From Flagellimonas allohymeniacidonis (GTDB taxonomy: Bacteria > Bacteroidota > Bacteroidia > Flavobacteriales > Flavobacteriaceae): DNA of 64,000 nt. The position numbers and the translations under genes were made by a program. The notes below the pieces were generated by a model. That model did not search any database. It was not told the origin of the DNA and saw nothing but the letters and a program-made list of their open reading frames with translations. Where the stretch lies: assembly GCF_004296335.1 (NCBI RefSeq), contig NZ_SGIU01000001.1, forward strand, positions 1,589,290 through 1,653,289, read 5' to 3'. Shown piece by piece: positions 1-64,000 of the stretch; positions within the stretch are counted from its first letter, which is position 1; every line of letters begins with the position of its first letter.

Positions 1-575
1 TGGACAAATTACCTGGTTCAGGACTTCTCATTCCCGTGCTGGTCAATAATATGTTTAACCTTGCCTTTACGCCAAAACCGCCAATTCAGGGAACCATAAG
101 GGAAATTTTCAATTACACCAAGTTTAGGGGCAAAGTCGCCAGTGCGGCAATAGGAATTGATATTGCTGATTCCCCAAAAGCGTTGGAACTCATTGTAGAG
201 GTAAACAAGAACAAGCCTTTCCCTGGCGGATTATCCTTGCGTTATGTAAAAGGTACAAAAGCCACCCTAGGGTTTACCAAATTTCCCAATACCTGCGTTT
301 TGGAAATGGATGGTGTTGATGGAAATAAAGCCCGAGAGTTTTATGAAGCCGTTTGGAACAAATTTGAACAAGAAGGAATTGCCTACACTTTACATTGGGG
401 CAAAATCAATTTTAACCTGAATGAGAATAGGGTCAAAGCCATGTACGGGGCTAACCAGGTGCAATCATGGATAGATGCCCGAAACCAATTGCTCTCAATA
501 CCGGTGTTAAAGGTGTTTGAAAACAAGTTTATCGAGCAGTGCGGATTGAACAAGGTGCTTGGAGCAATTATTTGA
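1..575 (+). CDS. FAD-linked oxidase, C-terminal part (partial at window start)
   Basis: The frame is open from the first bases of the window to a TGA at 573-575, so this is the 3' end of a longer gene; the GTG at 36 is only an internal codon. The last ~190 residues contain an HWGK motif followed by a YG..V..W..AR stretch, which resembles the C-terminal substrate domain of D-arabinono-1,4-lactone oxidase / FAD-linked oxidases of the VAO family. The N-terminal FAD-binding domain would lie outside the window. It converges with the patatin gene 25 bases downstream. Family assignment is by eye from a short C-terminal region, so the substrate is unknown. Confidence 0.55.
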   Translation, partial: DKLPGSGLLIPVLVNNMFNLAFTPKPPIQGTIREIFNYTKFRGKVASAAIGIDIADSPKALELIVEVNKNKPFPGGLSLRYVKGTKATLGFTKFPNTCVLEMDGVDGNKAREFYEAVWNKFEQEGIAYTLHWGKINFNLNENRVKAMYGANQVQSWIDARNQLLSIPVLKVFENKFIEQCGLNKVLGAII

Positions 576-600
576 GTCCATATGACAATCTTCTAAAACC

Positions 601-1899
601 TTAGTTGAAAAAACTAGGGCAATAGAGCTTAACCTGAATTTCCGTCATAATAGAGGCTTGCGATATGAGGGCCTCTATTTGTTCATTGCTCAATGGCACC
701 AAATTCGTACTTACTTTTCTCGCAATCTCCAATTTTTCTTTCGGCTGTAATTGCTTTAGGATGGTTTCGTAGTTGATGCTCTCTTTCAGTTTTTGTTCAA
801 TCAACTCCCATTTTTTTTGTTCAATATCTGAAGCGGATATGCCATGGGATTTCCACACATCTTCTTTGATATGACCCTGCTTTAAACCATCAATGAATAT
901 TGGTATCGATTCGTCAAAGTCCCATCCCAGTGATTGATAGGCCACCTCATGTTTTTGACTTTTACTGGGTTGAAACAATTGCTGTATCATTTGAAGGTTC
1001 TTAATCCGGTTCATAAAAACATTTGAAGTTCTAAATAGCAAAGCCAAAGAATTCCAATACCTGTTTTTAAAAGGCATTTCATTACCGGCATCACTTACCA
1101 AAATATAATAGCAACCATATTTGCTTGCCATTTGTGTCAATTTATGAAGCCCCTGATTGTCGTAAACTCCGCCGTCAACCAATCTAGGTTTTACAATTTG
1201 ATAGTTTTCGGGGTTTTCATAGAACTGTTTTTTGATCTTTACCGGAGTGAACACCCCAGGAACCGCTGTTGACGCCGATACAGACCGGGCCAAGGGAAAG
1301 TCTTTTGTCAGATACTTAATATCTGGTAATTCTTCGTCATACACATATTTGGAATCTCCCATGCTTGTTCTTGAGAACACGAACAATCTCCCGGTCTCCA
1401 GATTGGTAGAGTTTATTGCTATTTCAATATCTGGGGACATATCAGAAAGCTTTGCCTTCTTAATGAAAAATTTGTCATAGGCCTTTTCATTTAGATAGCT
1501 CAAAGGAAAAAGCAAAAATTGGAAGAAAAGGATCAAAAGAATAAACCCAAGTATTCCCAATAATCCAAAAAGCGTATAGCCGTTAAACAAGAGCCATGTA
1601 CTGCCCACAACTATCCCCAAAACAAAAAGGGATGGGATCAAAATGCGAAACGAAGTCAAAACAAATTTTATGACGCTTCGCTTTACCCCGGATAAAATTA
1701 TTTTTTCAAAGGTGTCATAATCCCCTAAATGTAACATATAGGTCGCCCCTGTAATTGATCCACCTGAGTTGGAGGATATGACATCTATTTTGTCCAATAG
1801 AGCCAATTCCCTTAATTTTCTAAAAGTTCCAATATGATAGGTTGTTGCACGATAGCCACCTCCACTGAGACTCAACCCAAATTTCTTATTATTGATCAT
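601..1899 (-). CDS. Patatin-like phospholipase with membrane segments
   Basis: 432 residues. It shows the patatin-type acyl hydrolase layout: glycine-rich oxyanion loop GGGYR at residues 13-17, nucleophile Ser45 in SNSGGS, the SASTAVPG stretch near 208-215, and the catalytic Asp242 in VDGG. A strongly hydrophobic block at about 77-134 (two to three membrane segments) is inserted between the serine and the aspartate, so the enzyme is probably anchored to the inner membrane and acts on phospholipid acyl chains. There is no signal peptide. The first position of the nucleophile motif is Ser rather than Gly. It is the last gene of a three-gene operon, 25 bases after the MBL gene. Patatins serve as lipid-metabolism enzymes, as secreted virulence factors and as membrane-destroying effectors in immunity; which applies is not visible here. 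Confidence 0.85.
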   Translation of the reverse strand: MINNKKFGLSLSGGGYRATTYHIGTFRKLRELALLDKIDVISSNSGGSITGATYMLHLGDYDTFEKIILSGVKRSVIKFVLTSFRILIPSLFVLGIVVGSTWLLFNGYTLFGLLGILGFILLILFFQFLLFPLSYLNEKAYDKFFIKKAKLSDMSPDIEIAINSTNLETGRLFVFSRTSMGDSKYVYDEELPDIKYLTKDFPLARSVSASTAVPGVFTPVKIKKQFYENPENYQIVKPRLVDGGVYDNQGLHKLTQMASKYGCYYILVSDAGNEMPFKNRYWNSLALLFRTSNVFMNRIKNLQMIQQLFQPSKSQKHEVAYQSLGWDFDESIPIFIDGLKQGHIKEDVWKSHGISASDIEQKKWELIEQKLKESINYETILKQLQPKEKLEIARKVSTNLVPLSNEQIEALISQASIMTEIQVKLYCPSFFN

Positions 1900-1924
1900 A
1901 TCCAGATTTGATTAATTGGTTCCT

Positions 1925-3472
1925 TTAAAATCTTATGGTCAACTCATGGTATAATCCATTCACATCATCCGTCTTGAAATTGTTCTGAAAATCAGCTCTC
2001 TCATTGGAATCCATCCTCGTCCTTTCTTGATTGATTCTATCCGTCAGCGTTGTCTGTTTATTATATGGTATTCCCGCTTCATTGCTGAAAATTAAACGAC
2101 CCTTTGTTTTGTGCAATAAGTCATCGAGAATGAACTTATTGGGCATTGTATTTTTCCAACCTTTACTAATCACGTTGTAATCCAAAGTGGCCATAGCGGT
2201 TAGTTTTGGATCGGTCATCATATCCAGACCCAATCTTTCTGCGGTTCCGTTATGGCTCATATGGTGTGCAACTTTGTAGAAAATGGTTCTATTCAACAAA
2301 TCTTCGGTCAAATGTTTTTTGGCAGGATCTTGCTCGTTTCCCCAATCGATTGTATGCCAGCTGGACCAACTACCATATTCAGCATCTCCAGGAAAGAGAA
2401 GAACTTGTCCCGTGCTCTCAAATTCTATTGCAATAGCAAGACTTAGGTTATTGGTAAGACTGTTCATGCGCAACGCCAGATTACCACTGCTAAAAAGCCA
2501 ATCATAATCTATTCTGCGCCAGTTGCCCTCCTCATATTTCTCCTTTACGGTTTTCATCACCTCATCTGATTCAACCAATAATTCTTGGTTTCTCATTTTT
2601 GCCGAATCGTCATCTTCGTCCGTATAAATGAACTTTTCATCAAACGGTAGTTTAGAGGAAGGCAGCTCAATTTCGTATTTCATGTTAATAGCTTCCGAAA
2701 ATGCTCGGTGATCTTCCATATTATGACTGTGTTCAAAGGACTCACCCGGTCCTCCTGACTCCTTTTCTACTTTATCATGCAATTCGGGAGGGCCCAGAAT
2801 GTAAAACTTTAAACCTTTTGCACCTGGATGATCTTTTACCACCTGGCCTGGTTTGAAGTAGCGAAATCCATCTACATTCATATCCTCTTTCACGATTCGC
2901 ATACCCTCCATGGCCCCTTTGTACTCCCCCGCTATCGCTAGATTTTGTTCTAGACCTGTATTCAACTCGGCAAAATCTTCAATGATTGAAGCTTGATTCT
3001 CCCGCAAATTGAGCATTTGATTTTCATATTTATGTCCTTGGAATTGCTGCATGAAATCAGGTGAGGCAATAGCCTGATTTAGAAAAGAGGCCGCCATGGC
3101 CAAAGCTTTTTTCTTCTCTCCATGGTTCTTTTTCCATTTTTCCACTTTGGGATCTCCGTCTTCCTCTGTCCAGCCCATCCATACTTGTTTTACATCAAAT
3201 CCTTGGGTAAACAGATCCTTGCATCTTTGAAAGGCCAAAACATGATCCATATGTTCATGGGTCACCACCAACACATCCACTTGATTATTGACGTATTTTT
3301 TGATGTCCTTTACGAAAGGTTCTATGTGATCTTTGCCTTTTTGCCAAACCCCAGCATCGATCATCATTTTGAAGGTGATCTTATTCCCCGAAAAAAACTT
3401 TAGCACAAAACAGTCACCTGTTCCCATGCGGTACATTCTTATTTGTACGCGTGTTACTGTTGAGTTGGACAT
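1925..3472 (-). CDS. MBL-fold metallo-hydrolase (ComEC/Rec2-C-terminal-like)
   Basis: 515 residues. The metal-binding HxHxDH signature is intact (THEHMDH, residues 71-77), preceded by the ...MIDAG strand, and followed later by FPGDAEYG and by VAHHMSHNG, the further metal ligands of the metallo-beta-lactamase fold. No signal peptide is present, so it is a cytoplasmic hydrolase; the substrate (nucleic acid, nucleotide, or other) cannot be read. About 200 residues lie between the HxHxDH motif and the second half of the fold, longer than in a minimal MBL enzyme and rich in charged residues. It starts 9 bases after the protease stop codon and is followed after 25 bases by the patatin gene, so the three are very probably co-transcribed. 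Confidence 0.85.
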   Translation of the reverse strand: MSNSTVTRVQIRMYRMGTGDCFVLKFFSGNKITFKMMIDAGVWQKGKDHIEPFVKDIKKYVNNQVDVLVVTHEHMDHVLAFQRCKDLFTQGFDVKQVWMGWTEEDGDPKVEKWKKNHGEKKKALAMAASFLNQAIASPDFMQQFQGHKYENQMLNLRENQASIIEDFAELNTGLEQNLAIAGEYKGAMEGMRIVKEDMNVDGFRYFKPGQVVKDHPGAKGLKFYILGPPELHDKVEKESGGPGESFEHSHNMEDHRAFSEAINMKYEIELPSSKLPFDEKFIYTDEDDDSAKMRNQELLVESDEVMKTVKEKYEEGNWRRIDYDWLFSSGNLALRMNSLTNNLSLAIAIEFESTGQVLLFPGDAEYGSWSSWHTIDWGNEQDPAKKHLTEDLLNRTIFYKVAHHMSHNGTAERLGLDMMTDPKLTAMATLDYNVISKGWKNTMPNKFILDDLLHKTKGRLIFSNEAGIPYNKQTTLTDRINQERTRMDSNERADFQNNFKTDDVNGLYHELTIRF

Positions 3473-3481
3473 ATTTATCTA

Positions 3482-5554
3482 TTAATGTTGATGTAATATT
3501 GCAAAAGGCTCTGTGAACATAAAATCGGATGCCCGGGTACCAAAGTACCGTCTTGCTTCCCCCATATGTAGGGGCATATCGTAATTCTGATATTGATATT
3601 GAGCCAACACCCTTTCAGCATTGATCACAGCCTTGTTTCTTTTTAATTCCTCGATATCGAGCAGTGGTTTGTGTATGGCATATTTGAGCACATTGGAGTC
3701 GAGGTCAAAAATCAAGGTGCAACCACCATAGAAAATGAAACCCTCATCGTTGTCCAAAGCATCATCGCTATCTGGAATAAAGTGACTAATAGCACGATTT
3801 ATATCCACCTGGCAGCCACTTTTTTGCGTTATGGAAAAAATAACATGATTAATTTTTTGATTGTCCGGTCCTACTCTGGATACTACCCTTAAATTTTGGA
3901 TTTGAAATGAAGGAAAATAGCCGCTTCCCGCTGTTTTAAACCCGAGTTGATCAAAATTGGGAACGAAAGCCAAACCGGTCATTTCACTAAACACAGGATT
4001 TTCCCCAAACTTTACCTTGATACGGTGGTGCAGCCCTTTTTGGTATTTATTTGAGTCCCCGAAGCCTCCACCGATATAATTTCTGGTGATTTCATAAATC
4101 TGCTGTCTGTCAGTTATGTACTGTATCTCTTTGGCATAGTCCTTTAGAAAATCTATTATTATTTCTATTAATCTTACTGAGGTTTCGTCGAAATTGGTTT
4201 GATAGTTGCTTTTAATGTTGAAATTGTTATTCTGTTGATTTGCAATACCTAAACGTAAGTCAACAGCTTCATAGCTCAGCGTTTCAATGCTTAAAGTTTT
4301 TATAGTACGTGGATAAATGCCCCGCTTTCTGAAGGCATCGATAAAGGCTAGTCTGTAGTCCAGGGGATCTTCTTTCATAAGATCGATATCTGCAGTAATT
4401 ATGGCTCTTAAATAATCTCCAAAAGTCAAATCAACCGGGGGACAATAATCCAAAGCACGTATACACATGTTCAGCACATGTTTTGCCGATTTAGATGCCT
4501 CGCCCGCAAGGCGATTGGCCAGGTCAGGATGGATTTCCCCTTCTTCAAGTAGACCTGTGCCGTTTGTTGCTATTCGTAGTAAATCGGCAATACGACTTTG
4601 ATAAATGGTTAAAAAGGCCTCGAAAATAGCGGCAACCAGAATACTGCCTCGCTCATGGGGCTGTGTTATGTTTTCATAATCATCGGAATTGGGTTCCCGA
4701 GGTCGCCATTCGCCCGTTGATTCATCAACCTGTCCAATGGCGTCTCTTAAACTTCCATAACCTCCTATTGCTGAACCTAATTCTTGGGCCAATTTTCCCA
4801 ATAAATTCTGACTCCCGAGGTTTCCCCTAGTGTTTGCAATCTCATGTCGTAAAACTTCAGGATGCGTGAAATGTTGAAATAAGGCCACAATATCTGCGAA
4901 AGCTTCATGAAACGCCAGCATATCGGGATTTGTGGGGTTGTTATAATCCCTATGAATGCCATCCAGAATGGCATGTGTCACCTCATGGGAAATAACATCA
5001 TGGCTCAAGCAGGTAAACACCAAAGAATTGGGCATATGAATAACATTATTTGCCGGAGTAGAATTAAAATAGCCAAATAAAAGTGCTTTTCTGTACGGAC
5101 TGTAAAAGGCATTGGCCTCTCTTAGAGCATGGGGGTAAATACGCAATTTGGGAACGTATTCTTCATAATTATCATCATTGGTGAGTCTTGGTGACCAAAT
5201 GATTTTTCTTCCCAAGGCACGCTCAAAATTCTGAATGGTCGACATAGCCACAGCATATACCATCTGCTGATGAAATTGAGGATTACTTACGCTTGGTCGA
5301 AGCCCATTATCGGCCAAAATCGGTCTATCATTCAAATCTACCGGAGCGTAGTAACGCGATATGGTGGGGTCATAATCAATGACCTCCAGATATTCTCCGC
5401 AAGGACCAGGTTCCAAATCTTCCCAATCAATAGCATATGTTATTCTATTAATTTTGGCTGTATCAATCTGTAGGGAAAGTGATGGATCAAAGGCATAGGC
5501 ACGTAAATGCCGAAAATCTGGATTTTTCGCTTTTGATATTCGCATGGGCAACAA
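3482..5554 (-). CDS. Gluzincin-type zinc metalloprotease, cytoplasmic
   Basis: 690 residues. Residues 190-194 are HEVTH and residues 216-221 are HEAFAD, i.e. HExxH plus a downstream Glu217 about 23 residues later, the thermolysin/gluzincin arrangement of two His and one Glu zinc ligand. The C-terminal 350 residues have no motif I recognise. There is no signal peptide, which is unusual for thermolysin-like (M4/M36) proteases, nearly all of which are exported. It is the first gene of the operon with the MBL hydrolase (9-base gap) and patatin. The start at 5554 (MLPM...) or the Met three codons later cannot be distinguished. A role as an effector or processing protease is inference. Confidence 0.75.
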   Translation of the reverse strand: MLPMRISKAKNPDFRHLRAYAFDPSLSLQIDTAKINRITYAIDWEDLEPGPCGEYLEVIDYDPTISRYYAPVDLNDRPILADNGLRPSVSNPQFHQQMVYAVAMSTIQNFERALGRKIIWSPRLTNDDNYEEYVPKLRIYPHALREANAFYSPYRKALLFGYFNSTPANNVIHMPNSLVFTCLSHDVISHEVTHAILDGIHRDYNNPTNPDMLAFHEAFADIVALFQHFTHPEVLRHEIANTRGNLGSQNLLGKLAQELGSAIGGYGSLRDAIGQVDESTGEWRPREPNSDDYENITQPHERGSILVAAIFEAFLTIYQSRIADLLRIATNGTGLLEEGEIHPDLANRLAGEASKSAKHVLNMCIRALDYCPPVDLTFGDYLRAIITADIDLMKEDPLDYRLAFIDAFRKRGIYPRTIKTLSIETLSYEAVDLRLGIANQQNNNFNIKSNYQTNFDETSVRLIEIIIDFLKDYAKEIQYITDRQQIYEITRNYIGGGFGDSNKYQKGLHHRIKVKFGENPVFSEMTGLAFVPNFDQLGFKTAGSGYFPSFQIQNLRVVSRVGPDNQKINHVIFSITQKSGCQVDINRAISHFIPDSDDALDNDEGFIFYGGCTLIFDLDSNVLKYAIHKPLLDIEELKRNKAVINAERVLAQYQYQNYDMPLHMGEARRYFGTRASDFMFTEPFAILHQH

Positions 5555-5978
5555 GGAATTAAATGTGATGGGGGAAGTACTGTAAGTTACTAAATATCAA
5601 TCAAAAGCAATTACATGAAAATCTTAAAAATTATAGGGTTTTCCTCTAAAGCCACCTAATCTCAACAGAAATTTGCCTATCGATCAAGCATGCATTTTTA
5701 AAAAGTTAAGAAACCTTGTTAACCGGTGTTAGGTTCTGATGAATCTTTCCCTGGAATAATTCCGATAATTCGCTTTTGAAACTACCTTGAGCGTTTATGC
5801 TCTATAGCAACAAAAGAACATTCCAAAAATGGTTGATAGGTATGTGCTATGATTTATTTAAATTAGGCTGGTTCAAAGAACATTCTAACCAAATTTGACA
5901 TAGGACTTAGCCGACCTTAAGCTCAGCAACAAATTCAAAAGGAATCTTGATTAATCTTGAATCATACATATTTGCTTA
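5555..5978. other. Divergent intergenic region without a gene
   Basis: 424 bases between the start codons of the protease operon (minus) and the lectin (plus); promoters for both must lie here. I see no ORF or RNA gene. A 14-base direct repeat with one mismatch (AAAGAACATTCyAA) occurs at 5813-5826 and 5875-5888. No convincing TAnnTTTG box was found. Confidence 0.5.
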
Positions 5979-8003
5979 ATGAAGTTCAGGATTATAGTCG
6001 TTTTTTTACTGTTTGCCTTAGGCTATTATAACCCCTCATTCTCGCAACTTGATGCCTCGACCATTGGGAGCGCTGTTGACCTAGGAGGTAACTGCTATAG
6101 TATCACACCTGATCAATTGGATCAAGCGGGAGGTGTTTGGTACAATAATAGCGTCGATTTCGCAGAAGATTTCACTATTTATTACCAAGCTTTTTTTGGC
6201 ACAAAGGACGCCGATGGTGCCGATGGCTCAGCTCTCGTATTTAAAGGTACTCCAAACCCTGTTATAGGTGGTAGTGGAGGAGGAATAGGTTTTGCTGGAA
6301 TCACACCTTCCTTAATTATTGAGTTCGATACATTTCAGAACATTTCACCCTTCAACAATAATGATCCTGTATCCGATCATATAGCCATTATTAGAGATGG
6401 GGACCCCGATCACGGCCAACCCACTAATTTATCAGGTCCGGTTCAAGCAAGTTCTACAAGTACAAATATTGAGGACGGTTTAAATCACGAGGTTCAGATT
6501 CAATGGGAAGCCGCTGCACAAACCTTGAGTGTTTATTTTGATTGTGTCCTTCGACTTACATTGACCGAAGATATTCAGAACACCATATTTTTAGGAGATA
6601 ACACTATTTTCTTTGGATTTGTAGCGTCGACCGGAGGATTATCCAATTCAAACGAAGTATGTTTTAACAGCATCACATTTGTGGAAAATCTACTACTTGA
6701 GGATGAAGTTCTATGCATAGGAGAATCCCTGGATACTGTCGACGCCACCATTCCCAGCGGTGTTACGTATTCATGGAGCCCTATAACGGGAGTAAGCGAT
6801 CCCAACATTCCCAATCCAATTTTTTCCCCATCCACTACTACTACCTATACCGTGACCATCGAAGATATTTGTGGAGAGACCACCACCGAAAACTTTACAC
6901 TTAATACTTTACCTATTGAGACTCCACTATTTGACGCTGTCCCTCCCATCTGTGCAGAAGAAGACCTGACAGCGCTACCAACCACATCAAACAATGGTAT
7001 TACAGGCAGTTGGAGTCCTGCATTGAACAACACAGTCACAACAACCTATACCTTCACACCAAGTTCAGGAGAATGTGCAACAGAAACCACATTAGAGGTA
7101 ACGGTCATCCCTAATACCGTTCCCATTTTCGATGCTATTATGCCTATTTGTCCTGGAGATATTCTGCCTCCATTGCCAACTACGTCCAACAATGGCATTA
7201 CGGGAAGTTGGAGTCCAGCTCTTAACAATATGGCCACCACCATGTATACCTTTATACCAAATCCTGGCCAAGGTTGTGTCGCTGAAACATCTACGGAGAT
7301 AGTGGTGCAAGGAATAATCCCTGAATTTGAAGCCGTGGGAGCCATCTGTGCTGGTGAAACCTTGCAACCCTTGCCAACCCTATCCAATAATGGTATTGCT
7401 GGAAGTTGGAGTCCGGCTCTAAACAACACGGCCACCACCGTCTATACCTTTACACCTAATGCAGGAGAATGCGCCTTTCCTACCACATTGGAAATAGTTA
7501 TCACACCCATAAGTACACTGGAAGTGGACGCATCCGTCACTTCCGAGAACTTTGATGATCGGCAGACCATTGAGGTAATCGTTACAGGGGGTATACCACC
7601 CTATGAATTCAGATTAAATGATGGTGCTTGGCAAGAAAGCAATGTTTTCGAACGGGTTGAAGGTTGCGCGCAAACGGTGTTTGTAAGACAGGTAAATGAA
7701 TGCAGCGATATACCCGAAACCTCGGTGCTGGTTCTTACCTATCCCAAATTCTTTACTCCCAATGGAGATCCCTATAATGACACTTGGAATATATTTTGTC
7801 TTGAAAACGACCCCTTAGCGCAAATAACCATTTTTGACCGATATGGGAAGTTATTAACCAGATTCCCTACCACTAGTTTTGGTTGGGATGGAAGGTTCAA
7901 CAATATTGACATGCCTTCCGAAGATTACTGGTTCGTACTGGAATATGAAGATCAAGCTGGAGTTATGAGAACATTTTCTTCACACTTTTCTTTAAAAAGA
8001 TAA
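5979..8003 (+). CDS. Secreted L-type lectin-domain protein with T9SS type B sorting domain
   Basis: 674 residues. A signal peptide (about residues 1-23, ending SFSQ) precedes a legume/L-type lectin-like beta-sandwich at roughly 25-235 (VDFAEDFTIYYQAFFG, LIIEFDTFQN, FDCVLRL). Residues about 240-315 form a first Ig/PKD-like module, and about 315-510 hold three tandem modules each containing a near-identical LPTxSNNGI.GSWSPALNN block. The C-terminus from about residue 589 (FFTPNGDPYNDTW, then W-DGRF and DYWF) is a gliding-motility-associated type B sorting domain, which directs export through the type IX secretion system to the cell surface. Likely role: glycan binding or adhesion at the cell surface. 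It stands alone; the nuclease gene follows after about 120 bases. Confidence 0.85.
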   Translation: MKFRIIVVFLLFALGYYNPSFSQLDASTIGSAVDLGGNCYSITPDQLDQAGGVWYNNSVDFAEDFTIYYQAFFGTKDADGADGSALVFKGTPNPVIGGSGGGIGFAGITPSLIIEFDTFQNISPFNNNDPVSDHIAIIRDGDPDHGQPTNLSGPVQASSTSTNIEDGLNHEVQIQWEAAAQTLSVYFDCVLRLTLTEDIQNTIFLGDNTIFFGFVASTGGLSNSNEVCFNSITFVENLLLEDEVLCIGESLDTVDATIPSGVTYSWSPITGVSDPNIPNPIFSPSTTTTYTVTIEDICGETTTENFTLNTLPIETPLFDAVPPICAEEDLTALPTTSNNGITGSWSPALNNTVTTTYTFTPSSGECATETTLEVTVIPNTVPIFDAIMPICPGDILPPLPTTSNNGITGSWSPALNNMATTMYTFIPNPGQGCVAETSTEIVVQGIIPEFEAVGAICAGETLQPLPTLSNNGIAGSWSPALNNTATTVYTFTPNAGECAFPTTLEIVITPISTLEVDASVTSENFDDRQTIEVIVTGGIPPYEFRLNDGAWQESNVFERVEGCAQTVFVRQVNECSDIPETSVLVLTYPKFFTPNGDPYNDTWNIFCLENDPLAQITIFDRYGKLLTRFPTTSFGWDGRFNNIDMPSEDYWFVLEYEDQAGVMRTFSSHFSLKR

Positions 8004-8124
8004 ACTTGGTGATGAGCTATCTATTGACTACAGCTATTTTCTTACAAAGTGTTCCAAGCCCTTTCTGAATTTCACTATTAAATAAATCCCTAATTTTAAA
8101 TTCACTTTCTATAAGCTTGGAGCT

Positions 8125-9507
8125 TTGTATACTGTCATCGACATAGAGACCACTGGGAACGGCATTAAAGGGAATCGAATTACCGAGATTGCCATCTTCA
8201 AATATGATGGGCAGCAAGTGGTGGAGGAGTTCACTTCCCTGGTCAATCCAGAATGTCCTATCCCCTACTTCATCACTGGTCTTACTGGCATCGATGATCA
8301 AATGGTCGCCAGAGCTCCCCTTTTTTCTGAAATTGCCGATACCATTCTCGACCTTACCCGTGATAGCATCTTTGTGGCTCATTCTGTTAATTTTGACTAC
8401 GGGGTCATCAAAGAAGAGTTTCGACAGATTGGAGTGGATTTCGTTCGGAAAAAATTATGTACCGTACGTTTGTCCCGTAAGTTGATTCCAGGACTTCGGT
8501 CCTATAGCCTAGGTAAGCTATGTTCAGCCATTGACATTCCTATTTTGGACAGACATCGGGCTCGCGGTGATGCCCATGCCACAGTTTTACTGTTCGAAAA
8601 GCTGCTGCGTCGGCCTGAATCGGAAAGTGTAATACAGCGCTTTTTAAACGCGCGAAGTCAAGAGGCCACGCTTCCCCCGCACTTGTCCAAATCGGTTTTG
8701 GACGCCATCCCCCAAAAACCGGGCATCTACTATTTTAAAGATCAAAAGGGAAACATTATTTATGTGGGTAAGGCCAACAATTTGCGAAAGCGAGTTTTGG
8801 GGCATTTTTATGATAAAAGTGAAAAGGAGGTACGAATGTGCAGGGAAACGGCCCATATCGATTTTGAACTTTCGGGCAGTGAGCTGGTCGCTCTCTTAAT
8901 GGAATCGGCAGAAATAAAAAAACACTACCCGCCATACAATAGCGCCCAAAAAAGAAATCTAAAAAGATATGCTCTTTTCAGCTATGAGGATCGACGCGGA
9001 ATACTGCATCTAGCTTATAATGACATTAGGCATGTCCCCAATCCTTTGAAAATTTTCTACAGTCAAACCGATTGTAGGGCCTACTTGGAAGAAATATGCA
9101 ATATTTTTGCGCTTTGTCCTAAATATTGTCATTTATTACCTAATGCATCTTCCTGCACACTACATGGGCTAAACTCTTGCGAAGGGATATGTATTGGGGA
9201 AGAATCCATAGAGCGATACAATACCAAGGTTGAGGAAGCCCTATCTCATTTCGGCACCTCATCATCAGAAATTCAAATCATTAAAGAAAAGGGAAGAAAC
9301 CCAGATGAAAGTGCCGTAATCCTTGTTGCAGAAGGTATTTACCAAGGATATGGGTTTATCGATAAACAGCATCAGGTCACGACAATTGAAGATATTGAAG
9401 CATTTATCATCCGTCAAAAAAATACCTTGGAAACGGAACGCATTATCAATGCCTACTTAATCAAAAAAAATGCGGTTGGTAAAACAGAATCGACGGTAGT
9501 CAATTAA
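8125..9507 (+). CDS. DnaQ-like 3'-5' exonuclease fused to GIY-YIG (UvrC/Cho-type) nuclease
   Basis: 460 residues. The N-terminus is a DEDDh exonuclease of the DNA polymerase III epsilon type (DIETTG with D6 and E8; HSVNFDYG; HRARGDA), about residues 1-165. From about residue 198 a GIY-YIG domain begins (PGIYYF then IIYVGKANNLRKRV), as in UvrC and Cho, with catalytic Tyr/Arg and a Glu-rich segment. The C-terminal third carries a Cys cluster (CPKYC, C, C.GIC). It probably trims and nicks DNA in repair. The start codon must be TTG at 8125: an in-frame TAA lies at 8083-8085 and no ATG or GTG occurs between; GGAG at 8119-8122 is a close ribosome-binding site. Such fusions are known in Bacteroidota. 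Confidence 0.85.
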   Translation: MYTVIDIETTGNGIKGNRITEIAIFKYDGQQVVEEFTSLVNPECPIPYFITGLTGIDDQMVARAPLFSEIADTILDLTRDSIFVAHSVNFDYGVIKEEFRQIGVDFVRKKLCTVRLSRKLIPGLRSYSLGKLCSAIDIPILDRHRARGDAHATVLLFEKLLRRPESESVIQRFLNARSQEATLPPHLSKSVLDAIPQKPGIYYFKDQKGNIIYVGKANNLRKRVLGHFYDKSEKEVRMCRETAHIDFELSGSELVALLMESAEIKKHYPPYNSAQKRNLKRYALFSYEDRRGILHLAYNDIRHVPNPLKIFYSQTDCRAYLEEICNIFALCPKYCHLLPNASSCTLHGLNSCEGICIGEESIERYNTKVEEALSHFGTSSSEIQIIKEKGRNPDESAVILVAEGIYQGYGFIDKQHQVTTIEDIEAFIIRQKNTLETERIINAYLIKKNAVGKTESTVVN

Positions 9508-9523
9508 GTGGGAGGGCAATAAA

Positions 9524-9619
9524 TCAGTCTTTGATCTTTTTGTACATGCGTATTACAAAGAGCAGCCAGGCCAAGAAGATAATGGCAACCACAATGGAAT
9601 AAGCAAGAACAAAATCCAT
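9524..9619 (-). CDS. Tiny membrane peptide (31 aa)
   Basis: A 31-codon frame from ATG at 9619-9617 to TGA at 9526-9524. It encodes one hydrophobic helix (about residues 3-24) followed by a basic tail (RMYKKIKD), the layout of a single-pass inner-membrane peptide. Its start codon overlaps the stop codon of the 60-aa gene in the form TAATG, which suggests translational coupling and supports that it is real. Function unknown. Confidence 0.5.
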   Translation of the reverse strand: MDFVLAYSIVVAIIFLAWLLFVIRMYKKIKD

Positions 9620-9801
9620 TACTTTTTATATTTCAAGTAATTCATAAAACCTAATATGGTCGGTGCCCAGAATGCTATGAAAATAGCATCCATCTTTTTT
9701 CCACTCAGGAAAAGTACTTCAGAGACGATGATGATCGATACCACAACAAGGAGCATGATACAGTTCATTACCCCAACTCTCTCAATAAATTTTTGGAACA
9801 T
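9619..9801 (-). CDS. Small two-helix membrane protein (60 aa)
   Basis: 60 residues with two hydrophobic segments (about 12-31 and 38-55), a Lys pair between them and a basic tail LKYKK. No signal peptide cleavage site. It overlaps by one base with the downstream 31-aa membrane peptide. Family not recognised; it may be a small subunit or regulator of a membrane complex, but nothing nearby identifies a partner. Confidence 0.55.
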   Translation of the reverse strand: MFQKFIERVGVMNCIMLLVVVSIIIVSEVLFLSGKKMDAIFIAFWAPTILGFMNYLKYKK

Positions 9802-9904
9802 TAAGCGTATTTCGTAAAATTAGCTATCCCAATATACTTAATATAACGGTGGATTTCTTAAAAAAATTGTGATTTTCTTAACATTTATTTTTGGAAGGGG
9901 AAAC

Positions 9905-10678
9905 CTACACAGAAATAATTGTTTTAAAGACTACTTCTGAGTCCTTTGTATAGTCAAAACCGGTATGCAATTCCCGCTGCTCCACAGCGTATGGATAGAA
10001 GGAAATAGGTTCAATGCACACCATGTTCGGAACCATGGTCCAGCACATAAAATGACCGAAACCTTCGGTTTCAATCTTAACTTCCTTCTTATCCTTTAGT
10101 GTGATGGCTTCACAGTCTGCCACCTGCAGTGCCCTATGCCCCACGGCAAGGACATCTTTGAGGGGAATTTCACGGGAATCCGTTTCAAGGACAGGGTTTT
10201 CGGTATACAATTTAAAGGCGGGGTGATACCCAATCATATAGGGCATATCGCGTTCTGCATTCAAAACAAGCGTAACCTCAAGCTGGTTCGGTTTAAGTAC
10301 AAATCGCTTTTCAAACTCAAAACTATAGGGCCACATCAGCAAGGCCTTATTGGAATTTTCAGGAAATTTTCCGTTTTGCACCGGAGTGCCACCCTTGTAG
10401 ACTTTTTTGAAAGTCGCATGGGTATCGTCATGTGAAATCAAGTCATAATCCAATAACCTTAAATGCCCATGTTGGTCCAAAATTGCATTTCCTCGAGGAA
10501 CTTGAACGGCATAACCCGCATCTTTTACAGGACCAATGATGGGAAACATCTCCGTATCGGCGCTACCCCATCCCGGGCTTCCCTTTTGATGGATATATTC
10601 ATGGCCATCTACTTCATAGCCTACCAATTCTCCTTCTTCGATTCTTACGGTTTGATTATCTAATTTTAAGTATGTCAT
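9905..10678 (-). CDS. Aldose 1-epimerase family protein
   Basis: 257 residues, cytoplasmic. The sequence follows the galactose mutarotase-like fold: GSPGWG and TEMFPIIGPV near the N-terminus, MIGYHPAF with the probable catalytic His, and VCIEPISFYP with the probable catalytic Glu close to the C-terminus. It interconverts the alpha and beta anomers of a sugar or of a sugar phosphate (YeaD-like). It lies 32 bases after the M20 peptidase in the same direction and may share its transcript. Exact sugar unknown. Confidence 0.8.
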   Translation of the reverse strand: MTYLKLDNQTVRIEEGELVGYEVDGHEYIHQKGSPGWGSADTEMFPIIGPVKDAGYAVQVPRGNAILDQHGHLRLLDYDLISHDDTHATFKKVYKGGTPVQNGKFPENSNKALLMWPYSFEFEKRFVLKPNQLEVTLVLNAERDMPYMIGYHPAFKLYTENPVLETDSREIPLKDVLAVGHRALQVADCEAITLKDKKEVKIETEGFGHFMCWTMVPNMVCIEPISFYPYAVEQRELHTGFDYTKDSEVVFKTIISV

Positions 10679-10710
10679 TGGTGATGTTTTAAAGGATTCG
10701 GTTCAGCTTT

Positions 10711-12006
10711 TTATTCGTTGATCAATCTATAAATCAAAATGGCTGTTCGTTTGGTCAATGCTTCAATGGTGTTCAAATTAACGGTTTCTTCCGGGGTATG
10801 GGCTCCGGAGCCCATAGTACCCAGGCCATCCAAACAATCCACATATTCTGCAACAAAGGAAACATCCGCAGCTCCCCTTCTACCCGGGTCATACGCCAAC
10901 ACTTCACCCTGATTAAGATCAAGACTCACTTGGTTCAGGGTATTCAATAAATTCATATTTCCTTCAGAGGGTTGCATGGCCGGGTAGCTGTCAGTAAAAC
11001 TGATGGCAGCGGAAGTCTTGGGTAGGTTGTTCTTTACGATTTCACGCATCTTGTTCCTTGCACGTTCTTTTTGTTCTTCGGAAATAAACCGAAGCCCTCC
11101 ACGGGCAATGGCTTTCTGTGCCACCACATTGCCTTTTCCAAAAACATCTCCTTTACTAGTGGATGTATCAAAATTCACAAAAGTACCTCCCAAAAGGGTT
11201 CCGGGATTAAAGGTAAGCAGCTCTTCCCCTTTGACATCGGTATAAAATTGATGCAAAATCCTAGAAATCTCAAAAATAGCTCCGGCTCCCGTACGCTCAC
11301 TGAAAACCCCAGAAGAGTGCGCCCTTTTTCCTTCTACTTCCAAAGCCCAACCCGAAGCTCCCCGTCGGGCCACAGTAGCATAGTTGAATCCTGTGGAAGT
11401 CTCAAAACCAAGGGCCACATCGCTTCGCTTTGCAGCTTCAATCAACTCCTTACGGCTTATATCTAAAGGCTTTCCCGTGCTTTCTTCATCTCCCGTAAAG
11501 GCCACAATAATCTGCGCATTCTTTAAAAGTCCATTCTCGTGCAAGGCCTTAAGGGCGTATAACACTATGACATCACCACCTTTCATATCGTTGCCTCCCG
11601 GTGCATGGGCAATGCTGTCATTGACCATTTTGAACTCTTGAAAGGGGCTATCTTTTTCAAAAACGGTATCCAGATGACCGATCAGCAATAGCTTTTTACC
11701 GTTCTCTCCTTTCGTTTCCGCAAAAAGATGTCCGGCCCTTCCCATTTCCGGAGGCATATCAATCCATTGGGTCTGAAAATTGATGGCATCAAAAGCATCT
11801 TTAAATACCGTACCCACCTCCTGAACGCCCTCCGCATTTAAGGTGCCACTATTGATGTTGACGACTTTCTTAAGAAAGGAAATGGCCTCATCATTGTTCT
11901 TTTCAATGGTGGCCACTATTTTTTTCTCTTTACCAGATAACTTTTGGGAATAACCCGATGCGCTTAGTACGAGTGTAAAAAGCAACAAAACTGCTTTGCG
12001 AACCAT
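10711..12006 (-). CDS. M20 family zinc peptidase (glutamate carboxypeptidase-like), secreted
   Basis: 431 residues with a signal peptide (residues 1-20, ...SASGYSQ). The M20 dinuclear zinc site is visible: GHLDTVF (His ligand and Asp), GGNDMKGG (bridging Asp), FTGDEESTG (general base Glu and Glu ligand) and GAHTPEET near the C-terminus (His ligand). The central dimerisation domain contains RRGASGW..EVEGKRAHSS. It should hydrolyse peptides or folate-like glutamyl bonds in the periplasm. The CBS-type gene ends 30 bases upstream of its start. Confidence 0.85.
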   Translation of the reverse strand: MVRKAVLLLFTLVLSASGYSQKLSGKEKKIVATIEKNNDEAISFLKKVVNINSGTLNAEGVQEVGTVFKDAFDAINFQTQWIDMPPEMGRAGHLFAETKGENGKKLLLIGHLDTVFEKDSPFQEFKMVNDSIAHAPGGNDMKGGDVIVLYALKALHENGLLKNAQIIVAFTGDEESTGKPLDISRKELIEAAKRSDVALGFETSTGFNYATVARRGASGWALEVEGKRAHSSGVFSERTGAGAIFEISRILHQFYTDVKGEELLTFNPGTLLGGTFVNFDTSTSKGDVFGKGNVVAQKAIARGGLRFISEEQKERARNKMREIVKNNLPKTSAAISFTDSYPAMQPSEGNMNLLNTLNQVSLDLNQGEVLAYDPGRRGAADVSFVAEYVDCLDGLGTMGSGAHTPEETVNLNTIEALTKRTAILIYRLINE

Positions 12007-12036
12007 GTTGGAAATTTTGCTTTTGAAGGTAACAAA

Positions 12037-13017
12037 TTATTCTATGAATCCCTTCTCCCGCATCCAATCATCATTGAACATTTTACCCACATAGCGACTT
12101 CCATGATCATGGAACAGTACCACCACAACATCGTCCTTCGTAAAATGTTCCTTTAACTGAAGAAGTCCTTTTATGGCGGCTCCAGCGGAATTGCCCAAGA
12201 ACATCCCTTCTTCCTTGGCCAAACGTTGTGTATAAACGGCAGCGTCCTTATCAGTGACCTTGGTGAAACCATCAATAATATCAAAACGGACATTTTCAGG
12301 CAGTATGTCCTCACCAATACCCTCAGTGATGTAGGGATAAATTTCATTTTCATCGAAAATCCCTGTTTCGTGATATTTTTTGAAGACCGACCCATAGGTG
12401 TCCACACCCCAAACTTTTATGTTGGGGTTTTTCTCTTTTAAGTAGGTCCCCACACCAGAAATGGTTCCGCCGGTACCCACGCCCACAACAAAATGGGTCA
12501 CCTTTCCATCGGTTTGTTCCCAGATTTCCGGCCCTGTACTTAAATAATGTGCTTTGGTATTGCTCGGATTATCGTATTGATTGACATACCAAGAATTCGG
12601 AATCTCGGTGGCCAGTCTTCTCGCTGTGGAGTAATAACTTCTGGGGTCATCAGGAGCCACATCGGTAGGACACACATGCACCTCACTGCCAACAGCTTTC
12701 AGAATATCTATTTTTTCTTTGGATTGCTTATCGCTGATTACGCATATCATTCGATACCCCTTGACCACGGCGGCTAAGGCAAGGCCCATACCGGTGTTAC
12801 CGGAAGTACCCTCGATTATGGTCCCCCCAGGTTTAAGGACTCCAGCAGCTTCGGCATCCTCTACCATTTGTAGGGCCATACGATCTTTGACCGAGTTGCC
12901 AGGGTTAAAGGTTTCATATTTTGCCAAAACCAAACAAGGTAGTTCTGCTGTAAGCTTGTTCAACTTTATCAAAGGGGTGTTCCCAATCGTCTCAAGAATG
13001 TTATTTGCGTATTCCAT
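12037..13017 (-). CDS. PLP-dependent cysteine synthase / cystathionine beta-synthase family
   Basis: About 326 residues from the ATG at 13017 (a GTG four codons upstream, 13029, is less likely). Fold type II PLP enzyme: Lys in NPGNSVKDR binds PLP, EGTSGNTG holds the cofactor phosphate/substrate carboxylate, and GVGTGGTISG is the phosphate-binding loop. It lacks the regulatory CBS-pair domain. Expected reaction is beta-replacement on serine or O-acetylserine giving cysteine or cystathionine; the two cannot be separated by eye. Confidence 0.85.
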   Translation of the reverse strand: MEYANNILETIGNTPLIKLNKLTAELPCLVLAKYETFNPGNSVKDRMALQMVEDAEAAGVLKPGGTIIEGTSGNTGMGLALAAVVKGYRMICVISDKQSKEKIDILKAVGSEVHVCPTDVAPDDPRSYYSTARRLATEIPNSWYVNQYDNPSNTKAHYLSTGPEIWEQTDGKVTHFVVGVGTGGTISGVGTYLKEKNPNIKVWGVDTYGSVFKKYHETGIFDENEIYPYITEGIGEDILPENVRFDIIDGFTKVTDKDAAVYTQRLAKEEGMFLGNSAGAAIKGLLQLKEHFTKDDVVVVLFHDHGSRYVGKMFNDDWMREKGFIE

Positions 13018-13107
13018 AATCGGGCACAAAGATAGTTTTTTGGAATGGTGAATAACAGTAATTCTGTGAAATCAAGGAACAAATTTTCAGCTAAAAATCC
13101 TTGAAAA

Positions 13108-14349
13108 TCATTCAAACTTGATGGCCTTCACCGGAGTTATCTTGGTAATGATGTAGGAGGGAATCAACAACATCAACAAACAAAGGAGCATAACGCCCAG
13201 ATTGAGCAACAGAACCGTAGGCAAATCAATAAAAACTGGAATGTAATCGATATAATATTCTTCTGGATTGGGAAACTTAAAAAAGCGATAACGATGTTGC
13301 AGGAACAAAAGTCCAAGACCAACCCCATTGCCCCACAACAAGCCAATGGAAATCAAATAAGCGGCATTGTACAAGAACACTTTTCGTATGCTCCAGTTTT
13401 CTGAACCCAAGGCTTTTAACACCCCAATCATTTGTGTACGCTCTAAAATGAGGACCAGCAAAGCCGTGATCATATTGATGCCCCCAACAATAATCATAAT
13501 GCCAATAATCAAAGCAATATTAAAGTCGAAGAGTCCTATCCACTCAAAAATTCGAAAGTACTTGGATCTGATGTTTTGGGTATCCAAGCTCGAAATGGTT
13601 TTCCCGTAAATCTCTTGGGTCTTAGCTTCCATCTCATCAAAATCGGAAAGAAAGACCTCAAAGTTTCCTATTTCGTTTTCCTCCCATTTATTCATTCGCT
13701 GAATGTGACGAATATCCACAAACACATAGGTGGCATCAAACTCCTCAAAACCGCTGTCATAAATACCAACAATCTCGAAACGACGGTTGTTAGGTACTTT
13801 TGATGGATCTCCTTCCTTCAGAAAAAAGGAAAAAAAAGAGTCGCCAACCTTTAGTTGTAGGCGATTGGCCATCAATCGAGATACCAATACCTCATCATTC
13901 AATTTTCCAGAATAGTCAGGAATTCGTCCATCCACCAGATATTCTCCAAACACGCGCCAATCATAATCTGTCCCTACGCCCTTGGCCAACATTCCCTCAA
14001 AAGTATCCTCGGTTCGTATGATTCCCCCTTTGGTCGCCACCGCTTGAACATGCTCCACGCCTTCCACGGATTTGAATTCTGGGTAAAACTCCTGATTCAA
14101 AGACACTGGAGAGATGGATACTTCGGAAGTATTGTTGTCGAAGTTGGAAATTTGAATGTGACCATTAAATGCCGCCACTTTTTCCCTGATCTTATGCTTT
14201 AGGCCAACCCCAGTGGCGATGGCAATGAGCATCATCACAATGCCCATAGCGATGGCGGCAATCGCAATTTTTATTATAGGGGCGGAAATGCTAATTTTAT
14301 GTTCCTTCCCTGTGATCAGGCGTTTGGCAATAAACAGTTCTAAATTCAA
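13108..14349 (-). CDS. ABC transporter permease, LolC/LolE (FtsX) family
   Basis: 413 residues. An N-terminal membrane helix (about 24-47), a periplasmic MacB-like domain and three C-terminal helices (about 270-300, 320-345, 370-400) make the four-helix type VII ABC permease of the lipoprotein-releasing family. It begins with the family-typical MNLELFIAKRLI. Likely moves lipoproteins from the inner membrane toward the outer membrane; the ATPase is not in the window. Its start codon lies three bases from the divergent start of the NamZ-like gene, so each promoter must overlap the other coding sequence. Confidence 0.85.
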   Translation of the reverse strand: MNLELFIAKRLITGKEHKISISAPIIKIAIAAIAMGIVMMLIAIATGVGLKHKIREKVAAFNGHIQISNFDNNTSEVSISPVSLNQEFYPEFKSVEGVEHVQAVATKGGIIRTEDTFEGMLAKGVGTDYDWRVFGEYLVDGRIPDYSGKLNDEVLVSRLMANRLQLKVGDSFFSFFLKEGDPSKVPNNRRFEIVGIYDSGFEEFDATYVFVDIRHIQRMNKWEENEIGNFEVFLSDFDEMEAKTQEIYGKTISSLDTQNIRSKYFRIFEWIGLFDFNIALIIGIMIIVGGINMITALLVLILERTQMIGVLKALGSENWSIRKVFLYNAAYLISIGLLWGNGVGLGLLFLQHRYRFFKFPNPEEYYIDYIPVFIDLPTVLLLNLGVMLLCLLMLLIPSYIITKITPVKAIKFE

Positions 14350-14352
14350 CGG

Positions 14353-15579
14353 ATGCCCAATTTATCGGTTCTCAAAAGTACAGCTTTCTCTTTGGTTTTG
14401 CTCGTTTTCTCTTGTAAAGGACAAACCCATCCTCCAGAAAAAATTTCGAATCCAGAAAAAAATAAATCCCCAAATCAAGTTGTTGTTGCGGCCAATCAAA
14501 CAGATGCTTACCTCCCCTTATTGAAGGGTAAAACCATAGGGGTAGTGGCCAATCAAACGAGTGTTATTTTCAAAGCGGAGGGGCATACGCATCTTGTGGA
14601 TTCTCTCTTATCTCTTGGAATCAAAGTCAACAAAGTATTTGCTCCCGAACACGGATTTCGGGGTCGGGCTGATGCCGGCGAGTTAGTGGAGGATGGCCTG
14701 GATAAAAAAACAGGACTTCCCATTGTTTCTTTATATGGGAAGAACAAAAAACCTTCCAGGGAACAGCTTGAAGGAATTGACATTGTAGTGTTCGACATAC
14801 AAGATGTGGGTGTTCGTTTCTACACTTACATCGCCACCCTACATTTGGTAATGGAAGCTTGTGCAGAAAATAACATTCCTGTTTTGGTCTTGGACCGACC
14901 CAACCCCAATGGGCATTATATCGATGGGCCTACCATGCAAGCGGAACATACAAGTTTTTTGGGCATGACCACCATCCCCTTGGTATATGGCATGACCATT
15001 GGGGAATATGCCATGATGCTCAACGGTGAAGACTGGTTGGAGAATGGTGAACAAGCAAACTTACAAGTTATCCCCCTCCAGAACTACACGCATCAAACTT
15101 CCTATAGTTCGCCCATACGCCCTTCTCCGAATTTGCCGAACGATGTAGCCATCAATCTGTACCCCAGTCTTGGTTTGTTTGAGGGCACCTATGTCAACGC
15201 CGGCCGAGGTACGGAATTCCAATTTCAACGTTATGGAGCTTCCTTTTTAGATAGCACAATCTATGATTTCAGTTATGTGCCAAAACCCAATTTTGGTTCA
15301 AAATATCCAAAAGAGGAGGATAAAAAATGCTTTGGAAAGGACTTGTCATCACATCCTAAAATGAACTCGGTTTCTTTGCAATGGTTGATGGATGCCTATA
15401 CATACTCTTTGGATAAATCCAAGTTTTTCAATACCAACTCTTTTACAAAGCACGCCGGAACTGCTCTTTTACAAAAACAAATTGAAGAAGGTCTCGAAGA
15501 ATCCAAAATTCGGGAAACTTGGCAAGAAGACCTTGATACTTTTAAGGAGATACGTAAAAAATACTTGCTTTACGATTGA
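14353..15579 (+). CDS. namZ: Exo-beta-N-acetylmuramidase NamZ family lipoprotein (DUF1343)
   Basis: 408 residues. A short lipoprotein signal ends at Cys21 (VFSC). Family-typical blocks follow: KTIGVVANQTS, FAPEHGFRG, FDIQDVGVRFYTYI, LDRPNPNG, PSPNLPN and GRGTEFQF. DUF1343 includes NamZ, which removes terminal N-acetylmuramic acid from peptidoglycan fragments; a role in muropeptide recycling outside the cytoplasm is inferred. The gene starts three bases from the divergent permease gene and its last 10 bases overlap the convergent sterol desaturase gene. Confidence 0.85.
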   Translation: MPNLSVLKSTAFSLVLLVFSCKGQTHPPEKISNPEKNKSPNQVVVAANQTDAYLPLLKGKTIGVVANQTSVIFKAEGHTHLVDSLLSLGIKVNKVFAPEHGFRGRADAGELVEDGLDKKTGLPIVSLYGKNKKPSREQLEGIDIVVFDIQDVGVRFYTYIATLHLVMEACAENNIPVLVLDRPNPNGHYIDGPTMQAEHTSFLGMTTIPLVYGMTIGEYAMMLNGEDWLENGEQANLQVIPLQNYTHQTSYSSPIRPSPNLPNDVAINLYPSLGLFEGTYVNAGRGTEFQFQRYGASFLDSTIYDFSYVPKPNFGSKYPKEEDKKCFGKDLSSHPKMNSVSLQWLMDAYTYSLDKSKFFNTNSFTKHAGTALLQKQIEEGLEESKIRETWQEDLDTFKEIRKKYLLYD

Positions 15580-16406
15580 GTTTCGGTAGTCGGTCTACGG
15601 TATTTGTGAAAAGGCTGTTTTAATAACCCAACAATGCTGCTGTTCTCCTTTTCATTGGGAAACGTATCCACCCCATAAACAATTTTTTTAGGGTCGAGGG
15701 TCATATAAGTTCTAAAAAGCCTATCCCAAATAGAAAAGATATTCCCATAATTGGAATCGGTGTAAGGCAATTTATAATGATGGTGCACCTTATGCATATT
15801 GGGACTGACGATGATCCAGCTAAGAACTGTGTCCACTTTTTTGGGCAACTCAATGTTGGCATGATTGAACTGCGACAAGACCACAGAAAGACTTTGATAG
15901 AGCATTATAATTCCGATGGGAGCTCCAACCAAGAAAACGCCGATCAAGGTGAATACATATCGAATTACACTTTCCAGTGGATGATGCCGATTCGCCGTGG
16001 TGGTGTCCACATTATGGTCAGAATGATGCACCAAATGCACCATCCAAAGCGGTTTCACCTTGTGCTCTACCCAATGCGCCGCATACGCCCCAATAAGATC
16101 CAAAAACAGGACTCCCAACAATACATAAAGCCATAAGGGCATTTCAGGCAACCAATTGATTATTCCAAACTCGTTGGCAACGGCCCAGTCGGAGGTCTTT
16201 AGCAGTAGAAACGCCAAGGGGAAATTCACAATAATGGTAGTCAGCGTGAAAAAGAAATTAGGTACGGAATGTCTCCATTTTTTATAAGGGATACTGAAAA
16301 GGGGTACAACGCCCTCCAAAATCCAGAAAAAAGTAATGCCCCCAACCAAAATAAGACTACGGTGTAAGGCGGGAATGGTTTCAAAGTAGGCTATCAACTG
16401 TTCCAT
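15570..16406 (-). CDS. Sterol desaturase / fatty acid hydroxylase family membrane protein
   Basis: 278 residues with several membrane helices. The di-iron histidine clusters of the family are present: HWVEHK, HLVHHSDH, and HKVHHHY, plus NRHHPLE. Such enzymes hydroxylate or desaturate lipids, sterols or carotenoids using O2. It follows the YkgJ-like gene after 21 bases and overlaps the 3' end of namZ by 10 bases. Substrate unknown. Confidence 0.85.
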   Translation of the reverse strand: MEQLIAYFETIPALHRSLILVGGITFFWILEGVVPLFSIPYKKWRHSVPNFFFTLTTIIVNFPLAFLLLKTSDWAVANEFGIINWLPEMPLWLYVLLGVLFLDLIGAYAAHWVEHKVKPLWMVHLVHHSDHNVDTTTANRHHPLESVIRYVFTLIGVFLVGAPIGIIMLYQSLSVVLSQFNHANIELPKKVDTVLSWIIVSPNMHKVHHHYKLPYTDSNYGNIFSIWDRLFRTYMTLDPKKIVYGVDTFPNEKENSSIVGLLKQPFHKYRRPTTETQS

Positions 16407-16427
16407 ATCTTCAAATATAAGAAATCG

Positions 16428-16922
16428 TCATGGCTTGATTCTCCGTTTCATCTCCTCAACAATATTGAAAGCTGCTGGGCAAATGGCCACATTTTTGAGG
16501 GTCAAGTTGGTGATTTGATGAAATTTTTTGCGATTCGTATGGGGAAATTCCCGGCATGCCTTTGGGCGAACCTCGTAAATAAAGCAGGCGTTGTCATCCC
16601 CTAAAAATGCACAGGGGACCTCTTGCAACACATGGTCATTGTCCTCATCCACTCTCAAATATTGCTGTATGAACTCCGCAGGGCGCAATCTTAAATGTTT
16701 GGCAATACGTTCGATATCTGCCGAGGTAAAGAGTGGGCCGGTAGTTTTACAGCAATTGGCACAGGTAAGACAGTCCGTTCTTTCGAACTCCGACTCATGC
16801 AGTTCATCCATCAAATAATCCAGGTTCTTTGGAGGTCGCTTTTTAAGCTTTGCAAAAAACTTTTTGTTTTCTACGTGCTTCTCCTTGGCTCTTTGAGGGA
16901 GTCGTTTCAATTCATTTTCCAT
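16428..16922 (-). CDS. YkgJ-family cysteine cluster protein
   Basis: 164 residues. The cluster CLTCANCC is followed by C.FLGDDNACFIYEVRPKACREFP, the typical CxxCxxCC...C...C...C arrangement of the YkgJ (zinc/iron chelating) family. Cytoplasmic, function unknown. It is transcribed just upstream of the desaturase-family gene (21-base gap). Confidence 0.85.
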   Translation of the reverse strand: MENELKRLPQRAKEKHVENKKFFAKLKKRPPKNLDYLMDELHESEFERTDCLTCANCCKTTGPLFTSADIERIAKHLRLRPAEFIQQYLRVDEDNDHVLQEVPCAFLGDDNACFIYEVRPKACREFPHTNRKKFHQITNLTLKNVAICPAAFNIVEEMKRRIKP

Positions 16923-17004
16923 GCACTACAAACTTAAAAAACCCTTTTCAATTAAACCTTTGGATGGAATTAAAGTCCCATTTTTGTAGCTTTCAAAAGA
17001 AGAT

Positions 17005-17715
17005 ATGGCCGATATTTTTGGAATTGCGTTGCTTGACTATTACCACGGAAACTATTCCGAGGATATCAAAACCCATTCTTCCTTAGAGGAAGAGGACCGA
17101 ATTCCCCTGCCCTACCTTTTCAGAAGTTTTGAGGAAATGCCACAGTTGGAGCAAAAAGCGCTCGAGCTGGCAAGAGGCGAGGTTCTTGACATCGGTGCTG
17201 GTTCGGGGAGTCATAGTCTGTTTCTTCAAGAGAAAGGATTTCAAGTGACTGCGCTTGATTCATCAAAGGGAGCCATAGAAGTTTGCAAGTTGCGCGGCTT
17301 GCAATCTGTCAGTCAATCGTCCATTATGGACCATTCAGGTCGGCAATACGATACGTTATTGCTATTGATGAATGGTATCGGATTAGCAGGCAAAATTGAA
17401 AGTTTGGAAGGGTTTTTGCTGCATTTAAAGTCGTTATTAAAACCAGATGGACAAATCTTGATGGATTCCAGCGATATCATTTATATGTTCGATGAAGATG
17501 ATGATGGTGGATTTTGGGTTCCAGGCAATACCAATTATTATGGGGAAGTAACTTTTTATCTGGAATATAAAAATGATAAAAGCGACCCTTTTGATTGGTT
17601 ATATGTTGATTTTGAAACCTTAAAAACCCATTGCGAAAAGGTAAATCTTGATTGCGAACTTGTAATATCTGGGGAACATTACGACTATTTAGCTAAACTT
17701 TCTGTAAAAACATAA
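17005..17715 (+). CDS. Class I SAM-dependent methyltransferase
   Basis: 236 residues. SAM-binding motif I is VLDIGAGSGSHSLFL (about residues 58-72), with motif II acidic residue in TALDSS. The rest of the Rossmann fold follows (LLLLMNGIGLAG; LKPDGQILMDSSD). Substrate unknown. It diverges from the YkgJ-family gene with about 80 bases between starts. Confidence 0.85.
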   Translation: MADIFGIALLDYYHGNYSEDIKTHSSLEEEDRIPLPYLFRSFEEMPQLEQKALELARGEVLDIGAGSGSHSLFLQEKGFQVTALDSSKGAIEVCKLRGLQSVSQSSIMDHSGRQYDTLLLLMNGIGLAGKIESLEGFLLHLKSLLKPDGQILMDSSDIIYMFDEDDDGGFWVPGNTNYYGEVTFYLEYKNDKSDPFDWLYVDFETLKTHCEKVNLDCELVISGEHYDYLAKLSVKT

Positions 17716-17758
17716 TACAGTAGCTAGTTTGCCCGTTTTAAATTGATATGATTTTGTT

Positions 17759-18676
17759 ATGAAAAAGAAAAGATTTCTACCATTGCTTCTTGGTCTTGTT
17801 TTATTGATGGCCTGTTCAAACGATAGTGACAATACCCCACCACCTGATAATAATTCCAACAGCAATAACAATGGCAACAACGGCAATAATGGCAACAACA
17901 ATGTTGACCGGTCGGCCAATCTATTGGGCGCTGGAGATTCTGCCAACGACCTCTTAGCAAACACCAACTTTGATAGATTGGTCATCGAAATTGGGCATGT
18001 GGCCGGATTTCAGCCTACTGTGGAGACCTTAGCAAATTTTGAAGACTTCATACTAAATCAGTCTTTTAAGGAAAATATTCAAATAGACCTTCTCTCTTTA
18101 TCCTCTCCAGAGGAAACTACGTTGACACTTCAAGAAATCGTAGATCTCGAAAACGATAATAGAACAGCTTACAACGACGGAACCACCTTGGCCATCTATA
18201 TCTATTTTGCTGATGCGCCTTCCGACAGTGATGACGATGACGAAGGTTTGGTCACCGTAGGTTCGGTATATCGTAATACGTCTATGGTAATCTATGAATC
18301 TACCATAAGAAGGCTCGCAAGCCGCAGTTCGACCATTACGCTTTCCGATTTGGAGACGGCTACCCTAAACCATGAATTTGGGCATTTATTCGGATTGGTT
18401 AATTTGGGCACAGACCCCGTCAACTCTCATGAAGATCTTGATGCCCCCAATCATTGTAACGTTCAGGGTTGTTTGATGCGTGCTGAAATTGAGTTCGGTA
18501 CCGTTTCAAGAAGTGCACAAGCTTCTTCCAAAGAAGGAATATTGCAGTCTGTGTGTGATTTAAGTGGTAACTCCCTGGTTCGAAGGCTAGAATCAAGAAC
18601 TGGAAGAGGGTTGGCCATTATTCCTGTTCTAGATGATGAATGTGTTTTGGATCTACAAAACAATGGAGGGCGTTAA
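17759..18676 (+). CDS. Metzincin-like zinc metalloprotease lipoprotein
   Basis: 305 residues. Lipoprotein signal ending at Cys19 (LMAC), then an Asn/Gly linker (about residues 30-48) that spaces the enzyme from the membrane. The zinc motif HEFGHLFGLVN starts at His205; His205, Glu206 and His209 are intact, but the position of the third metzincin ligand (215) is Asn, so the third ligand may be a later His (HEDLD or NHC, residues 224-232). CLMR at 238-241 is a plausible Met-turn. The pattern matches a Bacteroidota family of envelope metalloproteases. An acidic loop is present at 155-162. Confidence 0.7.
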   Translation: MKKKRFLPLLLGLVLLMACSNDSDNTPPPDNNSNSNNNGNNGNNGNNNVDRSANLLGAGDSANDLLANTNFDRLVIEIGHVAGFQPTVETLANFEDFILNQSFKENIQIDLLSLSSPEETTLTLQEIVDLENDNRTAYNDGTTLAIYIYFADAPSDSDDDDEGLVTVGSVYRNTSMVIYESTIRRLASRSSTITLSDLETATLNHEFGHLFGLVNLGTDPVNSHEDLDAPNHCNVQGCLMRAEIEFGTVSRSAQASSKEGILQSVCDLSGNSLVRRLESRTGRGLAIIPVLDDECVLDLQNNGGR

Positions 18677-18688
18677 AGCCAGCGACCA

Positions 18689-19321
18689 TTAAGGTATATT
18701 CAAATATTTATGGGTCTGTAGAGAAATCTTCCATTTAGGGTTTTTCATAACGTAATCCACAATCAATGGAATCATTTTTTCCCTGACACTCCACTCGGGC
18801 TGAAGATATAATACGCAGTTGTTATTGACCTTTTCTGCTTGTTCTTCAGCAAAAATAAAGTCATGCCTATTGTAAACAATGACCTTTAGCTCATCGGTCT
18901 TATCGTAGACATCGCCAACAGGAAGTTTATTCTTCTTAGGGGAAAGACAAATCCAATCCCAAATACCGGTCAAGGGATAGGCTCCCGAAGTTTCAATGTG
19001 GGTCTGTAGGTTTTTTGCTTTTAACCCTTCTGTAAGCGGACCCATATCCCAGGTTAAGGGCTCACCCCCGGTCACCACAATGGTATTCGAATATTGAGCA
19101 GCGTTTGCCACAATACTATCTATATCGGTTGGAGGGTGCGTTTCGGCGTTCCAACTTTCCTTTACATCACACCAATGGCATCCCACATCACAACCACCAA
19201 CCCGTATAAAATAAGCAGCGGTTCCTTTGTGGTACCCTTCGCCCTGAATGGTATAAAACTCCTCCATCAAGGGCAGCATCAGTCCCTGGTTCACTAAATC
19301 CATCACCTTTTCTGTAACCAT
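18689..19321 (-). CDS. queE: 7-carboxy-7-deazaguanine synthase QueE
   Basis: About 210 residues from the ATG at 19321; a longer frame to 19378 exists, but the protein family starts near this Met. Radical SAM enzyme of queuosine/preQ0 biosynthesis converting 6-carboxy-tetrahydropterin to CDG. The cluster motif is CDVGCHWCD (CX3CX2C), preceded by EEFYTIQGEG and RVGGCD, with TGGEP as the SAM-binding motif and SPKKNK further on. Neighbours do not include other que genes. Confidence 0.9.
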   Translation of the reverse strand: MVTEKVMDLVNQGLMLPLMEEFYTIQGEGYHKGTAAYFIRVGGCDVGCHWCDVKESWNAETHPPTDIDSIVANAAQYSNTIVVTGGEPLTWDMGPLTEGLKAKNLQTHIETSGAYPLTGIWDWICLSPKKNKLPVGDVYDKTDELKVIVYNRHDFIFAEEQAEKVNNNCVLYLQPEWSVREKMIPLIVDYVMKNPKWKISLQTHKYLNIP

Positions 19322-19383
19322 TTTGCAAAGATAGAGCTTCGTGGCAGTAAAATATGCTGATAAATTCGATAAAACCATTGGTT

Positions 19384-19839
19384 TTATTCCCGGACGGCAA
19401 TCACGTCGATTTCAATTTTGGCACTTGCAGCCAATCCGGCAGCCGCATAGGTCGTACGAGCTGGTTTTTTGGTAAAATATTTAACGTATACCTCATTAAA
19501 GGCTCTAAAATCATTGATATCGCTTAAAATCACGGTGCACTTTACCACATTGTCCAAGGTCAACCCGTGTCGCTCCAAAACACCTTGAATGTTTTTAATG
19601 GCTTGCTCGGTCTCCCCTTGAATACCTCCTTCGGCCAATTTACCCACACTTCTATCCATTCCAATTTGACCTGCCAAAAAGAACAGGTTGCCCGCTTGGA
19701 CTGTTTCACTAAAAGGAGCTTTTTGGCGTTCAGGATTCGGAGGTTTATGGAAGATAATTTCAGAGTCCTTTTGGGCAGAAACGCTTACGCATAGAAATAG
19801 ACCAAGTATAGCAATTGGAAGTCTTGTTGAAATTTTCAT
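19384..19839 (-). CDS. RidA-family protein with signal peptide
   Basis: 151 residues. A cleavable signal peptide (about 1-22, ...VSVSAQ) precedes a complete RidA/YjgF domain: GNLFFLAGQIG, TEQAIKNI, and the substrate-binding Arg in KPARTTYA. Cytosolic RidA hydrolyses reactive enamine/imine intermediates; an exported version like this has an unknown substrate. It lies 62 bases upstream of queE on the same strand. Confidence 0.85.
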   Translation of the reverse strand: MKISTRLPIAILGLFLCVSVSAQKDSEIIFHKPPNPERQKAPFSETVQAGNLFFLAGQIGMDRSVGKLAEGGIQGETEQAIKNIQGVLERHGLTLDNVVKCTVILSDINDFRAFNEVYVKYFTKKPARTTYAAAGLAASAKIEIDVIAVRE

Positions 19840-19919
19840 GAGGAGTAGGGTTATAAAGTCTTTGTTCTAAGGTCTTGAATATTTTGTCTTCTGCCAAATT
19901 ACCCTATTTTTATCGCAAA

Positions 19920-21443
19920 ATGAATAGCATGGCGGATACGGAAAAATTCTTTCAGCATATTGAAGAGGGCTATACGACCAAAGGAGATTTCATTACCATG
20001 GGTGCGGGTATGTTGGATGGCGAAACGGTGAAGAACGCTTTGGTAAAAGTTCCTTTGAAAACTTTGAATCGTCACGGCCTGATTGCTGGGGCCACCGGTA
20101 CCGGAAAGACCAAAACCCTTCAGGTTATTGCTGAAAATTTATCTGATAAGGGAATTCCCGTATTATTGATGGACCTCAAAGGTGATCTTAGTGGGATTGC
20201 ACAACCGAGCCCAGGCCATCCGAAAATCGACGAACGCCACGAAAAAATAGGCATCCCATTTAAGCCCAGCGGATTTCCCGTTGAGATTCTTACGCTTTCT
20301 GAACAGGATGGTGTACGATTACGAGCCACAGTTTCTGAATTTGGTCCTGTTTTGCTGAGCCGAATCTTAGATTTGACCGTTACCCAAGAAGGTATTGTGG
20401 CCGTGGTTTTTAAATACTGTGACGATAACAAACTTCCGCTCCTCGACCTAAAAGACTTCAAAAAGGTATTGCAATATGCTACAGGTGAGGGCAAAAAAGA
20501 ATTTCAAGCCCAATATGGACGAATTTCTACCAGTTCAACAGGTACCATTCTTCGAAAAATCATCGAATTGGAGCAACAGGGTGCTGAGCTGTTCTTCGGA
20601 GAGACATCTTTCGATGTGGAAGATTTGGTACGAATCGATGAAAATGGCAGAGGATACATCAATATCATCCGATTGACCGATATTCAAGATAGGCCCAAGC
20701 TCTTTTCCACTTTTATGCTTAGCCTTTTAGCAGAAATTTACGCTACCTTCCCGGAGCAAGGCGACAGTGACCGACCCGAGCTTATTTTGTTCATTGATGA
20801 GGCCCATTTGATTTTTAAGGAAGCCTCCAAAGCTTTGTTGGACCAAATTGAGAGTATTGTCAAATTAATTCGCTCCAAGGGAATTGGTTTGTATTTTGTG
20901 ACCCAAAACCCTACCGATGTTCCCGATGATGTTCTAGCACAACTTGGACTTAAGGTACAGCACGCCTTAAGGGCGTTCACCGCCAAGGACCGGAAAGCCA
21001 TAAAACTTACGGCTGAAAACTATCCTGATTCTGAATTTTACGATACCAAAGAGGTTTTGACCTCACTGGGAATTGGAGAAGCGCTTATTTCGGCCTTGGA
21101 TGAAAAAGGACGACCCACACCATTGGCTGCAACCTTACTTCGGGCTCCTATGAGTAGAATGGATGTTCTTACCGATTCAGAATTGAAGGAAGTCATCAAC
21201 ACATCGAAACTGGTCAAAAAATACAATGAAGATATTGACCGGGAAAGTGCCTATGAAGTGCTCAATGAAAAGATAGAAAAAGCACAGAAAGAGGCTGAAA
21301 AAGAAAAAGAACGAAAAACCACCTCGTCGCGCAGAACTTCAACCCGGCGAAAGAGCACACGAATGAACCCCGTGGTAAAGGTGCTAACAAGCGCAACCTT
21401 TATTCGAGGTGTTTTGGGTGTTTTGAAAAAGGTAATCCGATAA
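19920..21443 (+). CDS. HerA-like P-loop ATPase (DUF853)
   Basis: About 507 residues starting at the ATG at 19920 (MNSMADTEKF) or three codons later; a TTG at 19875 would add a non-homologous tail. Walker A is GATGTGKTK, Walker B is LILFIDEAHLIF, and FVTQNPTDVPD follows as sensor region. The family (DUF853, helicase HerA-like C-terminal) forms ring ATPases related to FtsK/HerA. The C-terminus is highly charged with a Lys/Arg-rich tail. The next gene begins 5 bases later. Physiological role not established. Confidence 0.85.
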   Translation: MNSMADTEKFFQHIEEGYTTKGDFITMGAGMLDGETVKNALVKVPLKTLNRHGLIAGATGTGKTKTLQVIAENLSDKGIPVLLMDLKGDLSGIAQPSPGHPKIDERHEKIGIPFKPSGFPVEILTLSEQDGVRLRATVSEFGPVLLSRILDLTVTQEGIVAVVFKYCDDNKLPLLDLKDFKKVLQYATGEGKKEFQAQYGRISTSSTGTILRKIIELEQQGAELFFGETSFDVEDLVRIDENGRGYINIIRLTDIQDRPKLFSTFMLSLLAEIYATFPEQGDSDRPELILFIDEAHLIFKEASKALLDQIESIVKLIRSKGIGLYFVTQNPTDVPDDVLAQLGLKVQHALRAFTAKDRKAIKLTAENYPDSEFYDTKEVLTSLGIGEALISALDEKGRPTPLAATLLRAPMSRMDVLTDSELKEVINTSKLVKKYNEDIDRESAYEVLNEKIEKAQKEAEKEKERKTTSSRRTSTRRKSTRMNPVVKVLTSATFIRGVLGVLKKVIR

Positions 21444-21448
21444 ATAGA

Positions 21449-21997
21449 ATGAAAAGAGTACTAGGAATTTTAGGAATTGTCGTTCTTACGGCATTGGCTT
21501 CTTGTGAACAAAGGGACACCAGCTTTCTTATTGCGGAAGACAGCGTAGGACCCCTGCAGAAATCCACTACCCTTAATGAACTTGAAACTATTTTTGTTGA
21601 GGATTCGATAGTGAGGGACACGTTTCGTACGAAAGTCGGTTCAAAAACCAGAAAAATCAAGGTATATGAGCGAGGGGGAAAACATCTGCTAACGCTTACC
21701 CCCAGCCAAGACAGCGTTCAACGCGTTGAAAATATAAGAGTTTTTGATAACCGTTATACTTCAGAAAAAGGGATTGGTCTGCAAAGCACCTTTAGGGATA
21801 TTAAGCAGCAGTATGCCATTAAGAAAATCGTGACCACGCTGAACAGTATTGTCGTTTTCCCAAAAGCAAGTAACCTTTACTTTACAATTGACAAAGGTGA
21901 TTTACCACCAAGTTTACGCTACACGGCGTCCAATATCGAGGAAGTCCAAATCCCGGATAATGCCAAAGTGAAATATTTGATGATTGGATGGGACTAA
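21449..21997 (+). CDS. Conserved lipoprotein of unknown function
   Basis: 182 residues. Lipoprotein signal with Cys19 (LASC). The rest is soluble and beta-rich with no family I recognise. It starts 5 bases after the HerA-like gene stop, so it is likely in the same transcript although an envelope lipoprotein and a cytosolic ATPase have no evident functional link. Confidence 0.65.
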   Translation: MKRVLGILGIVVLTALASCEQRDTSFLIAEDSVGPLQKSTTLNELETIFVEDSIVRDTFRTKVGSKTRKIKVYERGGKHLLTLTPSQDSVQRVENIRVFDNRYTSEKGIGLQSTFRDIKQQYAIKKIVTTLNSIVVFPKASNLYFTIDKGDLPPSLRYTASNIEEVQIPDNAKVKYLMIGWD

Positions 21998-22070
21998 GTT
22001 CTGTTAATTAATAGTCAAAGAGACCCTTGGGCGGGTTGATTTTTACTAATTTATTGGCAAAACCCAACCA

Positions 22071-23033
22071 ATGAAAATTGCCAATCTTCTTTCATGTTTG
22101 CTTTTGCCTTTGTTGTTGAGTGCTCAATTTGAGTACGAACCTTCCCCGGAACATCCTTTTGGACTTCCCAATCCAAAAGCACCAGAAGCTTTGTTGGATT
22201 TTGCTCCGATGATAGGTGAATGTGAATGTCAATCCCAAACACGGAATGCCGACCAAACCTGGGCAGAGCCCGTGGATATGGTATGGAGGTTTAAATACAT
22301 CATGAACGGAATGGGCATTCAAGATGAAACCCTCAAGAAAGATGGTACTTACTCAGGCAGCATACGCCAGTTCATCCCTGATAGTACCCGTTGGTTTGTG
22401 CATTACTACAGCTATCCGCGTTCCTCCCCGTCCCTTCCAACTTGGGAGGGCAATAAAGGAAAAGATGGGAACATTGTCCTCTACAGAGAGCAACGGGCCC
22501 CTAACGGCATGGATGGGTTTTATAGGCTCACCTTTTACGAAATCGATGAACAGGGCTTCAAATGGCTTGGAGAATGGGTGAATACCGACGAATCCATTGT
22601 ATTCCCCACTTGGAAGATTGATTGTTCCAAGGGAAAGCAAAATAAAGGGCAGGAAAAAGATAAAAAAGCCATCCTGGAGGCGGTCCGAAAATTTTCAGAA
22701 GCATACATGGCCGCTGATTTTGAAACCGTGGCCCATAGTTACACCGCTGATGCCAAAATATTTCCAAATGGTGCACCCATTATATCAGGACGGGAAGCCA
22801 TAAAAAAATGGTGGATTCAGGGCTCGGGTTCCAAGGTGCTTCACCATGAAATAGTTCCTGAAGAAATCAAGTTTTTTGGAGATTATGCCCATGACTACGG
22901 GTATTATCAAGGCAAAAGTCAAAATAAAGAAGGACAGATTTCTGAATGGAAAGGCAAGTATGTGGTCATATGGAAAAAGGAAGATGGGAATTGGCGTATG
23001 TATTTGGACATCTGGAATCGCGTCAGAAACTAG
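22071..23033 (+). CDS. Secreted two-domain protein: DUF1579-like plus SnoaL/DUF4440-like
   Basis: 320 residues with a signal peptide (1-18, ...LLLSAQ). Residues about 40-185 look like a DUF1579-type beta-barrel domain (MIGECECQ, VWRFKYIMNG, WVNTDESI). After a Lys/Gln-rich linker (about 188-200) the C-terminal 120 residues form an NTF2-like domain (AILEAVRKFSEAYMAADFETVAHSYTADA split over the fold, then ISGREAIKKWW and WRMYLDIWN). Function unknown. Its stop overlaps by four bases with the convergent HxlR gene. Confidence 0.7.
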   Translation: MKIANLLSCLLLPLLLSAQFEYEPSPEHPFGLPNPKAPEALLDFAPMIGECECQSQTRNADQTWAEPVDMVWRFKYIMNGMGIQDETLKKDGTYSGSIRQFIPDSTRWFVHYYSYPRSSPSLPTWEGNKGKDGNIVLYREQRAPNGMDGFYRLTFYEIDEQGFKWLGEWVNTDESIVFPTWKIDCSKGKQNKGQEKDKKAILEAVRKFSEAYMAADFETVAHSYTADAKIFPNGAPIISGREAIKKWWIQGSGSKVLHHEIVPEEIKFFGDYAHDYGYYQGKSQNKEGQISEWKGKYVVIWKKEDGNWRMYLDIWNRVRN

Positions 23034-23452
23034 TACAGCCCATATCGTTCCCGGTTGGCCAATACTTTTGGGCTGTTCAATTGCATCCACTCCGTAAGCT
23101 CCAATAGTTTTTCCACGTAAGAATGACCAAACTCCGTCAAGGTATATTCTACTCGTATCGGCACTTCGGCAAAAGCTTGTCGGGAAATATACCCATCCGC
23201 TTCAAGTACCTTTAAACGTTGGCTCAGCACCTTGTTAGAGATACCATAAACGTACTTTTTCAGCTTATTAAAACGTAAGGTCTCGAAGTAGGCCAGCCAA
23301 AGAATAATCAAAACACTCCACTGATCGGAAGCTACGGACATCACATCTCGAACTGGGCAAAGTTCGGGAGGGTTCTTGTAATCGATATGCCCAAACATTT
23401 TTTCTAATTTTTTGGTTATCCTAACCTTTTGATTTTCAGCAACGGTATCCAT
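23030..23452 (-). CDS. HxlR-family transcriptional regulator
   Basis: 140 residues with the HxlR winged-helix pattern: CPVRDVMSV (conserved Cys32, often redox- or aldehyde-sensing), LRFNKLKKYVYGISNKVLSQRL in pieces as recognition region, and EYTLTEFG. It is divergently transcribed from the alpha/beta hydrolase gene, with 96 bases between starts, which suggests it controls that hydrolase and the following VOC protein. Confidence 0.9.
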   Translation of the reverse strand: MDTVAENQKVRITKKLEKMFGHIDYKNPPELCPVRDVMSVASDQWSVLIILWLAYFETLRFNKLKKYVYGISNKVLSQRLKVLEADGYISRQAFAEVPIRVEYTLTEFGHSYVEKLLELTEWMQLNSPKVLANRERYGLY

Positions 23453-23525
23453 TTTTCTACCTGATTTGATGTGGGTTACTATGAATTTTTTAAAAAGGAA
23501 TATGTATTTTTAATCTCTTTTATAG

Positions 23526-23545
23526 AGTAAGTTACAAAAAGTAAC
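23526..23545. promoter_or_regulatory. Putative HxlR operator
   Basis: The sequence AGTAAGTTAC-AAAAA-GTAAC contains the inverted repeat GTTAC/GTAAC (23531-23545) directly before the ATG at 23549, and a further GTTACT lies near 23475. HxlR-family regulators generally recognise short TACT/AGTA-type inverted repeats in such divergent regions. The assignment is inference. Confidence 0.4.
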
Positions 23546-23548
23546 CAA

Positions 23549-24388
23549 ATGAAAAAACTACTGACCAAAATTATTCCACGGATCTACGGGAAATATTTTA
23601 ATCTTTTGGTGGTTTTCGATACAAAGAGGACTGCACAAAAAGCCTTCAACACCTTTTGTAAAATACGTAAGGGTCGGGTTACCGAACAGCAAAAACCCTT
23701 CTTGGAGGCCGCAAAAAAGGAGGTGGAAGCAGCTGCAGGACATCAAATCCAGGTCTACGAATGGCAAGGCAGCAAACCTACAGTGATGCTCGTTCACGGC
23801 TGGGAAAGCAATAGCTTCCGCTGGAGGAATCTGATAAAAAAACTACAGGAGGCAGACTTCCACATCATTGCCTTTGATGCACCGGGACATGGATATTCCA
23901 CCGGGCATCAACTTTATGTTCCCTTGTACAGTGAATGTTTGCAAGCCCTTATTGAAAAACACCAACCGCAGTTTTTGGTGGGACATTCAGTAGGAGGCAT
24001 GACCTTACTTTACAATGATTTCAAAAACCAAAATGAATTTATCCAAAAGATTGTCACTATTGGTTCCCCTTCCGAATTCCATGAGATTATGACCCATTAT
24101 CAGGGCTTTCTAAGATTCAATGATAAGGTTTTAAATGCGCTGGATGCCTTTATTCAAAGTAAGTTTGATATGCGGATCAAAGACTTTAGCTCCTCCAAAT
24201 TTGTGGCCACCAACACCAAAAAAGGCCTTTTGTTCCATGACCGATTAGATCTTATTGCTCCGTATCACGCTTCCGAACAGGTACACCAAAATTGGAAAGG
24301 CAGTCAGCTTGTCAGTACCGAAGGTTTGGGTCATTCCATGCATCAAGAGGAGGTGAACAATCAAATTATCCAATTTTTGGAAGCTTAA
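23549..24388 (+). CDS. Alpha/beta hydrolase
   Basis: 279 residues, cytoplasmic. Nucleophile elbow GHSVGG, oxyanion region VHGWESNSFRW, FDAPGHG and a C-terminal catalytic His in GLGHSMHQ. Substrate unknown. It is divergent from the HxlR regulator and is followed after 36 bases by a VOC-family gene; together they look like a small regulated detoxification set. Confidence 0.85.
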   Translation: MKKLLTKIIPRIYGKYFNLLVVFDTKRTAQKAFNTFCKIRKGRVTEQQKPFLEAAKKEVEAAAGHQIQVYEWQGSKPTVMLVHGWESNSFRWRNLIKKLQEADFHIIAFDAPGHGYSTGHQLYVPLYSECLQALIEKHQPQFLVGHSVGGMTLLYNDFKNQNEFIQKIVTIGSPSEFHEIMTHYQGFLRFNDKVLNALDAFIQSKFDMRIKDFSSSKFVATNTKKGLLFHDRLDLIAPYHASEQVHQNWKGSQLVSTEGLGHSMHQEEVNNQIIQFLEA

Positions 24389-24424
24389 GGGAGATCAAGT
24401 AACTTTCCGAAAAAAGTAATTGAT

Positions 24425-24847
24425 ATGAAAACCTTGACTCCTTTTCATGTTGCCATTCCTGTTCATAATCTGGAAGAATGTCGAACCTTTTATCGCGAAG
24501 TTTTAGGATGTGAGGAAGGAAGAAGCAGCAACCATTGGGTGGATTTTGATGTATTTGGTCACCAAGTGGTCATCCATTACAAGCCAAAAAGTGAAGAGGC
24601 TTTGCATACCAATGCGGTAGATGGCAAAAACGTACCGGTGCCGCATTACGGTGTGGTATTGCCTTGGGAAACCTTCCATGGTTTTGCAGAGGACCTGAAA
24701 AGCAAGGGGATAGATTTCATTATAGAACCTTATGTTCGATTTAAGGGGGAAGTTGGAGAACAGGCCACAATGTTCTTTTTGGACCCCTCTGGCAACGCCT
24801 TAGAGTTTAAAGCATTTAAAGACATGGGGCAGTTATTTGCCAAGTAA
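24425..24847 (+). CDS. VOC (glyoxalase/dioxygenase superfamily) protein
   Basis: 140 residues, one VOC module: [22 protein letters not shown] at the N-terminus in the usual beta-alpha-beta order, ...HQVVIHY, and [13 protein letters not shown] with the second metal-binding Glu. Metal ligands His8 and Glu near the C-terminus are present. Probable dioxygenase, glyoxalase or resistance-type enzyme. Its stop abuts the convergent alcohol dehydrogenase stop. Confidence 0.85.
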
Positions 24848-25852
24848 TTACACCTTTAATACAATTCGAAATCTAGCCTTTCCTTCTTCCAAATGTTGCA
24901 TGGCTTCATTTACGTTTTCCAAAGCGAATTCCTCAACAATGGGGTAGATATCATGCCGAACACAAAACTCCAACATTGTTCTTGTGAGCGCTGGACTGCC
25001 AAGAGGACTTCCTCCAACAGATTTTTCCCCGCTAATTAGCGTGAACGCTGGAATGGGCATAGGGTCTGGTACGACACCCACGCTATGCAGTTTTCCTTTT
25101 GGAGCCAAAGTGATCAAATAAGCGTTCCAATCTAGGTTTACATTGGTAGTATTGAGAATAAAATCAAGAGTGCCTGCTATACTTTCCAATTCTTGTGGAT
25201 CTCTGGAATTGATGACTTTGTCCGCTCCCATATCAAGAATTTGCTTTTTTTTAGCTGGGTTGGAACTAAAGGCAATCACCTCACATCCCCAATGTTTTAA
25301 AAACTTGAGGGCAATATGTCCCAATCCTCCAATACCGATTACCCCAACTTTATCGGTAGGTTTCACCCCTGAAAGAATAATAGGGTTAAAAACAGTGATT
25401 CCGCCACAAAACAAAGGTCCCGCCTTTGCCATATCTATCCCCTCTGGCAAGGGTGTGGCCCATGACCAATGGCAGCGGACATAGTCCGCAAATCCGCCAT
25501 ATCTTCCCACTATGGTCTGTTCTGCGGTTGGACACAGATTATGGTTACCGCCCATACATTGGTTGCAATGCATACAAGATTCAGAGAACCATCCCAGGCC
25601 TACCTTGTCACCTACCTTCAGGTTTTTTACCTCCTCCCCAATCGACACAATTTCACCAACCACCTCATGCCCAGGCACAAAGGGGAATTGGGTCATACCC
25701 CATTCGTTGTTCAACATACTCAGATCCGAATGGCATACACCACAATAATGAACTTTGATGTCAACATGTTCACTTCCAATTTTACCAAGTTCGTAGTTGA
25801 ATTTTTCCAGCTTGCCATTAGCTTCGCTGGCTGCATAGGCTTGCACTTTCAT
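24848..25852 (-). CDS. Zinc-dependent NAD(P)-alcohol dehydrogenase (YahK/cinnamyl-type)
   Basis: 334 residues of the medium-chain dehydrogenase family. CGVCHSDL (catalytic zinc Cys), GHEVVGE (His, Glu), the structural zinc cluster CMHCNQCMGGNHNLC, and the nucleotide-binding GIGGLGHIALKFLK. It oxidises alcohols or reduces aldehydes. Single gene on the minus strand, convergent with the VOC protein. Confidence 0.9.
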   Translation of the reverse strand: MKVQAYAASEANGKLEKFNYELGKIGSEHVDIKVHYCGVCHSDLSMLNNEWGMTQFPFVPGHEVVGEIVSIGEEVKNLKVGDKVGLGWFSESCMHCNQCMGGNHNLCPTAEQTIVGRYGGFADYVRCHWSWATPLPEGIDMAKAGPLFCGGITVFNPIILSGVKPTDKVGVIGIGGLGHIALKFLKHWGCEVIAFSSNPAKKKQILDMGADKVINSRDPQELESIAGTLDFILNTTNVNLDWNAYLITLAPKGKLHSVGVVPDPMPIPAFTLISGEKSVGGSPLGSPALTRTMLEFCVRHDIYPIVEEFALENVNEAMQHLEEGKARFRIVLKV

Positions 25853-25953
25853 AGTGTTGGATTTTTTGGTGTTCTTTTAAAATTATGGATTATTTGGAGC
25901 CTAACCCAGCGACAGGATGAACCTATTCCGATTCTTAACAGGACTTCCTGAAC

Positions 25954-26580
25954 TTAATCAATGACCAAGCCTTTTCGTCTTACCCAAAAATAGGCGAATA
26001 TTATGTTGGGCACCCAGCACAACCATGCTACAATTTTATAGGCAATTAAAAATTCTCCGAACAAAATGGTCAATAGTGGCAACCAAATTCTTAAGGTCAC
26101 TGCTGCGAAGCAAGCGGCGTAGCTATAGATCATCATAGCCTGGTGTACGGCAATGTCTTTGACCCTAATCGCCAAGTAAGCTTTACCAGTGGTGTACAAC
26201 CAAATGACACCTAAACTGATGAAGCCCATGGACGTAATCCAGCCTCCGGTAGCAAAAAAACCTATATACACCGCACAGGTTCCACTGATCAACACCGAAA
26301 GCGAATAGAATTTTCCAAGATTGCGGTGCAAATTCAGGTTTTTAGCCCTTAATTTCTTGCTGAACTGCGACCATCCACTCAACAAGGCCAGTCCCCCAAA
26401 GGTAATATGGCCATAAAAGCCTATGTTCCAAATCGTACTGGACAACAATTCATCACTTTTGCTTTGAAGTAGCGCTATTTTACCGTCGGCCAACAAATAC
26501 AACCCTGGATAAAATCCCACTCCAATAGCAAGAAAAGCAAATACGACCCAAGCAATTTTGTTAGAAGTTCTCCCTGCCAT
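25954..26580 (-). CDS. DUF2306 multi-pass membrane protein
   Basis: 208 residues with about six hydrophobic helices. The conserved pattern GHITFGGLALLSGWSQF, NLHRNLGKFY and HQAMMIYSYA matches DUF2306, a membrane family with invariant histidines that may bind heme or metal. It begins 5 bases after the stop of the esterase lipoprotein gene. Function unknown. Confidence 0.75.
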   Translation of the reverse strand: MAGRTSNKIAWVVFAFLAIGVGFYPGLYLLADGKIALLQSKSDELLSSTIWNIGFYGHITFGGLALLSGWSQFSKKLRAKNLNLHRNLGKFYSLSVLISGTCAVYIGFFATGGWITSMGFISLGVIWLYTTGKAYLAIRVKDIAVHQAMMIYSYAACFAAVTLRIWLPLLTILFGEFLIAYKIVAWLCWVPNIIFAYFWVRRKGLVID

Positions 26581-26585
26581 AATCT

Positions 26586-28316
26586 TTATTTATACCGCCA
26601 GCTTTTCAAATCTGCCCCTGTTGGAGCGCTCTTGGCAATCCGTTCCATAATTTTGGGCACATACATACTGTTGTAGCGCAAACGGCTAATATGGTTGGGC
26701 AACGCGGGGTCACCATTCCAACAATGTTCTGCCCTATCCCCGTACAACACTTCACCCTCGTAATATGGATTTTGGGTTTGCTCCAAAAAATCTTCCATCA
26801 AGTAGACAGCGTTGTTAAGATAATAATTGTCCATATCCCCACAATAGATATGAATCTTTCCACGCAATTTCTCCCCCAATTTATCCCAGTCACGCTCTAA
26901 AATGTGCTTTAGGTCATAGTTTTCTTTCCAAAACTCAGCCACTTCTGGATTGATATCTCCCGTCATCTTGTTCCAAATCCTTTGTGGATAACCATCTTCC
27001 CCCTGTGGGGAATAGGTGGCCTCCCAAATATCCCACTGCTGTCCCGACCTGGATTTTGTACCCAATACCAATTCCAAATGGTTGTATTCCTTCACTGAGA
27101 TATCAACATGCCCCAAATAATCGCGATGGGCGGGCACCTCAAACTCCTTGTGCTCACTTTCGTAATAATAGGCATTTTTATCATCGTAAATATTCGTAAG
27201 ACAGTAAGCGCTAAAATCTATAGGGTCGGGGCAAGCGGCAAAGCAACCATTGTACTCATCCGGGTATTTGACTTGTACAGCCAAGGCCTCCCAGCCCCCT
27301 GTGGAGCCCCCGTACAGAAAACGGGACCAGCCTTCACCAATTCCCCTAAATTCTTTTTCGATATACGGAATCAACTCATGGGTTATGGCATCACCATAAG
27401 GTCCTTGACTTGCAGAGTTTACGGCATAGGAATCATCATAATATGGGGTTGGATGCTGTATTTCGATAATCAAAAATCTTGGAAAATCGGGTTCGTTCCA
27501 TCGCGTATAAAAATCATAGGCCTCTTGCTGTTGGACGATGTTATACCCTTCAACACCAAAACGTTCAGAATATTCCGGTTCCAAATCAGGATCTGGGGGT
27601 GTGGTTCGAAATCCGCCGAAATCATCAGGAAAATGTCCATGAAAAATCATCAAGGGATATACTGCTTCAGGATGTTCATCAAAACCCTTGGGAAGCAAAA
27701 TATGTGCTCCCAAATACATATCCCTTCCCCAAAACTCAGAGAGTTTCTCTGATTTGATTTTCACGTGCTTTATCCATTCTGTATCCTCCGGTTCCTCAAT
27801 AGACGGAATTTTTTGGTCCATAACCACCTGAACCTTCGTCAAACCATTTTCAGTTATCGTAACCTGAAAGGGTTTGCTGTAAAGGTTTCCTGGGGAGCGG
27901 TTCCACTTTTGCCCCTCGCCATTATCCATAGGTAATTTTACGGTATGTCCGGTTGACAAGTTGAAGGTTTCATACACATGCAACAAAGCCTGAACCTGAT
28001 AGTCACCGGGGGGAATTTCCTTCATATCGGTATAAGGAAATCCGAATACCTCGTCATCGAACACCTTGGTATCCGCAGGTTGCATATTCTCTACATCCAT
28101 CCCATAGATGATCTGGGCATCAAGGCCTGCTTTGATTTGAAAGCGGGGCTCCTCTTCATCATTGCTTGAGAACATCAGCAAAAGGCGACCGTCTTTGGCC
28201 TCTTTTGAAACCGCTTCAGAAAAAGAAACCTCAATGGCAAAATTGGATTTTTTCGAGGGAGTACAAGCGCAAAATAGAAGAGAAATGGAAAGGCAGTAAA
28301 AGAACAGGTGTTTCAT
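26586..28316 (-). CDS. Esterase-like lipoprotein (putative esterase family)
   Basis: About 576 residues from ATG at 28316, where a lipoprotein signal begins (MKHLFFY...LLFCAC); the longer frame to 28388 has no signal. The N-terminal ~190 residues are beta-rich; then an alpha/beta hydrolase fold of the esterase D/Fes type: PLMIFHGH, RFLIIEIQHPTPYYDDSY, and the nucleophile YGGSTGGW. A His in RAEHCWNGD is the likely catalytic base. Located in the envelope. Its stop is 5 bases from the DUF2306 gene. Confidence 0.75.
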   Translation of the reverse strand: MKHLFFYCLSISLLFCACTPSKKSNFAIEVSFSEAVSKEAKDGRLLLMFSSNDEEEPRFQIKAGLDAQIIYGMDVENMQPADTKVFDDEVFGFPYTDMKEIPPGDYQVQALLHVYETFNLSTGHTVKLPMDNGEGQKWNRSPGNLYSKPFQVTITENGLTKVQVVMDQKIPSIEEPEDTEWIKHVKIKSEKLSEFWGRDMYLGAHILLPKGFDEHPEAVYPLMIFHGHFPDDFGGFRTTPPDPDLEPEYSERFGVEGYNIVQQQEAYDFYTRWNEPDFPRFLIIEIQHPTPYYDDSYAVNSASQGPYGDAITHELIPYIEKEFRGIGEGWSRFLYGGSTGGWEALAVQVKYPDEYNGCFAACPDPIDFSAYCLTNIYDDKNAYYYESEHKEFEVPAHRDYLGHVDISVKEYNHLELVLGTKSRSGQQWDIWEATYSPQGEDGYPQRIWNKMTGDINPEVAEFWKENYDLKHILERDWDKLGEKLRGKIHIYCGDMDNYYLNNAVYLMEDFLEQTQNPYYEGEVLYGDRAEHCWNGDPALPNHISRLRYNSMYVPKIMERIAKSAPTGADLKSWRYK

Positions 28317-28442
28317 GGTGGGTTGTTTTGTTGAAAAAAGATACTGATTTTGGCCGGAGTTGTCATCAAATTCCAATTCAAAAAACATACGAAACTACTT
28401 GGTTTCAACGTTTTTACCCTATAACCTACTTATTACGTTACC

Positions 28443-28601
28443 ATGAAAACTATATTGCTTTTGATTACGGTAAGTCTATCCTCCCTTGCCTTGGTCGGTT
28501 GTACAAACGATGAAGGTGACAGCGACTTGGATATTATAACCCCCAATGAGGAAGAAACCAGTGCAATCACCAATTCAAGTACTGAAGAAAAGGGGAACTA
28601 A
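28443..28601 (+). CDS. Small lipoprotein (52 aa)
   Basis: ATG at 28443 to TAA at 28599-28601. Residues 1-20 form a lipoprotein signal (MKTILLLITVS...ALVGC, Cys20), followed by a short acidic, Ser/Thr-rich tail of 32 residues. It is divergent from the esterase lipoprotein (starts 126 bases apart) and its end overlaps the folD stop by four bases. Short but with a convincing lipobox; function unknown. Confidence 0.55.
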   Translation: MKTILLLITVSLSSLALVGCTNDEGDSDLDIITPNEEETSAITNSSTEEKGN

Positions 28602-29485
28602 GCGTTTTTCTGCTTATGTCTCTCCCTTGCCAATAATGTATTTTTTAGCAGCATGGCAATGGTCATGGGACCCACACCTCCTGGTACAGGAGTGATATAG
28701 GAAGCTTTTTCCTTGACCGCTTCAAAATCTACATCCCCTGTAATGTAGTAGCCTCGTTCACGGGTTTCGTCAGGAACGCGGGTGATGCCCACATCAATAA
28801 CTACCACATCTTTCTTGACCATGTCCGCCTTCAGGAAATTGGGTACACCCAAGGCAGAAACGATGATATCGGCTTGCAGGGTCATGGATTTGATATCCTT
28901 GGTACGGCTATGCGTCAATGTTACCGTAGCATTGGCTGCCTTTCCTTTTTGGCTCATTAAAATACTGATAGGCCTTCCCACAATATGGCTTCTGCCAATT
29001 ACCACAGTGTGCTTCCCTTCGGTGTCCACCTCATATCTTCGAAGCAATTCCATTATTCCAAAGGGGGTAGCTGGAATAAATGACTCCATATCGAGGGCCA
29101 TTTTTCCAAAGTTTGTGGGATGGAATCCATCCACATCCTTATCTGGATGCACCGCCATCAAAACTTTTTGCTCATCGATATGCTTTGGAAGGGGAAGTTG
29201 AACGATATACCCATCGATGTCGTCATTGGCATTGAGGTTGGCCACTTGTTGCAACAGGGTTTCTTCGGATGTATCCTCGGGAAGATGAATCAACGTAGAC
29301 TCAAATCCTATTTTTTTACAGGAGCGCACTTTGCTTCCGACATAGGTAAGACTTGCCCCATCATTACCTACTAAAACAGCTGCCAAATGAGGGACTTTTT
29401 CTCCCCTTTCTTTCATTTGGTCCACTTCAATGGCAATTTCTTCCTTGATTTGATTGGAAACTTTTCTTCCGTCAAGAATTTTCAT
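28598..29485 (-). CDS. folD: Bifunctional methylenetetrahydrofolate dehydrogenase/cyclohydrolase FolD
   Basis: 295 residues, the usual length. Substrate and NADP motifs are intact: YVGSKVRSCKKIG with the catalytic Lys, QLPLPKH, DVDGFHPTN, GRSHIVGRP, and PVPGGVGPMTIAML. It oxidises methylene-THF and hydrolyses methenyl-THF in one-carbon metabolism. It lies 42 bases downstream of ffh on the same strand. Confidence 0.97.
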   Translation of the reverse strand: MKILDGRKVSNQIKEEIAIEVDQMKERGEKVPHLAAVLVGNDGASLTYVGSKVRSCKKIGFESTLIHLPEDTSEETLLQQVANLNANDDIDGYIVQLPLPKHIDEQKVLMAVHPDKDVDGFHPTNFGKMALDMESFIPATPFGIMELLRRYEVDTEGKHTVVIGRSHIVGRPISILMSQKGKAANATVTLTHSRTKDIKSMTLQADIIVSALGVPNFLKADMVKKDVVVIDVGITRVPDETRERGYYITGDVDFEAVKEKASYITPVPGGVGPMTIAMLLKNTLLARERHKQKNA

Positions 29486-29527
29486 GAGGGTTGGTCTTTT
29501 ATTGTGGTTATCTAACTTTATGTAGCT

Positions 29528-30856
29528 CTATCGCATATTTTGCATCATCTGCATCATCTTCTTTCCACCGCCACCTTGCATCATCTTCATCATTTTGCTC
29601 ATTTGCTGGAATTGCTTTAATAGCTGGTTGACCTCTTGAATAGACCTTCCGCTACCCACTGCTATTCGTTTTTTTCTGCTCGCATTGAGCTTAGATGGAT
29701 TGGAACGTTCGTCCGGCGTCATGGAATGAATAATTGCTTCAATGTGTTTGAAAGCGTCATCATCGATATCCAGACCTTTCATGGCTTTGCCAACACCGGG
29801 AATCATGCCCATTAGGTCTTTCATGTTCCCCATCTTCTTGATTTGCTGAATCTGACTCAAGAAATCATCAAAGCCAAACCTATTTTTGGCAATTTTCTTC
29901 TGAATTTTTCTGGCCTGCTCTTCGTCGAACTGTTCCTGTGCCCTCTCCACCAAGGAAACTACATCACCCATGCCCAAAATGCGGTCTGCCATCCGATTGG
30001 GATAGAACACATCGATGGCGTCCATCTTTTCACCCGTTCCGATGAACTTAATGGGTTTGTTTACAACGGATTTAATGGAAATGGCCGCACCCCCGCGGGT
30101 ATCACCGTCCAATTTGGTAAGGATCACTCCATCGAAATTCAAGACATCATTGAAGGCCTTTGCGGTGTTCACGGCATCCTGACCGGTCATGGAGTCCACA
30201 ACAAACAGCGTTTCTTGTGGATTAACGGTTTTATGGATGTTCGCAATTTCAGTCATCATTTGCTCATCCACTGCCAAACGCCCAGCGGTATCGATGATGA
30301 CCACGTTATTGCCATTTTTCTTTGCATGGGCCACACCTGCTTTGGCAATGGCCACAGGGTCGTTGTTTTCCTTATCGGAATATACCTCAACCCCTATTTG
30401 CTCGCCAACAATGTGCAATTGGTCAATTGCGGCAGGTCGATATACGTCACCCGCCACCAAAAGCGGATTTTTTGATTTTTTCTTTTTGAGATAGTTGGCC
30501 AGTTTGCCAGAGAAAGTCGTTTTACCTGAACCTTGTAGACCAGACATTAAGATTACCGAAGGGTTTCCTGAAAGATTGATTCCTTCAGCCTCGCCTCCCA
30601 TCAGTTGTGTCAACTCATCCTTTACAATCTTTACCATGAGCTGACCGGGTTGCAAGTTGGTCAATACGTTTTGCCCCATGGCCTGTTCCTTCACCCTATT
30701 GGTGAACTCTTTGGCTATTTTAAAGTTGACATCCGCATCAAGTAAGGCCCTTCTAACCTCCTTGAGGGTTTCGGCTACATTGATTTCGGTAATTTGGCCA
30801 TGTCCTTTAAGGACGTGTAAGGCCTTATCGAGTTTATCACTTAAATTATCAAACAT
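29528..30856 (-). CDS. ffh: Signal recognition particle GTPase Ffh
   Basis: 442 residues. N domain, then the SRP GTPase domain with G1 GLQGSGKTT, G3 DTAGR, and TKLDGDTRGG; the M domain at the end has the methionine-rich signal-binding and 4.5S RNA-binding region (SGRSIQEVNQLLKQFQ split, then MMKMM and a Gly/Met tail). It targets nascent membrane and secreted proteins to the translocon. Confidence 0.97.
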   Translation of the reverse strand: MFDNLSDKLDKALHVLKGHGQITEINVAETLKEVRRALLDADVNFKIAKEFTNRVKEQAMGQNVLTNLQPGQLMVKIVKDELTQLMGGEAEGINLSGNPSVILMSGLQGSGKTTFSGKLANYLKKKKSKNPLLVAGDVYRPAAIDQLHIVGEQIGVEVYSDKENNDPVAIAKAGVAHAKKNGNNVVIIDTAGRLAVDEQMMTEIANIHKTVNPQETLFVVDSMTGQDAVNTAKAFNDVLNFDGVILTKLDGDTRGGAAISIKSVVNKPIKFIGTGEKMDAIDVFYPNRMADRILGMGDVVSLVERAQEQFDEEQARKIQKKIAKNRFGFDDFLSQIQQIKKMGNMKDLMGMIPGVGKAMKGLDIDDDAFKHIEAIIHSMTPDERSNPSKLNASRKKRIAVGSGRSIQEVNQLLKQFQQMSKMMKMMQGGGGKKMMQMMQNMR

Positions 30857-30931
30857 GTGCTTTCGTCATTTTTGAAGGAGCACAAAGTTAAGCATAAGCA
30901 GTGGGAAGCACAATTGGCATGGGCACAAATA

Positions 30932-30957
30932 GAAAAAGGGCACTTTATAGTGCCCTT
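30932..30957 (-). terminator. Rho-independent terminator for the 137-aa acidic lipoprotein gene
   Basis: Stem AAGGGCAC (30936-30943) with GTGCCCTT (30950-30957), extended by one T-A pair, loop TTAT. On the minus strand the stem is followed by a run of T (complement of AAAAA at 30933-30937). It lies 30 bases after the lipoprotein stop codon. Confidence 0.75.
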
Positions 30958-30986
30958 AGTATATATTTTGCTCTAAACTTTGGTTA

Positions 30987-31463
30987 CTACACGCGGGTTA
31001 AGGTCAAGAAATCATCCTCACCATCGTCATCATCATCGAGGAGACGAATGCTATTGGAACTATACTCAATTACGTACCAATCTTCGCTTAATTCATCGAA
31101 ATCGTTGGATAAGGAAAACGATACATTAAATTCCAGCTCATCGGAATCGTCGTCATCGTCAAGGCTGCTGTCATCCAACTTAATGAACCAAGATCCAGTG
31201 AAGCTTAAGGTGCCATTTTCGGCAACTACGCTACCATCGGCATTAAAAGTGAAAGTAAATCCATCAAAATCACTCGTTTCGTCCCTTCCATCATCAATAA
31301 ATTGGGTGATGCGCCAGGTTCCATCAATTGCAGCATCACGAAGAGCCGTGACATCGGTGTTGTCAAAGTCGCCTGTTGTCACCGTATCGTCGTCGTTGTC
31401 ACAAGCAGCCAGAAAAATGACCAAAGCAGAAAAAAATAGGTTTTTAAAGTGTTTCATTTTCAT
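30987..31463 (-). CDS. Acidic lipocalin-like lipoprotein
   Basis: About 158 residues from the ATG at 31463 (or the next Met at 31457). Lipoprotein signal with ...LAAC. The mature part is one lipocalin-like module: GTWRITQFIDDG, FTFNADGSV, GSW, DWYVIEYSSNSIRLL, and it is very acidic with Asp runs (DDDTV, SLDDDDDSDE, LLDDDDDGEDD). The same module occurs three times in the neighbouring 584-aa lipoprotein, so the two are paralogues. Asp clusters suggest divalent cation binding, which is inference. It has its own terminator. Confidence 0.75.
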   Translation of the reverse strand: MKMKHFKNLFFSALVIFLAACDNDDDTVTTGDFDNTDVTALRDAAIDGTWRITQFIDDGRDETSDFDGFTFTFNADGSVVAENGTLSFTGSWFIKLDDSSLDDDDDSDELEFNVSFSLSNDFDELSEDWYVIEYSSNSIRLLDDDDDGEDDFLTLTRV

Positions 31464-31596
31464 TTCTTTTAGGGTTAAAGCAATTTTTGCTGTTCTCAAG
31501 CAACAAGGGGTCATGGTACTCCCCTCTCATATATAAAACTATTCAAGCCTTAATTACCCTACTCGAAAGTTTTTATTTGGGAAACATTTAACAAAG

Positions 31597-31628
31597 AAAA
31601 GGACGGCCTTGGGGAGAGCCGTCCTTTT
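31597..31628 (-). terminator. Rho-independent terminator for the 584-aa lipoprotein gene
   Basis: 11-bp perfect stem AAAAGGACGGC (31597-31607) with GCCGTCCTTTT (31618-31628), 10-base loop. In the minus-strand transcript it ends with TTTT and lies 21 bases after the stop codon of the gene at 31650-33404. Confidence 0.8.
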
Positions 31629-31649
31629 CCAAATGATTGGGGAAATCGA

Positions 31650-33404
31650 TTATGGTTTTTCGAAAACTAAAATTTCAGTTGAGTTTTCATCTTCGTGTAC
31701 CAATTCAATTCGATTGGCATCTACTTCGTTAATGTACCAGTCATCGGTAAGCTCGGTCAAACTTCCATCGTTGTCAAAATTCAAGAAGAATTTCAAGTTA
31801 CCATCGTCATCTCTCAGCACTCTCCAAAGTCCAGCAGCGATTGGGTCATCATTTACAGAAACCTCAACTTGGTGCATGGTAGAGAAATTGAAATCCATAT
31901 CGGTATAGTTATCGGTCATATCCATGCCATCTTCTGTGTAGCTGGCAACGTTCCAAGGACCACCGAACAAAATATTTCTGATTTCTGGAATATCACCATC
32001 GTCAGCGCTGTCGTCACATACTCGCAACAAAACTAGCTCGTAACCTATCTCTTCAACCTCGAACTTCAATCGGTGGTCGTCAAGGTCGCGTAGTGGCCAG
32101 TCGAAGCTTACGCCGTCCTCGGGCATTTCTATCAATAGTGAAGGTATTTCTTCGTTGTTTAGACCTACTTCCCAGGTACCTTCGATGGTAGTGATACCAT
32201 CACTTAAGGTAACTACACCGTCAGCCATGAAGTTGAATTCATATCCAAGTAGTCTGCGAATTTCCTCACCTTGGTTTTTCACCTTTTTGATGATCCACTC
32301 ACATTCCTTCAAAATTTCTCTTAAGGTGTCAGGGTCGTCATCTCCATCATCGTCTGGACAATGTTGTCTCATGATGATCTTATTTCCGTTTTCGGCAAAC
32401 AACTTGATGGTATGATCTCCGATTTCGTATACCAACCACTCCAGGTTAAAGTCAACCAAAACATCAAACTCTAGGGTAAGAAGCGGGCCTCTGTCAGTAA
32501 ACCTAGCACTCCATGTACCGTTCAACACATTTCCTTCCCGGTCTTTTACCGTAACTCCTCCGTCTTCGGTGAAGTTCATTACATACTCGAAGTACTGGTC
32601 CGTTTGGTCCACATTGTCACGCACAACCTCTCTTACTACCCAAGGACATTGGGTCAAGCAAAAGTCGAAACGCTCTTCGTCAAAATCGTCATCATTATAA
32701 TCGTCGTCGTCATCTTCATCACACTCATCTTCAGCTTGCTCAAGGGCCATTGCCAATTCGGCATTGCTGTCAACAACAATTTCAGTACCGTCAAATTTTT
32801 TCAGGGTCACAGGGAATTGAATACTTACAAGATCATCATCCTCAAGTCCGTCAAAAAACTTACGAAGATCTTCATCACTTGTAATATTGAACTCTCCTGT
32901 TTGCTGCTCATTGATATCAAATGTGAAAAGGGTGATAGGGTATACAAAATCGATACATTCAATATCGTCATCGTCTCCACCTTCCAAACAACCTTCGGCA
33001 AGATCTTCCAATTGATCGGCATTTTCGATGACCAATTCGGTAAAATCAGCAAATGTGATGGTAATCGGGAAAAGAATTTCAAGAATATCATCATCAACAT
33101 CAACTTCGTCAAAGATTTCTTCAATGGCATGAAGATCTTCGCGAGAGTCAATGGTAATTTCAACACCGTTAACATTTACGGTATAAGGAAAGTTAACGGC
33201 AAAACAGCTGGCGCTGTCCACGATGTTGTCAAAAGAACCGTCATTGGACGAAGTTTTCTTAATCAATGAAGCCGTAGTGGAGCTTGCTGTAATAGTTTCT
33301 TGTTGGTCTCCACCAACTTCTTCAAATTCCTCTTGACACGAGGTAAAGAGTAAGGCCAAAGCGAAAAGGCCGGTAAGTGCAAATTTTGTTATAAGATTTT
33401 TCAT
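31650..33404 (-). CDS. Large acidic repeat lipoprotein
   Basis: 584 residues. Lipoprotein signal with Cys23 (FTSC). Residues about 72-217 hold four short repeats of the type FP-[IV]-T-[IL]-..-V.I.S.edL (near 72, 112, 155, 197). An Asp/Glu run follows at 225-246. The rest consists of three lipocalin-like modules (about 250-350, 364-463, 476-584), each with a W near the start, a NF..DG.VTV strand, GTW/GLW, and a closing IKL/ELV strand. The separate lipoprotein downstream is a fourth copy of this module. It is divergent from the ECF sigma factor (113 bases between starts), so it may be a target or partner of that signalling system. Family seen in Bacteroidota, function unknown. Confidence 0.75.
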   Translation of the reverse strand: MKNLITKFALTGLFALALLFTSCQEEFEEVGGDQQETITASSTTASLIKKTSSNDGSFDNIVDSASCFAVNFPYTVNVNGVEITIDSREDLHAIEEIFDEVDVDDDILEILFPITITFADFTELVIENADQLEDLAEGCLEGGDDDDIECIDFVYPITLFTFDINEQQTGEFNITSDEDLRKFFDGLEDDDLVSIQFPVTLKKFDGTEIVVDSNAELAMALEQAEDECDEDDDDDYNDDDFDEERFDFCLTQCPWVVREVVRDNVDQTDQYFEYVMNFTEDGGVTVKDREGNVLNGTWSARFTDRGPLLTLEFDVLVDFNLEWLVYEIGDHTIKLFAENGNKIIMRQHCPDDDGDDDPDTLREILKECEWIIKKVKNQGEEIRRLLGYEFNFMADGVVTLSDGITTIEGTWEVGLNNEEIPSLLIEMPEDGVSFDWPLRDLDDHRLKFEVEEIGYELVLLRVCDDSADDGDIPEIRNILFGGPWNVASYTEDGMDMTDNYTDMDFNFSTMHQVEVSVNDDPIAAGLWRVLRDDDGNLKFFLNFDNDGSLTELTDDWYINEVDANRIELVHEDENSTEILVFEKP

Positions 33405-33517
33405 AACGATTTGGATTTTTTAGTCGTGATACACTTCTAGAACAACTTCCAAAACAAAAACCCTACTTTGTCTTTGTTTTTTTTAAAATATCTTTGGACA
33501 ACAACAAACCTTCCTAA

Positions 33518-34015
33518 ATGAGCAATGTTTGTGAAGATCAGGTCTATAGCTCCATTTTCAGGGCCAATTCAAAAACGCTATTCAACTACATATATTATAA
33601 GTTTGGCAACGAGGCCAAAGCCAACGATGCCGTACAAGAGGCTTTTGTGAAGCTTTGGGAGAACTGTAGCAAAGTCGCTCCCGAAAAGGCAAAGGCTTAT
33701 CTATACACCGTGGCCAACAATATGTATTTAAATGTGCTCAAAGCGGAAAAGGTGCGCTTAAAGTATGCCGACACCTCAAATGACAGGTCGAACGAATCGC
33801 CTGAATTTTTGATGGAGGAAAAGGAATACAAACAAAAACTGGATAATGCCCTGGACAGTTTACCGGAAAACCAGCGTACCACTTTTTTGCTGAATCGAAT
33901 AGATGGAAAAAAATATGCTGAAATTGCTGAAATGGAAGGCGTAAGCGTAAAGGCCATTGAAAAAAGGATGCATTTGGCACTAAAATCGTTGCGGGAGAAG
34001 ATTGATGGGATATAA
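33518..34015 (+). CDS. ECF RNA polymerase sigma factor
   Basis: 165 residues. Region 2 (AVQEAFVKLWEN, AYLYTVANNMYLN) and region 4 (LPENQRTTFLLNRIDGKKYAEIAE in pieces, SVKAIEKRMHLALKSLREKI) are complete, with no region 3, as in sigma-70 family ECF factors of the FecI type. It is followed by a FecR anti-sigma factor and a TonB-dependent receptor, so it should respond to an extracellular signal transmitted by the receptor. Confidence 0.92.
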   Translation: MSNVCEDQVYSSIFRANSKTLFNYIYYKFGNEAKANDAVQEAFVKLWENCSKVAPEKAKAYLYTVANNMYLNVLKAEKVRLKYADTSNDRSNESPEFLMEEKEYKQKLDNALDSLPENQRTTFLLNRIDGKKYAEIAEMEGVSVKAIEKRMHLALKSLREKIDGI

Positions 34016-34095
34016 TGGGGGATGCTGGGTGTCAGATGCTGGGTGTCAGATGTTGGGTGAAAGGTGAAGGGTGAAAGGTGAAGGGGTGAAAGGAA
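34016..34095. repeat. GGTG-type low-complexity repeat
   Basis: Directly after the sigma factor stop come about 75 bases of degenerate units such as GCTGGGTGTCAGAT (twice) and GGGTGAAAGGTGAA (several times), G- and T/A-rich on the plus strand and nearly free of C. The same units occur in the larger array at 51813-52175. No ORF is encoded. Confidence 0.7.
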
Positions 34096-34197
34096 TTCAG
34101 GGCCATCCGGCATTTAAGTCGAAAAAAAAACAGATAAACGGAAAAAAGTAGGGTTTTTTATTCCCTAGTTGTTATAATAGCGTAAAGCCTAGAAATC

Positions 34198-35109
34198 ATG
34201 CAGGAAAATTACTTGGCAAAGTGGCTTAATGGTGATCTTTCGGAAGACGAACTCAAAGAGTTCATGAAGTCGGAAGAATATGCCTCATATCAAAGGCTCA
34301 AGGAAGTTTCTTCTACCTTGAGAGCCCCTGAATTTGAGGTTGAGACCGCTTTACAGCAATTAAAGCAAGAGCGTATTGGCGAGGCACCAAAGGTTATTGC
34401 ATTGCAGCCATACAAGAAGTTTTTGCGCGTAGCCGCTGCAGTAGCAGTTTTAATGGTAGGTTCTTATTTCTACTTAAACTTGGGCAAAGAAACCTTCTCT
34501 GCCGAGCTGGCGCAGCAAACTGAAGTAACCCTTCCTGATAATTCGGAAATCCTATTGAATGCCGATTCCAAAGTGACCTTCAACGAACGTACTTGGGACA
34601 AAACCCGAAAGGTTTCCCTTAAGGGAGAGGCCTTTTTTAAAGTGGCCAAAGGAAAAACCTTTACGGTAAGTACCTCTCAAGGTAGCGTTACGGTTTTGGG
34701 TACACAATTCAATGTGGAAAATCGTAAGGGTTTCTTTGAAGTGACCTGTTATGAAGGCTTGGTAAGCGTATCTTATAAGGATACGGAAAGAAAGCTTCAT
34801 GCGGGAACCTCCTTTATGGTTGTTGATGGGCGGGTTGTTGACGCTTCTCAACCTACCACTTCCACCCCATCTTGGATGAACAACGAAAGTTCTTTTGAAC
34901 GAATCCCCTTAAAATTCGTTTTCGAAGAGCTTGAAAGACAATATGATATTACGGTAAAAACCGAAAATGTGGACCAAAGTCTACTTTTTACCGGTACCTT
35001 TAGCAACACAGACATGAAAATGGCGTTAAAAAGTATAAGTGCCCCATCTCGAATTAAATTCAAACAAGAGGGTGATAATGTACTTTTCTATGCTGAGAAC
35101 ACACCGTAG
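34198..35109 (+). CDS. FecR-family anti-sigma factor
   Basis: 303 residues. N-terminal cytoplasmic part (about 1-75, starting MQENYLAKWLNGDLSEDEL), one membrane helix (about 82-100), the periplasmic FecR domain (LPDNSEILLNADSKVTF, GEAFFKVAKGKTF, VLGTQFNV) and a C-terminal DUF4974-type region (IPLKFVFEELERQYD, FSNTDMKMALKSI). It should hold the ECF factor inactive until the STN domain of the receptor signals. Its end overlaps the start of the receptor gene by about 30 bases. Confidence 0.92.
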   Translation: MQENYLAKWLNGDLSEDELKEFMKSEEYASYQRLKEVSSTLRAPEFEVETALQQLKQERIGEAPKVIALQPYKKFLRVAAAVAVLMVGSYFYLNLGKETFSAELAQQTEVTLPDNSEILLNADSKVTFNERTWDKTRKVSLKGEAFFKVAKGKTFTVSTSQGSVTVLGTQFNVENRKGFFEVTCYEGLVSVSYKDTERKLHAGTSFMVVDGRVVDASQPTTSTPSWMNNESSFERIPLKFVFEELERQYDITVKTENVDQSLLFTGTFSNTDMKMALKSISAPSRIKFKQEGDNVLFYAENTP

Positions 35110-37666
35110 TAGACCCAAGGTTTTCTGCCTAGGATTGCTATTCCTTTTTTGTTTTTTGCATTCTCGCGGATGGGCGCAGGAAAAACTAACTGAGCAAAAG
35201 TCTCTTATCGCTGTTGTCAAAGAATTGGAGCAGCAGTTCAATGTCAAGTTTTCCTATATCAATTCCGACATGGAGCCCCTTTCCTCAGATATTCCTGGGA
35301 ATCTTGTGGCCCTCGATGATATTCTTTCCTATCTAGAGGAAGACCTTCAGCTAAAAATTGAACGTCTTAATGAACGCTATTACACCTTGACCAAGCGAAC
35401 ATTGGTTTCCATTTGTGGGAAGGTGCTGGACAATTTTGCTGAAAACAATGTACCCTCAGCCACCGTGGAGGTAATGAATACCGAAGTGGCCCTGACCACC
35501 GATATCGATGGGAAATTCCAACTCGATGACATCCCCAGGAACGCAACCTTAAAAATTAGATATCTGGGGTACGTCACTCAATACGTTCCCGTGGAAAGAT
35601 TGATTGAAGGTGATGGTTGTGCCAAAATTCTACTTGCGCAGAACTATCAACAATTAAAGGAAGTCATCGTATATAAGTTTCTCACAACAGGGATTACCAA
35701 AGAAACGGACGCAAGTGTCACCTTAAATACTGCCGAATTTGGAATTTTGCCAGGATTGATTGAACCCGATGTCCTTCAGACCGTGCAGGCCTTACCCGGA
35801 ATCAAGAGTATTGACGAAACCGTATCGGATATCAATATTCGCGGAGGAACCAACGACCAAAACCTTATTTTATGGAATGGGATAAAAATGTATCAGTCTG
35901 GTCACTTCTTCGGGCTGATTTCCGCTTTTAACCCCTATCTCACCGAAAAAGTGACCGTCTACAAAAACGGAACCCCAAGTCGCTTTGGTGATGGAGTAAG
36001 CGGGGTCATCCAAATGGAAACCAGTGATGACATCTCTGATTATTTTACAGGAGGTGCAGGTTTTAATTTAATCAGTGGTGATGTTTTTGGGCAAATTCCA
36101 CTTCGAGAAAATGTGGCCCTACAATTTTCTGCCCGTAGGTCTACCACCGACTTCTTGAACACACCCACTTATGATCGTTTTTTTGATAGGGCCTTTCAGG
36201 ACAGCGAGGTAATCGACCAAAACAACGTGCGACTAGATCGTGCATTCCGTAGGAATGAAAATTTCTTTTTCTATGATTTTACAGGGAAGCTCCTTTATGA
36301 TTTCAATGATTATCACAAAATCCGGCTGAACTTTATCAGCATAAACAATAACCTCGATTTTGAGGAAACCAATCTGGATACCGATGAAACCACAAACAGC
36401 GTTCTGGACCAGACCAATCTTTCGTTTGGAGGACAGTTGACCAGTGAGTGGACAGACCGCTTGTCGAGCCACCTTAATGTGTATTATACCCGATATAATT
36501 TGGATGCCCAAAACCTATTTGCCAACCAGGTGCAATTGTTGCTCCAAAACAATCAAGTGGAAGAAAATGCCCTGAAGCTCAATACCGCTTACAAATTGCA
36601 CAAGAACCTGATGTGGCATAATGGGTACCAATACATTGAAACGGGTATCACCAACACAACCAATATAACCCAACCCCCTTTTAATAGTGAAATCAAAGGG
36701 GTTATACGAATTCACGCCCCCTTTTCAGAAATTGCTTATAATACCGAGGACAACCGTTTTATTGGAAGAGCTGGGATACGATTAAACTACATCAATAACC
36801 TGGGTACTTTTGACGCATTTTTGGTAGAACCTCGACTCAATCTCAATTTCCGATTGGCCAATTATCTCAGGGCCGAAGTTTTGGGGGAGTTTAAAAGTCA
36901 GAGCACCAATCAGGTGGTGGATTTGGAACAAAATTTCCTGGGCATCGAAAAAAGACGTTGGATTCTTTCTGACGACAATCTGTTACCCATCACCAAAAGC
37001 AAGCAGGGTTCAGTAGGAATCAATTATGAGAAAAATGATTTCTATTTAGGCTTGGAAGCCTTTTACAAACAGGTGGAAGGCATCAGCACGAGTACCCAAG
37101 GTTTTCAAAACCAAAATCAGTTCAACGGGGAAATTGGTTCTTATGATGTGCGGGGCATTGAGTTTCTTGTCAATAAAAGAGGAACAGACTACAGTGCCTG
37201 GTTCAGCTACACCTACAACAAAAATGATTATACATTTGAAACCATAGTGCCGCAGGCTTTTCCAAACAATCTGGATATTCGGCATACACTTACTTTCGCA
37301 GGAACCTATACCTACAACAATTTTAAATTTGGCCTGGGCATCAATTACCGAACAGGAAGGCCATTTACAGAGCCCTTGGAAGGGGATCAGGCCCTTAATA
37401 CCACTGTATTTCCTACACAAATCAACTTTCAGGAACCCAATTCAAGTAGATTGCCTGAGTACTTTCGGGCAGATGCTTCTGCGATTTACCTGTTCAATAT
37501 AAGTGATCGGGTCAAGGCCAATGCCGGGGTATCGGTATTGAATCTAACCAACAGAAGAAACCGTTTGAACACCTATTATCGAGTAACGGAGGATGACCAA
37601 ATCGAAACAGTGGAGAACATTTCACTGGGCATCACCCCAAATTTAAGTTTTCGGGTAAGCTTTTAA
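35078..37666 (+). CDS. TonB-dependent receptor with STN signalling domain
   Basis: About 862 residues from ATG at 35078 (GAGG seven bases upstream) or from ATG at 35090. Signal peptide ending RGWAQ. An STN domain (about 35-105: LIAVVKELEQQFNVKFSYI) contacts FecR, then a carboxypeptidase-like beta domain (ISICGKVLDNF... GYVTQYVP), a plug (LQTVQALPGIKSIDE, IRGGTNDQNLILWNG) and a 22-strand barrel ending in ITPNLSFRVSF. No SusD partner follows, which argues against a glycan (SusCD) system and for a metal chelate, siderophore or similar ligand. Together with the two upstream genes it forms a cell-surface signalling system. Confidence 0.9.
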   Translation: MYFSMLRTHRSRPKVFCLGLLFLFCFLHSRGWAQEKLTEQKSLIAVVKELEQQFNVKFSYINSDMEPLSSDIPGNLVALDDILSYLEEDLQLKIERLNERYYTLTKRTLVSICGKVLDNFAENNVPSATVEVMNTEVALTTDIDGKFQLDDIPRNATLKIRYLGYVTQYVPVERLIEGDGCAKILLAQNYQQLKEVIVYKFLTTGITKETDASVTLNTAEFGILPGLIEPDVLQTVQALPGIKSIDETVSDINIRGGTNDQNLILWNGIKMYQSGHFFGLISAFNPYLTEKVTVYKNGTPSRFGDGVSGVIQMETSDDISDYFTGGAGFNLISGDVFGQIPLRENVALQFSARRSTTDFLNTPTYDRFFDRAFQDSEVIDQNNVRLDRAFRRNENFFFYDFTGKLLYDFNDYHKIRLNFISINNNLDFEETNLDTDETTNSVLDQTNLSFGGQLTSEWTDRLSSHLNVYYTRYNLDAQNLFANQVQLLLQNNQVEENALKLNTAYKLHKNLMWHNGYQYIETGITNTTNITQPPFNSEIKGVIRIHAPFSEIAYNTEDNRFIGRAGIRLNYINNLGTFDAFLVEPRLNLNFRLANYLRAEVLGEFKSQSTNQVVDLEQNFLGIEKRRWILSDDNLLPITKSKQGSVGINYEKNDFYLGLEAFYKQVEGISTSTQGFQNQNQFNGEIGSYDVRGIEFLVNKRGTDYSAWFSYTYNKNDYTFETIVPQAFPNNLDIRHTLTFAGTYTYNNFKFGLGINYRTGRPFTEPLEGDQALNTTVFPTQINFQEPNSSRLPEYFRADASAIYLFNISDRVKANAGVSVLNLTNRRNRLNTYYRVTEDDQIETVENISLGITPNLSFRVSF

Positions 37667-37698
37667 TCCTTCATGGTCTGGTGTGAATGCAAAATGCT

Positions 37699-37716
37699 AT
37701 ACCCCTTAAAGGGTAT
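37699..37716 (+). terminator. Possible terminator after the TonB-dependent receptor
   Basis: Six-bp stem ATACCC/GGGTAT with loop CTTTAAA-type centre, followed by T-rich TTCTTTACATTT, 33 bases after the receptor stop codon. Short stem, so only moderately convincing. Confidence 0.4.
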
Positions 37717-37859
37717 TTCTTTACATTTGATAAGAAAAAATATATTTAGATATCGGTCTAAAATGTTTGATTCTAGGGTCTTAGTATCCATAAACCACGA
37801 TTCGGCATAGAAATTGTGTTTCCCAAATTGACTAACATATCTACACCAAAGAAACACGT

Positions 37860-39581
37860 ATGAAAACTCTCTACACTTCCACAATTTTTCTTTTCCTTTT
37901 CGTTTTTGGTCCATTCGCAAACGCACAATGTTCTGAAATATACTTTTACCGCACCAATGGTTTTCAAAGTAAAAGGGCCATAGTACTATATCAAAATGGA
38001 ACTCAACTGGCTACAATCAACGCAGGAGAACGGTTCAAGGCGGTAACCTGTTCAACCGAAGCTTTGGAATTTGTTGTAAGAACCAGCGAAAATGATATGG
38101 TGCCAAGTAAAGTTAATTTTACCCCTGAGGCCGGTAAAAACTACTACTTAAAAGTAAACTGCGCTGTGGGAGTAGAGATTGCTTCCATCAAAATACAAGA
38201 CGCCATAAAGGGCAAAAGGGATGTCAATAATGGAAACAAGTTCATAAGTCCAACCAAATCCTTATCCATAGAAGGAAGCACAGACGCTCAAACCCCCAAT
38301 CCTTTGAGCTCTACTCTGGTTGGCGAAACCAACAGCAAGTCTTTTGAGCGTACACAAGTTATCGACAACTTTAAATTTGAGATAGTAGACATCATCAAAG
38401 CAGGGGAAATGCTCACGCTAGAATATAAGATAACCAATTTGGCCGCAGATGATAGAAGATTGGAAACATGCGCCAACCTGATTTATTTTTATGATGATTT
38501 GGGGAACCTAAGTTTTGCCAAACAAGTCTGTTTGGCCAATTCCTGTTCCAGTCCCCCAAACTGGATAAAGACTCTGAATGTTCCTGAAAAGTACGGTTGT
38601 CACTCCAGCGTAAACTCCAATACGATTATGCCATCGGGAATTCCCTTAAATGGTAAAATTGTAATTCAGGATATCAATAAAAGGGCAGTCAAATTTGTAA
38701 GGGGCACAGTCTGGTTCAAATCAGAAGTGAGTTACAAGGTCAATTATGCCAACATCGAATTCCCCAAAGTGGTTGACCCAGAAAACGCAAACAAGCGAAA
38801 TTTTGGAGATCAGTCCATTGAGCTATTGGCCGCTTCGCGAGAAGACAATGTAACTTACATTCATTTTCAGCATTCAAACCAAAATCGAGAGGCTTATTCT
38901 TCAAAAATTCAATCTGGTGAAGTCTATGACAATTTGGGAAACAAGCATATTGTTGATGGGCTCTCATTAGTTTCCAAGGACAAAAGGGTCAATTATAATC
39001 GTTATGCCAAAGGATGGGACTTTGTTGTCGCTCCAAACGGCTCATCAGATATGTTTGCCATAGTGGACAAAATTCCTGCCACCGCTACCCAAATCAGAAG
39101 AATCACCTTGACTTTTGATGGTTTTACGCTTTCATGGGACAATATCGATATCGGGGGTTCATCAAGTTCCCAACCCGGACCGGAATATATTCCATACTCT
39201 GAATTTGAGACAAAGGTGCGAAACAATCAAGATGTAATAGGTACCAAAGTGATACTCAAAAACATCTATTTCTCTACCGGAAGTGATGAAATCTTAAAAA
39301 ACTCGCATCCTCAACTCAATCAGCTAGCCGATTTATTGATTTTGAACGGAGGACTAAAAGTTGAAGTCTCAGGGCACACCGACAATGTCGGTGACGATGT
39401 ATCCAATATGCTGCTTTCACAAAAAAGGGCAGATGCCATAAAGTATTACTTAATTGGTAAGTCCGTTTCCCCAACTCGAGTGCTAAGTATTGGCAAAGGT
39501 GAAAATGAACCCATTAGCGACAATAGCACAGATAGTGGAAAACAGGAGAACAGAAGGGTCGAAATACAGGTGGTAAAGTAA
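37860..39581 (+). CDS. OmpA-family outer membrane-associated protein
   Basis: 573 residues. Signal peptide (1-22, ...GPFANAQ). Residues about 25-110 resemble a DUF2846-like beta domain (SEIYFYR, LTPEAGKNYYLKV-type strand). The middle ~300 residues (two beta-sandwich-like parts around TLEYKITNLA and VTYIHFQHSN) are not recognised. The C-terminal ~110 residues are an OmpA peptidoglycan-binding domain: IYFSTGSDEIL, VSGHTDNVGD, SQKRADAIKYYL, GKGENEPI and NRRVEI. It likely anchors an envelope complex to peptidoglycan. Confidence 0.85.
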   Translation: MKTLYTSTIFLFLFVFGPFANAQCSEIYFYRTNGFQSKRAIVLYQNGTQLATINAGERFKAVTCSTEALEFVVRTSENDMVPSKVNFTPEAGKNYYLKVNCAVGVEIASIKIQDAIKGKRDVNNGNKFISPTKSLSIEGSTDAQTPNPLSSTLVGETNSKSFERTQVIDNFKFEIVDIIKAGEMLTLEYKITNLAADDRRLETCANLIYFYDDLGNLSFAKQVCLANSCSSPPNWIKTLNVPEKYGCHSSVNSNTIMPSGIPLNGKIVIQDINKRAVKFVRGTVWFKSEVSYKVNYANIEFPKVVDPENANKRNFGDQSIELLAASREDNVTYIHFQHSNQNREAYSSKIQSGEVYDNLGNKHIVDGLSLVSKDKRVNYNRYAKGWDFVVAPNGSSDMFAIVDKIPATATQIRRITLTFDGFTLSWDNIDIGGSSSSQPGPEYIPYSEFETKVRNNQDVIGTKVILKNIYFSTGSDEILKNSHPQLNQLADLLILNGGLKVEVSGHTDNVGDDVSNMLLSQKRADAIKYYLIGKSVSPTRVLSIGKGENEPISDNSTDSGKQENRRVEIQVVK

Positions 39582-39602
39582 AATCGAAAAATACAATCGA
39601 AA

Positions 39603-40508
39603 TCAATCTTTCTCCAAACGCGACATTACAATAACATGAGGGAATGTTATTGCGGCCAGAAAATAGATGAGGACAGAAATAAAATACTCATTGTTTTCAC
39701 CCAACAGCCAATATAAACCGATAAGGCCGACCAAAGAGACCAGCCAGTAGGGCCAAGAAGTCTTCAAATAATTTCGGAAAGTCTCCCAAGTTGACCTACC
39801 ATACAAATAGTCCATTTGGTCCATTAAAGAGGGAATGCTATGCCATACCACAAAATAGATACAAAACCCCCATAAAAGTGAGGCCGTTTTAAAGATGACA
39901 AAGAAAACGCCAAGGAGAAACAGCTCTTCCCAAGGATTGGAAGTAACACGACCCATTAAGAATTGAATTCCCAAAGAAAGTAACAACAAAACACCCAAGG
40001 TAAGCATGGTCCCCTCTAAGAAGTCCATAGTTAACCTATTGCCTGTTAATTCATCTATTATCGGTATCACTTGTTCATGTTTTAAATAAAAAAGCATAAA
40101 CAAAATGAACAGTCCGTAGACAAGGTATATACCTTTGTTCCAAATCGTTTTGACAGAAAAGCTCTTTTCCCAATGTTGTTCCCCAAAATGATACCCGCTT
40201 ACCAAAATAAAGAAAATCAATGCCGTAAAGGGCGATAATGAAAACAGGGCCAGAATAGAGAAAACCGCTAGAATATAAATAGTAATTACTTTATTCCTAG
40301 ATACTTGTGTGTTTTTTGTGTTGTAGGTAGACCAAATTAAATGAATATCGTTGGCTCCATGCAATATCCCAAAACTAAGAATTAAGGTATAGGACAATAT
40401 GGCTTCCACCCGTTCTCCAAAATACACAGAAAACCACAGTGCGAAGACGGTGAACACCAACATCGCATTTTTCAAATTGATAAAATTTCGACCTTTTTGT
40501 TGAGACAT
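39603..40508 (-). CDS. blh: Beta-carotene 15,15'-dioxygenase, Brp/Blh family
   Basis: 301 residues, about eight membrane helices. Conserved histidine motifs of the family are present: GILHGANDIH, GYHFGEQHW, WHSIPSLMDQ and FPHVIVMSR near the end. It cleaves beta-carotene into two retinal molecules, the chromophore of rhodopsin. It is divergently transcribed from the proteorhodopsin gene with only 88 bases between starts, the usual arrangement for coordinated holo-rhodopsin production. Confidence 0.93.
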   Translation of the reverse strand: MSQQKGRNFINLKNAMLVFTVFALWFSVYFGERVEAILSYTLILSFGILHGANDIHLIWSTYNTKNTQVSRNKVITIYILAVFSILALFSLSPFTALIFFILVSGYHFGEQHWEKSFSVKTIWNKGIYLVYGLFILFMLFYLKHEQVIPIIDELTGNRLTMDFLEGTMLTLGVLLLLSLGIQFLMGRVTSNPWEELFLLGVFFVIFKTASLLWGFCIYFVVWHSIPSLMDQMDYLYGRSTWETFRNYLKTSWPYWLVSLVGLIGLYWLLGENNEYFISVLIYFLAAITFPHVIVMSRLEKD

Positions 40509-40525
40509 TACAAAAAAAGTATAAA

Positions 40526-40533
40526 CAAATTTA
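40526..40533 (-). promoter_or_regulatory. Possible -7 box for blh
   Basis: CAAATTTA on the plus strand reads TAAATTTG on the minus strand, matching the Bacteroidota TAnnTTTG element. It lies 17 bases upstream of the blh start codon. No good TTG -33 element was found at the expected spacing. Confidence 0.35.
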
Positions 40534-40555
40534 TGAAATTATGTTTAATTTTTTA

Positions 40556-40563
40556 TACATTTG
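40556..40563 (+). promoter_or_regulatory. -7 box for proteorhodopsin gene
   Basis: TACATTTG matches the Bacteroidota -7 consensus TAnnTTTG, 33 bases upstream of the rhodopsin ATG at 40597. A weak TTATG element near 40531-40535 stands at roughly the right distance for a -33 box. The leader would be about 25 bases, very AT-rich. Confidence 0.5.
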
Positions 40564-40596
40564 GTTAAACAAAATTAATTAACTCATATAAACTCT

Positions 40597-41325
40597 ATGG
40601 AAAAATTATTCACTTCCCTCCCTATGGTAGCTAAAATTGCCACCGACGATTATGTAGGATTTACATTTTTTGTAGGCTGTATGGCCATGATGGCAGCAGC
40701 TGCCTTCTTCTTTTTCTCGATGAACAACTTTGACAGAAAATGGAAAACGTCTATCCTAGTTTCTGGACTGATTACCTTTATCGCTGCAGTACACTATTGG
40801 TACATGCGTGATTATTGGGCCGCTAATGGAGAATCGCCCACATTCTTCCGATATGTGGACTGGATTTTGACCGTGCCCTTAATGTGCGTTGAATTCTATC
40901 TGATTTTGAAAGTGGCAGGCGCCAAAAAATCATTGATGTGGAAGCTTATCTTCCTTTCTGTGATTATGTTGGTTACAGGTTACCTCGGTGAGGCCGTTTA
41001 CCGTGACCAAGCCCAAATCTGGGGGCTTATCTCCGGTGCTGCGTACTTCGTAATCGTTTATGAAATTTGGTTGGGTGGGGCCAAAAAGCTTGCCCAAGAA
41101 GCCGGAGGCGCCGTGCTATCGGCTCACAAAACCTTATGCTGGTTTGTATTGGTAGGATGGGCCATCTATCCTATCGGTTATATGGCGGGTACACCAGGAT
41201 GGTACGAAGGTATTTTTGGAGGCATCTCCATGGACGTCATCTATAACATTGGTGACGCCATCAACAAAATTGGATTTGGTCTGGTTGTCTACAACCTTGC
41301 AGTAACTGCAGATTCGAATTCATAA
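40597..41325 (+). CDS. Proteorhodopsin, green-type proton pump
   Basis: 242 residues, seven helices. Retinal Schiff-base Lys224 lies in GDAINKIGFGL, with counter-ion Asp88 and Arg85 in RYVDW. The helix C triad is D88-T92-E99 (the DTE pattern of outward proton-pumping proteorhodopsins), and His66 in VHYWYM matches the counter-ion-tuning His. The spectral tuning position (equivalent to 105) is Met96, which in flavobacterial homologues gives green absorption. It exports protons in light. It is divergent from blh and has a strong terminator after it. Confidence 0.97.
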   Translation: MEKLFTSLPMVAKIATDDYVGFTFFVGCMAMMAAAAFFFFSMNNFDRKWKTSILVSGLITFIAAVHYWYMRDYWAANGESPTFFRYVDWILTVPLMCVEFYLILKVAGAKKSLMWKLIFLSVIMLVTGYLGEAVYRDQAQIWGLISGAAYFVIVYEIWLGGAKKLAQEAGGAVLSAHKTLCWFVLVGWAIYPIGYMAGTPGWYEGIFGGISMDVIYNIGDAINKIGFGLVVYNLAVTADSNS

Positions 41326-41342
41326 GTTTAGTTGGTTAGAAG

Positions 41343-41376
41343 AAAGGCCGCGCTGAAAAGTGTGGCCTTTTTTTTT
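41343..41376 (+). terminator. Strong rho-independent terminator after proteorhodopsin
   Basis: 12-bp stem AAAGGCCGCGCT / AGTGTGGCCTTT with two G-T wobbles and a GAAA tetraloop (41343-41370), followed by TTTTTT (41371-41376). It lies 17 bases after the stop codon and ends four bases from the stop of the convergent MtfA-like gene; the A-rich left side could also serve that gene. Confidence 0.9.
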
Positions 41377-41379
41377 GCC

Positions 41380-42198
41380 CTATTTTCGAGGGAAGCTTTT
41401 AGGATCACTGAAATCAAAATTCAGCATGGTTTTGGTCAGCTCATACAGTTCAGGAAAATTGCCCTTGAATTCTTTAGGGGTCTCGAGAAAGTTTTCTGTA
41501 GCGACCGCAAAAAATTCAAACAAATTGGAATACCCGTATTCCCTAAAATAGTCCGAGTCTTTTATCCTCTTTTGAAAGTCTGAATCCTGCAGTTGTTCTC
41601 TCATTTTTCGCAAACCCGCTTGAAACTTACGCGCTTCCCAGGTATTTTTTCTTCTGGTTTCAAAACAGAGCGCGTGTGCCATCTCATGAATGGCCAAATT
41701 GACGTTGTCCTTGGTATTTTCAAAACCTGATTGTACACTATCGGCCGAAAATACCGCGGTTCGAAGGCGTGGATTGTACTCTCCTGCATGATGTCGTCTA
41801 TTGAGCAATGAAAAGTAATCAGAAGGATAGATCACAATACGCTGTACCGAGCGGATGTACTTAAAGTTCTTCATGCCCAAAGTCAAGGCCACGGCCGCGG
41901 CACTGATCAAGAGCTCTACCTCTTGTTTTTTTCGCACACCCTTACGATAAGCGAAGGTTTTTTTGTATTTAAACCAAGCCGTGCGCTCATAGAAAAGTTG
42001 AAGCTCGGTTTCTTCCAATTGATGCAGAAAATCAATGCTGTTTTTTAACTGGTGGATTTCCTTGGTGGATAATGGTTTGGGCCTTAAAAAAGGATTCAAT
42101 TCATATAGCCCAATGGCATAGTATAGAATGTAAATAAGATAGCTGAATATGAAAAGAAGACAAGCTATTCCGAATATGTCAACCCCATCGATATCCAC
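41380..42198 (-). CDS. MtfA-like zinc peptidase (M90 family)
   Basis: 272 residues. One N-terminal membrane helix (about 8-30), then a peptidase domain with IHEMAHAL (HExxH) and the downstream FEFFAVATENFLETP, whose Glu is the third ligand, as in MtfA/DgsA anti-repressor peptidases. YPSDYFSLLNRRHHAGEYN also matches the family. It follows argS after two bases. In enterobacteria MtfA affects glucose PTS regulation through Mlc; that partner is not expected here, so the role is unknown. Confidence 0.85.
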   Translation of the reverse strand: MDIDGVDIFGIACLLFIFSYLIYILYYAIGLYELNPFLRPKPLSTKEIHQLKNSIDFLHQLEETELQLFYERTAWFKYKKTFAYRKGVRKKQEVELLISAAAVALTLGMKNFKYIRSVQRIVIYPSDYFSLLNRRHHAGEYNPRLRTAVFSADSVQSGFENTKDNVNLAIHEMAHALCFETRRKNTWEARKFQAGLRKMREQLQDSDFQKRIKDSDYFREYGYSNLFEFFAVATENFLETPKEFKGNFPELYELTKTMLNFDFSDPKSFPRK

Positions 42199-42200
42199 AG

Positions 42201-43988
42201 CTACATGCGTTCGGGAACGTCCACGCCCAATAATCGAAATGCCGACTGAATCACCTCACCCACTTTTTGGGACAATAGAACCCTAAAGCGTTTTTTCTCT
42301 GCATCCGTTTCGCCCAAAATGGTCACCTGCTGATAAAAAGAATTGAATTCCTTCACCAAATCGTACACATAGTTGGCCACCAAGGCCGGACTATAGTTCT
42401 CCGCTGCCAACTGCACCGTTTCAGGAAATAATTGGACCTGTTTCAACAACTCCTTTTCTTTTTCATGCAAGTCCAGTGTCACCTCGAGCGCAGTCGAGAA
42501 GTCTTTTGCATCCAAATTCGATTTTCTCAAAATCGACTGGATTCGGGCATAGGTGTATTGAATAAAGGGCCCTGTGTTCCCTTGAAAGTCCACTGACTCT
42601 TCAGGATTAAAGAGAATCCGTTTTTTGGGATCCACCTTCAAAATGAAGTATTTCAAGGCTCCCAACCCAATGATTCTAAAGAGATTTTGCTTCTCTTCTT
42701 CTGAATAGCCCTCGAGTTTCCCCAATTCCTTGGAAATCTCGGCAGCGGTTTCCTCCATACTGGCAATCAAATCGTCAGCATCAACGACAGTACCTTCCCG
42801 GCTCTTCATTTTTCCGCTAGGTAAATCCACCATACCGTAACTCAAATGGTAAAGTTTTTCTGCCCAAGGATAGCCCAATTTCTTTAGGATGAGGAATAGC
42901 ACTTTGAAATGATAATCCTGTTCGTTTCCAACCGTATAGACCATCCCATTGATATCTGGAAAATCAGTCACCCGTTGAATAGCGGTTCCGATGTCTTGGG
43001 TCATGTACACCGCGGTTCCATCGGAGCGCAACACAATTTTTTCATCCAAACCTTCGTCTGTAAGGTCAATCCAAACGCTGCCATCTTCTTTTTTAAAGAA
43101 GACGCCTTTGTTGAGACCGTCCTTGACCACATCGCGACCCAACAAATAGGTGTTGCTTTCGTAGTAGAGTTTGTCAAAATCGACCCCCAAATTTTGGTAA
43201 GTGGTATCGAAACCTTCATATACCCAACCGTTCATCATTGTCCAAAGGGCAACAACTTCTTCATCCCCTGCTTCCCATTTTCGGAGCATTTCTTGGGCTT
43301 CCAACAAAATGGGAGCTTCTTTTTCAGCCTGAGCTTTGTCCATGCCTTCAGCGACCAAGGTCTCAATTTCCTTTTTATAGGCCTGATCAAAGGCCACGTA
43401 GTACTTTCCGACCAGATGATCACTCTTTAAACCGGAAGTTTCTGGCGTTTCTCCCTTGCCAAATTTCTGCCAGGCCAACATGCTTTTGCAAATGTGGATG
43501 CCCCGGTCATTAATGATCTGGGTTTTATACACCTTATGGCCCGAAGCTTTCAAAATCTCAGAAACGGAATACCCCAAAAGATTGTTTCGAATATGCCCCA
43601 AGTGCAAGGGTTTGTTGGTGTTCGGAGAAGAATATTCCACCATCACCGCATGCTTGCTGTTGGGTTCGGCATAGCCGTAGTTTGCTGTGGAAAGAATACT
43701 ATTGAAAAAATTCAGGTAGTAGTTATCAGCGACAACCAGATTCAAAAAGCCCTTCACCACGTTGAATTTGGCAATTTCCTCAACATTTTCCTGAAGGAAT
43801 TCCCCAATTTGGGTTCCGATTTGCACCGGATTCCCCTTCACAAAGCGCAACATAGGAAAAATGACCACGGTAACATCCCCTTCAAAGTCCTTTCGGGTGG
43901 GTTGAAACTCCACCGAGGGCAGTTCGATTTGGTACAAATCCGAGACCGCTTTTTTGACCTTTTCCTCCAATATCTGTTGCAAACTCAT
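42201..43988 (-). CDS. argS: Arginyl-tRNA synthetase
   Basis: 595 residues, usual length for Bacteroidota. The class I HIGH motif appears as PLHLGHIRNN, with the KMSK-equivalent GKMKSREG, plus the ArgRS N-terminal domain and the DALR anticodon-binding domain at the C-terminus (FIQYTYARIQSIL; YVYDLVKEFNSFYQ). An odd feature: the codons for DFSTALEVT (42477-42503) have the sequence of a TCGA-type interspersed repeat also found at 60653-60679, which seems to have inserted in frame in the linker before the anticodon-binding domain. Confidence 0.97.
   Translation of the reverse strand: MSLQQILEEKVKKAVSDLYQIELPSVEFQPTRKDFEGDVTVVIFPMLRFVKGNPVQIGTQIGEFLQENVEEIAKFNVVKGFLNLVVADNYYLNFFNSILSTANYGYAEPNSKHAVMVEYSSPNTNKPLHLGHIRNNLLGYSVSEILKASGHKVYKTQIINDRGIHICKSMLAWQKFGKGETPETSGLKSDHLVGKYYVAFDQAYKKEIETLVAEGMDKAQAEKEAPILLEAQEMLRKWEAGDEEVVALWTMMNGWVYEGFDTTYQNLGVDFDKLYYESNTYLLGRDVVKDGLNKGVFFKKEDGSVWIDLTDEGLDEKIVLRSDGTAVYMTQDIGTAIQRVTDFPDINGMVYTVGNEQDYHFKVLFLILKKLGYPWAEKLYHLSYGMVDLPSGKMKSREGTVVDADDLIASMEETAAEISKELGKLEGYSEEEKQNLFRIIGLGALKYFILKVDPKKRILFNPEESVDFQGNTGPFIQYTYARIQSILRKSNLDAKDFSTALEVTLDLHEKEKELLKQVQLFPETVQLAAENYSPALVANYVYDLVKEFNSFYQQVTILGETDAEKKRFRVLLSQKVGEVIQSAFRLLGVDVPERM
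42477..42503 (-). repeat. TCGA-type interspersed repeat inside argS
   Basis: On the minus strand this reads GACTTCTCGACTGCG followed by CTCGAGGTGACA; it matches 24 of 27 bases of the intergenic copy at 60653-60679. The core CTCGA-CTGCGC-TCGAG is an inverted repeat. Confidence 0.6.
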
Positions 43989-44092
43989 GAAATGCTTTTT
44001 GAGGCAGCAAAACTACATATTTTTTTGGCCTTTTAGCATAAGATTCACAGCTTGTGCATGGCTAGGTACCAGCATTTTGGTTAATTTTACGA

Positions 44093-44518
44093 ATGCTTCT
44101 CAATGTTTCGTACACCGATAAAAAAATTACCCAAAAAATTGACGAAGAACTGGGCAAGCCCTTCACCTTGAAAGAACGCCTAAAATTAGGCGGAATCGGT
44201 TCCCCAAAATTGCATATCACGGATGCCAGTATCGAAATCCAAAATCTGCTCATTCTCGATAACAATCTCAACACTTGTAATATCGAAATGCGGCCTAAAG
44301 GCATCATTGTGCGATTTCGGTCACTGCTGGAAACCTATGGTTTGGTCATTCCTTTCTATAAATTGACCATTTACAAGGGCGATTTGGCCGTGTATTCCAT
44401 ATATCGGGACAATTATTTCATCAAAGTACGGTCCGACACCAAGGCCATTCAGAAGTATTTCAAAAAACTGCTGGATTACAAGGCGGACAACGCTCCGACT
44501 TCCATAGAGGACCTGTAA
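44093..44518 (+). CDS. Conserved hypothetical protein
   Basis: 141 residues, soluble, no signal peptide. Mixed alpha/beta with IVRFRSLLETYGLVIPFYKLTIYKG, split over two strands, reminiscent of PH-like small domains but not recognised. It is the first gene of a tight plus-strand set: the DUF1648 gene begins one base after its stop and the epimerase-like gene overlaps that by four bases. Function unknown. Confidence 0.6.
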   Translation: MLLNVSYTDKKITQKIDEELGKPFTLKERLKLGGIGSPKLHITDASIEIQNLLILDNNLNTCNIEMRPKGIIVRFRSLLETYGLVIPFYKLTIYKGDLAVYSIYRDNYFIKVRSDTKAIQKYFKKLLDYKADNAPTSIEDL

Positions 44519-44519
44519 C

Positions 44520-45032
44520 ATGTTCCATAACCATCCCAAAATAGAAGTAAGTCCAAGCGACTTGGACAAACGGGCCATCAAATGGGGATGGGGCATCATT
44601 GTGCTCAACTTCTTGGTGGTGCTTTGGTTCTATTTTGATTTGCCCGACAAAATTCCGCTCCATTTCAATATAGAGGGAGAGGTGAACGGATATGGCAACA
44701 AGTTGGAATTATGGATACTTCCCGCCCTAAATCTGATCGTGTACTATATTATTGCTGTATTCACCTTTAAGATAAAGCCGTACAAAATGAACTTCCCCAC
44801 CAAGGTTACGGAGAAAAGTGCTCCAATATTGTATCGAATGGCTTTGACCACCATGGCCTGGACAGGAGTAATTACAGCCTTACTACTATTTTTAGTGTCA
44901 ATAGAGGTAATATTGCGAGCATCCCAAATCGATTCTTTCAGTTTGTTTTATCCTATTAATGCGCTGGTCCTTTTGCTTCTATTCGGCTCATTCTACATCA
45001 TTTACAAAATGATCAAAGTTCCCAAATCATGA
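44520..45032 (+). CDS. DUF1648 membrane protein
   Basis: 170 residues with four membrane helices (about 22-42, 62-82, 107-130, 140-162). The segment LPDKIPLHFNIEGEVNGYGNK is the DUF1648 signature, found in SdpI-like immunity and membrane proteins. Its stop TGA overlaps the next ATG (ATGA), implying translational coupling. Function unknown. Confidence 0.8.
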   Translation: MFHNHPKIEVSPSDLDKRAIKWGWGIIVLNFLVVLWFYFDLPDKIPLHFNIEGEVNGYGNKLELWILPALNLIVYYIIAVFTFKIKPYKMNFPTKVTEKSAPILYRMALTTMAWTGVITALLLFLVSIEVILRASQIDSFSLFYPINALVLLLLFGSFYIIYKMIKVPKS

Positions 45033-46453
45033 AGATACTCCTCACTGGTGCCAACGGCTATATCGGAATGCGATTGTTGCCCCGCCTTTTGGACATGGGC
45101 CACGACATTGTCTGCGCTGTGCGGGACGGGAAACGGCTTTCGGTGGATGCGAAGACCCGAGCCAAAATCGAAGTGGTCGAAATCGATTTTCTAGAGGAAG
45201 TACAGCCCAATGTGATGCCCAAGGACATCGATGCCGCCTACTACCTCATTCATTCCATGGCCTCTTCCATTTCTGATTTTGATGAAAAGGAGGCCATTGC
45301 AGCCCATAATTTCAACGCTTATTTAAAGGATACCGAGGTACAGCAGGTCATCTACCTCAGTGGCATCGTAAACGATGAGGAGCTGTCCAAGCACCTTTCC
45401 TCACGAAAAAATGTGGAGGACATTCTCTACCAAGGCAATTTTAACCTGACCGTGCTCCGCGCAGGCATCATCGTGGGTTCAGGAAGCTCATCTTTTGAGA
45501 TTATTCGTGACCTCTGCGAAAAATTGCCCTTTATGATCACCCCTAAATGGGTGCTCACCAAAACCCAGCCCATTGCCATTCGCGATGTGATCAACTTTTT
45601 GACCGGGGTTTTAGGCAACGAAAAAACCTATGATCAATCCTTCGATATTGGAGGCCCGGATGTGCTCACCTACAAAGAGATGCTACACAAATATGCCAAA
45701 GTAAGGGGCTTTAAAAACTGGATTCTCACCGTACCAGTGATGACGCCCAAGCTTTCCTCCTACTGGCTCTATTTTGTCACATCCACCTCCTATAAATTGG
45801 CGGTGAACCTGGTCGACAGCATGAAAATGGAAGTGGTCGCCAAGGACAATCGCCTTCAGGAATTATTGGGCCTCAAAGTCCATTCCTATGAGGAGGCCAT
45901 TGATATGGCCTTCAAGAAAATTGAACAGAATTTGGTGGTGAGCAGTTGGAAAGACAGTATTGCCAGTGGCCAAGTACAGGAAGACCTTGAAAAGTACATT
46001 CAAGTACCCAAATATGGCGTGCTCAAAGATTACAAGCAGATAACACTCGAGGATTCCGAAGCTGTTCTGGACAACATTTGGCGTATTGGTGGCGAAACCG
46101 GCTGGTATTATGGCAGTTGGTTATGGAAAATTCGCGGTTTTTTGGACAAACTCAACGGGGGTCCCGGCCTAAGGCGCGGGCGTACCCATCCTGATAAGAT
46201 TTTTCCAGGCGATGCGCTGGACTTTTGGCGGGTGCTTTTTGCCGATAAAAAGGCAAAACGCCTGCTTCTTTTTGCCGAAATGCGGGTTCCGGGCGAGGCC
46301 TGGCTCGAATTTAAGATCGACGACCAAAACGTGCTGCACCAAAATGCCACCTTCCGTCCCCGAGGCCTTAAAGGCCGGTTGTACTGGTACAGCGTGCTGC
46401 CCTTTCACTACTTTATTTTTGGTGGCATGATCAGAAATATCGCCAAAACGTAA
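45029..46453 (+). CDS. NAD(P)-binding nucleoside-sugar-epimerase-like protein (SDR + DUF2867)
   Basis: 474 residues. N-terminal Rossmann domain of the atypical short-chain dehydrogenase type: LTGANGYIGMRLLPRLL (residues 4-20), and YYLIHSM, VIYLSGI. From about residue 320 a DUF2867 domain follows (IWRIGGETGWYYGSWLWKIRGF, RRGRTHPDKI, PRGLKGRLYWYSVLPFHYFIF in separate stretches). Substrate unknown; the family is common in Bacteroidota and often linked to lipid or quinone metabolism by annotation only. It overlaps the upstream gene by four bases. Confidence 0.85.
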   Translation: MKILLTGANGYIGMRLLPRLLDMGHDIVCAVRDGKRLSVDAKTRAKIEVVEIDFLEEVQPNVMPKDIDAAYYLIHSMASSISDFDEKEAIAAHNFNAYLKDTEVQQVIYLSGIVNDEELSKHLSSRKNVEDILYQGNFNLTVLRAGIIVGSGSSSFEIIRDLCEKLPFMITPKWVLTKTQPIAIRDVINFLTGVLGNEKTYDQSFDIGGPDVLTYKEMLHKYAKVRGFKNWILTVPVMTPKLSSYWLYFVTSTSYKLAVNLVDSMKMEVVAKDNRLQELLGLKVHSYEEAIDMAFKKIEQNLVVSSWKDSIASGQVQEDLEKYIQVPKYGVLKDYKQITLEDSEAVLDNIWRIGGETGWYYGSWLWKIRGFLDKLNGGPGLRRGRTHPDKIFPGDALDFWRVLFADKKAKRLLLFAEMRVPGEAWLEFKIDDQNVLHQNATFRPRGLKGRLYWYSVLPFHYFIFGGMIRNIAKT

Positions 46454-46565
46454 TTTTTTGGCCCAATTCGTGTTATAATTTTAGGCCTAATTCGTCTAAT
46501 TCGCGAGCAACCCTTTTAGGGTTTTATGCGTCTTGAACGTATACCCAAAAATCAAAAACGAATTC

Positions 46566-48071
46566 ATGTCAGTCTATAAATCCCATTTCACGCTACTTTT
46601 TGCCCTCTTGGGTGCAAGTTTTGTAACCGCCCAAACGACCATTACTTCTCGATTGGTCGATGCCAAGACCGAAAGGGGCATTCCCTATGCCACGGTGCAG
46701 TATGGCGAATACAAAGGGGTGATCACCAACGAGGAAGGCCGCTTTAGTTTTCTGTTGGAGGAAGGCACTGAACTGCTCGATTCCATCTATGTATCCTCCA
46801 TGGGATACCAAAAAACCGGGCTGACGCTGGAGCAACTGCAGGACACCTTGATCACTATCAAACCCAAGGCCATTGAGCTGAGCGGGGTGTACCTTTTTGA
46901 TAAGGAGCTGAGTGTGGACGATATTATGGAGAAGGTAAAGGAGCGCCTGCCCCAAAATGTGAACAATGCACCCATAAAACAGCGGTATTTTTTACGACAG
47001 TCCATTTTTGGGACTGTGCAAAAGTTGGATATGGGCTTTGAAAAATCCTCCATCGAGGAGCTGGACAAAGAGCTCGTAGATAGCATCGCCCGCATCATTC
47101 CCCGAAATTCCTACCACTATACCGAAACCTTGGGGGATTTTTACAAAACCAAGGACGACGATTACAAGGTGAGCGTTTTGCGCGCCGCCGAGCTATACGA
47201 CAAAAAAGATATTGGCTCTTTTGAGGACCTGGGCAAGCGTATGGAGGAAATGTTCAAGCAGAACGTAAAGAAAGATTCGTACCTCAAGATCAAGTCGGGG
47301 CTGTTTAGCCAAAAGGTGCAGGTCGATTCCATTTTGACCGAAATTCAGGAGCAAGAAGCCAAAGAACTCGAAAAAGAACTGGGCAAGGACACCATTTCAG
47401 GGCTGGTGGATGCCCAAAAGCGCATTTTTAAGGAGGTGTTGGGCGAGGTGTACCACGAGGAGGACACCAAACTGAACGTGATCGACAAAAGCCGTAAGTA
47501 CCGCTTTGAACTGGTGGGCTATGCCGATATTGACGATGCCGGGGTGTATGTGATCAGTTTTGAGCCCAAGGGCAGTGCCGATTTTAGGGGGCGTTTGTAT
47601 GTGAACATCGAGGATTTTGCCGTGATGCAAGTGGACTTTGAAAACCTGAAAAACCTGCGCAACTTTCGCCTGTTGGGTATTTTTTACCGCGAAACGCTGT
47701 ACAAGGGCACCATGCGCTTTAGCAAACTGCCCAACAACCGCTATGATCTACGCTTTGTGGACTTTACCTTTGGGCGTTGGTTCCGGTTTGATAGGCCGTT
47801 GGATGTGATTGAAAAGAACAAGAATGTTCGTGGTCGCCGCAAGCAGAACGAGCTGCGCCTCAATATCGATTTTCGTATGGCCAACACCAACAAATGGGAA
47901 CTGGTGGTATACGACAATACCCTTATTGACAAGGCCCAGTTTGAGGCCCTTACCGAGGACAAAAGCGTTAAGGCCACTTATATGCCCACCTACAACCCTG
48001 AGTTTTGGCAGGGCTATACCATTATGGAGCCCAACCAGGCCATTCGGGAGTTTACGGTGGAGGGGAAGTAG
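46566..48071 (+). CDS. CarboxypepD_reg-like outer-membrane-associated protein
   Basis: About 501 residues from ATG at 46566 (the longer frame from a TTG at 46533 lacks a signal at its start). Signal peptide ...GASFVTAQ, then a carboxypeptidase-regulatory-like beta domain (TITSRLVDAKTERGIPYATV, ITNEEGRFSF, SSMGYQ). The remaining 400 residues (including EVYHEEDTKLNVIDKSRKYRFELVGY-type strands) are beta-rich and not recognised. Such proteins are frequent in the Bacteroidota envelope. Single gene. Confidence 0.75.
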   Translation: MSVYKSHFTLLFALLGASFVTAQTTITSRLVDAKTERGIPYATVQYGEYKGVITNEEGRFSFLLEEGTELLDSIYVSSMGYQKTGLTLEQLQDTLITIKPKAIELSGVYLFDKELSVDDIMEKVKERLPQNVNNAPIKQRYFLRQSIFGTVQKLDMGFEKSSIEELDKELVDSIARIIPRNSYHYTETLGDFYKTKDDDYKVSVLRAAELYDKKDIGSFEDLGKRMEEMFKQNVKKDSYLKIKSGLFSQKVQVDSILTEIQEQEAKELEKELGKDTISGLVDAQKRIFKEVLGEVYHEEDTKLNVIDKSRKYRFELVGYADIDDAGVYVISFEPKGSADFRGRLYVNIEDFAVMQVDFENLKNLRNFRLLGIFYRETLYKGTMRFSKLPNNRYDLRFVDFTFGRWFRFDRPLDVIEKNKNVRGRRKQNELRLNIDFRMANTNKWELVVYDNTLIDKAQFEALTEDKSVKATYMPTYNPEFWQGYTIMEPNQAIREFTVEGK

Positions 48072-48140
48072 AAAATGGGTTAATGGTAAAGGGTTTAATC
48101 CTTAAAAATTAAGATACTACCCTTTTTCTGTGAGAAGTTT

Positions 48141-48665
48141 TTAATTTTCCGAGTTGTATTTCTCATAGATGTCATTATCCAGATATTCCATTACCGGTTC
48201 GTAGGGCAATTTTTCCCATCTGAATTTCCCCTCCATTTTCCATTCGTTGATTTTTTTAATGGAAGTACCGGCTCTTTTTAAGTCAACGTCCAAATTGGTA
48301 TTGCAATCAAAAAGCATGATGCTATCATTTCTTATAATGAAACACTTATTGCTTTTAGGTATTTTTTGAAAATAATCATTTCTCTTGATTAGGCCATTTA
48401 GAAAACAATCTCTGCCAATCCCATATGTTGCAGTGTCCTTTTTGAACGAAATTGCTTTTCTATTTTTATCTTCAAATTCTAGATATAGCCCACAGCCCTT
48501 TATCAGCTCCATTTTTTTGATTACACCAATTTTCGAAGTTTCATAGTTGTTTAGAGTAATTTCTTCAAAGGTTTCATAGTCCCAAGGTCTGTCCAGCATG
48601 AAAAGAAATACCATGAATATAATTGGTAGTGCAATCAATATTTTTATTCCTGGGAATTTTTTCAA
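48141..48665 (-). CDS. Hypothetical single-pass membrane protein
   Basis: 174 residues. One N-terminal hydrophobic segment (about 6-24), the rest soluble and Lys/Asp/Asn-rich (IGRDCFLNGLIKRNDYFQ). No family recognised. It is AT-rich compared with the gene just before it and marks the left edge of the accessory block that runs to about 52177. Confidence 0.55.
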   Translation of the reverse strand: MKKFPGIKILIALPIIFMVFLFMLDRPWDYETFEEITLNNYETSKIGVIKKMELIKGCGLYLEFEDKNRKAISFKKDTATYGIGRDCFLNGLIKRNDYFQKIPKSNKCFIIRNDSIMLFDCNTNLDVDLKRAGTSIKKINEWKMEGKFRWEKLPYEPVMEYLDNDIYEKYNSEN

Positions 48666-48732
48666 TTTTCAAAATCTAATTGTCTGCCAATATTGATTAT
48701 TTAAATAGCGTCTTACGTTGCCATACCCAAAA

Positions 48733-48750
48733 TACTACGAATTCGTAGTA
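48733..48750. promoter_or_regulatory. 18-bp perfect palindrome
   Basis: TACTACGAATTCGTAGTA is a perfect palindrome located 33 bases upstream of the ATG at 48784 and 67 bases upstream of the start of the divergent hypothetical membrane gene. Its position between divergent genes is that of an operator. No matching regulator in the window is obvious. Confidence 0.45.
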
Positions 48751-48783
48751 CTACCGCATAAATTTTATAGATATGTTGCACCC

Positions 48784-48978
48784 ATGAAAGATCTTGAACA
48801 GGCCGAACACTTTTTCGAATGGGTCAACGATACCTACGGCTGCCCCGAGGCCCTGGCCCAACACTTCGATGCCACTCTCGAAATGCTCTTTTATCTCGAG
48901 CCCCACACCTTTGATCCCCATGAGGTTCGGGAGGTGGTGGCGGCGCTACGGGGGGTGGTGAAGGTTTTGAGGGGGTGA
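48784..48978 (+). CDS. Small hypothetical protein (64 aa)
   Basis: Predicted from ATG at 48784 (a TTG at 48718 would lie upstream of the palindrome and is less likely). 64 residues, mostly helical and acidic (FFEWVNDTYGCPEAL, FDPHEVREVVAALR). No family recognised. GC-rich at its 3' end unlike the AT-rich genes that follow. Confidence 0.45.
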   Translation: MKDLEQAEHFFEWVNDTYGCPEALAQHFDATLEMLFYLEPHTFDPHEVREVVAALRGVVKVLRG

Positions 48979-49092
48979 ATGTGTTTAATTATATATATTT
49001 AATGTTTAGTGGATTTGCAGTTTCAAGGTATTTTGAACGATTTTTTTATTTGTCTATACCATTTACTTGATCGTAATTATCCATTTTAACCC

Positions 49093-50106
49093 TTAGCTTA
49101 ATGTTGTGTTTTTTATAACCTCATAGAATTCAGGTTCTACTTTGTCATCAGGAACATTTTTAGAACAATGCATGGTTTTTCTAATACCATTTTTCTTAAA
49201 GTCAATAACCCAACCATTTCTCTTTCTAAATTTGGTTATTTCATAGCTAGCACCATTTCCCTGTCCAGTCCAATTATCATTGTCAATTTGCACCCAATCA
49301 ATTGCAAAATTTAGTTTGTCAATTGATTGTCTAAAGTCATTACAATTTTGGTAACGTGTAGTTTTGACTTTGTGTATTGATTTCTTTAAAATCGATTGTA
49401 CCTTTTTGGGAATGTGAGGTAAAAATACCCTAGGAGGAAATTTATCTCTTTTTACTGCTACTTTCCATTCGTCAATGCTGGTAAAAGTAAAGTTTAACCT
49501 ATTTGTATTATTCAAAAGTCTATAGAAAGTAATTCCCATTGCATATATATCTGAAACCTTATCCATTGGTTTCCCTTCAATTACTTCTAAAGGCTGATGA
49601 GGTCTGTAACCCATTATATTGCTTGGTTCCGCATGATAGTTTATAGCAAGCCCAAAGTCTGATAACTTGATTTCATCATTGTCACCGAACATAATATTTG
49701 CCGGCTTGATGTCTCGATGCAAAATATTGTTATTATGGGCGTGTTCAAGTCCCAACAATGCTTGTTGAATAACCCTGCATGCGTCCTTCACCGAAATAAA
49801 CCTTTTCTCAATATGTTTCTGAATAGAACCTTTTGCCAAGTATTCCATTACGATTATTACAACTTGTTCTCCTCTAAAAATAACAGACCTGACATCTTTT
49901 ACATCGACGATGTGTTTGTGTCTGCACAAATCCAAAGTCTGTCCTTCTTTTACAGCTTTTATAAATTTATCAGGGTCCGTTACTTTAATAACTTTTACGG
50001 CAATTTCATTCTGGAAAAAAGGGTCATAACATAAGAATACATTTCCGAAGAAACCACTTCCAATATGGTCTATTATTTGAAACTTATCTAGCTTTTCCTT
50101 AGCCAT
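49093..50106 (-). CDS. Eukaryotic-like Ser/Thr protein kinase
   Basis: 337 residues, no membrane segment. All kinase motifs are intact: Gly-rich loop GSGFFG (16-21), Lys38 in AVKVIK, Glu54 in helix C, HRDIKPAN (130-137) and DFG (150-152), then a P-loop-less activation segment with PLEVIEGKP and SDIYAMG (APE-equivalent and subdomain IX). After the kinase domain (~260) come about 75 residues with WVIDFKKNG, not recognised. It should phosphorylate Ser/Thr in the cytoplasm. It starts two bases after the stop of the 150-aa gene, so both are made together. AT-rich (17 G+C of 60 at 49321-49380). Confidence 0.9.
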   Translation of the reverse strand: MAKEKLDKFQIIDHIGSGFFGNVFLCYDPFFQNEIAVKVIKVTDPDKFIKAVKEGQTLDLCRHKHIVDVKDVRSVIFRGEQVVIIVMEYLAKGSIQKHIEKRFISVKDACRVIQQALLGLEHAHNNNILHRDIKPANIMFGDNDEIKLSDFGLAINYHAEPSNIMGYRPHQPLEVIEGKPMDKVSDIYAMGITFYRLLNNTNRLNFTFTSIDEWKVAVKRDKFPPRVFLPHIPKKVQSILKKSIHKVKTTRYQNCNDFRQSIDKLNFAIDWVQIDNDNWTGQGNGASYEITKFRKRNGWVIDFKKNGIRKTMHCSKNVPDDKVEPEFYEVIKNTTLS

Positions 50107-50108
50107 AT

Positions 50109-50561
50109 CTACAACAAATTAAACCAAGCAATCAAAACTGAGTCTTTGGTTGCTTTATCCCAATATGGCTTGTGAACCCCAATTATTGGATCAATGTATT
50201 CATAAACATCAGTCTTTTTAGGTTGTCCAAATTTGGTAGCATTAATTCCCTGGGGGGAGTACGAATTGATAGAAATTCCCTTTTTCTTTGCAATCAGATT
50301 TAAAATACCTTGAGGATAACAGGAATTTTTAATTTGAACTAAGGACGACAAAGCCGAAGAAATCTTGTGAGAAATTTTATCTGGCTTGTGCTTGTCAATA
50401 ATTAACGAAATTTGAGTTTCAAACCACTCCATTAGTTCATCAGTTTCCATGTTTGGAAGAACGATTTTGTTTTTCTCAATTATTACCGGTGGATTTGAAC
50501 TATTTTCTAGGACCGCAAACCTGAAGTCATTCTTTGTAAAATTAAACCCTATAACTTTCAT
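50109..50561 (-). CDS. Possible RNase H/RuvC-fold protein
   Basis: 150 residues, cytoplasmic. The order of predicted strands and helices (MKVIGFNFTKNDFRFAVLE, KIVLPN, a long helix, KPDKI, ISINSYSPQGI, and a C-terminal helix ...ATKDSVLIAWF) resembles the RuvC/RNase H-like resolvase fold, with ...KDSVLIA in place of the DAADALA helix, but the N-terminal catalytic Asp is not in place, so it may be inactive. Assignment is tentative. It is translationally coupled to the kinase (2-base gap). Confidence 0.5.
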   Translation of the reverse strand: MKVIGFNFTKNDFRFAVLENSSNPPVIIEKNKIVLPNMETDELMEWFETQISLIIDKHKPDKISHKISSALSSLVQIKNSCYPQGILNLIAKKKGISINSYSPQGINATKFGQPKKTDVYEYIDPIIGVHKPYWDKATKDSVLIAWFNLL

Positions 50562-50657
50562 ATTGCTTTTTACGTTACTGATTACAGCTTTATCGGAAAA
50601 TCAATAGATTGGCATTCATTATGGAATTTTCATAGTGTCCAAACACCTATATTTCCT

Positions 50658-51647
50658 TCAGTTTTTTCCAATTATTTTATTTCTGATTATTACAGTTTTA
50701 ACTTCAGGTGTATTCTTTGAAAATGTGAAATCAGATTCCCATTTTCTATCGTCCAAATCAACTGATTCGTCCACAAGTATTGCAAAAATTAAGGTTCTAA
50801 TATTAGGATGTTGAACATAAAAACCTTTTAATCCACTTAATGTCTTTACTATGGACCTTTTGTCACCATCGTTTTTTATATGCTTCATTTCAATTACCAT
50901 TTGGCTGTTGAACAAATTGAAGTCCGATCTTTTTTCTTGTCCATCATATTTTAATTGAACGTCCTCTCTACTTAGGCTTGGCAACCATGGTTTAACCACA
51001 ATCCAAAAGAGATTCTGAAAATCATATTCATCATTTAGGTTTTTCGTCCAGCCTACCTTGGCTTGTCCGTGATTTGTGACTGAATGCGTGGATGGTACTA
51101 ACCCTCTTAAAATTTCAACAATAAACTCACTTGCTTCTTCAGTTGATGCTCCAATATAAGGTTTAGCAGTTAAGCCATTTTCATTGGCTCTCTCTAAGAA
51201 TTTTTCAAAAGCCTTTTCTTCAATATATTCAATGGTCGAGTTTGGTAATGAGGTCAATTCATGATTTATCCTTTTATCGATTTCGATTTGTTTCTTTTTG
51301 GCTAATTCGGGACTTGCCCCAGTATCCTTGTCATAAAGAAGTAGTGCGTTGACATCTTTAACTAATTTGTCATTACTACTTGCTTCGATGTAACTTTCAT
51401 TTGCTACGCTTGTTGCCCTACCATTTTCCAAAATGAATAAGTCCAAAGCTGTACTATGCTTCAATGTGAAATCTCTTAGTTGTGAAGGCTTAATTCTACT
51501 AGTCGTAGTAATCAGAATATCAATATCGGAACGTGAACTACCCGTTTCAAATCTTCTTGAGCCAAATAAATAGATTTCTGCTATATCGGGAAAATCTTCT
51601 GCAAGAACCTCAATTATAGCCTCTAAATCGATAATTTCTTCATCCAT
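50658..51647 (-). CDS. Nucleotidyltransferase fused to PD-(D/E)XK nuclease-like domain
   Basis: 329 residues. The N-terminus is a pol-beta nucleotidyltransferase (MNT type): GSRRFETGSSRSDIDIL with catalytic Asp41 and Asp43 and a third Asp near 69. The middle (about 110-180) is helical. The C-terminal part has Asp242 (RSDF), then Glu253-x-Lys255 (VIEMK), the D...ExK signature of PD-(D/E)XK nucleases, followed by helix and strand (LIFAILVDES). No signal peptide. It is 96 bases upstream of the RNase H-like/kinase pair on the same strand. MNT and REase domains together are typical of toxin-antitoxin or defence proteins; this fusion and context are not one I recognise. Confidence 0.7.
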   Translation of the reverse strand: MDEEIIDLEAIIEVLAEDFPDIAEIYLFGSRRFETGSSRSDIDILITTTSRIKPSQLRDFTLKHSTALDLFILENGRATSVANESYIEASSNDKLVKDVNALLLYDKDTGASPELAKKKQIEIDKRINHELTSLPNSTIEYIEEKAFEKFLERANENGLTAKPYIGASTEEASEFIVEILRGLVPSTHSVTNHGQAKVGWTKNLNDEYDFQNLFWIVVKPWLPSLSREDVQLKYDGQEKRSDFNLFNSQMVIEMKHIKNDGDKRSIVKTLSGLKGFYVQHPNIRTLIFAILVDESVDLDDRKWESDFTFSKNTPEVKTVIIRNKIIGKN

Positions 51648-51812
51648 TAGTCAAGTTCTTATCAAGAACAATTACTTCTTGTAACTTCTCACCTGTGGTT
51701 CTACCCTATTCTTTGACAGGGTTTCATTAATTCAAGGCATGTATTTGGGGGAGTTTCGCCTGTAAGGGCCACCATGAAGATAGTACTTTTTGTGAAATAA
51801 TGTCCTACGCTA
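51648..51812. other. Intergenic stretch upstream of the NTase-nuclease gene
   Basis: 165 bases with no ORF; the promoter of the minus-strand NTase-nuclease cluster must be here. The rest of the gap to 52177 is the repeat array. Confidence 0.4.
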
Positions 51813-52175
51813 GGTGTCAGATGCTAGATGCTAGGTGTTGGGTGCGGGGTGGCGGGTGTTGGATGAAGGGTGAAGTTTCAAATTCCAAATGACAAATCAC
51901 AAATTCCAAAAAAAGAGAATGTTGGGTGGTTGGTGCTTGGAGTTTGGTGCTTGGTGAGGTTTTAAGTTCCAAATGACAAATCAAAAGTTTCAAAAAAGGG
52001 TGTTGCGTGCTTGGTATTTGGTGCTTGGTGCTTGGTGTTGGGTGTTGGGTGTCAGATGATGGATGCGGGGTGTTGGGTGTTGGGTGTTGGGTGAAGGGTA
52101 AAGGGTGAAGGGTTTAATTTATTTGGCCATGCACCTTTTACCCTTAACCTTATACCTTCTACCCTTTACTCCCTA
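51813..52175. repeat. GGTG-type degenerate repeat array
   Basis: About 360 bases made of two unit types: a G-rich unit (GGTGTTGGGTG, GGTGCTTGGTG, GATGCTAGGTGTCAGATG and variants) and an AT-rich unit (TTCCAAATGACAAATCA, three times). Its right end is an inverted version: GGGTAAAGGGTGAAGGG on the left is answered by ACCCTTAACC...CTACCCTTTAC on the right. No ORF. The same G-rich units occur at 34016-34095 and a trace near 48077-48097. Confidence 0.75.
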
Positions 52176-52177
52176 AC

Positions 52178-54376
52178 TCAATTACAGTCGCCGTTATAAC
52201 TATCAATATTCGACCAGATGTGGCTGCACTCTTCCGCTGAGAAATTTTGCCGGTGCTGTTTGGGGTTGCTGATCATAAAACGTTTCCTGTCCCTAATCCC
52301 CTTATGTTCGTTGCCTCCATCTTCATTTCTGGGCAAATCAATCAACAAATGCCCCAATTCGTGAATCAGTACATTGTTATTGACATCCAGTCCAGCCGTC
52401 ATGATGATGCCGGTACCGCTATTCTGCGCGCCCGTGGTCTCCGGAAAATCGTTGGGGGAAATGGTCACTGCCCATCCCTTATACCATCTACCTCTTTTAT
52501 GAAACACTTCGGGCACCATATAAACCGGGTTACAATTGGCCTTTCGGCATTTTTTAAGCAAGTTTTTCAATTCAGGGGAAAGTTTCCATGCGTCCTTGGT
52601 AGCATCGTTTCTATTGAAGGTCGAATTTCCTCCTTCCTTCCAAATACCGCCTTCGAGCTTTCCGGGCTTGGCCCCTCCGTTCACAATGGGCCGATATTCC
52701 CGCCAAGTCAGGTTGTTGTAACAGGCCTTGATCTTCACCTTGGGGCAGCAATTGGCGATGTTGTTATCAAAGTGCTGTTGCGCCTTCGCGACCTCTGCCT
52801 CAGCCAAGGTCTTGAGCTGGGCAAAGGTTTTGCCTCCCGGTTTTGTGACCAAACAGAAATTAAGACAAAGCTGTTTTTCGCGCCTTTCCTTTTGGGGCCG
52901 GCAATAACGCAAACCGGGGTGCAATGCATGGTTTCTATTGGGGGACCGTTGAATCACGATATCACCGCTCATCACTTCTAAACAGGCCTCCAATTCATTC
53001 AAACAGGTGTACAGGAGTTCAGTAACCACTAACCTTGGCGTCTTTTCTGAAAGCGGGACTTCCATTTTTTCGATGGTCAACCGCAGGTTGCCCTCTGCAT
53101 CTGTGCTGGTCGATACGGGAGGTATCATATCGTCATGGTCGGTGGCCGATACAAACTCCGCGGCCTCACCAGGAGATGATACGGCCACTGAAAGTGCCTT
53201 GGCCATTCCGCCACCTGAAGATGGGAACACCTCCACTTGCACCCGAAAGCTGTCCCCCACAAAAGCATAATCATTCTCCTCCACAGGGCGCAAGTACACA
53301 CCGGGCAAGTCTACCCGAGTAGATGTTGAAAGTTTTTCAAAGGTTGCGGTTACCTGGGCTATGGAATCTTGCTCAAAGTTGAGATGCGCCGCCGCCGAAG
53401 TTCCCTCACTTGGGGAAATAGGCTTTACATTTCCTGTTGAGGTTGACCAATCGACCCCTTGCATGGGGACTATATTTCCAAAATTGTCGAGGGCCCTGAG
53501 TTCAACCGTGGTTTGGTCATAAGGGGGTTGATGTCTGGGGTTTTCCACAGGCAAGAATTCCAAAGAGCTCACCGTACCAGGTAAAAATGCTATCTCTTCT
53601 TCAATGGTGAACTCCGAGCTTTCGTCGCCGATAGTAAGCCACTGCTTCGCTGCATATTCTGACTGCAAGTTGAAGGTGAATATGCCATCTCCTTCCGATG
53701 TGCCTTCAAAGGTCTGTGGAGGAATCTCAGGAAAGTCTTCACTCACAAAGGATGCCAGTAAATTGGCGTTCTCCACGGGTGCATCAAGCCAGTCCGTGGC
53801 CCTCACCTGCATTTGCAAAGGTTCATCCACAGAAACGGGGTCGAAGGGTAGAACGGTCAGTTTTGATGTAATGCCTTCGGTATAAATGGTTATAAAGGCG
53901 TCCACGCTGTCGAAAAAATCAGGAAGTGTTGCGCGCACCACATAAACTCCAGCACTGCTCCCCAGTCGAATACCGACATTGGCCCGGCCTTGATCATCAG
54001 TAGCTGTGGAGCTCCCTTCTCCACCAGTGAACAACTCCATATTGGCCCCGTCGGGTTGTGCTATTACCTCGAAGGAAACCGTAACGGGCATCACCTCACC
54101 CTTGGCATTGGTTGGGGGTTCCTTGTCTTCATTTCGTACCAACAGGGTGATTCCGTGCTGTATTAGCTCTCCGCTGCGGCCGTACGCGTCAAAATTGGTT
54201 TCTGCAGCTAAGGACTGTACGATAAAGGGGCCGTTCAAATCGCTGGTGGTCTGTTCGTCCTGTTGCTTTTCCTTGCATCCCAAAAATGCCAGAATCATAA
54301 GTACACCCATACCTATTGACTTGAAATTTCTAAATTCAATAGATGCTGCATTTTTAATCTTTTGCTTGATTATCAT
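52178..54376 (-). CDS. Lipoprotein with Ig-like domains and C-terminal zinc metalloprotease
   Basis: 732 residues. Lipoprotein signal with Cys34 (LAFLGC). Residues about 55-440 contain four or five Ig/Big-like beta modules (each with GSSTATDDQGRANVG-, FTFNLQSEY-, LRALDNFG- or LRLTIEKM-type strands). The C-terminal ~250 residues carry six or more Cys (CLNELEACL, CRPQ, LCLNFCL, NCCPKVKIKAC), disulphide candidates, and a metzincin motif HELGHLLIDLP starting at His672, with a Met-turn-like FMIS 24 residues later and a further His in between (His691). It should be an extracytoplasmic protease anchored in the outer membrane. Confidence 0.7.
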   Translation of the reverse strand: MIIKQKIKNAASIEFRNFKSIGMGVLMILAFLGCKEKQQDEQTTSDLNGPFIVQSLAAETNFDAYGRSGELIQHGITLLVRNEDKEPPTNAKGEVMPVTVSFEVIAQPDGANMELFTGGEGSSTATDDQGRANVGIRLGSSAGVYVVRATLPDFFDSVDAFITIYTEGITSKLTVLPFDPVSVDEPLQMQVRATDWLDAPVENANLLASFVSEDFPEIPPQTFEGTSEGDGIFTFNLQSEYAAKQWLTIGDESSEFTIEEEIAFLPGTVSSLEFLPVENPRHQPPYDQTTVELRALDNFGNIVPMQGVDWSTSTGNVKPISPSEGTSAAAHLNFEQDSIAQVTATFEKLSTSTRVDLPGVYLRPVEENDYAFVGDSFRVQVEVFPSSGGGMAKALSVAVSSPGEAAEFVSATDHDDMIPPVSTSTDAEGNLRLTIEKMEVPLSEKTPRLVVTELLYTCLNELEACLEVMSGDIVIQRSPNRNHALHPGLRYCRPQKERREKQLCLNFCLVTKPGGKTFAQLKTLAEAEVAKAQQHFDNNIANCCPKVKIKACYNNLTWREYRPIVNGGAKPGKLEGGIWKEGGNSTFNRNDATKDAWKLSPELKNLLKKCRKANCNPVYMVPEVFHKRGRWYKGWAVTISPNDFPETTGAQNSGTGIIMTAGLDVNNNVLIHELGHLLIDLPRNEDGGNEHKGIRDRKRFMISNPKQHRQNFSAEECSHIWSNIDSYNGDCN

Positions 54377-54729
54377 AACCCAAAAAATTTAATCGTTGCT
54401 AATCGGTAATCCAGATTTCGGATTCCAAGGGAACTAACCATCACGATATCCCCAGTCAACCTAGGGATACGGAAACTTCAGATATTTTTGAGGGAATTTT
54501 TGTTTGAAAGGGACCTTATAATATACTACAATTATCAAGAATCTCCTATTCTTTTTGATGAAAAGTCGTTCAAATAGTATACCTGTACTATTTGAAATGC
54601 CATCTGATTTTCAATCTGGGGAGAAGGCCACTCTGTTCAATACTTCTTGAGTCATCAGCTCGATATTTCTCCTTACTTTCGAAATGACATAAACCGAAAC
54701 CCATTTTAGGATTATTTAAAAATAACAAG
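54377..54729. other. Intergenic region with inverted repeat
   Basis: About 350 bases between the divergent Ig/metalloprotease lipoprotein and the BCCT transporter, with no gene. It holds the 28-base palindrome at 54569-54596 and otherwise AT-rich sequence. Confidence 0.5.
54569..54596. promoter_or_regulatory. Long inverted repeat upstream of BCCT transporter
   Basis: Two perfect 11-base arms TTCAAATAGTA and TACTATTTGAA separated by six bases (TACCTG). There is no T-run after it, so it is an operator-like site or RNA hairpin in the leader rather than a terminator. Confidence 0.5.
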
Positions 54730-56184
54730 CTGCTCTCCGTTTCCACTGGCCTATTGGTGCTGTTTTCGGCCGTGGTGTTCTTTTTTACCGAGTGGAGCTA
54801 CCAGAGCATAGAGTCCGTTTCGCTATGGGTGCGCAGCTACTTTGGGTACTTTTACCTCTACTTGGGGCTGGGCTGTGTGCTGCTCCTTTTAGGAATCGCC
54901 ATCTCCCCCTGGGGCAAGCGCAAACTCGGCCAAGCCGATGAAAAACCCGAGCACTCCACCTGGGCCTGGGCCAGTATGCTCTACAGCACGGGTATGGGCG
55001 CCGGTATTCTGCTCCGCGCGGTGCAAGAACCGGTGTTTATGCAGCAAAATCCGCCTATTCCCACAAACACTACCCCCGAAATCCTTGCGCTGGAGTTTAC
55101 CTTTTACCAATGGGGCTTTACGGCCTGGGCCTTTTACGGGCTGTTCGCCCTGGTCATTGGCTATGCTCTATTCGTAAAAAACCAACGGGTGTTGGTGAGC
55201 CGTAGCATCCCCGCCCGCCTCAATGGGCGCAAGCGCGCTGCCATCATCGATGTGCTGGCCATTCTCACCACCGTTTTTGGGTTGATTGCCGCCGTGGGCC
55301 TCGGAACTGCCCAGATCACCGGAGGGCTCGACCACCTCTTCGGCGATATCTTCGGCCTGGGCACTACCCTGCTCTTGGCGATTTTAATATCGTCCATCGC
55401 CTTTGTCTCCGTTTGGCTGGGGGTCGACCGGGGAATCAAGCAGATATCCAAGTTCAATATTTTGGTCACCCTGCTGCTCTTGGCCTTTGTACTGGTGAAC
55501 AGCAATGTGGGGGAGATCCTCCTTTCCTTCGGAAAGGCCTCCCTGCAATACCTTATCGATTTTGTGCCCCTGAGCGTGGCCTGGGGCCACTACAACCCTG
55601 GCATTGACTTCCTCACCGACTGGACGTTCTACTACTGGGCCTTTTGGTTGGCCTGGGCGCCCTTCACCGGAATTTTTATTGCGCGAATCTCCCGTGGGCG
55701 CACCCTGCGGCAAATGCTATTGGGGGTACTGCTGTTGCCCTCGCTGGGCACGTTTTTCTGGTTTTCGGTCTTTGGCACGTCGGCCTTTGAGATCATCGAA
55801 GGCTGGGGCGCGTACAACAATGAGTTCGGGAATGTGTTCTCGTCCATCTTTGTTTTTTTTGAGAGCTATCCGCTGCCGTCGCTGCTCAATGGGGTCACCA
55901 TTTTACTTCTCATAAGCTTTTTGGTCACTTCGGTGGATTCGGCGGTGTTTGTCCTCAGCATGTTCACGGACCGTGGCAATCCTATCCCCGACCGGAAGCA
56001 TCGGTTGTTGTGGTCAGTCATTATTCTTTTGGCAACTTTGGCGCTTATCCTTCTCGGTAATGCCAAACCCGAAATTGATGTGCTGGTGGCCGTGCAAAAG
56101 TTGCTCATCATCACCTCCCTGCCCTTCGCCTTTTTTATGGTGGCCATGGCGGGGATTTTTATGTATTTCTATAAGAAAACATAA
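54703..56184 (+). CDS. BCCT-family transporter (start uncertain)
   Basis: About 476-493 residues, 12 membrane helices. Family features: EKPEHSTWAWASMLYSTGMGAG (in part), QEPVF, YYWAFWLAWAPFTGIFIARISRGR and SFLVTSVDSAVFVLSMFTDRG. It imports betaine, choline or carnitine-type osmolytes, Na+ or H+ coupled. The start is a problem: the frame is open from 54688, the transporter-like sequence begins about residue LGLFKNNKLLSVSTG, but no ATG or GTG precedes it; the first usual codon is TTG at 54754, which would cut the first helix, and ATT at 54703 or CTG at 54730 are alternatives. The substrate region MGAGILLRAVQEP differs from the classic BCCT pattern. Confidence 0.8.
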   Translation: MLGLFKNNKLLSVSTGLLVLFSAVVFFFTEWSYQSIESVSLWVRSYFGYFYLYLGLGCVLLLLGIAISPWGKRKLGQADEKPEHSTWAWASMLYSTGMGAGILLRAVQEPVFMQQNPPIPTNTTPEILALEFTFYQWGFTAWAFYGLFALVIGYALFVKNQRVLVSRSIPARLNGRKRAAIIDVLAILTTVFGLIAAVGLGTAQITGGLDHLFGDIFGLGTTLLLAILISSIAFVSVWLGVDRGIKQISKFNILVTLLLLAFVLVNSNVGEILLSFGKASLQYLIDFVPLSVAWGHYNPGIDFLTDWTFYYWAFWLAWAPFTGIFIARISRGRTLRQMLLGVLLLPSLGTFFWFSVFGTSAFEIIEGWGAYNNEFGNVFSSIFVFFESYPLPSLLNGVTILLLISFLVTSVDSAVFVLSMFTDRGNPIPDRKHRLLWSVIILLATLALILLGNAKPEIDVLVAVQKLLIITSLPFAFFMVAMAGIFMYFYKKT

Positions 56185-56200
56185 ACTCCCCGGTTAACCA

Positions 56201-56220
56201 CCCCTCTTTGAAAAGAGGGG
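56201..56220. repeat. Small hairpin (first copy)
   Basis: CCCCTCTTTGAAAAGAGGGG, an 8-bp stem with a tiny loop, 17 bases after the BCCT stop codon. It could act as a weak terminator but lacks a T-run; it belongs with the hairpins before DUF559. Confidence 0.5.
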
Positions 56221-56383
56221 AGCCATAAGTACTCACCAGAATCTTCTCAACACCGAGAGTATCTGGCAGGAGGCTCTTGAGCAAGTTATGTCCTGAAATC
56301 ATGGCAACCTCCCTGGCTCCTCCTGTTCAGTGGACCAATGTCCCACCGCTAGACATTACTCCAAAACAAGTCCCCAACAGGCT

Positions 56384-56422
56384 CCTCCCTTTGTAAAGGG
56401 AGGTGTCCCACCGTAGTGGGAC
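56384..56422. repeat. Paired hairpins upstream of DUF559 gene
   Basis: Two adjacent stem-loops: CCTCCCTT/AAGGGAGG (56384-56403) and GTCCCAC/GTGGGAC (56405-56422), then ACGGAGGGATTCCCC. From memory, similar small hairpin clusters often precede DUF559 genes in Bacteroidota and other genomes; that is not checked here. Confidence 0.55.
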
Positions 56423-56483
56423 GGAGGGATTCCCCACACTCATTTGGACCACCTGCCCAAAATTTACTACTTTACCCCTCCCA

Positions 56484-56843
56484 ATGAAACCCATTCACAG
56501 CCAAAAATACCTACTACCGCTACGGCGGAAACTCCGCAAGAACCTAACGCCTGCCGAAGCTTTTCTGTGGACCCACCTCAAGGGCAAAAAGCTGCAGGGA
56601 CGTAAATTCCAACGGCAGCATAGCATCGGAAACTACATTGTTGATTTTTATTGCGCCTCGGAACAACTCATCATTGAACTGGACGGGGAAGTGCATTTTA
56701 ATGCAGCTGCCCAAGAAAAAGATAACATCCGAACCGAATATTTGGAAAGCTTGGGCTATACCGTCATCCGTTTTGAAAACAAGCTGGTCTTTGACCAGTT
56801 GCCTACAGTACTATCAGAAATAGAAAGTCATTTTAAAGTTTAA
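56484..56843 (+). CDS. DUF559 endonuclease (Vsr/REase-like)
   Basis: About 119 residues from ATG at 56484; the frame is open upstream to a GTG at 56403 but that part lies in the hairpin repeats. The DUF559 pattern is complete: LRKNLTPAEAFLW, KFQRQHSIGNYIVDFYC, LIIELDGEVHF, TEYLESLGYTVIRFEN. The fold is PD-(D/E)XK with D in IVDFYC and E-x-D in ELDGE. Function of the family is not established; it may be a mobile-element-associated nuclease. Confidence 0.85.
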   Translation: MKPIHSQKYLLPLRRKLRKNLTPAEAFLWTHLKGKKLQGRKFQRQHSIGNYIVDFYCASEQLIIELDGEVHFNAAAQEKDNIRTEYLESLGYTVIRFENKLVFDQLPTVLSEIESHFKV

Positions 56844-56848
56844 TAGTC

Positions 56849-58264
56849 CTAAAACTGGAAGTAGATAAACTGTTCTCCACTGCCTTGTGAAATCACGATG
56901 AAAAAGACCAAAATGGCCCAAAACACCCCCATGAGCACAGGTGACACTTTTTTGGACACGTCTTTCATCGTTCTGTTGCGCATATACCAATGACAGAGGA
57001 ACAAACCAGCAATTACTGTGCTCACCTTAACAATCTCGAAGGTATGTAGCACTTGGGCACCATCGGTATTTCCTAAAAACATGGAGGCCATCATATTCTT
57101 AGCCGTAACAAATTCCCTCGCCCTAAAAAATACCCAGGTGATGTTCACGCAGGTATAGGTGAGCAGCGCGAGCATAAATCCTTGCCAGCCCGTGGTCTTT
57201 GCCTTCACCCTGCCACGAAATTGTCGTTCGATAACCAAGTAGATGCCATGTAAAGCTCCCCAGACCACAAAGGTCCAAGCCGCGCCATGCCAGAGTCCGC
57301 CCAAAAGCATGGTCACCATAAGGGCCACATAGGTTCGGGTCAATCCCTTGCGGTTTCCCCCCAAGGGGATATAGAGATAATCCCGCAGCCAGGTCGACAG
57401 TGTTATGTGCCACCTCCGCCAGAGATCGGAAAATCCGATAGAGGCATAGGGATATCGAAAGTTATCGGGTAGGGCGATGCCCAACATCAGGGCAATGCCA
57501 ATGGCACAGGTGGAATAGCCGGCAAAATCGAAAAATATTTGTCCGGAAAAAGCCAAGGTGCCCATCCAGGCATCGAGGCCATGCAGAACGTCCTTGCTTC
57601 CAAACACTGTATCGGAGGCACCGGATAACAACGTATCGGCCATCACCACTTTTTGGAACAAGCCTATCGTCAGCAAAAAGGCACCCCATAAAAATTGATT
57701 CACCGTAGCCTTTTTAGGTTCGTAAAACTGGGTGATAAGTTCCTTCGCCCGCACAATGGGTCCGGCCACCAACTGAGGAAAAAAGGTGACGTAGAGGGCA
57801 AAGTCCAACATGGTTTTTGCTCGTTCCGTTTTGCGTTGGTACATATCGATGGTGTACGACATGGTCTGAAACGTATAAAAGGAAATGCCCATGGGCAAAA
57901 TGATATCCATGGGGCGAGCCTGAAAATCCAAGCCGATAGACTGCATCAGCAGAACAAAGTTTTCAAGCAAGAAATCCCCATATTTGAAAAAAGCGAGGAA
58001 TCCCAAATTAACCACCATGCTCAAGATGAGCCAAAGTTTGCGTTTCTTTTCGTTCTGTAATATGGCCAATTTTTTGCCCGCGGTCCAATCGACCATGGTC
58101 GAAATCCATAACAGAATCACCAGAGGTGGGTTCCACAGGGCGTAGAACACATAACTTGACAGCAACAACATCGCCTTTTTTCCCTTCCAGGAAAGTACAG
58201 GCGTATAGTACAATAGGAGTACAACAAAGAGAAAAACAAAAAATCCCAGGGAGTTGAACAACAT
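56849..58264 (-). CDS. MBOAT O-acyltransferase (AlgI-like)
   Basis: 471 residues, about ten membrane helices. MBOAT signatures: LPMGISFYTFQTMSYTIDMY (in pieces), FFPQLVAGPIVRA, GGLWHGAAWTFVVWGALHG with the catalytic His, and FDFAGYSTCAIG. It moves acyl groups across the inner membrane to a polysaccharide or other acceptor. It starts two bases after the stop of the SGNH-like gene, which very probably completes the transfer in the periplasm, as AlgJ/X-type partners do. Confidence 0.92.
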   Translation of the reverse strand: MLFNSLGFFVFLFVVLLLYYTPVLSWKGKKAMLLLSSYVFYALWNPPLVILLWISTMVDWTAGKKLAILQNEKKRKLWLILSMVVNLGFLAFFKYGDFLLENFVLLMQSIGLDFQARPMDIILPMGISFYTFQTMSYTIDMYQRKTERAKTMLDFALYVTFFPQLVAGPIVRAKELITQFYEPKKATVNQFLWGAFLLTIGLFQKVVMADTLLSGASDTVFGSKDVLHGLDAWMGTLAFSGQIFFDFAGYSTCAIGIALMLGIALPDNFRYPYASIGFSDLWRRWHITLSTWLRDYLYIPLGGNRKGLTRTYVALMVTMLLGGLWHGAAWTFVVWGALHGIYLVIERQFRGRVKAKTTGWQGFMLALLTYTCVNITWVFFRAREFVTAKNMMASMFLGNTDGAQVLHTFEIVKVSTVIAGLFLCHWYMRNRTMKDVSKKVSPVLMGVFWAILVFFIVISQGSGEQFIYFQF

Positions 58265-58266
58265 GA

Positions 58267-59325
58267 TCAGTCGGTTTTAAGGTTAGTGATTACCTTGTCT
58301 TTCAGCATAATCTTGACCAGGGCTTTGGTGAATTTTTTGGCATCGGGCTCCGAAAGGTGCGACCATTCGGGGCAATCAAAATTTCGTAACTCCTCATAAT
58401 CCTGATAATGATATCCCGGAAATTTGGTAACCGTCAATAAACTGTCATAAAAAGTTTCCCTTGGGGTAATTTTCTTTTCCCCTTCATGAAAAATACCTGT
58501 GGAGGGACATCTTACAAAAACCGCATTTCCCCCTCTTTCCCTTAGCTTTTCTGCATCTTTTGCGAAAAAGGCCGTGGTGCCATTTTTATCGGGTGGGGGA
58601 TTCTTTCCGCTGAAAACAAACTCCCAAGCCCCCTTGATTTGATTGGCAGCTGTCGTATCACTTGTCATTTGTGGCGCCATTCGAACGTTTCGGGAATCGT
58701 CTATATAACCAAATTCAAAAAACGGAGGATATCGCGGCTTTTTTGTTCGGTTGTTGATTTCTACATTGTTCAATAGTGTTTTTAGGTCTACATTATCGTC
58801 CAGCACCTCATCGTGGGTGGCAACCATTACCAAATTCTTTTGAAGTGGCATCGATAACCAGTGATTGAATCGCTGGGCGTAGGTCCACTTTTTATGATGA
58901 TCTACCCTGGATTGGGGCCACTCGATGGGCGGGGCCTTTGGAAAGGTGGTCGAGAAAAAAAGGGGTGGGGTCACCCCTACGATGACCGTTCCGCTGAAAT
59001 CAGTGTTCTCTACAATATCATGAAAAACCGGAAGTGGTGAACTTCCTGCGCAGGCCAACTGTATGGGACGTACGCCCGATAATTCTTCAAACTCATCCAA
59101 TTGAATATCGAACATTACCCTTGAGGATCCTACGATTACAATGTCATCGGGACCCAGTTGGTCAACTTTTTCGCGTTCTGCGGCCCAAAGATGTTTATCG
59201 TCGTCAATGGTGGGAATCCTACCTTGGGACCTCCAGTAGATTTCCCAGACCGTAAGTGATGCCACACTTAAAAAAAGTGCGATTCCGGCCGAAAGTGTTA
59301 GTTTCATTTCCTTGTGTTTTAGCAT
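58267..59325 (-). CDS. SGNH-hydrolase-like partner of the MBOAT acyltransferase
   Basis: About 352 residues from the ATG at 59325 (next Met at 59307; the frame extends to 59421 but without signal). A membrane anchor (about residues 10-30) is followed by a periplasmic domain starting DDIVIVGSSRVMFDI, the GSSR version of the SGNH nucleophile motif, and ACAGSSP. A C-terminal HLSEPDA near residue 330 may supply the catalytic His/Asp. It should cooperate with the MBOAT gene that begins two bases after its stop, probably in O-acetylation of an exopolysaccharide. Confidence 0.7.
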   Translation of the reverse strand: MLKHKEMKLTLSAGIALFLSVASLTVWEIYWRSQGRIPTIDDDKHLWAAEREKVDQLGPDDIVIVGSSRVMFDIQLDEFEELSGVRPIQLACAGSSPLPVFHDIVENTDFSGTVIVGVTPPLFFSTTFPKAPPIEWPQSRVDHHKKWTYAQRFNHWLSMPLQKNLVMVATHDEVLDDNVDLKTLLNNVEINNRTKKPRYPPFFEFGYIDDSRNVRMAPQMTSDTTAANQIKGAWEFVFSGKNPPPDKNGTTAFFAKDAEKLRERGGNAVFVRCPSTGIFHEGEKKITPRETFYDSLLTVTKFPGYHYQDYEELRNFDCPEWSHLSEPDAKKFTKALVKIMLKDKVITNLKTD

Positions 59326-59421
59326 TTGTAATCCATTGAAGGCACCAAAGGGGGGGCTTGGAACATCTAGATGTTCCTTAGGGTACTTCCAATTCATTTC
59401 AGTTTGGAAAGGCCATAGCAA

Positions 59422-59641
59422 AAACCATGACTTTCCTAAAAGGAAACCAAAGGGGAATTAACTAAATAAGGGGGGTACATATCGAAAAAACGGTTTTCGA
59501 CTATTTTAGATTGGTTTTGGTTGGTTTCATTGTTTGCCAACGTAACTAGTAAGTCAGATAAGAAATGTCAGGAGACTGTTCCTGAAAAGGGCATACCGTG
59601 AAGTATTCATGAAAGATAAGCATTTTTGGCGTCCCACCAAA
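59422..59641. other. Intergenic, no gene seen
   Basis: About 220 bases between the MBOAT pair and ctlX; nothing recognised in it. Confidence 0.4.
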
Positions 59642-60574
59642 TTAGCTCGACATCGGTAAGAATACCTCTGCCATCATGCATCGAGCAGAGCCTCCACCAC
59701 AGGTTTCAATGGTATCCAATGGGCTATGAAGAATGGGGCAATGCTTTTCAATCGCAGCAATTTGGTCAGGTCGCAGGCTTTTGTAGGCCGCCGTGCTCAT
59801 CACCATATAGCGTTGGTCGTTGGCTCCAATCACCTGAAGCATGTTCCCCGCAAACTGGTACATCTGTTCTTCCGTGATGGAAATGATTTCCTTGCCATCC
59901 TTTTTAATCTGTTCCACCACATTTTTGCGTTCCTTTTTGTCGTCGATGGTATCGAGGCAAATGACCACAAAGGTTTCGGCCATAGCCATCATCACATTGG
60001 TGTGGTAAATGGGCAATCGTTCCCCATCCACAGTTTGATTGGCCGTAAAAATCACCGGGAAGCAATCAAAATCCTCACAAAACTCAATAAAAAGCTCCTC
60101 GTGGGCACGTTCGGAGAGGGCGCAATAGGCCTTTTGGTTCACACGGTCCTTCAAGATGCTACCGGTGCCTTCCAGAAATACACCTTCCTCCTCAGCGGAG
60201 GTATAGTCCATCACATCATTGATTTGGAAACCATTCTCCTCAAGGATTTCGAAAATATCCTCTCGACGTTCTTTTCTGCGGTTTTCGGCAAACATGGGAT
60301 ACACACAGACCGTTCCATTGGAGTGGAAAGACACCCAATTGTTCGGAAAAATGGAATCGGGGGTATCCGTTTCCACCTTGTCATCCACAACAATCATGTT
60401 GACGCCATGGGCACGAAGCTTTTCCACAAAGGCATCAAACTCCTGTTGGGCCCTTTTGTTGATTTCGGCATTGGTGATATCGGGCCTTTCTTGAAAGTAG
60501 TTATTTACGGCAGTCTGTTCATTCATCCGGAAATTGACCGGCCTGATCATGAGTATGGTGTTGGTAATCTGCAT
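59642..60574 (-). CDS. ctlX: Citrulline-utilisation hydrolase CtlX-like (guanidino-group hydrolase)
   Basis: 310 residues of the amidinotransferase/arginine deiminase superfamily: SIFPNNWVSFH, FLEGTGSILKD, YHTNVMMAMAE, and catalytic Cys in GGGSARCMMAEVFLP. It hydrolyses a guanidino- or ureido-type substrate such as citrulline or arginine. The symbol is by family resemblance. It lies downstream of a second guanidino hydrolase, with a palindromic repeat between them. Confidence 0.8.
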   Translation of the reverse strand: MQITNTILMIRPVNFRMNEQTAVNNYFQERPDITNAEINKRAQQEFDAFVEKLRAHGVNMIVVDDKVETDTPDSIFPNNWVSFHSNGTVCVYPMFAENRRKERREDIFEILEENGFQINDVMDYTSAEEEGVFLEGTGSILKDRVNQKAYCALSERAHEELFIEFCEDFDCFPVIFTANQTVDGERLPIYHTNVMMAMAETFVVICLDTIDDKKERKNVVEQIKKDGKEIISITEEQMYQFAGNMLQVIGANDQRYMVMSTAAYKSLRPDQIAAIEKHCPILHSPLDTIETCGGGSARCMMAEVFLPMSS

Positions 60575-60621
60575 TCTTAATTCGTATCAGCTTGCTTTTC
60601 TGGTTGACCCTTTAGGGTCTG

Positions 60622-60679
60622 GTCATCTTGAGCGGGGTCGAAAGGCGGATAAGACATCTCGACTGGGCTCGATGTGACA
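60622..60679. repeat. TCGA-type palindromic interspersed repeat
   Basis: Two inverted halves: GTCATCTTGAGCGGGGTCGA (60622-60641) and, after 11 bases, GACATCTCGACTGGGCTCGA plus TGTGACA (60653-60679). A copy of the second half is inside argS (42477-42503, 24 of 27 identical). From memory such TCGA-core repeats are scattered through flavobacterial genomes. Confidence 0.6.
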
Positions 60680-60684
60680 TTCTA

Positions 60685-61602
60685 TTACTTTTCTCTAATC
60701 AAGGGCATGGTGCTGCATCGCAACAACCCCTCTTGTTTGGCGATTTCGGCATAGGGAATTTCCTCTACCGTAAAACCTTGTTCCCTGAGCCAATTATTCA
60801 GTCTTGTAAAGCTTTTCTCAGAAACCACAACCTCGGGCGATATGGAGAACACATTGCTGAACATATTGTACATCTCGTCCTTATCAATTTCGAAAATATT
60901 CTCTTTTCCGAAATAATCCACCAACCACTGGTATTCCTCCTCCACCAAAAAACCATTTTTGTGCAAGATGGCCTTATCCTTACCCACAGGTTGAAAACAG
61001 CAGTCCAAATGCAAAGCGTTGTCTTTGGCATTGGTATTGGACTTTCGTAACTCAAAGGCTTTTACGGTTTTATTCGGAAATAGCTCCTGAATAAACTCGA
61101 CGGCCTCCTTATTGGTTCGCGCCGTAATGAAGTCAGGATAGTCCTTACCGGTATAGGTTCCTATGAAAATATAATCATTCCATGGCATTACATCTCCTCC
61201 TTCGATATGGACTTCTTCCGGCGGTCTAATGATCTTCTTGGGGTCAATTTGGTCCAAAACTTCATGGATGGCTTCAAACTCCCTTTCCCGATCCGGTAAA
61301 ATATTGGAATGGAACAGCTTGTCCTCAATTACAAAAGCAATGTCCCGAGAGAAAATCTGGTTACAGTCCTTCAACACCTCTGGGCGGAATACTTTTACTC
61401 CGTATTTATGAAAAACTTCAGCAAAGGCATCCATTTCTTTGACCATATCTTCTTCCTTGGGATACGTTCCTGCCAAAATATGCTCCAAGGATTTTGGATC
61501 ATAGGCCTCCTCGGGTTTCGGTACCGGTCCACAGCTTTCAGCAGTTCCCAAAATCACCGCTTTCAAGGGTGCTGTTTCATCCACAATATGCAATTGCATC
61601 AT
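60685..61602 (-). CDS. Dimethylarginine dimethylaminohydrolase / amidinotransferase family enzyme
   Basis: 305 residues. Superfamily motifs: FSRDIAFV, EGGDVMPW (Glu-Asp pair), LHLDCCFQP with the catalytic His, and LLRCSTMPL with the catalytic Cys near the C-terminus. It hydrolyses or transfers the guanidino group of arginine or methylated arginine. With the following ctlX-like gene it forms a pair for arginine/citrulline breakdown. No transporter or rocD in the window. Confidence 0.85.
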   Translation of the reverse strand: MMQLHIVDETAPLKAVILGTAESCGPVPKPEEAYDPKSLEHILAGTYPKEEDMVKEMDAFAEVFHKYGVKVFRPEVLKDCNQIFSRDIAFVIEDKLFHSNILPDREREFEAIHEVLDQIDPKKIIRPPEEVHIEGGDVMPWNDYIFIGTYTGKDYPDFITARTNKEAVEFIQELFPNKTVKAFELRKSNTNAKDNALHLDCCFQPVGKDKAILHKNGFLVEEEYQWLVDYFGKENIFEIDKDEMYNMFSNVFSISPEVVVSEKSFTRLNNWLREQGFTVEEIPYAEIAKQEGLLRCSTMPLIREK

Positions 61603-61672
61603 AGCTCAAATTTATGTAGGGCGTGGAAACACTTTTCCATCAACACTAAGGAAAAGGCTCAAAAAATTTAGG

Positions 61673-61690
61673 GCAAAACTAGTGTTTTGC
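61673..61690. promoter_or_regulatory. Inverted repeat upstream of the DDAH-like gene
   Basis: Seven-base arms GCAAAAC and GTTTTGC around TAGT, 71 bases upstream of the minus-strand guanidino hydrolase gene. A possible operator; low weight. Confidence 0.25.
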
Positions 61691-61888
61691 TGGTGATTTT
61701 CCTTTACCTCTTTCAAAAAAAATATCAGTGTCCCTCAACAAAAACCTTAATGTGAAAAGGGATACGATTTAACATTCAACTAATTGCTAATCAAATAGTT
61801 AAATATAGTTCAAAATAGCACGTTTATCGAAAAAATTGTAGGTGGTTTCTGAAGGAATCGCTACATTTAAGAAAATGAAAAAGATTAG

Positions 61889-62359
61889 ATGATGAAGAAA
61901 CTAGGTTTTGTACTTGTAGCAATCACCGCTGTGTGTCTGCTTATGTTGGGCATGGGCTTGAAAGGAAAAATCAATCCTTTTGGCATATCAACTTCAAGTA
62001 AAACAAAGTCTGATTCCGATTACGATGCCAAGTATCGGGAATGCATCACCTCCGAGGACCTTTTTCAACTCTCGGAAAACAAAAAACAATACATTAAGGA
62101 AACCCCAAAGAAGCTCGTTAAGGAAATTGATCAGCACGTGGCGGATTATGAGACTTCTATGGAGTCGACCGTCAACAGCCTTAACACCATTGACGCCCAT
62201 AATTTTCTGCACGATGAATACAACCGTTGTAGGAGCTTACTTTTGAAGAACCGGCAATCGAAACTGAAAAAGTATTATTACTTGAAAATTATGGCTTCCT
62301 GCTACGAGTGGGACAAAAAGCTGAATCTGAGTTCTGAAGTCCATCAAGTTTCCCTATAA
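61889..62359 (+). CDS. Hypothetical single-pass membrane protein
   Basis: 156 residues. One N-terminal helix (about 5-25), then a highly charged, probably helical domain (YIKETPKKLVKEIDQHVADY, CRSLLLKN). No family recognised. Single plus-strand gene between two minus-strand ones; its stop is followed immediately by a shared terminator. Confidence 0.55.
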   Translation: MMKKLGFVLVAITAVCLLMLGMGLKGKINPFGISTSSKTKSDSDYDAKYRECITSEDLFQLSENKKQYIKETPKKLVKEIDQHVADYETSMESTVNSLNTIDAHNFLHDEYNRCRSLLLKNRQSKLKKYYYLKIMASCYEWDKKLNLSSEVHQVSL

Positions 62360-62361
62360 AA

Positions 62362-62384
62362 AAGGCGGTCCTCTGGGCCGCCTT
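62362..62384 (-). terminator. Terminator shared by gltA and the hypothetical gene
   Basis: AAGGCGG/CCGCCTT stem (62362-62368 with 62378-62384), loop of nine bases. On the minus strand it is followed by a run of T (complement of AAAAAA upstream of it), so it fits gltA, which ends at 62410; it could act in both directions. Confidence 0.7.
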
Positions 62385-62409
62385 ATCTTATTTGTACATC
62401 ACTCTTTGC

Positions 62410-63693
62410 CTATCGTTTCCCCAGGTCCACAAAAGGTCTGTGCGTTTCTCCGATATAAATTTGTCTTGGGCGGCCTATTGGCTCTCCCCGTAATCGCATT
62501 TCTCTCCATTGGGCAATCCAGCCGGGAAGTCTTCCCAAAGCAAACATTACCGTGAACATCTCCGTTGGGATTCCCAAGGCACGGTAAATAATTCCCGAGT
62601 AGAAATCCACATTGGGATAGAGCTTGCGTTTTACAAAATAATCATCTTGCAGAGCTTCCTTTTCAAGTCCCTTGGCAATCTCTAAAATAGGATCTTCTAT
62701 TCCCAGATTCCCCAATACTTCATCTGCTGCTGTTTTAATAATCCGTGCCCTTGGATCAAAGTTTTTGTAAACACGGTGACCGAAGCCCATTAAACGGAAA
62801 GGGTCGTTCTTATCCTTGGCCTTGGCCATATATTTTTTAGTATCGCCACCGTCGGCCTGAATCGCTTCCAACATCTCCAAAACGGCTTGGTTCGCTCCTC
62901 CGTGAAGGGGGCCCCAAAGCGCAGAGATTCCCGCTGAAAGTGAAGCAAATAGACCCGCATGGGAAGAACCAACGATTCGTACTGTGGAAGTGGAACAGTT
63001 TTGTTCGTGGTCCGCATGCAAAATCAAAAGCTTATCGATAGCATCAATGGCGATCTGGTCTTTTTCATATTCTTTGCTGGGCTTTTTGAACATCATTTTG
63101 TGGAAGTTCTCCACATAGCCCAAGGTGTCGTCACCATAATTTAAGGGAAGGCCCTTTTTCTTGCGTTGGGTCCATGCCACCAATACCGGAAACTTGGCCA
63201 AAATCCGTACAATGGAATTGTACATGGCTGTTTCTGAAGAGACATCAACCGAAACCGGATTAAAGGCAACCAAGGCACTGGTCAAGGACGACAAAACGCC
63301 CATAGGATGCGCCGCTTTTGGGAAAGCATCCAAAATCTTCTTCATTTCCTCATCTACCTGGGCTTCTTCCTTGATGTCGTGATGAAAGGTTTCGAGTTGT
63401 TCCTTGTTGGGAAGCTCCCCAAAGATGAGGAGGTAACATACTTCAAGGAAATCAGCTTTTTCAGCCAAATCCTCAATCGAATACCCTCGATATCTTAAAA
63501 TTCCTTTTTCACCATCCAAAAAGGTGATGGCACTTTCACATGACCCCGTGTTTTTATAACCAGGATCAATGGTCACTATACCACTGGCTGCTCTTAGGGT
63601 TTTAATATCTACGGCCAACTCATTTTCACTACCTTTTATCACCGGGAATTCGTAACGGTTTCCGGAATATTCAAGTATCGCTTTATCCGACAT
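62410..63693 (-). CDS. gltA: Citrate synthase
   Basis: 427 residues, the usual type II length. Motifs: GYKNTGSCESAITFLDG, ILRYRGYSIEDLA, catalytic His in LILHADHEQN and in SALWGPLHGGAN, Asp region GFGHRVYKNFDPRA, and IAQWREM, GRPRQIY. It condenses oxaloacetate and acetyl-CoA in the TCA cycle. Single minus-strand gene. Confidence 0.97.
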   Translation of the reverse strand: MSDKAILEYSGNRYEFPVIKGSENELAVDIKTLRAASGIVTIDPGYKNTGSCESAITFLDGEKGILRYRGYSIEDLAEKADFLEVCYLLIFGELPNKEQLETFHHDIKEEAQVDEEMKKILDAFPKAAHPMGVLSSLTSALVAFNPVSVDVSSETAMYNSIVRILAKFPVLVAWTQRKKKGLPLNYGDDTLGYVENFHKMMFKKPSKEYEKDQIAIDAIDKLLILHADHEQNCSTSTVRIVGSSHAGLFASLSAGISALWGPLHGGANQAVLEMLEAIQADGGDTKKYMAKAKDKNDPFRLMGFGHRVYKNFDPRARIIKTAADEVLGNLGIEDPILEIAKGLEKEALQDDYFVKRKLYPNVDFYSGIIYRALGIPTEMFTVMFALGRLPGWIAQWREMRLRGEPIGRPRQIYIGETHRPFVDLGKR

Positions 63694-63819
63694 GCTATAT
63701 TTTAAGAGATTATTAAAATGGAACCCGAAATTTACGAAAAAGCAAAGGCATTAACAATTTCCCCGTCCCATTTATATTGTTCTTAACAGGAAAAAAGAAG
63801 ATCAAAAATCTCACCTCAT

Positions 63820-64000
63820 TTACGCCAGTTCGTACAGAGAAAGGTAATACTCATCCACTGATTTTTTCCAAGTGAAACGCATGCGTTTCGCATTGGCCTG
63901 AATCTTTTTCCAAGCGGGTGGGTCATTGGCATACATATCAAGGGCCAAATCGAGGGTGTCCAGCATATTCTTGATTTTCTTGTCGTAGGTATCCCCATCG
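63820..64000 (-). CDS. Glycosyltransferase, C-terminal part (partial at window end)
   Basis: Only the last ~59 residues are in the window, ending at a TAA (63822-63820). The sequence ...ANAKRMRFTWKKSVDEYYLSLYELA resembles the C-terminal helix of GT-B glycosyltransferases such as glycogen synthase (W..SA..Y..LY pattern). The overlapping frame ending at 63816 is only a shadow. Tentative because of the short length. Confidence 0.45.
   Translation of the reverse strand, partial: DGDTYDKKIKNMLDTLDLALDMYANDPPAWKKIQANAKRMRFTWKKSVDEYYLSLYELA

Follow-up and report, generated by a model that had tools for sequence, protein, structure and literature searches.

The unit conserved at this locus of Flagellimonas allohymeniacidonis is a pair of genes encoding a RuvC-like protein and a serine/threonine kinase. 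On balance, we favor the reading that this pair is a mobile two-gene defence module in which the RuvC-like protein (referred to as "pseudo-RuvC") is most likely a subunit of the kinase with a sensing or regulatory function. This reading builds on the pairing and order of the genes, the fold and dead site of pseudo-RuvC, the intact kinase residues, the presence or absence of the pair among sister genomes, and the frequent restriction and defence genes in its neighborhood.

Genomic setting of the gene block

We analyzed a 64,000-nt stretch of the F. allohymeniacidonis genome (hereafter, the window) and focused on the block at 49093..51647, in which all three genes lie on the minus strand. In minus-strand order, a fusion gene for an MNT-type nucleotidyltransferase (NTase) joined to a DpnII/MboI-type PD-(D/E)XK nuclease (REase) (NTase-REase; 50658..51647, minus strand, 329-aa ORF) is followed after 96 bp by the pseudo-RuvC gene (50109..50561, minus strand, 150-aa ORF) and after a further 2 bp by the kinase gene (49093..50106, minus strand, 337-aa ORF). 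These three same-strand ORFs, and the kinase lying two bases from the 150-aa gene, agree with a preliminary description of the locus.

The same description had pointed out an unusual base composition, and the G+C content of the block was indeed 0.337, compared with 0.426 for the window and 0.483 and 0.453 for the flanks at 46533-48071 and 59642-61602, respectively. With values of 0.335-0.341, the three genes were among the four lowest-G+C ORFs when the 54 non-overlapping ORFs that are 120 aa or longer were compared. The lowest value in this comparison (0.326) belonged to a 174-aa gene at 48141-48665, which was unmatched in the 10 sister loci described below. G/T-rich tandem repeats with units of 84, 35, 14, and 7 bp occupied positions 51869-52113, between the NTase gene and a gene for a 732-aa protein (52178-54376) carrying a Big_1 domain and, by eye, a HELGH metalloprotease-like motif; the sister loci likewise contained no match to this protein. 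The repeat array, earlier given as 360 bases long, is covered by TRF rows over 245 bp.

To place the block among sister genomes, we used as anchors a CarboxypepD-regulatory-like gene at 46533-48071, which was matched in all 40 genus genomes including the window's own, and a gene at 59642-60574. We compared the stretch downstream of the homologue of the first anchor in 10 of the 39 other genus genomes, mostly the most similar ones. Both anchors were matched in all 10 sister loci, and the distance between them was approximately 0.3 to 6 kb in the sisters versus 11.6 kb in the window. All three genes of the block lacked a match in these 10 loci (tblastn, E <= 1e-5). The spot between the anchors is variable, with cargo that changes among sisters, and the block is an insertion relative to these genomes, as had been suspected. 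A RelA/SpoT-domain gene (L043:2799-3704) occupied this spot as alternative cargo in the sister whose anchor gene was most similar. Across the 59 relatives searched, the 150-aa protein was absent from the other 58, the window's own genome being the sole match.

A conserved pair of a RuvC-like protein and a kinase

Eight pseudo-RuvC loci emerged from a scan of species-representative genomes; seven were full length, and a kinase was encoded directly downstream in all seven. Further searches added six loci (G429, G409, G762, G574, G501, and G1197), again with a kinase directly downstream in every case. The search that yielded G429 and G409 was positive in 3 of 395 genomes, counting the window's own; the one that yielded G762, G574, and G501 was positive in 6 of 395, again counting the window's own, and cellular RuvC accounted for two of these six. 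For G1197, 2 of 199 genomes were positive, counting the one at the centre of the search. In the phylum of the Calditrichia genome, the positives (2 of 40) were the central genome and one cellular RuvC, and in the order of the Parachryseolinea genome the single positive (1 of 231) was the central genome itself.

Four candidates were dropped from the pair count. Three of them (L062, L063, and L072) were ordinary cellular RuvC proteins with a GIDPG motif and D/E/D/D residues. The fourth (L009, from a Prevotellaceae MAG) was a broken copy in which only the first 25 pseudo-RuvC residues were matched and no kinase was found. Its match forms the end of an 847-column stretch that is 92.6% identical to L003; these MAG contigs (L009:1-846 and L003:1-840), which come from one sample series, have in common a Vsr gene and the opening codons of pseudo-RuvC, beyond which they diverge, marking either a broken copy or a recombination point.

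The pair was adjacent in all 14 intact members, the window included, with gaps of -4 to +17 bp and pseudo-RuvC always first. Paired loci were found in Flavobacterium, Maribacter, Parachryseolinea, Dysgonomonas, Bacteroidales, Flavobacteriaceae, and Calditrichia. Because identity to the window proteins drops to 11% for pseudo-RuvC and 22% for the kinase, the gene order is old. The distance matrices of the two proteins were correlated at r = 0.972 over the 14 pairs (a value reached in 0 of 10,000 permutations) and at 0.83 over the eight most divergent pairs (reached in 3 of 10,000), with label permutations that do not model relatedness among the sequences. The copy from the Calditrichia MAG was 61% identical to that of the window, whereas two copies from the window's own phylum were 21 and 23% identical, which points to horizontal transfer of the pair. 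No pseudo-RuvC relative was found in phage, plasmid, or viral collections; a pseudo-RuvC sequence alone, without gene context, is also recorded under the name Petrocella atlantisensis (Bacillota).

The RuvC RNase H-like fold spans the whole 150-aa protein. Its match to the Pfam family RuvC (PF02075) reached 17.4 bits, below the gathering cut-off of 22.2, and structural alignments gave 11-15% identity to bacterial RuvCs. In the catalytic-acid columns, which in E. coli RuvC numbering we take to include E66, D138, and D141, the window protein has N7, K66, A137, and D140, so that the last acid alone is kept and the D-E-D/H-D tetrad of RuvC resolvases is lacking; the same four columns read D/E/D/D in four cellular RuvCs. 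The preliminary description had proposed a possible RNase H/RuvC fold and had noted that the first catalytic Asp seemed to be missing; it was correct on both counts. Among 127 distinct pseudo-RuvC sequences, the catalytic-Glu column held Lys in 116 and Arg in 11, the third-acid column Asp in none and Glu in 2, and the first-Asp column Asn in 110 and Asp in 3, two of the last being nearly identical proteins. Elsewhere in the fold, G112 and W134 (each in 127 of 130 rows) and K139 (124 of 130) were conserved. Laboratory dead mutants carry the same replacement of the first Asp by Asn: PDB entry 6is8 is titled as a D115N MOC1 with a Holliday junction, and PMC3864405 describes the phage RuvC mutant D8N as nuclease-deficient and as corresponding to E. 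coli D7N. Judging from these residues, pseudo-RuvC can hardly cut DNA. We also considered that it might be the cellular RuvC, which was ruled out because the host encodes its own RuvC elsewhere in the genome (138 bits).

The kinase matched Pkinase (PF00069) with 147 bits against a cut-off of 31.7. It is a cytoplasmic Hanks-type Ser/Thr kinase with GxG, K38, E54, HRD, and DFG motifs and a C-terminal domain of approximately 70 aa, and its earlier characterization as complete holds. Both loop glycines, K38, E54, HxD, K134, N137, and the DFG aspartate were kept in all 14 paired kinases; the HRD Arg was replaced (by K, G, or C) in three of them, and DFG was DYG in one. With its catalytic residues intact, the kinase is functional-looking. 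The C-terminal stretch (residues 262-337; 49096..49323, minus strand) was predicted to form a domain of five strands and a helix (pLDDT 92.2) without a clear PDB or fold match, and weak fold rows for it (MmoD, phage coat proteins, and PUR-alpha repeats) were set aside. A profile of this domain matched 3 of 227 genomes, all known pairs; all three have sequences inside the model itself, so that only the missing unpaired copies elsewhere are informative.

Defence neighborhood and possible roles of the pair

The genes around the pair point to a probable defence context, in line with what had been suggested from the window. Matches to PADLOC models (E <= 1e-5) occurred within a few genes of the pair in 10 of the 13 other loci and in 17 of the 25 neighbor genes scanned. 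These neighbors were chosen by eye once the beginnings of their sequences had been viewed, so the counts are support rather than a statistic. In a small control of 10 distal genes approximately 4-6 kb away, there was one match, an ABC-transporter-like cross-match. The neighbors comprised Vsr and an integrase (L003), bSEFIR (L004), an HSDR_N protein (L005; weak, E 5.7e-6), PDC-S21 (L006), a Schlafen AlbA_2 protein that matches pAgo models (L007; weak or cross-match), a type II methyltransferase and a CoiA-type nuclease (L059), AbiLi and a type IIG enzyme (L064), a PDC-S37/Hhe-like helicase-REase (L065), and Ppl with a type III restriction-modification (R-M) system (L071). In the remaining positive locus (L061:2273-10314), the pair lies inside a type I R-M locus, with an HsdM-type methyltransferase gene on either side; the same locus includes HsdS and an AbiEii-type gene. 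No PADLOC match was found among the two genes scanned in L008 or the one scanned in L060, and L002 was left out of the neighbor scan.

Pseudo-RuvC may still bind nucleic acid, branched DNA being the most natural guess, or a partner that RuvC binds, and would most likely act as the kinase's sensing or regulatory subunit. The trigger might be the appearance, in a phage or plasmid attack, of replication DNA that is branched or foreign in some other way, or the failure of neighboring restriction. The kinase would then be released or activated and would phosphorylate host or phage proteins, so that growth stops. For the pair, we infer the physical complex, the ligand, the trigger, the phosphorylation target, and the defence phenotype. 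A more specific version is tentative: the pair might represent an immune-system family in which an inactivated Holliday-junction resolvase acts as the reader of branched DNA arising in phage replication or recombination and turns on a kinase directly. If true, DNA-structure sensing would be coupled to kinase signalling in only two genes.

Two rivals to a sensor-kinase module are the strongest: the pair might work as toxin and antitoxin, or pseudo-RuvC might be a decoy for phage resolvases. In a toxin-antitoxin arrangement, the kinase would be a growth-inhibiting toxin and pseudo-RuvC its inhibitor or substrate, and shut-off by a phage would free the kinase. A small upstream gene immediately followed by an enzyme gene fits this picture, as do the presence or absence among sisters and the position of the pair next to AbiLi in L064 and next to HigB/HigA-like ORFs (identified by eye) in L065. 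However, a RuvC fold kept across 150 aa would exceed the usual needs of an inhibitor, and we regard this arrangement as rather unlikely.

Somewhat less credible is a decoy, whereby pseudo-RuvC heterodimerizes with or outcompetes phage RuvC-type resolvases and blocks phage DNA maturation, with the kinase in a modulating role. Many of the named viral fold matches are phage RuvC-type resolvases, among rows of which many are nameless or uncharacterized, and the dead MOC1 of PDB entry 6is8 was crystallized with a junction. A precedent for resolvase-linked abortive infection is AbiD1, reported in PMC3710099 as interfering with the RuvC-like resolvase of phage bIL66. A decoy by itself nevertheless leaves the kinase beside every intact copy unexplained, and the host's RuvC would also be threatened.

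We consider it improbable that the pair serves restriction-modification or DNA repair as a regulatory accessory instead of being a stand-alone defence system. Its position between two HsdM genes in L061 and after the type III locus with Ppl in L071 would suit such a role, but no R-M gene pair turned up beside the kinase in the window, L002, L006, L008, or L060, where neighbors were partly scanned.

Least plausible is a three-gene system in which the NTase-REase, as nuclease effector, acts together with the RNase H-like protein and the kinase: despite the common strand, the similarly low G+C, and the 96 bp that separate the NTase gene from the pair, it is largely refuted, as the NTase-REase was missing from all 13 other pair loci (with short flanks on one or both sides in L002, L003, and L004, that of L003 being 747 bp upstream only and occupied by the Vsr gene) and turned up in 1 of 395 genomes of the phylum, namely that of the window, yet has 143 homologues in the protein database. 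The trio proposed in the preliminary description fails the co-occurrence test that it had itself put forward, while its defence context, insertion, fold, and kinase stand.

The NTase-REase is an unrelated neighbor, outside the conserved pair. It matched the DpnII-MboI REase family (PF18742) with 107 bits, above the cut-off of 27, and its NTase part matched Polbeta (PF18765) with 31.7 bits and NTP_transf_2 with 31.0 bits. The GS...DxD and D...ExK signatures recognized earlier are genuine: G29, S30, D41, and D43 of the NTase and D242, E253, and K255 of the REase were each conserved in 112 or more of the 113 aligned homologues. The NTase-REase gene is therefore probably active in its own right and is perhaps a further defence gene. 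Among the 120 database matches listed, which include Vibrio, Pseudomonas, and Burkholderiales, all carried the REase Pfam domain and most the NTase domain. The plasmid collection gave one match at 22% coverage, and phages and viral contigs gave none. Its score against the type VII toxin-antitoxin antitoxin MntA (NF047752) was 21.1 bits, below the cut-off of 60.

Comparison with known systems

The earlier impression that the locus matches no named system was upheld for the pair. The best PADLOC matches of the window kinase were MAD6 of MADS (173.5 bits) and PD-T4-6 (148.3 bits), which share with it a Hanks kinase domain and a defence context. The likeness is limited to the kinase domain, and neither PADLOC set models a pseudo-RuvC partner. 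Against the MAD6 model NF047741, the kinase scored 124.1 bits, far from the cut-off of 460, and none of the other mad proteins, which we presume should accompany the MAD6 kinase in MADS, was detected among the four other window proteins scanned (48.1-51.6 kb, E <= 1). The PD-T4-6 models, which have no curated cut-off, were matched over the kinase domain only. Scores also fell short for PglW of BREX/Pgl (NF033442; 35.1 bits, cut-off 990) and for the PASTA kinase PknB/Stk1 (NF033483; 155.2 bits, cut-off 450). No family of PADLOC-DB 2023 matched pseudo-RuvC at E <= 1, and a RuvC-like protein with a kinase was not found as a defence system in the open-licence PMC papers searched.

RuvC/MOC1-type Holliday-junction resolvases are catalytic, whereas pseudo-RuvC has Lys or Arg in place of the catalytic Glu in all 127 sequences and a kinase as partner. 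TEFM and the YqgF domain of Spt6/Tex are, like pseudo-RuvC, catalytically dead RuvC folds; however, they are transcription factors, whereas pseudo-RuvC is the product of a small mobile bacterial gene accompanied by a kinase.

Kinase-based phage defence is known, although, to our knowledge, what such kinases sense is mostly open. The pair, a defined two-gene family, matches no named system that we found and looks like an undescribed immune switch, of which the pseudo-RuvC sensor would be the new part if confirmed. The presence of the kinase beside a dead junction resolvase in every intact case suggests a testable answer to the question of sensing, namely a DNA branch.
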